A DNA stretch of 27,136 bases, from the IMG/VR virus record IMGVR_UViG_3300012012_002156, positions 1-27,136 of that record. One strand, written 5' to 3'. Below are positions 1 to 27,136 of this stretch, piece by piece (within the stretch, counting starts at the first letter, position 1; the number at the start of each line of letters is the position of its first letter). The notes beneath the pieces were generated by a model that made no database searches, had not been told where the DNA came from, and was given only the letters and a program-made list of their open reading frames with translations. Source of the stretch: a virus. The position numbers and the translations under genes are program-made.

Positions 1-528
1 AAAGGCAGCTACGCCGAAATGAAGCGCAAGTATGAAGACATGATGGCTGAAGCTTCCAAAATGAAGGAAGAAATGGATGCCATGCAAAAGGAAATGAAAG
101 GTAAGACCGACTCTGCCGAAGGGCGGGCAGATGCACTTGCAGAGGAAGTAGAAAGTCTTAAGGCTGATCTCTCCGAAGCACAAAAAGTGAATGTTGATGG
201 TCTTGTTGAAGAGCGTGTTGCGCTCATTGACAAAGCACGTCCTTCCCTTGATAGTGCTTTTGATTTTACTGGCCTTTCAGCTCGTGAAATCATGGAAACT
301 TCCATCAAAGCCGTTCGTGGCGATGTTGATTTATCAGATCGTTCTGATGATTACATCACCGCTATGTTCGACACCTTGGCAGAATCCCCTCGTGGTGATT
401 CTCCAGCTACGGAAGAACTGCGTAAAGCTGTTGCTTCCATCACTTCTCCAATGTCTGCTCCTTCTTCCTATATGGATAAGTTGCAGAATGCTTGGAAATC
501 CCCACTCTCCGTCTCTAAGGAGCGCTGA
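1..528 (+). CDS. DUF2213-type prohead protease/scaffold protein, C-terminal part (5' partial)
   Basis: The reading frame is open from base 1, so the gene starts upstream of the window; an internal ATG at 19 is probably not the start. The 175 visible residues begin with a charged coiled-coil stretch of about 55 residues (MKEEMDAMQKEMKGK, then LAEEVESLKADLSEAQ), followed by VEERVALIDKARPSLD and a segment with GDVDLSDRSDDYITAMFD. This arrangement is typical of the C-terminal, scaffold-like half of DUF2213 phage proteins, whose N-terminal half (not visible here) resembles a prohead protease. Its place directly before a cement protein and the major capsid protein fits. The role inferred is a scaffold that is cleaved during capsid assembly. 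Arginine codons are all CGN, as in the capsid gene. Family assignment is from recall of the pattern, not from a search. Confidence 0.75.
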   Translation, partial: KGSYAEMKRKYEDMMAEASKMKEEMDAMQKEMKGKTDSAEGRADALAEEVESLKADLSEAQKVNVDGLVEERVALIDKARPSLDSAFDFTGLSAREIMETSIKAVRGDVDLSDRSDDYITAMFDTLAESPRGDSPATEELRKAVASITSPMSAPSSYMDKLQNAWKSPLSVSKER

Positions 529-531
529 TCC

Positions 532-1092
532 ATGGCCGTAACTTTTTCCACGTCGGGGACTGCTTCTGCTGGTGGTGTGCAACAGGCTTATGCTCTGCAG
601 CAAACCGCTTTGGTAGAAGGTCAACTCTCTGATATTCGCGACAACACCATTGGCACCTACATCAACGAAACAGCAGTTGTACTGCCTTTCGGTAATGTGC
701 AGGTGTACAACACTGCTGGCACTGTAGCTAATTCTGCTACCACCATTTCTGGTGCTTCCGATACTGTTCTTGGTATCAATGTTCTCACTTACGTTGATGA
801 AACCGCACTGAACGCTGATAGTCGTCCTGGTGTGAAAGTTGATCAAGTGTTGAATGTTGCTAATGAAGGTGCAGTAGCTGTTTATGTGACTGGTGCCGTC
901 ACTCCTGCTTCCATAGTCCGCGTGTTGTATTCAGCAAGCGGCACTGGCAAGGCTGGTCAATTCAGCCATGCTTTTGCTTCGGGCAAGACTGTTCGTATGG
1001 CCAATGCTCGTTATCTGTCTTCTACCACTGGTAGTGGACTGGCGATCTTGGAACTGAACGGCCCAAGCTTTACTCTCTCCGCTGATTCTTGA
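532..1092 (+). CDS. Capsid cement/decoration-type structural protein
   Basis: This 186-residue protein is rich in Ala, Thr, Ser, Val and Gly with almost no Cys or Trp, as expected of a beta-rich virion surface protein. A central stretch (SDTVLGINVLTYVDE, then SRPGVKVDQVLNVANEGAVAVYV) resembles the phage structural cement (Gp24-like) proteins usually encoded between a DUF2213 scaffold and a DUF2184 capsid protein. The start ATG has AAGGAG at 516-521, ten bases upstream. The gene follows the scaffold stop by three bases and ends 15 bases before the capsid gene. Likely role: stabilising the capsid lattice at local axes. A head fibre is the main alternative. Position supports the call more strongly than sequence does. 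Confidence 0.65.
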   Translation: MAVTFSTSGTASAGGVQQAYALQQTALVEGQLSDIRDNTIGTYINETAVVLPFGNVQVYNTAGTVANSATTISGASDTVLGINVLTYVDETALNADSRPGVKVDQVLNVANEGAVAVYVTGAVTPASIVRVLYSASGTGKAGQFSHAFASGKTVRMANARYLSSTTGSGLAILELNGPSFTLSADS

Positions 1093-1107
1093 TAGGAGGC
1101 CCTACCA

Positions 1108-2022
1108 ATGTCTGAATTTCGTATGGACGAAGCGGGTCTGTTTCTTGAGCGTCAGCTTGAGTACATCCGCCCCCAAGTATTTGAAACGGTTTATGCCGAC
1201 ATCAAATATCCAACCATTTTGCCTGTAACTAGCGAAGCTGGTCCTGGCGCACAAACCTTCACCTTCCGCATCATGAACTCCACTGGTGAGTTCAAACTGA
1301 TTGCAGATGCTGCTGATGATTTGCCACGCGCTGACATCAGCCAAGTGGAAAAGAGCATCAACATTCGTTCTTTCGGTGGTAGCTTCGGTTATACCGTGCA
1401 GGAACTACGTGCTGCTCAAATGGCCAACATTGCTCTTGAGCAACGTCGTGCGCAAGCCGTACGTCGTGCTTATGAAGAGAAAGTGGAAGCTGTTGCCATG
1501 TTTGGTGAGTCCACTGTTGGTTTAGCTGGTTTCTTCAACAATTCAACTGTTGATGTGATTGCAGCTAACAAGTGGTTTACTGGCACCACTGCTAGCGGCA
1601 CTGCTCAAGATATGCTGGAATTATTGAACTATGGCGTTAGTGCCATCATCAATGCTTCCAAAATGAAGGAGCAGCCCGACACTATCCTGTTGGCTTACGA
1701 AGACTACAACGTAGTAAGCACCACTCGTAATTCCGATTCTTCGGACGTTACGGTGCTTGAGTATTTCCTTCGCACCAACCCCTACATCCGTAATGTTGAA
1801 CCAATCAACCAGTTGGATGCAGACAATAGCGAATTAAATACCAACCGTATGGTGGTATATAAGCGCGATCCTGATAAAGTGCAATTGCACATTCCCCAGC
1901 CCTTGGAACTGTTCCCGCCTCAACAGCGTGGTCTTGAGTTCATTGTTCCTGCTCACGCTCGCGTGGGTGGTGTATCTCTGTACTTCCCCAAGAGCGTCAT
2001 CTATGTTCAAGCTTCTGCTTGA
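1108..2022 (+). CDS. Major capsid protein (DUF2184-type, HK97-like fold)
   Basis: The 304-residue product has the expected order for a DUF2184 major capsid protein: an N-terminal LERQLEYIRPQVFETVYADI, a strand region with QTFTFRIMNSTGEFKLI, the conserved DLPRADI and RSFGGSFGYTVQELRAAQ block at about residues 70-110, then ALEQRRAQAVRRAYEEKVEAVAMFG and GLAGFFN. The C-terminal part (LELFPPQQRGLEFIVPAHARVGGVSLYFPKSV) also fits. It forms the icosahedral shell. The gene has the best ribosome-binding site in the window, AGGAGG at 1094-1099, eight bases before ATG, and uses only CGN arginine codons, both signs of high expression. A small hairpin overlaps its stop codon. Confidence 0.9.
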   Translation: MSEFRMDEAGLFLERQLEYIRPQVFETVYADIKYPTILPVTSEAGPGAQTFTFRIMNSTGEFKLIADAADDLPRADISQVEKSINIRSFGGSFGYTVQELRAAQMANIALEQRRAQAVRRAYEEKVEAVAMFGESTVGLAGFFNNSTVDVIAANKWFTGTTASGTAQDMLELLNYGVSAIINASKMKEQPDTILLAYEDYNVVSTTRNSDSSDVTVLEYFLRTNPYIRNVEPINQLDADNSELNTNRMVVYKRDPDKVQLHIPQPLELFPPQQRGLEFIVPAHARVGGVSLYFPKSVIYVQASA

Positions 2023-2023
2023 G
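2006..2023 (+). other. Small hairpin over the capsid gene stop codon
   Basis: TCAAGC at 2007-2012 and GCTTGA at 2017-2022 form a six-base-pair stem with a TTCT loop; T2006 and G2023 could add a wobble pair. It includes the capsid stop codon. No T-run follows, so it is not a standard terminator. It might stabilise the 3' end of an abundant capsid mRNA, but a stem this short may be chance. Confidence 0.25.
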
Positions 2024-2072
2024 CCTAATTGAGCAAAGGGCGTTAAGCTATCATCAGTTCCTATGAACCTGC

Positions 2073-2459
2073 ATGTTAATTGCTTATCGCCCTGAGCTTG
2101 AAAATCCGCCTCGTGAAGGAGGGTTTGGTATTATCACCGATGGTGGAATGATTCAACTGGCTCCTGGTCTTAATCAGGATGTACCAGAAACTCAATGGAA
2201 AATCGCTCAAGAAAATCCAACTGTAAAAAGGTTGATTACTATTGGTGCCATTGAAGAAGTAAGGGAACAGCTAACAGTGGAAAACATTCCACATGATGTG
2301 CAAACCCTTGCTACTCTTCCCATCGTCGAATCCGCCCGCATCGTTGAATTGATTCATGACCTCGATCAACTCGCGGCATGGAAAAAAATTGAAGGGCGCG
2401 TGAGGGTACGTAATGCAATTGCAAAACGTCAAGAATCCATCAAAGCAGGTAAGGCATAA
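2073..2459 (+). CDS. Conserved head-region phage protein, function unknown
   Basis: This 128-residue protein lies between the capsid protein and the DUF4054-type adaptor. Its N-terminal half reads GGMIQLAPGLNQDVPETQWKI, then PTVKRLITIGAIEEV, a pattern seen in small phage proteins with a 'pGxN.vp...W....p.v...i..G.i..V' core. The C-terminal half is helical (IVELIHDLDQLAAWKKIEGR and VRVRNAIAKRQESI), like the 'L..W...E.R..V..AI..R' tail found in many phage head-tail region proteins. No catalytic motif is seen. The start is uncertain because ATG at 2073 lacks a clear Shine-Dalgarno sequence. A structural or assembly role is inferred from position only. Confidence 0.6.
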   Translation: MLIAYRPELENPPREGGFGIITDGGMIQLAPGLNQDVPETQWKIAQENPTVKRLITIGAIEEVREQLTVENIPHDVQTLATLPIVESARIVELIHDLDQLAAWKKIEGRVRVRNAIAKRQESIKAGKA

Positions 2460-2461
2460 TC

Positions 2462-2776
2462 ATGGCTGTTACTTACGCAGATTTTCTTGATCGTTTCCCT
2501 GAATTCACTCCCCATCCATCGGGAATTGTGAACGGGGCTCTTTCCGAAGCTACTGCCGATGCATCAGCAGATGTATTTGGCTCTCAAACCGATAGGGCAG
2601 TAAAACACCTTACAGCGCATATAGTTGCCATTCAACTTGCACAAATGGGCATTCAAATTGGTGCCACTGAAGGTAAAGTGTATGGTAAAGGACTTGACGC
2701 CACTCAATATGGCCAAGAGTTCAAACGAATGCTTGATACCGTCGCTGATTCTCTTTCAATTGGTTTTGTTGCATGA
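2462..2776 (+). CDS. Head-tail adaptor, DUF4054-type
   Basis: The 104-residue protein starts MAVTYADFLDRFPEFTPHPS and continues with helices containing ALSEATADASADVFG, DRAVKHLTAHIVAIQLAQ and EFKRMLDTVADSL. The opening 'V.y.dFl.rFPEF' and the 'DRAV..L.AH..A' helix are the signature of DUF4054 head-tail connectors, small helical adaptors that bind the portal ring and start the neck. AGGTAAGG lies just before the start, and the stop is followed by the next gene in an ATGA overlap. Length and position fit. The alternative would be another small neck protein of similar helical type. Confidence 0.8.
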   Translation: MAVTYADFLDRFPEFTPHPSGIVNGALSEATADASADVFGSQTDRAVKHLTAHIVAIQLAQMGIQIGATEGKVYGKGLDATQYGQEFKRMLDTVADSLSIGFVA

Positions 2777-3162
2777 CCAACGTCCTCTTACCATTAGCTA
2801 ATGCCACACTTGTGTGGTCAGTGGCTTCTGGTTATGTCGTTGAATCAGGCACTGGTAATTACGTTCCCACTTCAACTGGCATTACTTATTATGCTAGTTT
2901 GAAACAAAAACGTAATCCACAGTACGATTATTTGCTTGGTGCAGATAATACGGCTGTGTATATGGAAGGACGTTTGACTGGGCCTTTGGCTTTGTCTGGC
3001 ATCACTCCTGGAAGTTCAGCTTCTGCCACAATCAATGGAAGAGAGGGACGATTTGAGTTATTACCTAATGAACAGATTGCTGAACATTATTGGCAATTTT
3101 TAGGCACACCAGTCAGAGGTATCTTTAGACTGGTAGGCAAAGGAAGCGTACAGAACGTCTGA
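2773..3162 (+). CDS. Probable head-closure (stopper-like) protein
   Basis: The 129-residue protein overlaps the adaptor by ATGA, so translation is probably coupled. It is predicted mostly beta (YYASLKQKRNPQYDYLLGAD, then AVYMEGRLTGPLALSG, ATINGREGRFELLP and RGIFRLVGKGSV), which is compatible with the small SH3-like barrel of head-closure or stopper proteins. These sit under the adaptor and keep DNA in the filled head. There is no diagnostic motif, so the call rests on size, beta character and position directly after the adaptor. A neck or other connector protein is the alternative. Confidence 0.5.
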   Translation: MTNVLLPLANATLVWSVASGYVVESGTGNYVPTSTGITYYASLKQKRNPQYDYLLGADNTAVYMEGRLTGPLALSGITPGSSASATINGREGRFELLPNEQIAEHYWQFLGTPVRGIFRLVGKGSVQNV

Positions 3163-3202
3163 CGCTTAACCACTTTCTCTTTCCCATTGTTGAGGCATTC
3201 TC

Positions 3203-3781
3203 ATGCTCTACCATCCCACAGAACTGGTTAAGAGCCAAGACGTAATTGTACGTGTTGGTTCTATCATCACCGCTAGCGGTCGTCCAATCATTTCTCAAAC
3301 CGGCGCTACTTTCACAGTATCTGGTGCTCCCACTCTTTATACCCTTCAAGCAGCTACTACGGCTTCTGTTGCTTTCAATGATGGCAACACTGAATTCTAC
3401 CTGCTTGGTGGTGGTGGTTTCTCTGATAGCGTAATTGTTACAAGTGCAGCTACTGCTTCAATCACTTCTTACTTCCAGAAAGATGTTGATGGTACTACAT
3501 TTGTGCCTGACAGCTTTGATGAAGCTTTCCAAGTGATTGCTACTGGTCGTTATGACAAGACGGCTGAAGTGTATGTTGAAATTAACAAGCAACTTGGTGT
3601 TAGTGGCAGCACTTACTACTACGACCGTGTGGCTTATGTTGGTCGTGTTATGAACTACAACGAAAGCTATCCTGCTGATAACTTAGTTGAAGTTACTTTT
3701 GATTTGATGAGCCGTGGTCGCATTGGTATTCACCAAAATGCAAGTGGCGCCACCAGCATCATCCCAACTGCTCCTAACTGA
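3203..3781 (+). CDS. Probable major tail tube protein
   Basis: This 192-residue protein is beta-rich and Thr/Ser/Ala/Gly-rich. Its second half (DSFDEAFQVIATGRYDKTAE, then YYYDRVAYVGRVMNYNESYP and LVEVTFDLMSRGRIGI) has the feel of a tail tube fold, with a conserved hydrophobic strand near the end. Three features of the DNA support very high expression: TTGAGG just upstream of ATG, only CGN arginine codons as in the capsid gene, and an intrinsic terminator immediately after the stop. In phages of this kind only capsid and tube proteins are needed in such amounts. Its position before the terminator and neck candidates is unusual; a highly expressed decoration protein is the main alternative. Confidence 0.65.
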   Translation: MLYHPTELVKSQDVIVRVGSIITASGRPIISQTGATFTVSGAPTLYTLQAATTASVAFNDGNTEFYLLGGGGFSDSVIVTSAATASITSYFQKDVDGTTFVPDSFDEAFQVIATGRYDKTAEVYVEINKQLGVSGSTYYYDRVAYVGRVMNYNESYPADNLVEVTFDLMSRGRIGIHQNASGATSIIPTAPN

Positions 3782-3805
3782 GCACTATTCCCATTGTTTT
3801 CTGCT

Positions 3806-3835
3806 AGCCTCTCCTTACGGGGAGGCTTTTATTTT
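3806..3835 (+). terminator. Intrinsic terminator after the tail tube gene
   Basis: AGCCTCTCC at 3806-3814 pairs with GGGGAGGCT at 3819-3827 around the loop TTAC, giving nine base pairs with one T-G wobble. It is followed by TTTATTTT at 3828-3835. It starts 25 bases after the tail tube stop codon. The 3' arm contains GGGGAGG, which is also the ribosome-binding site for the TTG start at 3834, so the same bases serve two functions. Confidence 0.8.
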
Positions 3836-4244
3836 GGACATCAATCAACTAAGGGAAACAATTTACGAATTGCTTTCAGCGGCTCCTAATTTAATTGGTT
3901 CTTATATATTTCCCAATAATACGCAAGTGCCTGCTATTTACGTGGTGGGACAGAAAAGCGTACCACCAGAATGGAAAGTTACTGGCATGGAAGTTACCAT
4001 GCGGCAATATCCAGAAATATTGCCTGAAGCTGGTGTGGGCATCGTAAGTGTATTACAACAATGGGAAGTTATAACTGTGCAATATAATCCTGATGGTAAA
4101 CAAATTGCAGAAGCAATGGACAGGATGGTAAGACGTTTTCCTGATGCTAGTTTACGATTTACGCCTGGTGATGACGTGGCTTATGAACGCTGTAGATTTA
4201 TTATTCCTGATATGACCATTCGTCGTCTTTATCCTGGCCCTTAA
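3834..4244 (+). CDS. Probable tail terminator / tail completion protein (TTG start)
   Basis: I place the start at TTG 3834, giving 136 residues beginning MDINQLRETIYELLSAAP. GGGGAGG at 3819-3825 lies eight bases upstream, whereas an earlier ATG at 3714 would force a 68-base overlap with the tail tube gene and an implausible N-terminus. The protein has an N-terminal helix, then alternating strands (VPAIYVVGQKSVPPEWKVTG, VLQQWEVITVQYN), a helix AEAMDRMVRRFPDA and a final strand pair ending IPDMTIRRLYPGP. This alpha-beta order and size resemble gpU-like tail terminators that cap the tube before head joining. There is no diagnostic motif. Synthesis is expected to be low, because the ribosome-binding site is inside the terminator stem. 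Confidence 0.55.
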   Translation: MDINQLRETIYELLSAAPNLIGSYIFPNNTQVPAIYVVGQKSVPPEWKVTGMEVTMRQYPEILPEAGVGIVSVLQQWEVITVQYNPDGKQIAEAMDRMVRRFPDASLRFTPGDDVAYERCRFIIPDMTIRRLYPGP

Positions 4245-4246
4245 TC

Positions 4247-4708
4247 ATGGCAGTTGCTAATGCAAGGATTATTGGCGGGGCCGCTATTGAGCAGGCATTA
4301 ATTAATGCATTTGAAATTTGGACCAGAGAAGATGTAGATAAAAAACATTGGGACGAACAATTTGGTAACATGAATCGATGGGAGTGGCCCAGCGGCAACA
4401 AAACCAAACGGAAAAACACAGAAGTAGTTCGTAGTCCACGAGATATTTACGATCTTGGGCTGTTGTACGAACAAAGAAATTATAAGTATGAAAAAGGAAG
4501 AGACAGCGCAACTGCTCATTGGTATTGGAATGCCACAAACAGCAAAGGAACAGAATATGCTAGTTATGTTCACAATGGTACCAAAACAATGGATGGTCGT
4601 GCTTTTACTGATGATATTTCTATACCATCGTCTTTTTTTCTAAAGCAACCAGGAAAAGACTTGTTGACTAGGGTAAGCATTGCATTGGAAGAATTAAATG
4701 CAGCTTGA
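4247..4708 (+). CDS. HK97 gp10-like neck/tail completion protein
   Basis: The 153-residue protein has an N-terminal helix (GAAIEQALINAFEIWTREDV), a basic aromatic middle, and a C-terminal block with EYASYVHNGT, KTMDGRAFTDD and a final helix DLLTRVSIALEEL. The 'YA.YVH.GT..M.GR.F' pattern matches the conserved part of gp10-like phage neck proteins (usually 'Y...ve.GT..m.aRPF'). These proteins join the head-closure ring to the tail. The ATG follows the previous stop by two bases with no clear ribosome-binding site, suggesting coupled translation. Central residues 55-110 are richer in Lys, Arg, Tyr and Trp than usual for the family. Confidence 0.6.
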   Translation: MAVANARIIGGAAIEQALINAFEIWTREDVDKKHWDEQFGNMNRWEWPSGNKTKRKNTEVVRSPRDIYDLGLLYEQRNYKYEKGRDSATAHWYWNATNSKGTEYASYVHNGTKTMDGRAFTDDISIPSSFFLKQPGKDLLTRVSIALEELNAA

Positions 4709-4937
4709 ATATCTATGGAGCAAGGATGGTCGTGTTCATGCTATTAATTGCTCTTACGTAGGAGCAAGCATTGAAGCTGGAATCATTTGCCTCATGGCAT
4801 TCCCAGAAGAAACCATTAGAATTTCAAACGAAGATCATTCTTTTTTAGTTGAAGTGCCTAAGGAATTTCGTTCTCAAAACGAAAGGGTGAAAGTCTTCAA
4901 CGCCACTTTAAACGTTCTCCATCATGAGCAAGTATAG
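4698..4937 (+). CDS. Small unknown protein nested between neck and chaperone genes
   Basis: This 79-residue protein overlaps the upstream gene by 11 bases and the downstream one by 14, in a different frame from each, with GGAAG about six bases before ATG. The sequence (MQLEYLWSKDGRVHAINCSY, then AGIICLMAFPEETIRISNED, then SFLVEVPKEFRSQNERVKVF) looks like a small alpha-beta domain. I do not recognise a family. The position just before the tail assembly chaperone, and the conserved packing of the operon, make it likely to be real. A tail assembly accessory role is only an inference. Confidence 0.55.
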   Translation: MQLEYLWSKDGRVHAINCSYVGASIEAGIICLMAFPEETIRISNEDHSFLVEVPKEFRSQNERVKVFNATLNVLHHEQV

Positions 4938-5469
4938 TTTCCTTCTCCAAAGCGAAGAGCCTGAGTTTTTTGAACTAACGCCCAAGATCCGTTTACGGAA
5001 GTATGGTGGATGGTTAGTAGCTGAAGGTATTGAGCAGGAAGAACTAAGCAAAGTTCAAAGCCAGGCAACTATCCGCGCTGTGCAATTAGCAAAACGCATT
5101 GCTACTACAAAAGATATTCCATTGGATGAAGCATTTGCTTTGTTGCAAGGTGGTGCTGATATGACAGAGATGGAACTACTAAGTGATTTTACTGAAGAAA
5201 CACTTGGCATGATCAATAGCAGCGGCAGTGTTGAAACTGGTAATGCTCGCATGGTAACTGCATTCATTCGCTGTAGAGGCGAAGGTCTAATTAAAGACGA
5301 ATGGTTACCCCTTGATGACTGGTCCATTGAAGACACTAAAGCCATGGGACGGCGAGTGATTGTAAAAGGAATGGAATTCATTGCTAGCGAGCAAGAAGCT
5401 GAGGCGCAAGAAGCAGGACAAGCAAAAAAAGCACCACGCCGGACGAAGGAAGCATCGCCGAACGTTTAG
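4924..5469 (+). CDS. Tail assembly chaperone, short form (lambda gpG-like)
   Basis: The 181-residue product sits immediately before the tape measure gene and ends in an Ala/Glu/Gln/Lys-rich tail with a run of seven A's at codons 168-169. It is helical in the middle (VQSQATIRAVQLAKRIAT, LDEAFALLQGG, EMELLSDFTEETLGMINS). Size, position and the frameshift signal identify it as the short tail assembly chaperone, the counterpart of lambda gpG, which keeps the tape measure protein soluble and recruits tube subunits. It is not part of the finished virion in lambda. Most ribosomes should terminate at 5469; a fraction shift to make the long form. Confidence 0.8.
   Translation: MSKYSFLLQSEEPEFFELTPKIRLRKYGGWLVAEGIEQEELSKVQSQATIRAVQLAKRIATTKDIPLDEAFALLQGGADMTEMELLSDFTEETLGMINSSGSVETGNARMVTAFIRCRGEGLIKDEWLPLDDWSIEDTKAMGRRVIVKGMEFIASEQEAEAQEAGQAKKAPRRTKEASPNV
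5424..5430 (+). promoter_or_regulatory. -1 programmed ribosomal frameshift site (A-AAA-AAA, then G)
   Basis: Seven A's at 5424-5430 are phased as A AAA AAA relative to the upstream gene, the exact X-XXY-YYZ arrangement for tandem -1 slippage on two Lys codons. A step back puts ribosomes into the frame that stays open from 5430 to the stop at 5898-5900. AGGA at 5415-5418 lies a few bases upstream and could act as an internal Shine-Dalgarno stimulator, as in dnaX. I see no obvious strong downstream stem. Confidence 0.85.
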
Positions 5470-5900
5470 AAAAACAAGCCCGGCAATTTTTAAAAAACTT
5501 AACCAAATGGGACGATATTTATTTTCGTCTTAATGCGTCAGATTTTAATGATTGCCGATGGGAGGCAGATAGCTTTGGTAAGCAAAGAATGAAAGACGTG
5601 ATAAAAGCATTGAAATGGTTGGAACAGCATGATATAACGCAATATAATATTAATAGCATTTCAACAGCTAAATTAGGCACTGTTGTAGTCGGGGCATTAG
5701 GCGGGAAAAAAGCAAGGGTATCAGCAGATGATTTCTTACCATTTGATACTAGGAAGCTGAAAAAACAAGCTGGTATATCAGACGAAAGTCTAGTGATACT
5801 ACAGCGTTTGATGAAAACAAGACGATTAGACGGTAGGGTAATTTCATTATTGGCAAATGAATTAAAAACTGCCTCTTCGCGTGAACAAGGCAGTGATTAG
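5430..5900 (+). CDS. Frameshift extension of tail assembly chaperone (lambda gpT-like; long form 4924-5900)
   Basis: This frame has no good start of its own close to the beginning, but it is open from the slippery site. It reads AERLEKQARQFLKNLTKWDD, then FRLNASDFNDCRWEADSFGK, then MKDVIKALKWLEQHDITQYN, and on to a basic helical end. A start at ATG 5589 (103 residues) would throw away this well-formed N-terminal half, which includes aromatic and charged patterns typical of a folded domain. A -1 shift gives a 325-residue G-T fusion: 169 residues before the slip and 156 after. As in lambda, the G part would bind tube subunits or the tape measure and the T part would help recruit tube subunits. 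The stop lies 23 bases before the tape measure start. Confidence 0.8.
   Translation, partial: STTPDEGSIAERLEKQARQFLKNLTKWDDIYFRLNASDFNDCRWEADSFGKQRMKDVIKALKWLEQHDITQYNINSISTAKLGTVVVGALGGKKARVSADDFLPFDTRKLKKQAGISDESLVILQRLMKTRRLDGRVISLLANELKTASSREQGSD
5868..5894 (+). other. Hairpin at the end of the chaperone gene, upstream of the tape measure gene
   Basis: ACTGCCT at 5868-5874 pairs with AGGCAGT at 5888-5894. Inside, TTC at 5876-5878 can pair with GAA at 5883-5885 around a GCGT loop. No T-run follows. It lies 30 bases before the tape measure start and might pace ribosomes or protect mRNA, but no function is shown. Confidence 0.4.
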
Positions 5901-5923
5901 CTACACTATTAACAATAGGCTTA

Positions 5924-8900
5924 TTGTCGGATATGGCTGCTCCTGAGTTAAGACTTAATGTAACGCTGGACCTAGCCTTTTTTAGGACTCAGCTTCAAAA
6001 GCTTACGGCTATAGCTCAAGGCGAATTTCGTCCTAAGCTTTTTGTTAGATTAGAAGTTGATAAAAAAGATTTTGAACAACAACTAAAAGCATTAGAAAGA
6101 ATTAAACCTGTTATAACAATTCAAGATAGTCAGGTAGAAGCGGCAAGAACACGAATAGGCACGTTAAATAAAAGCTTGGCAACATTAAGGAGGGCTACTG
6201 CTACTCCCATTGAAATTAAAGTTAAATATGTAGAACAAGGAAAGCCTTCGACTGGAGCAATTTCAAAGAGTGGTACTTTTCGCCAACGGCTAACTGGTTT
6301 AGATACCGAGCCGATAAAGCAATTGTATGCAGCAGCAGGAAAAGCTGGAATTGTTCAATTTGACGCGGAGATTGCTAAAAATAAAGGCAAAATAATTACA
6401 GCCTTAAATCAAGCAGGCGAATCATCTGTTACTGGACTGCTAAATGGTTTAAAAAGTAAAGATTCTGCGGTTAAAACTGCAGCAAAATCTTTAGGAGATA
6501 TATTAATTGCAGCTTTAAAGTTATCTCTGCAAATTCAATCTCCATCCAAGAGAATGGAAGCGATTGGAGAAGATGCAGGAGAAGGTTTTAATAAAGGATT
6601 AAAAGAAAGCTTGAGTGAAGCTAAAGATTCCGCTGTTAGCAAAATGCGGGAACTTGTTGCGACTTTAAGGATTGAAGCAGCAAAAATTCAAAATATTTCA
6701 CTGGCTCCAGGCTCACTAAGAGGTGCCTCAGCTCCAGCTTCACTGAGAGGCGCACCAAGTGGTGGTCGTGGATATTTTAATTCAATAGGACCATTGCCAG
6801 AAGGAAGTAAAGAACCATATACGATGACTGATCGTGGTTATCAACCTTACCTTGGCGGCCCCGGCGTAGGTTCTTCCGCTGCGCCTCGCGGCTTGCTGCC
6901 GCCTGCAAGTGCTATTGGGCGTGGCTCTCACGGGCAATCATTTGCTGGCGCACCAATAAATTTCAGCATGGGGGCTTTCCCTCAGTTACCACCATCAGGA
7001 ACAGCTAATCAATTAAGACAACAAGCACGAGTGGCGCAAGCTCACCTTCGATCAGCAGAAAGAAGTGTAGCTGTTTTTGGCGAACGGGCTGCAATGCTAG
7101 ATAAAGCCATGAGCGCCTTTCGGACGAGTGGAAGAGCAACTGGTTATACATCTCCCATAGGACCATTACCTCGCGATAGTGCCGAGCCGTATGCTGCTGG
7201 ATCTCGCGGCATGTTTGGCAAAGAAGGATTTGAAGCAAGGCTGGAATCGCGCCCTATTGCTGGACTGTTGCCTCCCGGTTCAACGCCCACTCGTGAGCAA
7301 ATTGTTGCTATGCGGGAGAAAATTGCTCGTCAACGTTCTGATGCTAGAGCTCTTGACGTGCAATTAGAAGATCGACTTCGCCCCACTGTTCCTCCTAGGC
7401 AATATTTCCAACCAAACACACAACCTTTGCTCCCTGGCAGTGGTGGAGCATTAGCGCGTTCTAGCGCAATAGCTCCTTACGGTGCATTAGCGCTTCGAGG
7501 CGGTGGTGGTGGCTTGCCTCCTGGCGGTGGTGGTAACGTCCCTCCCAGACCTCCTTCTGGAGGAGGCGGTAACGTCCCAGGTGGCGGAAAAACTTATACC
7601 ATTAATTTTGCGACTAATGCATCCAAAGCAGCACAAGCAATTCAAAAAGTTCAAGATGAATTAACTAAAGTCATTAAAATTGGTAGCCCCGTCGATCTAA
7701 CTCTTGACACCAGTAATCTTGCTTCAGGAATCAACAAAACGTTTAAAGAATTAGATAAAGAAATTAACAAAGCTCAACGCAAATTAAATAAATTACAAAT
7801 TGGCAGCCCGGCATTCAATCGAAGGGCCGAACAATTAGGTCTTAGCGAAGGACAGAGAGAAAGAGGTCAAAATATTTTAGAAGCTCGTAAAACAAAAGCA
7901 CAGGCGCAAGCTTTTGAAGGTGGATCTGAAATTAGATTACAAAAAACATTACAAGCCCTTCGTCTTGAAGCATCTCAAATCAAGCCTAATACAATTGAAT
8001 GGGTGAAGTTACAGCAGCAAATTGGAGCTATAAATTTTGATTTACAAAAAGCTGATAAACTTGCTGAAAATATTCAACTTAGAGAGCAATTAGGAGCCTT
8101 CAGTCCAGGCAGTCTTGCCTTCTTAGAAACTAAATTAACAATGTTAAGAAATAAAGCAAGAGAAATCAGTCCTGATACAGCAGGATGGAAGCAATTAAAT
8201 AAAGAAATACAGACCATTGAAGGCAGCATTGCTAAAGCAAACAAAAAACCATTGGGAGGTGGGCAGCGCCTAGGAGCTGCTGGTGGTGCATTCTTGTATG
8301 GCGGGGGTCTGGGTGGCGGTGCAGGCAGTGCTATTGGTGGTATTGCTGGTGGATTACTGGGAGGTGTTCCTGGTGCCTTTACTGGTGCTGCTCTTGGTCA
8401 AGCTGCAGACGATTTAGGGAGAATGACTTCCGCGATGGTAGAGCAAGCAACGGTTGTTAAAAAATTACAACTTGGACTTGCTAGTGCATCTAATAGTTTT
8501 GGTGATTTTGCTGCTGCAAACAAAGAGGTAAAAAGAATTTCTGATAGCCTTTTAATTCCACTTGAAGATACTTATCGCAAATTTACCCAATTAAGAGCTA
8601 GCACTGTTGCTCTTGGCATAGACACAAAGACAACAGGAGAGATATTCGAAGGAACAGCAGCGGCTGTGTTAAAAAGTGGCGGCAGCATGGATGATGTTAG
8701 CGGTGCAATGCGAGCAGTTGTGCAAGTATTTAGTAAAGGTAAGCTTACGGCAGAAGAATTAAGAGGTCAACTCGCAGAAAGACTGCCTGGTGCCGTTGTG
8801 GAATTTGCCGAATCGGCTGGTATGTCGGTACAACAACTTGATAAAGAATTTGAAGCTGGAACCACAACTTTAGATGATTTTGTTAAATTTCTTCGGAAAA

Positions 8901-11518
8901 AATCAAAAGAATCTGCTGATTTCACTAAAGAAATGGCAGTGGGCTCTGAATATGCTGGCCGAAGGATGGAGAAGGCGTTTGAAAAAGTTCAAATCAGTAT
9001 AGGACAAGCATTTCAACCAACAGGAGCTGCTTTCCAAGATTTTTCAACCGGGGTACTTCGTTTTCTTGATAGTGCAATTGCAAAAGCAATAGAGCTTAAA
9101 CTTCTCCAACCCGGTAAAGATTTCTACATAGCAGAAGCCATGGCTTCTGGAGAGGCTGGCATAGCAAAATTAGAGAATAAATTATTAGATGCTATGCAAA
9201 ATCAAAAACAACTAGGAAAGAGTCTTGAGGATGCAGGAATAGGTTTCATGAAAAATATAGATATGGAGTATACGAAAGCCACCAAGCAATTAAATGTATA
9301 CCAAGAGGCATTGAAGGATGTTCGCAAACTAGAAAAATTAACAAAACAACGGGAAAAACAAGAGCAACAGCAACTTCTTGATGAAAAATTAGCTTCTGGA
9401 ATGCTTAATGCTATAGAGCAACGTGAAGAATCTCTTGGTAAAGCTCGTGAAAATTATGAAGAAAATATTGCTAATATCAGAGAAAATGCAGTTAAACAAG
9501 CTCAAGATTTAGAAAAAAAATATCAAGATCAACGATTACAAGCAGAGCGCACTTTGGCTAAAATTCGCAGAGACCTAGCAACATCCGAGGAGAGTTTTGG
9601 TTTTATAAGAAGACAACAAGAAGCAGGTCTCACGGGGGAAGATCCTGAAGTAATTAATGCAGCAAAACGAGGCGCTGAAATAATACGAACATATACGGAA
9701 GAAAAAATAAGAATAGAAGAAGAATCTCAAGATCGTCAAATTGCTTTATCAAAAGAATTAGAAAATTTCAAACGTACCAATGCTGATGCTATAAATCAAG
9801 CGAATGAACGTTACGCTAAAAGCATCGGAGAAATTCAACGAGCTTACGCAAAAAATGTTGCTAAATTAATTGAAGAAGGCAGCAATAATGGAGCTAAGCG
9901 ATTAGTTGCGGCTGGCAAATTAATAAATGAATTAACAAAACAATCTATTGCCCAAAAAGCCATTTCTTCTAAAGTTCGGGGTGGCGTGGAACCTTTAGGT
10001 GCTGATCAATACAAAGTGGGCGAGATAATTTACAGCGCAAAAGAAATACTTAATGAAGCAAAAATAGCGGAACAAACAAACAATCCAACACTCAAAGGCT
10101 TGTATCAACTTGTTTTGCGATTAGTACAAGCAACAAATAATATAGCGCAAGCGGAAAAGGTACTGGCAAGTAGTTTATCTGCAGCTACAAGCGCTTCGCC
10201 AGTAATTACATCCACAGTAAACACACGCGATTTGGATCAAAAGGTTGAAAGCAGCCAAAATAAACTTAAACAAATAGGTAAGCAAGCTGACTCTTCCTTG
10301 AATGCTTTAAACAAACAAGAAAATGTACGAAATCAACTTGTCAACGAGTTTGCGGCAGAGTCAAAAAATAGTACGGATGCGCTCAACGCAAGCAGAAAGC
10401 AAAACAACTTGCTTGTAGAGCGATTGAAGCTTATTCGCAATGGCGTGTTACCAGCTTTAGCTGAAGAAAAAGCAGAAAGAGATGCAATGGATATTCTTGA
10501 AATTGACAAAATAACTGGACTCAAGAGAAGTGCGATGGCCTCAAGTAAAGAACCAGAAATTCAACAACTAATTACCAAAGAATTTGAAACACAAGTAAGA
10601 ATTTTGCGAAACCAAAGAGTTGAGCGCGATAAATTATTGCAGCAATCTAAAGATAACCTTGCACTGGTTGAAGCGGCAACAATTAAAAGCGAAGCTTCTT
10701 TCGCCGGAGCTGGATTAAAAGCTGGTTACACAGGAGAAGCTGGTGCTGCTTACCGCCAAAAATTAATGGAAGGAGTGAGTCCTGACGTAGCAGCAGGGGT
10801 GGCAAATGCAACTAATCAATTAAAAATAAACCGCGAAACAGTTGAAGCATTAGAAGCTTCTATATCATCTCTTGGTGATTCATTCTCAGAGGTATTCAAA
10901 GGAATTGTTAATCAAACATTAACAGGTCAGCAAGCTCTTTCTTCATTGCAGCAAGGTTTTCAAACATTCTTTCAAAGCATTGGTGATTATTTCATGCAAA
11001 TGGTTGCCAAAATGATTTTTGAATGGGGCAAGACATTGGTGATTAAAGGGTTGAGCAGTATATTAAGCATGTTTAACCCTGCAGCAGCAGCCGGGGCTGC
11101 CGTCACTGGAGTCGTGCCTGGATTGTCAGATCTTAATGCACCAGCAAATATTAATAATCCATTGGGAGTGATGGGCGCAGCTAATGGCGCTGTATGGAAA
11201 GGTGGTTTCACTGCATTTGCCGCTGGTGGCATCGTGCAAGGGCCAACGTTGGGGCTCGTAGGAGAGGGCAAATACAACGAAGCTATCATTCCACTGCCTG
11301 ACGGCAAAAGCGTTCCTGTTGACCTCGGAGGCGTGTCTGACGGCTTAGCTAGCAATATCACTAGCAATATTGTTGTCAATGTAAATTCCGATGGTCAAAG
11401 CACAAGCAATGCAAACGGTTCTAATTCTGTAGACTTAGGACGTAAAATTGAAGGAGCTGTAAAACAAGTGATTGTGGCTGAATTAAGACCAGGCGGTGTT
11501 CTAGCGGGGAGGCGTTAA
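5924..11518 (+). CDS. Tail tape measure protein (very long)
   Basis: At 1864 residues this is the largest gene, right after the chaperones, as expected. Visible parts in order: a basic helical N-terminus; QSPSKRMEAIGEDAGEGFNK at about 204-223; a Gly/Pro/Arg-rich, low-complexity region at about 240-560 with two GPLP..S.EPY motifs; helices; a Gly/Ala-rich hydrophobic segment at about 777-832; the tape-measure N-domain of the TIGR02675 type at about 845-1030 (AVVQVFSKGKLTAEELRGQL, ERLPGAVVEFAESAGMS); long coiled coils at about 1060-1330 and 1400-1500; a hydrophobic stretch at about 1690-1735; and the C-terminal GGIVQGPTLGLVGEGKYNEA followed by IIPLPDG. It sets tail length and probably travels into the host with DNA. 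No lytic domain is visible. The start may be TTG 5924 or ATG 5933. Confidence 0.95.
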   Translation: MSDMAAPELRLNVTLDLAFFRTQLQKLTAIAQGEFRPKLFVRLEVDKKDFEQQLKALERIKPVITIQDSQVEAARTRIGTLNKSLATLRRATATPIEIKVKYVEQGKPSTGAISKSGTFRQRLTGLDTEPIKQLYAAAGKAGIVQFDAEIAKNKGKIITALNQAGESSVTGLLNGLKSKDSAVKTAAKSLGDILIAALKLSLQIQSPSKRMEAIGEDAGEGFNKGLKESLSEAKDSAVSKMRELVATLRIEAAKIQNISLAPGSLRGASAPASLRGAPSGGRGYFNSIGPLPEGSKEPYTMTDRGYQPYLGGPGVGSSAAPRGLLPPASAIGRGSHGQSFAGAPINFSMGAFPQLPPSGTANQLRQQARVAQAHLRSAERSVAVFGERAAMLDKAMSAFRTSGRATGYTSPIGPLPRDSAEPYAAGSRGMFGKEGFEARLESRPIAGLLPPGSTPTREQIVAMREKIARQRSDARALDVQLEDRLRPTVPPRQYFQPNTQPLLPGSGGALARSSAIAPYGALALRGGGGGLPPGGGGNVPPRPPSGGGGNVPGGGKTYTINFATNASKAAQAIQKVQDELTKVIKIGSPVDLTLDTSNLASGINKTFKELDKEINKAQRKLNKLQIGSPAFNRRAEQLGLSEGQRERGQNILEARKTKAQAQAFEGGSEIRLQKTLQALRLEASQIKPNTIEWVKLQQQIGAINFDLQKADKLAENIQLREQLGAFSPGSLAFLETKLTMLRNKAREISPDTAGWKQLNKEIQTIEGSIAKANKKPLGGGQRLGAAGGAFLYGGGLGGGAGSAIGGIAGGLLGGVPGAFTGAALGQAADDLGRMTSAMVEQATVVKKLQLGLASASNSFGDFAAANKEVKRISDSLLIPLEDTYRKFTQLRASTVALGIDTKTTGEIFEGTAAAVLKSGGSMDDVSGAMRAVVQVFSKGKLTAEELRGQLAERLPGAVVEFAESAGMSVQQLDKEFEAGTTTLDDFVKFLRKKSKESADFTKEMAVGSEYAGRRMEKAFEKVQISIGQAFQPTGAAFQDFSTGVLRFLDSAIAKAIELKLLQPGKDFYIAEAMASGEAGIAKLENKLLDAMQNQKQLGKSLEDAGIGFMKNIDMEYTKATKQLNVYQEALKDVRKLEKLTKQREKQEQQQLLDEKLASGMLNAIEQREESLGKARENYEENIANIRENAVKQAQDLEKKYQDQRLQAERTLAKIRRDLATSEESFGFIRRQQEAGLTGEDPEVINAAKRGAEIIRTYTEEKIRIEEESQDRQIALSKELENFKRTNADAINQANERYAKSIGEIQRAYAKNVAKLIEEGSNNGAKRLVAAGKLINELTKQSIAQKAISSKVRGGVEPLGADQYKVGEIIYSAKEILNEAKIAEQTNNPTLKGLYQLVLRLVQATNNIAQAEKVLASSLSAATSASPVITSTVNTRDLDQKVESSQNKLKQIGKQADSSLNALNKQENVRNQLVNEFAAESKNSTDALNASRKQNNLLVERLKLIRNGVLPALAEEKAERDAMDILEIDKITGLKRSAMASSKEPEIQQLITKEFETQVRILRNQRVERDKLLQQSKDNLALVEAATIKSEASFAGAGLKAGYTGEAGAAYRQKLMEGVSPDVAAGVANATNQLKINRETVEALEASISSLGDSFSEVFKGIVNQTLTGQQALSSLQQGFQTFFQSIGDYFMQMVAKMIFEWGKTLVIKGLSSILSMFNPAAAAGAAVTGVVPGLSDLNAPANINNPLGVMGAANGAVWKGGFTAFAAGGIVQGPTLGLVGEGKYNEAIIPLPDGKSVPVDLGGVSDGLASNITSNIVVNVNSDGQSTSNANGSNSVDLGRKIEGAVKQVIVAELRPGGVLAGRR

Positions 11519-11520
11519 TC

Positions 11521-11874
11521 ATGACTCAACCAACATTAGCTTTACCTTGCGAATATGGTCTTACAGTCGTAAGAGGCACTCGCACTAAAGAAACAAAATT
11601 TGGCGATGGTTATGCGCAAATAGCTCCTGATGGTGTCAACAATGAAATCAGAAAGTATCAAATTGATACAGTGCCCATTGCTGATTCAATTGCCATGGCA
11701 TTAGATGCGCAGCTAGCAGCACTACAAGGTGATTTCTTTTATTCGCAATTTTTCATGGATGATCGCTTATATAAATATAGACTTATACCAAACCAATGGC
11801 AATGGGTTAGTATGGGGCCAAATAGCAACAAATTTTCTTTTTCTGTAGAAAGGATTTACGATGCTAGAAGCTGA
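11521..11874 (+). CDS. Minor tail protein, lambda gpM-like
   Basis: The 117-residue protein matches the phage minor tail protein M family: an N-terminal strand, then TKETKFGDGYAQIAPDGVNN, the usual 'fGDGY.q...dGin' motif at about residues 23-42, followed by a strand with IRKYQIDTVPI, a helix ALDAQLAALQGDFFYSQFFM and a closing strand FSFSVERIYDAR. gpM forms a ring linking the tail tube to the tip in lambda-like siphophages. GGGGAGG upstream gives a strong ribosome-binding site, and the end overlaps the next gene by 14 bases. Length equals the usual 110-120 residues. Confidence 0.85.
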   Translation: MTQPTLALPCEYGLTVVRGTRTKETKFGDGYAQIAPDGVNNEIRKYQIDTVPIADSIAMALDAQLAALQGDFFYSQFFMDDRLYKYRLIPNQWQWVSMGPNSNKFSFSVERIYDARS

Positions 11875-12979
11875 TATTCAAAAAGGATGGCATGATGCCA
11901 TTGTTGAAATGTATGATATTGACTTGTCTCCCATTACGGGAGATGCCAATGATATTTATTATTTCACTAATCAATTAAAGCCTGATTCTTCTGCTATTGA
12001 ATGGAAAGGCAACACTTATGATGCATTGCCAATTATATCAACGGGATACGAACGTAACACCACTGGGCAAATTGCACAACCATCTTTAACTGTTGCTAAT
12101 ATCTTAGGAACATTTAGCACGGCAATTGCTGATTATGATGATTTAGTAGGGGCTAAAATTACAAGGCGACGAACATTTGCTAAATATTTAGATGGTGAAC
12201 TTTTAGCTGATACAACACAAGAATTCCCCGTTGATATTTTTTACATTGAACGTAAAGTTGAAGAATCTGCATTAGTAATTTCTTGGCAATTAAATAGTGT
12301 GATGGATTTGGAGGGGCTGCAATTACCCCGTCGTGTTATTACGCAGAATCATTGCTTATGGAAATATCGCAGTAGCGAATGTAGCTACACTGGTCCACCA
12401 TTATTTACAAAAGACGATGAACCTATAAATTTAGTGGGGATCAGCGCTGAAGCCGTGGCTGTAATTAACGCTTTTACATTAAAAGAACAACGAGAAAGAG
12501 AATATAAAACTGCAATTGCTGTTAAGAATAGTGCCAAACAAACTCAGCTTAATGTTTGTGCGCCCTATTCATTACTGGAAAGCAGGTATGAACCTGGTAC
12601 TTATCTTGTTGATCCAGCTCAAGCATTATGGGCGGGCGTTCCTGTCGAGCTAGGCATTCGATACAGGCAGGGGCCGCAAGCTTATTACGAAGATAGTAGT
12701 AATCGTTATGAATATTTTATTGAAGAATGGGGATACAACGAGGCGGGTTGCACTGCTGCCACTACGGACTTGGCTACAGCAGAAGCTAATGTTACAACAG
12801 CCCTTAATGCTTTAAATAATTCTATTACTGCATTAAACAATGCTATTATTGCACTGCCAGCAGATGATCCCGTATTTAGTCTTGATGTGTGCGGTAAACG
12901 TGTAAGAAGTTGTCAGCTAAGATTTCCAAATCAATCATTACCATTTGGCGCATTTCCTGGTGCCAACCTCGTCCGATGA
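11861..12979 (+). CDS. Tail tip protein, lambda gpL-like, with large insertion
   Basis: Residues 1-175 resemble lambda gpL: IIYYFT-type strands near 32, TGYERNTTGQIAQPSLTVAN at 61-80, ITRRRTFAKYLDG, EFPVDIFYIERK, and LQLPRRVITQNHC. Cys165 and Cys174 are nine residues apart and Cys344 and Cys351 are seven apart, the same spacing within pairs as the four cysteines recalled to bind an iron-sulphur cluster in lambda gpL (173, 182, 205, 212). Here the two pairs are 170 residues apart rather than 23. The 372-residue length, against 232 in lambda, reflects this insertion (about 175-340), which carries Cys233, Cys297 and an Ala/Asn/Thr helix near 301-330. AAAGGA precedes the start; the end overlaps the next gene as ATGA. 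Confidence 0.85.
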   Translation: MLEADIQKGWHDAIVEMYDIDLSPITGDANDIYYFTNQLKPDSSAIEWKGNTYDALPIISTGYERNTTGQIAQPSLTVANILGTFSTAIADYDDLVGAKITRRRTFAKYLDGELLADTTQEFPVDIFYIERKVEESALVISWQLNSVMDLEGLQLPRRVITQNHCLWKYRSSECSYTGPPLFTKDDEPINLVGISAEAVAVINAFTLKEQREREYKTAIAVKNSAKQTQLNVCAPYSLLESRYEPGTYLVDPAQALWAGVPVELGIRYRQGPQAYYEDSSNRYEYFIEEWGYNEAGCTAATTDLATAEANVTTALNALNNSITALNNAIIALPADDPVFSLDVCGKRVRSCQLRFPNQSLPFGAFPGANLVR

Positions 12980-13695
12980 TCCAACAATTCTCAGCATTGT
13001 ATACCACTATGAAAATTCATGCTATGCAGTGTTTTCCTCAAGAGGCATGTGGTTTAATCGTGAATAATGAATACTTGCCTTGTAATAATATACATTCTTT
13101 ACCATTGGAGTATTTTGCCATTGACGCAAAAGATTATGCAAAAGCATCAACCAAAGGAGATATTCAAGCAGTATTTCATTCTCATCCAAATCAATTAAAT
13201 AATTTTAGTGCTCATGATATTGAAGCATGTAAACATAGTAAATTGCCATGGGTTTTATATTGCACAGGCACTAATGAATGGGTAGAAATTGATCCATCAG
13301 GAAATGCTCCTTACCTAGGAAGACCATGGCAATATGGCATTTATGATTGCTATGCGTTGATGAAGGATTTTTACAATAGGGAATTTGGTATTGTGTTGGA
13401 TGATTTTGATCGTGGAGAAGAAGGCGAATGGGAAAATCCTGAATGGCGTATGTTTGAAAAGAATGTAGAGCAGCAAGGCTTTATTGATTGCAGTGGCCCA
13501 CTGAAAAAAGGAGATATGTTATTAATGCAATTACAATCTCGTTTCCCTAATCATGCTGGTTTTATAGTTGCACCTTCGTCTAATATTTTTTATCATCATT
13601 TGATGGGGCGCATTTCAGAACAAAATGTTTATGGCGGCTATTGGGCTAAGGTAACAAATAGAATATTGAGGCATCAGCAATTATTATGCAATTAA
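12976..13695 (+). CDS. Tail tip JAMM + NlpC/P60 protein, lambda gpK-like
   Basis: I choose ATG 12976, which overlaps the L stop as ATGA, over an in-frame ATG at 12910 that would overlap L by 70 bases. The 239-residue product has two domains. Residues 10-105 are a JAB/MPN metalloprotease-like domain with Glu23 in QEACGLIV and the full HxHx7SxxD motif (His68, His70, Ser78, Asp81). Residues 115-235 are an NlpC/P60 cysteine peptidase domain with Cys125 in YDCYALM and His193 in PNHAGFIV; His207 or His208 may complete the site. In lambda, gpK is needed for tip assembly and is thought to act on proteins or peptidoglycan. All key residues are present, so both activities may be retained. Confidence 0.9.
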   Translation: MIQQFSALYTTMKIHAMQCFPQEACGLIVNNEYLPCNNIHSLPLEYFAIDAKDYAKASTKGDIQAVFHSHPNQLNNFSAHDIEACKHSKLPWVLYCTGTNEWVEIDPSGNAPYLGRPWQYGIYDCYALMKDFYNREFGIVLDDFDRGEEGEWENPEWRMFEKNVEQQGFIDCSGPLKKGDMLLMQLQSRFPNHAGFIVAPSSNIFYHHLMGRISEQNVYGGYWAKVTNRILRHQQLLCN

Positions 13696-14288
13696 TTAAA
13701 GTGAAGCTGCTAGGGGAGTTAGGGCGGAAATTTGGTCGCAGCTATGAATTCATGGCAAATTCCCCTAAAGATGTGATGTCGGCGCTGTGCAATCAACTGG
13801 ATGGATTTAGGCAATACATGGCGGATGCTCATGAACATGGCATTGGTTTCAGGCTTGTAGATGAAGATCCAGATGGTATGGATTATGCCAATGTGCTGAT
13901 GGGCTGCAGGCGCCTTGTAATTGCACCAATCATTAGTGGTGGTGGTACTGTAGGACGAATTTTGGTTGGCGTGGCATTAATTGCATTAGCTTTTGTTCCT
14001 GTTATAGGTGCTGCTGCAATTGGCACTTTTGGTGCGACACCAATTGGTGTTGGAAGTTTATTGTTTAGCTTTGGTGTGGGCATGGTTTTAACTGGTATTG
14101 CATCATTACTTACGCCACCAGTGGAAACACCAAAAGGCGACGCAGAACGTAAAGATAGTTTTTTGTTTGATCGCGCTGCAGAATTAACCTCACAAGGGGC
14201 ACCAATACCTTTACTTTATGGTAGATTTCTTGCTCAAAGTCCTTTAATTATTAGTTCATCACTTTCCACTCAACAAGTGGCGGCGTAA
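13686..14288 (+). CDS. Tail tip assembly protein, lambda gpI-like
   Basis: The 200-residue protein starts in the last bases of the K-like gene (ten-base overlap). Residues 1-80 look like the ubiquitin-like beta-grasp domain of gpI (MQLIKVKLLGELGRKFGR, then DVMSALCNQLDGFRQYM, and GCRRLVIAPIISGGG). Residues 90-150 are strongly hydrophobic and Gly/Ala-rich (GRILVGVALIALAFVPVIGA, LLFSFGVGMVLTGIASLLTP), as in gpI, and the end has GAPIPLLYGRF, the usual 'g.piPivYGr.' signature close to the gpI C-terminus. gpI helps to build the J hub in lambda. The hydrophobic stretch could cross a membrane or pack inside the tip. Confidence 0.88.
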   Translation: MQLIKVKLLGELGRKFGRSYEFMANSPKDVMSALCNQLDGFRQYMADAHEHGIGFRLVDEDPDGMDYANVLMGCRRLVIAPIISGGGTVGRILVGVALIALAFVPVIGAAAIGTFGATPIGVGSLLFSFGVGMVLTGIASLLTPPVETPKGDAERKDSFLFDRAAELTSQGAPIPLLYGRFLAQSPLIISSSLSTQQVAA

Positions 14289-16420
14289 TGACTTTACCTA
14301 CCATGGAATTAGAAGATGATATTATTTATAGTGGCGCGGGCGGCGGCAAAGGAGGCGGAGGAGGAGGAGGCGGCGGTAAGGGCAAGGGTGGCAGTAATCC
14401 ACGTAAGCCAGAAGAAGATCCTGAATCTCTACGAAGCCGGTCGGAAGCTAGTTTTGTTGCAGTGTTGTCTGAAGGGGAAATACAAGGTTTTGAAGATGGT
14501 GTAGATCCACTCACTCGTATATTTTTAGATGGTGTGCCACTAAGAAATAGAGACGGCAGTTCTAATTTTTCAATTGCTGCATTTTTCACGGGCTCTCCTT
14601 CAACGGCGCAAGGTAAAGGAAGCTTAATTCCCGCTATTTCTAGCTCAATACCAGGACTAGTTCGCACTGAAACCAATACTGGTGTGAATACTATTGTTGC
14701 TGATTATCGCGTGGGGGTGCAAAACCAAGATCCCATGCCCGGTTTTGATGATGTAAGAGCAGAACAAGGCGTGAATATTAAACTTACACAAGCAGCCGGT
14801 CGCGTTTTCAGAGTTACTACCAGCAGTATATTTAATCGAATACGAGTGAGGATAGGAATTGGATCATTATTTTACGTCAATAAAGACAATGGTGATGTTA
14901 GAGGGGGATTTGTAAGCTTTAATATTCAAATTCAATCTGATAATGGTTCGGTAATTGTGAATGACAATAAAGTAATTGGTGGTAAATCTAGGGGGCCGGT
15001 GGAGTTTGAATACGAGTATTCACTGTCTGGCAATGGCCCATGGATAGTAAGTGTTGAAAGAACATTAGCAGATCCTACCAGTACCACCGAAAGCAATGAT
15101 TTATATTTTAAGGCAATTGTAGGGATTATAAATCAATCATTTCGCTACCCAAATACAGCATTACTTGGCTTAAAAATTGGAGCTGAAAATTTTTCTGCAG
15201 TGCCAACAGTAGCAGCAGATATGCTAGGAATTAAAATTAAAATTCCTCAAAATTATAATCCCATTACGCGATCATATGCAGGCATTTGGAATGGTACGTT
15301 TAAAACAGAATGGAGTAATAATCCGGTGTGGATATTTTATGATTTATTGACTAATACAAGATATGGAGCAGGACAATTTATAGACGAGAATCAAGTGGAT
15401 CGCTATAGTTTATTTGCAATTGCTCAATATTGTGATGAATTGGTGAGTGATGGTAAAGGCGGCAGGGAGCCACGTTTTACTTTTAATGCTTACATTACAG
15501 ACCGAGGAGAGGCTTATAGCGTTTTAAATAGTTTAGCTGCTGCTTTTCGCGGGATGCTATATTTCAATGAAGGAACAGTTGTCGCCATTCAAGATCGGCC
15601 TAAAGCGATTACTAAAATATTCTCTCCTGCTAATGTTGTTCAAGAAACAGATGATAATGGCAATGTAACAACACCACCATTTGCTTATGAAGGCACGGCA
15701 CGTAAAGCAAGAAAAACAGTTGCGTTGGTAAGCTGGAACGATCCAGATGATTCTTATAAAAGCAAGATTGAATACGTGGAAGATGCTGAGGGTCTTGATC
15801 GTTATGGTTACCATGAAGTAGAAGTTAGAGCTTTTGGCACCACTTCCCAGGGGCAAGCGCAACGAGTGGGAAGATGGATTTTACTAACAGATCAATTGGA
15901 TACGGAAACCGTTACGTTTAAAACTGGTACGGAAGGATTCTTTTTGCTACCAGGGGAGATCATTGGCATTGCAGATCCAACAAAAGGAGGAAAGCGTTAT
16001 GGGGGGAGAATTACTGCAGCAACAACAATTGCCGTTACCATTGATTCTCCATTCACCTTGTTGAACGGTAAATCCTACACACTCACCGCAATGCTTCCTA
16101 ATGGCTCCCTAGAGAGCCGTACGGTGCTTAATAGCCCTGGCGCCACTTCTGTGCTCAGTATTAATCCGGCCTTGCCTGAGGCGCCTATACAAGGCGCTCC
16201 TTGGGTGCTGCAGGAGGATGCTGATGGTATAAGAAAATTTCGCGTGATTTCAATTAACGAAGACGATGGACGAATGACAGTAATTGCTTCTCTTTACAAT
16301 GAAGAAAAATTTGCTATTGCTGATAGCCCTCAACTAGGTTCTAAGCGTGTTTCACTGTCTAGACTGCAAACAATACCACTTGTATCACAAAGCAGTATTA
16401 TTCTTGGGACGGTATCGTAA
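14288..16420 (+). CDS. Tail tip hub protein, lambda gpJ-like (hub part only)
   Basis: Many blocks match lambda gpJ in order: a Gly/Lys-rich start at residues 16-36, FVAVLSEGEIQGFEDGVDPL near 56, YPNTALLGLKI near 288, NYNPITRSYAGIWNGTFKTE near 323, WIFYDLLTNTRYGAGQ, FAIAQYCDELVSDGKGGREP, FRGMLYFNEGTVVAIQDRP, and FGTTSQGQAQRVGRWIL near 520. It ends near the position where lambda gpJ reads EKEAIVDNGAHF. At 710 residues it lacks everything lambda gpJ (1132 residues) has after that: the fibronectin-III repeats, the stalk and the receptor-binding end. It would form the trimeric hub below L and I. The start overlaps the I-like stop as TAATG. The Gly run is longer than in lambda. Confidence 0.92.
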   Translation: MTLPTMELEDDIIYSGAGGGKGGGGGGGGGKGKGGSNPRKPEEDPESLRSRSEASFVAVLSEGEIQGFEDGVDPLTRIFLDGVPLRNRDGSSNFSIAAFFTGSPSTAQGKGSLIPAISSSIPGLVRTETNTGVNTIVADYRVGVQNQDPMPGFDDVRAEQGVNIKLTQAAGRVFRVTTSSIFNRIRVRIGIGSLFYVNKDNGDVRGGFVSFNIQIQSDNGSVIVNDNKVIGGKSRGPVEFEYEYSLSGNGPWIVSVERTLADPTSTTESNDLYFKAIVGIINQSFRYPNTALLGLKIGAENFSAVPTVAADMLGIKIKIPQNYNPITRSYAGIWNGTFKTEWSNNPVWIFYDLLTNTRYGAGQFIDENQVDRYSLFAIAQYCDELVSDGKGGREPRFTFNAYITDRGEAYSVLNSLAAAFRGMLYFNEGTVVAIQDRPKAITKIFSPANVVQETDDNGNVTTPPFAYEGTARKARKTVALVSWNDPDDSYKSKIEYVEDAEGLDRYGYHEVEVRAFGTTSQGQAQRVGRWILLTDQLDTETVTFKTGTEGFFLLPGEIIGIADPTKGGKRYGGRITAATTIAVTIDSPFTLLNGKSYTLTAMLPNGSLESRTVLNSPGATSVLSINPALPEAPIQGAPWVLQEDADGIRKFRVISINEDDGRMTVIASLYNEEKFAIADSPQLGSKRVSLSRLQTIPLVSQSSIILGTVS

Positions 16421-16818
16421 TGGCTTACAACGAAGTGGCATGGGATTACCCTAAAATTTCTTCATATTCCATTCTTAATGCAGCCGTACATCCGGCTATT
16501 TGCTGGCAGCCATTACAAAACAATCCATTTATTGGTGCGTTTGATGTAGATTATTTGGATATTGAAAATAAATTATGGGTGAATATTGGACGCACTTCTA
16601 CTAATTACATTCGTTTTCCCAATGACGATTACAACGGGCAAGGGGTTTATCAAATTAGAATTGCTACAATAGGCATCAATGGCATTCGCTCTCCCTACGC
16701 TTATAGTACGGTAGCGTTTTCCAGTCCATTATCGTTTGATTTCACAAAAAATCAAACAGTAAGATTGATAAGTGGCACGGAAGTGCCTAACCAGCGCTAT
16801 CTTTTCTTGATTCTCTAA
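16420..16818 (+). CDS. Free-standing fibronectin-III-like tip protein (split-off J part)
   Basis: The 132-residue protein starts in a TAATG overlap with the J-like stop. It reads ICWQPLQNNPFIGAFDVDYL, then WVNIGRTSTNYIRFPN and GVYQIRIATIGINGIRSPYA, the strand order of a fibronectin type III domain, with the conserved Trp, the '..Y.iRi.a.n..G.rSp.' end and no catalytic residues. In lambda, the first such domain follows the hub directly within gpJ. Here the same module seems to be a separate polypeptide placed immediately after the hub gene. It probably sits at the tip of the J hub as a collar or spacer. The C-terminal 30 residues are unassigned. Confidence 0.6.
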   Translation: MAYNEVAWDYPKISSYSILNAAVHPAICWQPLQNNPFIGAFDVDYLDIENKLWVNIGRTSTNYIRFPNDDYNGQGVYQIRIATIGINGIRSPYAYSTVAFSSPLSFDFTKNQTVRLISGTEVPNQRYLFLIL

Positions 16819-16819
16819 C

Positions 16820-17233
16820 ATGGCAAATCTTTACGGACTTGATGCTGCTGGCAATGCTGCCTACGTAAGAGCCACTGGCGCTGGTGCCGTTGGCGATCCA
16901 TTCATTGTGAATAATGATTTATTCACTTCTGAATTAAAAAGTGCTTTTGTTACCGCCAGTGGTACTGCACCCGCTGATGTTATTGGCGCAGTAGCCAATC
17001 GAAAACTAAGGGTGATGGCTATGACTATCACTTCAGTATCCGGCTGCACGGTGAAGCTTCAAAGTGGTGCATCAACAGACAAAACACCTCCATTCCACAT
17101 TGCCGCCAATGGTAATCTGGTGCAAAGTAATCCATTAGGGCTTTTTGAAAGTGTAATTAGTGAAAAAATTAATGCTGTGGCAAGTGGCACCACCAATTAT
17201 ACGGTGATGCTTTCATATCGAGAGGTGGCATGA
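16820..17233 (+). CDS. Small beta-rich tail tip/fibre protein, unknown
   Basis: The 137-residue protein starts one base after the previous stop, with no clear ribosome-binding site. The N-terminus is short and polar (MANLYGLDAAGNAAYVRATG), and the remainder (NRKLRVMAMTITSVSGCTVK, PFHIAANGNLV, INAVASGTTNYTVMLSYREV) looks like a compact jelly-roll-like beta sandwich with a conserved end strand. Comparable small proteins occur in many phage structural regions, but I cannot name the family. The next gene starts within its stop codon (ATGA). The likely role is a tip or fibre decoration, by position only. Confidence 0.6.
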   Translation: MANLYGLDAAGNAAYVRATGAGAVGDPFIVNNDLFTSELKSAFVTASGTAPADVIGAVANRKLRVMAMTITSVSGCTVKLQSGASTDKTPPFHIAANGNLVQSNPLGLFESVISEKINAVASGTTNYTVMLSYREVA

Positions 17234-17928
17234 GCACTTTTCTTGCTACTAAACTTGTTCCTCAAATTAATTTGCATTTATTGCGTAGGGATTTTTTTGA
17301 TGGTTTTGGCTTATTGTTACAAGATAGCGATGGAGAACCATTCGATTTAAGTTTAGTACAAGTGTGTGCTTCTGTATGGAAAAACACAACCGCCGGAGCA
17401 TTATCACAAGTTACTGCTTTTAATGTAGAAAAGCAGGAGCCGTTTCGTAATGGAGTGGTAAGGCTATGGCTTACATCTTCTCAAGTGGCAACAATTTGGG
17501 ATGCAGCCGAGGAACCACAAAATACAGCCATTAGTCAAAGCTTCTTTCCCACTACTTACACTGAAAACGAAATACAAGGTTCATTATCGTGGGATGTTCG
17601 TATTGAAAAGCAAGATGAATTAGCTAGTTTAGTTAGTGTTAGTAGTGGTGTATTTATTTCTCAAACTAATCATGGTCTTGGTGCTACAGAACGAGTGGTG
17701 TTTGGTGGCACCACCACTTCTAGTGGCATCAATTACAATGGCACAAGTGCTCGCATCTACACTAATTTGACGGGCCTTACTTATGTTGCTCCTTATTCTT
17801 TCACCATTGCCACTCTTTCTGGCGTTACAGCCTCAGGAATTGGTGGAAATGTTTATAGACTAAAGCAAGATACAGTGGCGGGCGGCGGAGTAATCGTAGG
17901 CACCACTTTTTCCAATTGTTTTCCTTGA
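17230..17928 (+). CDS. Tail tip/fibre protein with FCCH-like beta module
   Basis: This 232-residue protein has an N-terminal half (residues 1-120) with FFDGFGLLLQDSDGEPFDLS, CASVWKNT and GSLSWDVRIEK, a beta domain resembling those that attach phage fibres. Residues 136-205 read FISQTNHGLGATERVVFGGT, then TNLTGLTYVAPYSFTIATLS, the pattern of the small FCCH-type beta-barrel ('..hgl..gd.V.f.g....y.v..vt...Ftl') common in phage fibre proteins. No enzymatic motif is present. It overlaps the previous gene by ATGA and its end is followed by TTGAGGAA, which serves as ribosome-binding site for the next gene. Function inferred: fibre base or adaptor. Confidence 0.55.
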   Translation: MSTFLATKLVPQINLHLLRRDFFDGFGLLLQDSDGEPFDLSLVQVCASVWKNTTAGALSQVTAFNVEKQEPFRNGVVRLWLTSSQVATIWDAAEEPQNTAISQSFFPTTYTENEIQGSLSWDVRIEKQDELASLVSVSSGVFISQTNHGLGATERVVFGGTTTSSGINYNGTSARIYTNLTGLTYVAPYSFTIATLSGVTASGIGGNVYRLKQDTVAGGGVIVGTTFSNCFP

Positions 17929-17934
17929 GGAATT

Positions 17935-19650
17935 ATGGCTGATTTAAAAGAAGGCGTATCAGTTGTAACGGTAGGGCGTACAGCGCCAATTCCTCCTGGT
18001 CAACAAACAATGGCAGTAAGTTTGCCAGTGGTAATTGCCAGTGATCAAACGCCAGTGCCGGTAGAAGTAGCAAACCAACAAATTTCTGAAGTAAGTTTAA
18101 GTTTGCTTGGTATTCCTCGTGCCGAAGTGGCACTTGGTATTTTTGCTGATGTTACCACTTATGACATTAATCCAAGTGAATGGGCTAGCAGTGGTTCAAA
18201 TGGCACCACTACACATATTCCTAACGAAAGCGCAGCAGAAATTTCCGTACCAACAGGAGCTCCTGTTGGCTATCAAATTTTAAGTAGCAGACGTTTTTTT
18301 CGTTATCAACCAGGGCGAGTTAGTGCTGCTACTTTTGGAGTTAGGACCACTATTTCCAATATTTCAACTGATATTAAAAAATTTGGTGCTTTTGATAGTC
18401 GTGATGGTTATTACATAGAAGTGCAAGGTGGTGGTCAGTCAGATTCAGCCAGCAAAGATTTTAATTGCTATTGCGTAAGACGAACAAGTGCGTTTGGCAG
18501 TAATGAGCCAGGTATTCTTACGCCAAATACAGCGGATGGTGATATTGGTACGGCAGGAGCAGCTTTAGTAATAGTACGAGCTGGTCTTACTTATATCCAT
18601 GCTGGCCTTTTTGACCGTAGTTTACGTGGCGGCGGTAACACTATTACAAATGGACCTGTAAGTTTTACTGTGCCTAATGAATATAAATATACATACGAAT
18701 ATCGTGTGCCACGTAAATATTTTAGCCATGATCGCTTAGATGCAGAAACAAAAACACAGTATTACGCAGATAAAACACCAGGCCGAAATTCCTTCACGTT
18801 AACGATTACAGGCGATGCTGATACTCCTGTGGTGACATATACCAATGGCACCTCCGTAACGGATGTAAACAATGATATTGTTACCAGAACAAGCATTTGG
18901 GATATTGATTTTTCAAAAGTTACAATGTATAAAGTTGAATATAGCTGGTATGGTGCTGTTGGTGGACATTTCTTGGCTTATGTTCCTGATGCTACAACCA
19001 CTGGGGAAGCACGATGGGCTCGCATGCATCATATACGGGCTTCCAATCAACTCACAAGCCCTAGCCTGGGCAATCCTACACTTCCCATTTCTTACTTAGC
19101 GCAAAAAAGTCAAGGTAGCAGCAAGTGTTCTATTTATAAATATGGTGCTTCTTATTACATCGACGGAGGAGATAAAGGCACTGTTACAGCTAGATCAGCA
19201 AGTAATGATGCTGATCGTTCTGTAACAACAAGTGGCACAATGCTAATTGGCTTGCAAATAAAAGAAAATGTTAATTCAATTCGCAATCGAATGCAAGTTT
19301 ACCCCACGCGTTTAGGCGTGGGCAGTAGTGGTCGTGCTGTCGTAAAACTTATAAAAAACCCTACTACTGTTTCCGGCACTCCTTCTTTTACCAGTACAGG
19401 TACTTTAAGCCCAACAAATGTTACTACAAGCAGTGGTGTTGTAACAATAAGTGGCGGAACCAATGTTGCTACATTTTTTGTGGGCACTGGTGGTATAGAT
19501 ATTGATTTAGCCCCATATTTTGGTTATAACAAAGATTACTTGTCATATCCATTGACTGCTGGAACTGGTGATACGTTATATGTATTTGCACAAGGTATTG
19601 GTGCATCAGTAAACATGAGCGCTTCGTTGACTTGGGAGGAGCAAGTGTAA
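17935..19650 (+). CDS. Large virion structural protein, first of a tandem paralogue pair
   Basis: The 571-residue protein begins with a motif frequent in phage structural proteins, QTMAVSLPVVIASDQTPVPV (residues 24-43), then SEVSLSLLGIPRAEVALGIF at 51-70. Further blocks are RRFFRYQPGRVSAATFGVRT, VEYSWYGAVGGHFLAYVPD, SYYIDGGDKGTVTA and the last residues MSASLTWEEQV. The same blocks recur in the next gene. I do not know a characterised function; I associate the '..YSWYGAVG..FLAYVP' block with structural proteins of cyanophages. It looks like a beta-rich virion protein, perhaps a fibre or tip adhesin. TTGAGGAA is a clear ribosome-binding site. Confidence 0.6.
   Translation: MADLKEGVSVVTVGRTAPIPPGQQTMAVSLPVVIASDQTPVPVEVANQQISEVSLSLLGIPRAEVALGIFADVTTYDINPSEWASSGSNGTTTHIPNESAAEISVPTGAPVGYQILSSRRFFRYQPGRVSAATFGVRTTISNISTDIKKFGAFDSRDGYYIEVQGGGQSDSASKDFNCYCVRRTSAFGSNEPGILTPNTADGDIGTAGAALVIVRAGLTYIHAGLFDRSLRGGGNTITNGPVSFTVPNEYKYTYEYRVPRKYFSHDRLDAETKTQYYADKTPGRNSFTLTITGDADTPVVTYTNGTSVTDVNNDIVTRTSIWDIDFSKVTMYKVEYSWYGAVGGHFLAYVPDATTTGEARWARMHHIRASNQLTSPSLGNPTLPISYLAQKSQGSSKCSIYKYGASYYIDGGDKGTVTARSASNDADRSVTTSGTMLIGLQIKENVNSIRNRMQVYPTRLGVGSSGRAVVKLIKNPTTVSGTPSFTSTGTLSPTNVTTSSGVVTISGGTNVATFFVGTGGIDIDLAPYFGYNKDYLSYPLTAGTGDTLYVFAQGIGASVNMSASLTWEEQV
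18935..18962 (+). repeat. Coding repeat shared with the paralogue (copy 1)
   Basis: Twenty-seven of 28 bases match 20541-20568, encoding VEYSWYGAVG here and IEFSWYGAVG there. Another shared stretch is 19162-19187 against 20765-20790 (25 of 26 bases). The identity at DNA level suggests a duplication that is not ancient or that has been kept alike by recombination. Confidence 0.8.
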
Positions 19651-19654
19651 ATAA

Positions 19655-22078
19655 ATGGCACAAGATTTTTCTGAATATTATCAAGTGCCTGATGATGCAC
19701 AATCAGCCGGTAGCGAACTTATTGATGCTCAACTCATTGATTTCCTCACGGGAGATTCGTTAATTGATCCCATTGTTCAAGAACCATTAACGGGAGATTC
19801 AAGGGGCACCTTAGTACTTGCGGCAGATGAAGGCATTATTCCAGCTACTATTTCTAATTCTGATGGTGCCAACATAACTGTTGATTCTGTTAATAGCGAA
19901 GCAAGTGAAGTAGGGATAAGTCTGTTAGGCATACCAAGAAGCGAAACATCATTAGGGCTTTTTGATGCAGTAAATATTTATGGCATCAATGATAAAGAAT
20001 TTTATAACAGCCCCGACGCTGCTGGTTATGCTTATGCAGCGGATCCAGGAGAATGGACTTTTAGAACTGAAGGTGTTGGTGCTGATGAAAAAAAATATGG
20101 ATATTATTGGCGCCATCTGCCAGCCGAAAGTGCCATTCAAGCTTATGTATTTCCTCCTCCAGTTAGTTTTACTTATTTAGTTGATGATAATACTGGTCGA
20201 TACCCAGGGGGACATACCAATGGAGCCATGCTTGCGTTTTGGGAAAGCAAACGAGCATTTCGCTATCAACCAGGACGAGTGACTGGTTTTACTCTTGGCG
20301 TGAGAATGTCAACTGGTAGTAATTATGCAGGAGAAACAATCAAATGGGGATGTCGCAATGATGTGGGAGATGGTTATTTCTTTCAACTTGATAAAGGTGG
20401 TGATTTATTTGTAGTGCGCACATCGCCTGATCTAGGCACATCAAAAATTGCTAGGGACGATTGGAATGGTGATCCCATCCAGCCCAATATTGGCAGCACT
20501 GGTTGGAATTTAGACTTGTCCCATGTGACGATGTTTAAGATTGAATTTAGCTGGTATGGTGCTGTTGGCGCTAGGTTTTTAGCTTATGTGCCAATTGGTC
20601 ATGATGAAGCGCGATGGGTTACTTTACATTATTTTTTCGCAGAAAATCAATTTTATTTTCCTAGTCTTCGTAGTCCATTTTTAAGACTTTTCGTGGAAGC
20701 ACGTACCACAGCAGGTGCATTATCTCCAGCCTTTATTAATCTTTACGGCAGTAGTGTATTTATTGACGGAGGAGACAAAGGCACTGTTACGGTTGGTGCC
20801 GCTGGATTAAATGAATTAAAACCAATTGATGCTACGCCAAGAAGCCTTTTAGGTCTAAATATAAAACCTTACATTAATAATATAATAAACAAAAAAAGTA
20901 TATTCCCTGTTAGTTTATCAGTATTTGCAACAACTGATGCGCGTTTTGATTTAATATTTCAAAGAGCTTATTTTGGGGAGGAAAGTTTTAATTATGGTAA
21001 TGGCACTACTTTAACTGCTAATGCTGCATCTGGCATTACCGTAATCCAAACTGATTCTAATACACTAATTACTCCATCTGGGCAATTTTTTCCTGACATC
21101 AGCGGTGAATTAGGAGGAGCTAGTGATTACAGAAGTGGCCATAAAGTAAAGATTGTGGGAAATGGCATTCTTGCTACTCATGTAGTTTCAATTAGCAATG
21201 ATTTAACAAGAATTGTGACAGATAGAGCCATGCCCGCTGGTATTACAAGCATTACATTGGGGAGGATGAATAATTATGCTGTTAGCAGTGGATTCATAGA
21301 TAGCGGAGTCACTCAAGGTACAATTTTTAGGTCACTGATGGGACAATCAGGTTATGCACGAATTGGCTTGCTTCCTAAGGCGTCAGGATTAACTTATACG
21401 CCTGGTTCTGGCTATACGCCTGGTTCAAATGATGTTTTATGGGTGGCATCTAGCTATCCAGCTCTTCAATTTAATCGCTTTGGAACAGTTGTAGGAGAGG
21501 AACGATTCCCGCCAGGAGCTAACGACGGCACTGATTTTGCAATTACTTTTCCTACCAGTGGTACTACAACAATTAGTGCAGCAGGGCGATCAATTACAAT
21601 TTCAGGCAATTCTCCATGGCCTATTCGTGTGGTAGTAGAAGCCCATGCAGGCGCAACCATTTCAGATGTAGTGTTAGCGCAGCAACCAGTAGCAGTGCGT
21701 TTGATACCTGGAAGCGGTTCCACTCAAGCACAAACATCTTGGCCTGCAAGCAGCGGCATCACTCAAAGTTCATCTAGTGCTGGAGGGGCAAATTATGTAG
21801 CCAATAAATTTGTAGATAGTCTTTCAAGTCCCCTTGGCGCAGCTTTAGTAGATACGCAAGGCTATAGAGTATTAAAAGGAGGAGATCGGGTGGCTACTTA
21901 TTTTGTTGCAAGTGGCGATAGTCGTCAATTTGATCTCAGCCCATTGTTTGGTTTTGATAAAATGTTTATTACAGGCACTCCTGGTGGAGCTGATAGCACT
22001 GGCGCACTTTTTGTTGTCGCTACTGCTCGCACTGCATCTGGAGAAGCTAGCGTAAGTATGAACTGGGAGGAACAGTAA
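19655..22078 (+). CDS. Large virion structural protein, second of the tandem paralogue pair
   Basis: The 807-residue protein shares with its upstream neighbour SEVGISLLGIPRSETSLGLF (84-103), AFRYQPGRVTGFTLGVRM, MFKIEFSWYGAVGARFLAYV, FIDGGDKGTVTVGA and the terminal MNWEEQ. It is 236 residues longer: a new N-terminus with two LTGDS repeats, extra aromatic-rich material at about 110-180, and extra beta-rich material around 435-700, including two copies of YTPGS near 590. It is predicted beta throughout without a catalytic motif. The role is probably the same as that of the first copy, with added surface modules. Start: GGGAGGA 14 bases upstream of ATG, rather long spacing. The stop overlaps the next ATG as TAATG. 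Confidence 0.6.
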   Translation: MAQDFSEYYQVPDDAQSAGSELIDAQLIDFLTGDSLIDPIVQEPLTGDSRGTLVLAADEGIIPATISNSDGANITVDSVNSEASEVGISLLGIPRSETSLGLFDAVNIYGINDKEFYNSPDAAGYAYAADPGEWTFRTEGVGADEKKYGYYWRHLPAESAIQAYVFPPPVSFTYLVDDNTGRYPGGHTNGAMLAFWESKRAFRYQPGRVTGFTLGVRMSTGSNYAGETIKWGCRNDVGDGYFFQLDKGGDLFVVRTSPDLGTSKIARDDWNGDPIQPNIGSTGWNLDLSHVTMFKIEFSWYGAVGARFLAYVPIGHDEARWVTLHYFFAENQFYFPSLRSPFLRLFVEARTTAGALSPAFINLYGSSVFIDGGDKGTVTVGAAGLNELKPIDATPRSLLGLNIKPYINNIINKKSIFPVSLSVFATTDARFDLIFQRAYFGEESFNYGNGTTLTANAASGITVIQTDSNTLITPSGQFFPDISGELGGASDYRSGHKVKIVGNGILATHVVSISNDLTRIVTDRAMPAGITSITLGRMNNYAVSSGFIDSGVTQGTIFRSLMGQSGYARIGLLPKASGLTYTPGSGYTPGSNDVLWVASSYPALQFNRFGTVVGEERFPPGANDGTDFAITFPTSGTTTISAAGRSITISGNSPWPIRVVVEAHAGATISDVVLAQQPVAVRLIPGSGSTQAQTSWPASSGITQSSSSAGGANYVANKFVDSLSSPLGAALVDTQGYRVLKGGDRVATYFVASGDSRQFDLSPLFGFDKMFITGTPGGADSTGALFVVATARTASGEASVSMNWEEQ
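20541..20568 (+). repeat. Coding repeat shared with the paralogue (copy 2)
   Basis: Partner of 18935-18962, with one mismatch in 28 bases. It encodes the conserved SWYGAVG block of the second paralogue. Confidence 0.8.
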
Positions 22079-23049
22079 TGGCATTTGCAGGTTTAGTTGC
22101 TGCTAATAATCTTTCAGATGTAGCAAGTGTTGAAACTGCATGGGATAATATTGGAGATGGTATTACGGCAACAGTTTCACCGGCTGCAGGGCTTACTGTT
22201 CAATTGTTTGATGATACAGGCAATACAAATAGCACTTTTACCAATCTTCGTTCAACTAATATAGAGCCTATAATTAATTTTACCAAACAATATGCTATTG
22301 AAAAAGGAGGCACTGGAGAAAATTTTTCTATTCGTGCCGTAGGGCAAGTGCAAGCTAGGCAGGGAGGTTCAAATACTTTTTCAATATTAACGGATGATGG
22401 AGTGAGAGCATGGATTAATAACGTTCAAGTGTTAAATGAATGGTACGGACAATCTTCCGTGTGGCATACATTTACAGCTAGTGGTTTAACTCAAGGGCAA
22501 TGGTATAATATACAAATTGAACATTTCCAAGGGCCTGGAGATGCTCGTTTAGTATTTGCTAATAAAGAAGACGTAAGTGATCCAGTCAGAACGATAAGAG
22601 CAGCAAGTGGAATTGCAATCAAAGGGGCTGATGTTTTAGCAATTACTGGCATCAGTAGACTTAGCACGAGAGATATATTATTACTCAATGGCTTAACCAG
22701 TAATGTTCAAACTAGATTAAACACATCTAGCCAACAAATTTCTTCTGGCATTGTTTTTCAAAATAATGCATTGCCAAAAGCATCTCCTGCTTCTTCAGGA
22801 AATTATTCTATAAATTCCACTTTAATTGCTCAAAGTTTAAGGATTAATAATATTCCCGTGCAGTCTCTTGCTACTGCACCATTTAGCGGTTCCACTGCTA
22901 CCACGCCAATATTATTAAATGATGCTATTATTACTAATACCTTCACAATGCAAGGCGCTATTAGTTCAGGAGTAGTAAGTTCTCCTTCAATTGCCATTCC
23001 TGTGAGAGATGGTAATTATGTTTATTATCTTAAGGCGGGGCAATCATGA
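22078..23049 (+). CDS. PA14-domain tail adhesin, first copy
   Basis: The 323-residue protein has three parts. Residues 1-28 hold NNLSDVASVETAWDNIGDG, a motif of the 'NLSDV.....A..NLG' type found at the N-termini of phage fibre proteins. Residues 35-162 form a PA14 domain: FSIRAVGQVQARQGGSNTFS, then ILTDDGVRAWINNVQVLNEW and YNIQIEHFQGPGDARLVF, with the DDG turn at 106-108 that often binds calcium and sugars. The rest, 170-323, is a Ser/Thr/Ile-rich stalk-like region. PA14 domains bind carbohydrates in adhesins and glycosidases, so a host polysaccharide or surface glycan is the likely target. GGGAGG seven bases before ATG is a strong ribosome-binding site. Confidence 0.8.
   Translation: MAFAGLVAANNLSDVASVETAWDNIGDGITATVSPAAGLTVQLFDDTGNTNSTFTNLRSTNIEPIINFTKQYAIEKGGTGENFSIRAVGQVQARQGGSNTFSILTDDGVRAWINNVQVLNEWYGQSSVWHTFTASGLTQGQWYNIQIEHFQGPGDARLVFANKEDVSDPVRTIRAASGIAIKGADVLAITGISRLSTRDILLLNGLTSNVQTRLNTSSQQISSGIVFQNNALPKASPASSGNYSINSTLIAQSLRINNIPVQSLATAPFSGSTATTPILLNDAIITNTFTMQGAISSGVVSSPSIAIPVRDGNYVYYLKAGQS
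22321..22358 (+). repeat. PA14 coding repeat (copy 1)
   Basis: Thirty-five of 38 bases match 24809-24846. This is the start of the PA14 core (FSIRAVGQVQA here, FSIRAVGQIQA there). It could serve as a recombination point between the two PA14 genes. Confidence 0.8.
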
Positions 23050-24389
23050 CGCAACAATTTGGGTTTCGCGCCACTAGAAGTTTAGCTGAAGTAGAAGATA
23101 AAAATGCATGCTGGGATAATCTTGGCATTAATAGAAGTGATTTACCATTATTGGTAGGCACTAGTGCTGCTGGTGTAACAGAAGGTGATTATTTTAATTG
23201 CAAAAATTTAAATAGCTCATTAGAAGCGCAAGTTACCACATTATCAGCAGGTGCAGCATCGGGATTCGTTGCAATGGCTGGTAAGATTAGCAAAAATGGA
23301 GATTCAGGGATTAGCGCTTTATCAGGAACAATAATCAATAATGATCGCGCTTATTACAATGGTAATTACAATATTATTTCAGCTTCTACCAATAGCTTCT
23401 TTTCGCCAATAACAGCTTCTGGTTATAGCTCTGGCGCTCAATACCTAATTGGCTCCACATATTTGCCTAATTTAACAATTAGCGGTCTTACTTTTGCTGG
23501 TGAAACAAGAGAGTGGTCCAATTATTTTATTAAATATCGTTCGTATTTACGGCTTACTGATAGTGGCAGCACATCTAGATTTTCACCATTGTATCTAGCT
23601 CCACCTACAGCAGTGCCGTCTAATGTTTTATGGCTTGATGGAGAATTTAGTTCTTTTACCATTGAGGATGGAGGAATAAAGCGTTGGGATGACGTGATAC
23701 AACGTGGCAGCGCATCTCAGACTACAAGCGCTAATCGTCCAACATTAGTGACTAGTGAACTTGCATCTAAACCTGCTGTATTTTTTGATGGCAGTAATGA
23801 TTTCTTGTCATTGGGTAGTATTGGTGGTTCCATTCCAACAGGAGCAACGTTAATTGTTTTATTTAGTTTAAGTGGTACCAATGGTGTTACTGGTGACTCA
23901 GACTATTGCATTCTTAGTTCGCTAAATAATGTTTCTAGTGCGTGGAGGAATGGTTCATGGGGATTGTTTACCGCTAGTTTGATTGGTGGTTTTCCTTCTG
24001 CAGCAACAATGCCAGCAAATGGTACAATTCTTGCAACAGTAAGAGCAAGCAGCGCTCATGGCCTTGAATTTAGGATTAATGGCTCTAGGCAATCTTTTAT
24101 TGCTCCAGGGTCATATACTTATTCAAGCGATGGTAATTTCGTGATAGGAGTTAGTGATGCTACCACTGCTGGACATGCCTTTAGAGGTTACATTCATTCG
24201 TTAGCCTTGTTTGATGAAGTATTAAGTGATGCAGAATTAAATTCTCAAGAAGAATATTTTCGATGGAGGTATGATTTTGTGTGGGACCCTGATGCTCTAG
24301 CGTTGACTTCTACAAAAATTATACAAGGCGAACAATTTGAAATTCTTGAATTTGAAAACGGTGCTTTTTTTGAGGTGGATTTCCCATGA
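23046..24389 (+). CDS. LamG-like (concanavalin-fold) tail adhesin
   Basis: The 447-residue protein overlaps its neighbours by ATGA at both ends. The N-terminus has RSLAEVEDKNACWDNLGINR, the same kind of anchor motif as the flanking PA14 genes. Residues 30-185 are a Ser/Gly/Tyr-rich beta region. Residues 190-410 look like a laminin-G/concanavalin jelly roll: LWLDGEFSSFTIEDGGIKRW, KPAVFFDGSNDFLSLGS, ATLIVLFSLSG, GLEFRINGSRQSF and FRGYIHSLALFDEVLSDAEL. Such domains bind glycans or act as adhesion modules on phage fibres. The last 35 residues are acidic and aromatic. No hydrolase motif is seen, so binding rather than cleavage is inferred. Confidence 0.75.
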   Translation: MTQQFGFRATRSLAEVEDKNACWDNLGINRSDLPLLVGTSAAGVTEGDYFNCKNLNSSLEAQVTTLSAGAASGFVAMAGKISKNGDSGISALSGTIINNDRAYYNGNYNIISASTNSFFSPITASGYSSGAQYLIGSTYLPNLTISGLTFAGETREWSNYFIKYRSYLRLTDSGSTSRFSPLYLAPPTAVPSNVLWLDGEFSSFTIEDGGIKRWDDVIQRGSASQTTSANRPTLVTSELASKPAVFFDGSNDFLSLGSIGGSIPTGATLIVLFSLSGTNGVTGDSDYCILSSLNNVSSAWRNGSWGLFTASLIGGFPSAATMPANGTILATVRASSAHGLEFRINGSRQSFIAPGSYTYSSDGNFVIGVSDATTAGHAFRGYIHSLALFDEVLSDAELNSQEEYFRWRYDFVWDPDALALTSTKIIQGEQFEILEFENGAFFEVDFP

Positions 24390-25378
24390 CCAGAGGACTT
24401 GTTAGGAAAAACAATTTAAGTGATCTCACTGATCCAGTGTTAGCCAGGATTAGTCTTGGCTTGAGAACAGATGATTACAATCGCATTAGAGGCTTGTCTG
24501 CATCACTTGGCGTTAGCAATTTAGATATTCAAAAAATTGCTAATTCTTCTACTAATTTTCAAAATCAAATTAATTCATCAACTGCTGCATTAGCCACCAT
24601 TACTTCTTATTTATATGCAGAAAAACATGGTGTTGCCCCAACAGTTTCACCAGCATCGGGACTGACGGTTGAATTATTTGATGATACATATGCAGTTTAT
24701 AATATTGCAGGCGTAAGGCAATATTTTACTACTCTTCGTTCATATAACGTAGAACCTACAATTGATTTTACCAGTGCTTACGATATAAGCAAAGGAGGAA
24801 ATGGAACAAATTTTTCTATTCGTGCGGTAGGGCAAATACAAGCTAGTGGCAATGGCTCGAACACCTTTGCAGTGTTGACGGACGATGGCGTGAGAGTATG
24901 GCTGAATGGCATTCAAGTGGTGGATGCTTGGTATGGCCAAGGTGAAACTTGGTATGCATTTACTGGTAGTGGTTTAACAGCAGGGCAATTTTATGACATT
25001 AGGATTGAATATTTTCAAGGAGGAGGCGCAGCTCGATTGCTATTAGCTAGTGGCGTTGGTGGTAATCCAGTTACAACATTAAGAGCAGCAGTTGGAGATG
25101 CTCTTACGGGCACATGGTCCAATAGCGGAAAAATCAACGCCAGTGGTATTATTGTTAGTGGTGTTACTTTATCTGGAAGTACTGACGCTTTATTTTCACG
25201 CTCTTCCCCATTGTCCTCTCTTCAAATTACTACTGCATCAGGAGTGGTAATCCCTAGCGGGCTTACGGTTAATAACCTTACGAGCAGCGGAAATATAGTT
25301 ATTGCATCCGGGAAAGTGGCTGCTAATACAATTCCAGTTACAATTCGCGGGGTGAGTTATAAGGTGGATTTAGCTTAG
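24386..25378 (+). CDS. PA14-domain tail adhesin, second copy
   Basis: The 330-residue protein starts with RKNNLSDLTDPVLARISLGL, a textbook phage fibre N-terminal motif. A helical stretch at 30-75 (RIRGLSASLGVSNLDIQKIA) is absent from the first copy. The PA14 domain at 88-222 is closely similar to the first: FSIRAVGQIQASGNGSNTFA, VLTDDGVRVWLNGIQVVDAW, and YDIRIEYFQGGGAARLLL, with DDG at 166-168. The rest is a Ser/Thr/Ile/Val-rich stalk ending IPVTIRGVSYKVDLA. It is probably a tip adhesin with the same or a related glycan target. The start overlaps the LamG-like gene as ATGA. Confidence 0.8.
   Translation: MTRGLVRKNNLSDLTDPVLARISLGLRTDDYNRIRGLSASLGVSNLDIQKIANSSTNFQNQINSSTAALATITSYLYAEKHGVAPTVSPASGLTVELFDDTYAVYNIAGVRQYFTTLRSYNVEPTIDFTSAYDISKGGNGTNFSIRAVGQIQASGNGSNTFAVLTDDGVRVWLNGIQVVDAWYGQGETWYAFTGSGLTAGQFYDIRIEYFQGGGAARLLLASGVGGNPVTTLRAAVGDALTGTWSNSGKINASGIIVSGVTLSGSTDALFSRSSPLSSLQITTASGVVIPSGLTVNNLTSSGNIVIASGKVAANTIPVTIRGVSYKVDLA
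24809..24846 (+). repeat. PA14 coding repeat (copy 2)
   Basis: Partner of 22321-22358, three mismatches in 38 bases. Confidence 0.8.
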
Positions 25379-25419
25379 ATGGTAGTAGACTATTACTATT
25401 GTTCTAAAAAACTGCGATC

Positions 25420-27069
25420 ATGACCAAAATTTCTGCGCTTACACCTCTAGGTGATGGCCTAGCCGTAGGAGATCAATTTATAATTCGAGATATTGATGAT
25501 ACTGGCACTCCTAATAAAAGCGTTACTATTAGTGGGATCACAAGGGGACTAGAAGTTGGAACGGCACTGGCTCCATCTATAGCGTTTGCGGCGGACAAGA
25601 ATACTGGCATCTACGGTACTGGCTCTGATGTATTGGCATTAGTTACAGCCGGAGAAAATCGACTTCATATCACCGCTGGAGGACTTGTAGGCATAGGGAC
25701 TAGTTCGCCTGGAGCATTCTTATCAGTTGAAGGTAATTCAGCTACTAGCGCAATAGGTTTTGCGGGAAGATTTTATGACACAGCAACAAATCGCGGATTT
25801 GGTTCGCCATTACTGTATGTAAGAACCCCTAACGATACAGCTTCATCGTCAGCCATTGGCATGTTTGGTGTAGGCGACAATGCTGATACTAGTGAATTGG
25901 GAAATCTTTTTCGCATTACTCAGACAGGGCAGGTAGGGATTGGCACTGCGACGCCTACCAATACAGACAAATTAGAAATTCAAACGAGTTCTACCTCTGC
26001 CCCTGGTCTTTGGGTTCAGACAGGAGGAACAACCAGCGCGTACCCAATCGCTGATTTTAGGACGGGATCAAATCTTTCAGCATTATTGATAAGAGGCGAT
26101 GGCGCTTCAGTATTTACTGGAAGGGTATTAGTTGGTACGTCTACTGCGCGTACGGATTATTTTAATAACGGCCTGACAGCAATGCTCCAGGTAGAAGGCA
26201 CAAACTATGGTGGTAATGTTGATCGAGCTTGTGTTTCTATTGTAAATAACAACAGCGTTACGGTAAATGAAGCGCCAGTGCTTATTTTGGGGCGTTCCAA
26301 TGGGTCGGCGCTGAACTCAAAAACTATAGTTAGCGATGGAACTCGTTGTGGTTACATCAGCTTTCAAGGAGCTGATGGAAGCGATTTAATAGATGCGGCA
26401 AGTATTGCTGGGGAAATAGACGGCACCCCTGGCGCCAACGACATGCCAGGCCGCCTAGTGTTCTCCACTACCGCAGATGGTGGCAGCTCACCGACGGAGC
26501 GGATGAGAATTAATCAAGACGGCAGCACCTTGTGGAGGAGTAATGGAGCAACAGCAACTCATGATATTGGAAACTTAAGCACATCCGCTACAGGCTACAT
26601 TTCTTTAATTTCAAGTTATAGAAACACGACCAACAACACATATAGCTTTCTGGCTTGCGTTAGGCAGGGGTTTGCAGTTGCCCTTGAGATTAGAGACAGC
26701 GGGAATATCTACAACACAAACGGTGTTTATGGAGCTTTTTCTGACATTAAGTTAAAAGAGAACGTTGTTGATGCCACTTCCCAATGGTCTGATATTAAAG
26801 CTGTTAAGGTACGCAAGTACAACTTCAAAGAAGAAACCAACCATCCAACCCACACTCAAATCGGCTTGGTTGCTCAAGAAGTTGAACTTGTCTCGCCTGG
26901 GCTCGTCACCGAGTGCCCCGACCGCGACGAAGAAGGCAACGATCTTGGCACCGTTACCAAGAGTGTCAACTATTCGGTGCTTTACATGAAGGCAGTCAAA
27001 GCATTGCAAGAAGCAATGGAGCGGATCGAAACATTAGAACAGCGCCTTACTGCTGCTGGCATTGACTGA
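25420..27069 (+). CDS. Tail fibre with C-terminal S74 self-cleaving chaperone domain
   Basis: The 549-residue protein begins MTKISALTPLGDGLAVGDQF, a common phage fibre start, then has several repeats of the type G.VGIGT..P (GLVGIGTSSPGAFLSVEGNS, GQVGIGTATP, GRVLVGTST), typical of beta-helical fibre shafts. Residues 441-549 are an intramolecular chaperone of the peptidase S74 family: SDIKLKENV, then KYNFKEETNHPTHTQIGLVA, QEVELVSPGLV and a coiled-coil end VKALQEAMERIETLEQRL. Ser441 and Lys446 match the family's Ser/Lys dyad, so cleavage between Phe440 and Ser441 is expected after trimer folding, releasing a chaperone of about 109 residues. It sits 41 bases after the previous gene with no obvious Shine-Dalgarno sequence. 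Confidence 0.9.
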   Translation: MTKISALTPLGDGLAVGDQFIIRDIDDTGTPNKSVTISGITRGLEVGTALAPSIAFAADKNTGIYGTGSDVLALVTAGENRLHITAGGLVGIGTSSPGAFLSVEGNSATSAIGFAGRFYDTATNRGFGSPLLYVRTPNDTASSSAIGMFGVGDNADTSELGNLFRITQTGQVGIGTATPTNTDKLEIQTSSTSAPGLWVQTGGTTSAYPIADFRTGSNLSALLIRGDGASVFTGRVLVGTSTARTDYFNNGLTAMLQVEGTNYGGNVDRACVSIVNNNSVTVNEAPVLILGRSNGSALNSKTIVSDGTRCGYISFQGADGSDLIDAASIAGEIDGTPGANDMPGRLVFSTTADGGSSPTERMRINQDGSTLWRSNGATATHDIGNLSTSATGYISLISSYRNTTNNTYSFLACVRQGFAVALEIRDSGNIYNTNGVYGAFSDIKLKENVVDATSQWSDIKAVKVRKYNFKEETNHPTHTQIGLVAQEVELVSPGLVTECPDRDEEGNDLGTVTKSVNYSVLYMKAVKALQEAMERIETLEQRLTAAGID

Positions 27070-27110
27070 GCCAGAGCGATAAGGCCCCTTCAATACTGTG
27101 CCTAGCTGAA

Positions 27111-27136
27111 CCATTTTGTTGACTTGCCCAAAATGG
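27111..27136 (+). promoter_or_regulatory. Inverted repeat with a -35-like TTGACT, at the window edge
   Basis: CCATTTTG at 27111-27118 and CAAAATGG at 27129-27136 are perfect eight-base arms with a ten-base spacer. TTGACT at 27119-27124, inside the spacer, resembles a -35 box, but the window ends before a -10 box could be seen. It follows the last tail fibre gene by 41 bases. It could be a promoter with operator, or a hairpin terminator whose T-run is outside the window. Confidence 0.35.

Follow-up and report, generated by a model that had tools for sequence, protein, structure and literature searches.

The closest mechanistic precedent for the locus described here is the evolved Dit (evoDit) of lactococcal skunaviruses, a conserved tail protein with carbohydrate-binding domains inserted inside it. 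The internal CBM insertions of evoDit promote adsorption, both of its terminal parts can be aligned with Dit that lacks an insert, and the groups of inserts differ among close relatives (PMC10688798). For the distal fibre adhesins gp37/gp38 of T-even phages, later papers report that conserved motifs flank the swapped specificity segments and that recombination occurs in the conserved parts (Tetart 1998, cited in PMC7468147 and PMC3797505). T4-like fibritin has swapped its C-terminal modules, so that a conserved N-terminal attachment domain and coiled coil are found with alien variable domains (PMC3797505). Another relevant group is formed by the PA14 lectins, such as MpPA14 (PMC8092209) and the RsgI3 dyad (PDB 6qe7); in sugar-binding PA14 domains a consecutive Asp-Asp pair (DcisD) coordinates Ca2+ (PMC8092209).

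We analysed a virus record of 27136 bases, referred to in full as the window. It is a fragment of a lambda-tailed siphovirus, with the gene order protease, capsid, neck, tape measure, lambda-type tail-tip genes, J, V1, V2, A, B, C and an S74-chaperoned fibre. Genes A, B and C are thus encoded in the tail module, with fibre-type domains, after the lambda-type J and the phrog_1645 genes. The features of this region are as follows.

V1, 17935-19650: V2 paralogue, with relatives among isolates only in cyanophages
V2, 19655-22078, + strand: virion-structural-type gene directly 5' of A (phrog_1645)
Gene A, 22078-23049, + strand: 323 aa, scaffold with PA14 inserted inside the N-terminal module
A, first part of the shared N-module (NLSD...WDNIG, helix 1), 22078-22155, + strand: from profile comparison; helix 18-25 in a low-confidence model
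A, cargo site with PA14, 22156-22620, + strand: 155 aa from motif to scaffold, against 12-18 aa in orthologues that lack cargo; residues 56-157 match Pfam PA14
A, remainder of the shared module (helices 2-4) with the beta-rich scaffold at the C-terminus, 22621-23046, + strand: from alignment and a low-confidence model
Gene B, 23046-24389, + strand: 447 aa, shared N-module and fixed LamG/concanavalin-type domain, from orthologues and structure
B, shared N-module, residues 1-83, 23046-23294, + strand: from profiles; four helices at 19-25, 30-36, 46-52 and 59-83 (pLDDT about 36-57)
B, concanavalin/LamG-type domain, residues 185-411, 23598-24278, + strand: pLDDT about 83-96; VIA Z 18.1 to 9vyh_p
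Gene C, 24386-25378, + strand: 330 aa, paralogous to the A scaffold over its full length, PA14 following the N-module; PA14-free forms are 174-177 aa
C, shared N-module with coiled-coil-like end, residues 1-82, 24386-24631, + strand: from profile comparison
C, PA14 cargo, 24632-25096, + strand: shares 57% aa and about 70% nt identity with its counterpart in A
C, beta-rich C-terminal scaffold, 25097-25375, + strand: conserved in the related locus L004, which is without PA14
Tail fibre with Peptidase_S74 (endosialidase-type) chaperone, 25420-27069, + strand: Pfam 4.9e-9, phrog_18345 7.2e-65; N-terminus unlike those of A, B and C

In its manner of working, A resembles evoDit, in that a CBM-type domain is inserted internally and the N- and C-terminal parts align to the insert-free form. 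EvoDit nevertheless appears to be a different protein, from phages of Gram-positive hosts, whereas here there are two paralogous scaffolds next to a fixed-lectin paralogue, and the acceptor is an NLSD module downstream of a lambda-type tail tip. The A and C scaffolds gave no match to a Dit family in PHROGs or Pfam, and the genes stand after J, not beside the tape measure; a distant relationship to Dit may still exist. The segments swapped in T-even gp37/gp38 lie between conserved parts, as in A, but in the accounts cited above it is the C-terminal tip that is replaced, while the cargo of A is internal and may be absent altogether. Swapping in fibritin is ancient and C-terminal (PMC3797505); here it is recent, as the L069/L066 pair described below illustrates, and in A it is internal. 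The PA14 domains of A and C share with the PA14 lectins a significant Pfam match and the conserved Asp-Asp pair, but are single domains embedded in a phage tail-type scaffold. What is new relative to known modular receptor-binding proteins is the scaffold family, the evolvable pair of paralogues beside a fixed-lectin paralogue, and the occurrence of the same cargo types in both members of the pair. We found no description of the A/B/C arrangement in the open-access literature. Our preferred reading, with a probability of roughly 0.6, is that A, B and C are expressed together as minor adhesion proteins of the tail tip or side fibres and were duplicated from one protein, of which A and C can evolve by cargo exchange and B is a fixed lectin-type component.

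Genome context and probable host

V1 and V2 (window 17935-22078) are tandem phrog_1645 paralogues, kept in all related loci and elsewhere found only in cyanophages. The isolates with relatives of V1 are the S-TIM5 group, S-CBS4 and Cylindrospermopsis phages, all of them cyanophages, and the J of the window is nearest to that of Synechococcus phage S-CBS4 (47.5%). The lambda-type J (window 14288-16818) is short, at 710 aa, and the product of the next gene, of 132 aa, corresponds to positions 894-959 of the J profile, beyond the part covered by J itself. The J of S-CBS4 (gp039) is about as short, and behind it lies gp040, a relative of the 132-aa gene; J therefore appears to be split in this group. 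The tail region of S-CBS4 resembles the window in the order from capsid through tape measure, in J, in gp40/gp41 and in its V1/V2 relatives, but it carries the unrelated fibre genes gp046-gp049 in place of A, B and C. As a whole, neither A nor C was found in any cultured phage of a set of 50,697 records. Since the relatives are S-CBS4, S-TIM5 and the Cylindrospermopsis phage, the host is probably a cyanobacterium; this assignment draws on relatedness, the host marker psbA not having been found in 13 related records.

A shared N-terminal module in three coupled genes

The first-pass annotation had described three consecutive, overlapping genes with a PA14 / concanavalin / PA14 arrangement, and both points were borne out. 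The three ORFs are exactly where it had placed them, and the A/B and B/C junctions are start/stop overlaps of 1 or 4 bases (TAATG or ATGA). Pfam PA14 (PF07691) is found in A (2.4e-12, 47.3 bits) and C (6.4e-14, 52.4 bits), well over the cut-off of 24. For B the Laminin_G_3 score (21.3 bits) is under the Pfam cut-off of 27.6, and our claim for this protein is thus one of fold, not of Pfam family membership. The model of B, built with 31 orthologues, has a concanavalin-type beta-sandwich at residues 157-411, with a pLDDT of about 83-96 over residues 185-410. Its best solved match is the tailspike of cyanopodophage Pan3 (Foldseek 4.1e-10; VIA Z 18.1, 3.0 A, 211 residues). Foldseek also matched B to clostridial neurotoxin binding domains, which reflects the common concanavalin fold and says nothing on toxicity. 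A gene of Pseudanabaena phage Pam2 (ON014754:58090-58329) annotated as 'botulinum neurotoxin type A' weakly matches B and is most likely a misannotated concanavalin fold. For A, the quality of the model (pLDDT 44) was too low to search for similar folds. The sole family hint for the A scaffold is a weak resemblance to Pfam DUF7243 (1.1e-4, below the cut-off) in the related locus L063 (11019-12152).

The position and families of these genes bear on whether they encode virion parts at all. If A, B and C were soluble or cell-surface lectins made during infection, the finding that the A and C scaffolds have no PHROG match would be easily understood. We consider this highly improbable, as the three genes lie in the tail module between the phrog_1645 virion genes and the S74 tail fibre, B matches the virion-structural family phrog_10356, and the cargo families are tail or baseplate families. 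Judged from position and family membership, A, B and C would be incorporated in the virion and may act in binding and adsorption.

The motif reported at the start of each gene was recovered, the three quoted stretches being present at residues 10-12 of each protein. A search of phage genomes for neighbouring genes sharing it, proposed at the same time, was also positive: the motif occurs in the A, B and C sets of 79 related IMG/VR loci (numbered L003, L004 and so on), which a V1 search had returned. Counting distinct proteins, a relaxed version of the motif begins no later than residue 30 in 45/48 of the A set (which takes in three C proteins with PA14 and two ORFs that are stray or partial), 25/40 of the B set and 22/24 of the C set, but in 0/732 other ORFs of the same 79 loci. 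The likeness extends well past the motif. When profiles of insert-free A, B and C were compared as wholes, A/B matched at 96% (E 2.5e-9, 71 columns), C/B at 96% (E 1.3e-9, 115 columns) and A/C at 93% (E 2.5e-7, 168 columns, full length), with all reversed and shuffled controls at or below 0.6% probability. The common helical module covers about 70-80 residues, compared with the 17 of the motif first noticed, and A and C are paralogous across their full insert-free length. On these profiles, the N-terminal module is judged to be paralogous in all three genes. The models, of low confidence in this part, give the same series of helices in B (19-25, 30-36, 46-52, 59-83) and in A (18-25, then PA14, then 183-189, 197-203 and 208-222), which would make the PA14 of A an insertion within the module that separates helix 1 from helix 2.

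The first-pass annotation had offered two interpretations of the shared N-terminus, the first being a single docking site filled by interchangeable proteins. The common N-terminal module is what such mutually exclusive alternatives would have. However, the motif stands at the start of all three genes in 19 loci, A and B are adjacent and translationally coupled in 47/47 loci, and the three genes form one operon-like row whose order and presence are conserved; moreover, the annotated ORFs of the window include no gene of invertase type or with another switching function. The co-occurrence of the genes and the A-B coupling make them look like fixed, co-expressed parts; since the three coexist, we regard it as very unlikely that they exclude one another from a single site. 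The idea of interchangeable glycan-binding parts survives at another level: carbohydrate-binding-type domains are indeed swapped on a shared module, but the exchange concerns a domain within A or C, and does not replace one whole protein by another. The second interpretation was a hetero-oligomeric fibre, for example a hetero-trimer, assembled through the shared module. Paralogous modules with a coiled-coil-like helix and the strict coupling of A to B are in keeping with this, but C, which directly follows B in some loci, is found in many relatives 1-5 kb downstream, behind other fibre genes, and we consider a single mixed fibre unlikely.

The motif in other fibres leads to a stronger competitor. 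With exact spacing, NLSD[LV]-x5-AR-x-NLG was found by DNA pattern search in at least 120 IMG/VR viral contigs, while a version with one extra spacing residue had no match in 2.9 million contigs. In the other contigs it lies mostly deep within long fibre ORFs (residue 50-1100), and in some of them it is repeated 6-8 times (L168, L103). Among isolates, FoX2, Haito and a Halomonas phage have a match in annotated tail fibres, about 240-265 residues from the start. This wide and mostly internal occurrence rules out the short motif by itself as a docking signature; it is a common fibre element, and in A, B and C it is special by its N-terminal place, not by its presence. That most other fibres contain it as an internal repeat speaks more for a function in spacing or trimerisation than for docking to the virion. 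It is accordingly nearly an even call, if somewhat short of one, that the N-module chiefly serves to trimerise or to space, with A, B and C docking elsewhere or on different tail proteins and their common N-terminus reflecting descent only. On the other side, the module of A, B and C is N-terminal with no domain before it, which means that some part of each protein must attach or be free, and the module is the sole part common to all three. Under our preferred reading, the module may serve in attachment, in trimerisation, or in both.

Cargo exchange in A and C

In most relatives A and C are small, PA14-free proteins of 174-190 residues. The distance from motif to scaffold in 39 distinct A proteins is 12-18 residues in 25 and 155-438 in the other 14, and all the large inserts occupy one and the same site. 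The inserted domains are of several families: PA14 in the window, L003 and L019; LamG in L069 (1.4e-19); a phrog_5939 tail domain in L090/L047, L055 and L038; phrog_17104 in L093; and two further families in L072-L078-L088-L074 and in L042-L063. C is cargo-free (174-177 aa) in most relatives. In the window clade its module is followed by PA14, while in L073/L078/L088 the C-terminus of the protein bears a phrog_5939-type domain. Related cargo is thus found in both genes, PA14 in A and C of the window and phrog_5939-type domains in A of L047/L055 and C of L073/L078/L088. B has the LamG domain in every case.

Mapped on the V1 tree, the cargo state of A requires at least 10 changes; for empty versus loaded A, 9 changes are needed, of which 5 are forced by well-supported branches. 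L069, with LamG, and L066, which is empty, are near neighbours on this tree. Their DNA is 85% identical across V1 and V2 and over the initial ~97 nt of A; this similarity is lost where the cargo starts and returns with the scaffold. In L049 and L043 the break also falls within A, just beyond the motif. Breaks at the cargo between conserved flanks point to recombination at those flanks as the probable mechanism of exchange.

Three loci show further peculiarities. In L093 (14131-15470) the phrog_17104 cargo of A has its own stop, and the remainder of the scaffold is a separate 152-aa ORF with a 4-base ATGA overlap, which suggests that the C-terminal scaffold can function as a chain of its own. 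The frame of A in L059 (5543-7167) breaks where the scaffold resumes after the cargo, by a frameshift or an assembly error. L047 contains a stand-alone gene (18043-19269) with a domain 44% identical to the A cargo of the same genome, a possible cargo donor.

We propose that one small protein was duplicated to give A, B and C, its N-module consisting of four helices: that of NLSD...NLG, two short ones, and a longer one resembling a coiled coil. B would present a constant lectin-type (LamG) domain. In A, the first and second helices of the module would flank the point at which carbohydrate-binding-type domains are inserted, and in C the cargo would follow the module or be added at the C-terminus. 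Cargo would be gained, lost or replaced through recombination in the conserved DNA flanking the site, leaving the scaffold undisturbed, and in the window phage a PA14 lectin-type domain would fill both scaffolds.

The PA14 pair and its significance

All three phages with PA14 (window, L003 and L019) have both copies. We found no further IMG/VR contig carrying PA14 of the A/C type, and no PA14 protein relatives were confirmed in bacterial genome contigs. Independent import of two PA14 domains is disfavoured by the 57% aa (about 70% nt) identity of the copies in the window, by their always occurring together and by their absence from any other IMG/VR contig found. Gene conversion between the copies was not seen either, A-A and C-C identity across genomes (86-95%) exceeding that of A to C. 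The simplest reading is that PA14 was probably acquired once and then duplicated internally before the three phages split.

Among solved sequences, the closest are the RsgI3 PA14 tandem (8.5e-27) and 6qdi (1.7e-15). The Asp-Asp pair (D106-D107 of A) is invariant in 6/6 A/C PA14 copies. Some PA14 domains do not bind sugars; by homology, those of A and C would bind host surface glycans through the Ca2+-coordinating pair. It is tempting to go further and to see in the locus a three-part adhesion device, in which paralogous adaptors combine into a single mixed structure at the tail tip, A and C each offering an evolvable cargo site and B a fixed lectin, with the same lectin module being copied between sites. 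We regard this as unlikely; if it were true, such copying would raise avidity, as may be the case for PA14 in the window phage.

Our findings indicate that a very common fibre motif, NLSD...NLG, can adjoin an acceptor site for recombination, and they provide a natural series (empty, PA14, LamG and other jelly-rolls) at one fixed site. In phages of cyanobacteria, to which the window phage and its relatives probably belong, the receptor-binding parts are mostly unknown. The series makes it possible to test how surface-glycan specificity changes by insertion of an internal domain, as opposed to replacement of a tip, and which glycans the cargo domains recognise.
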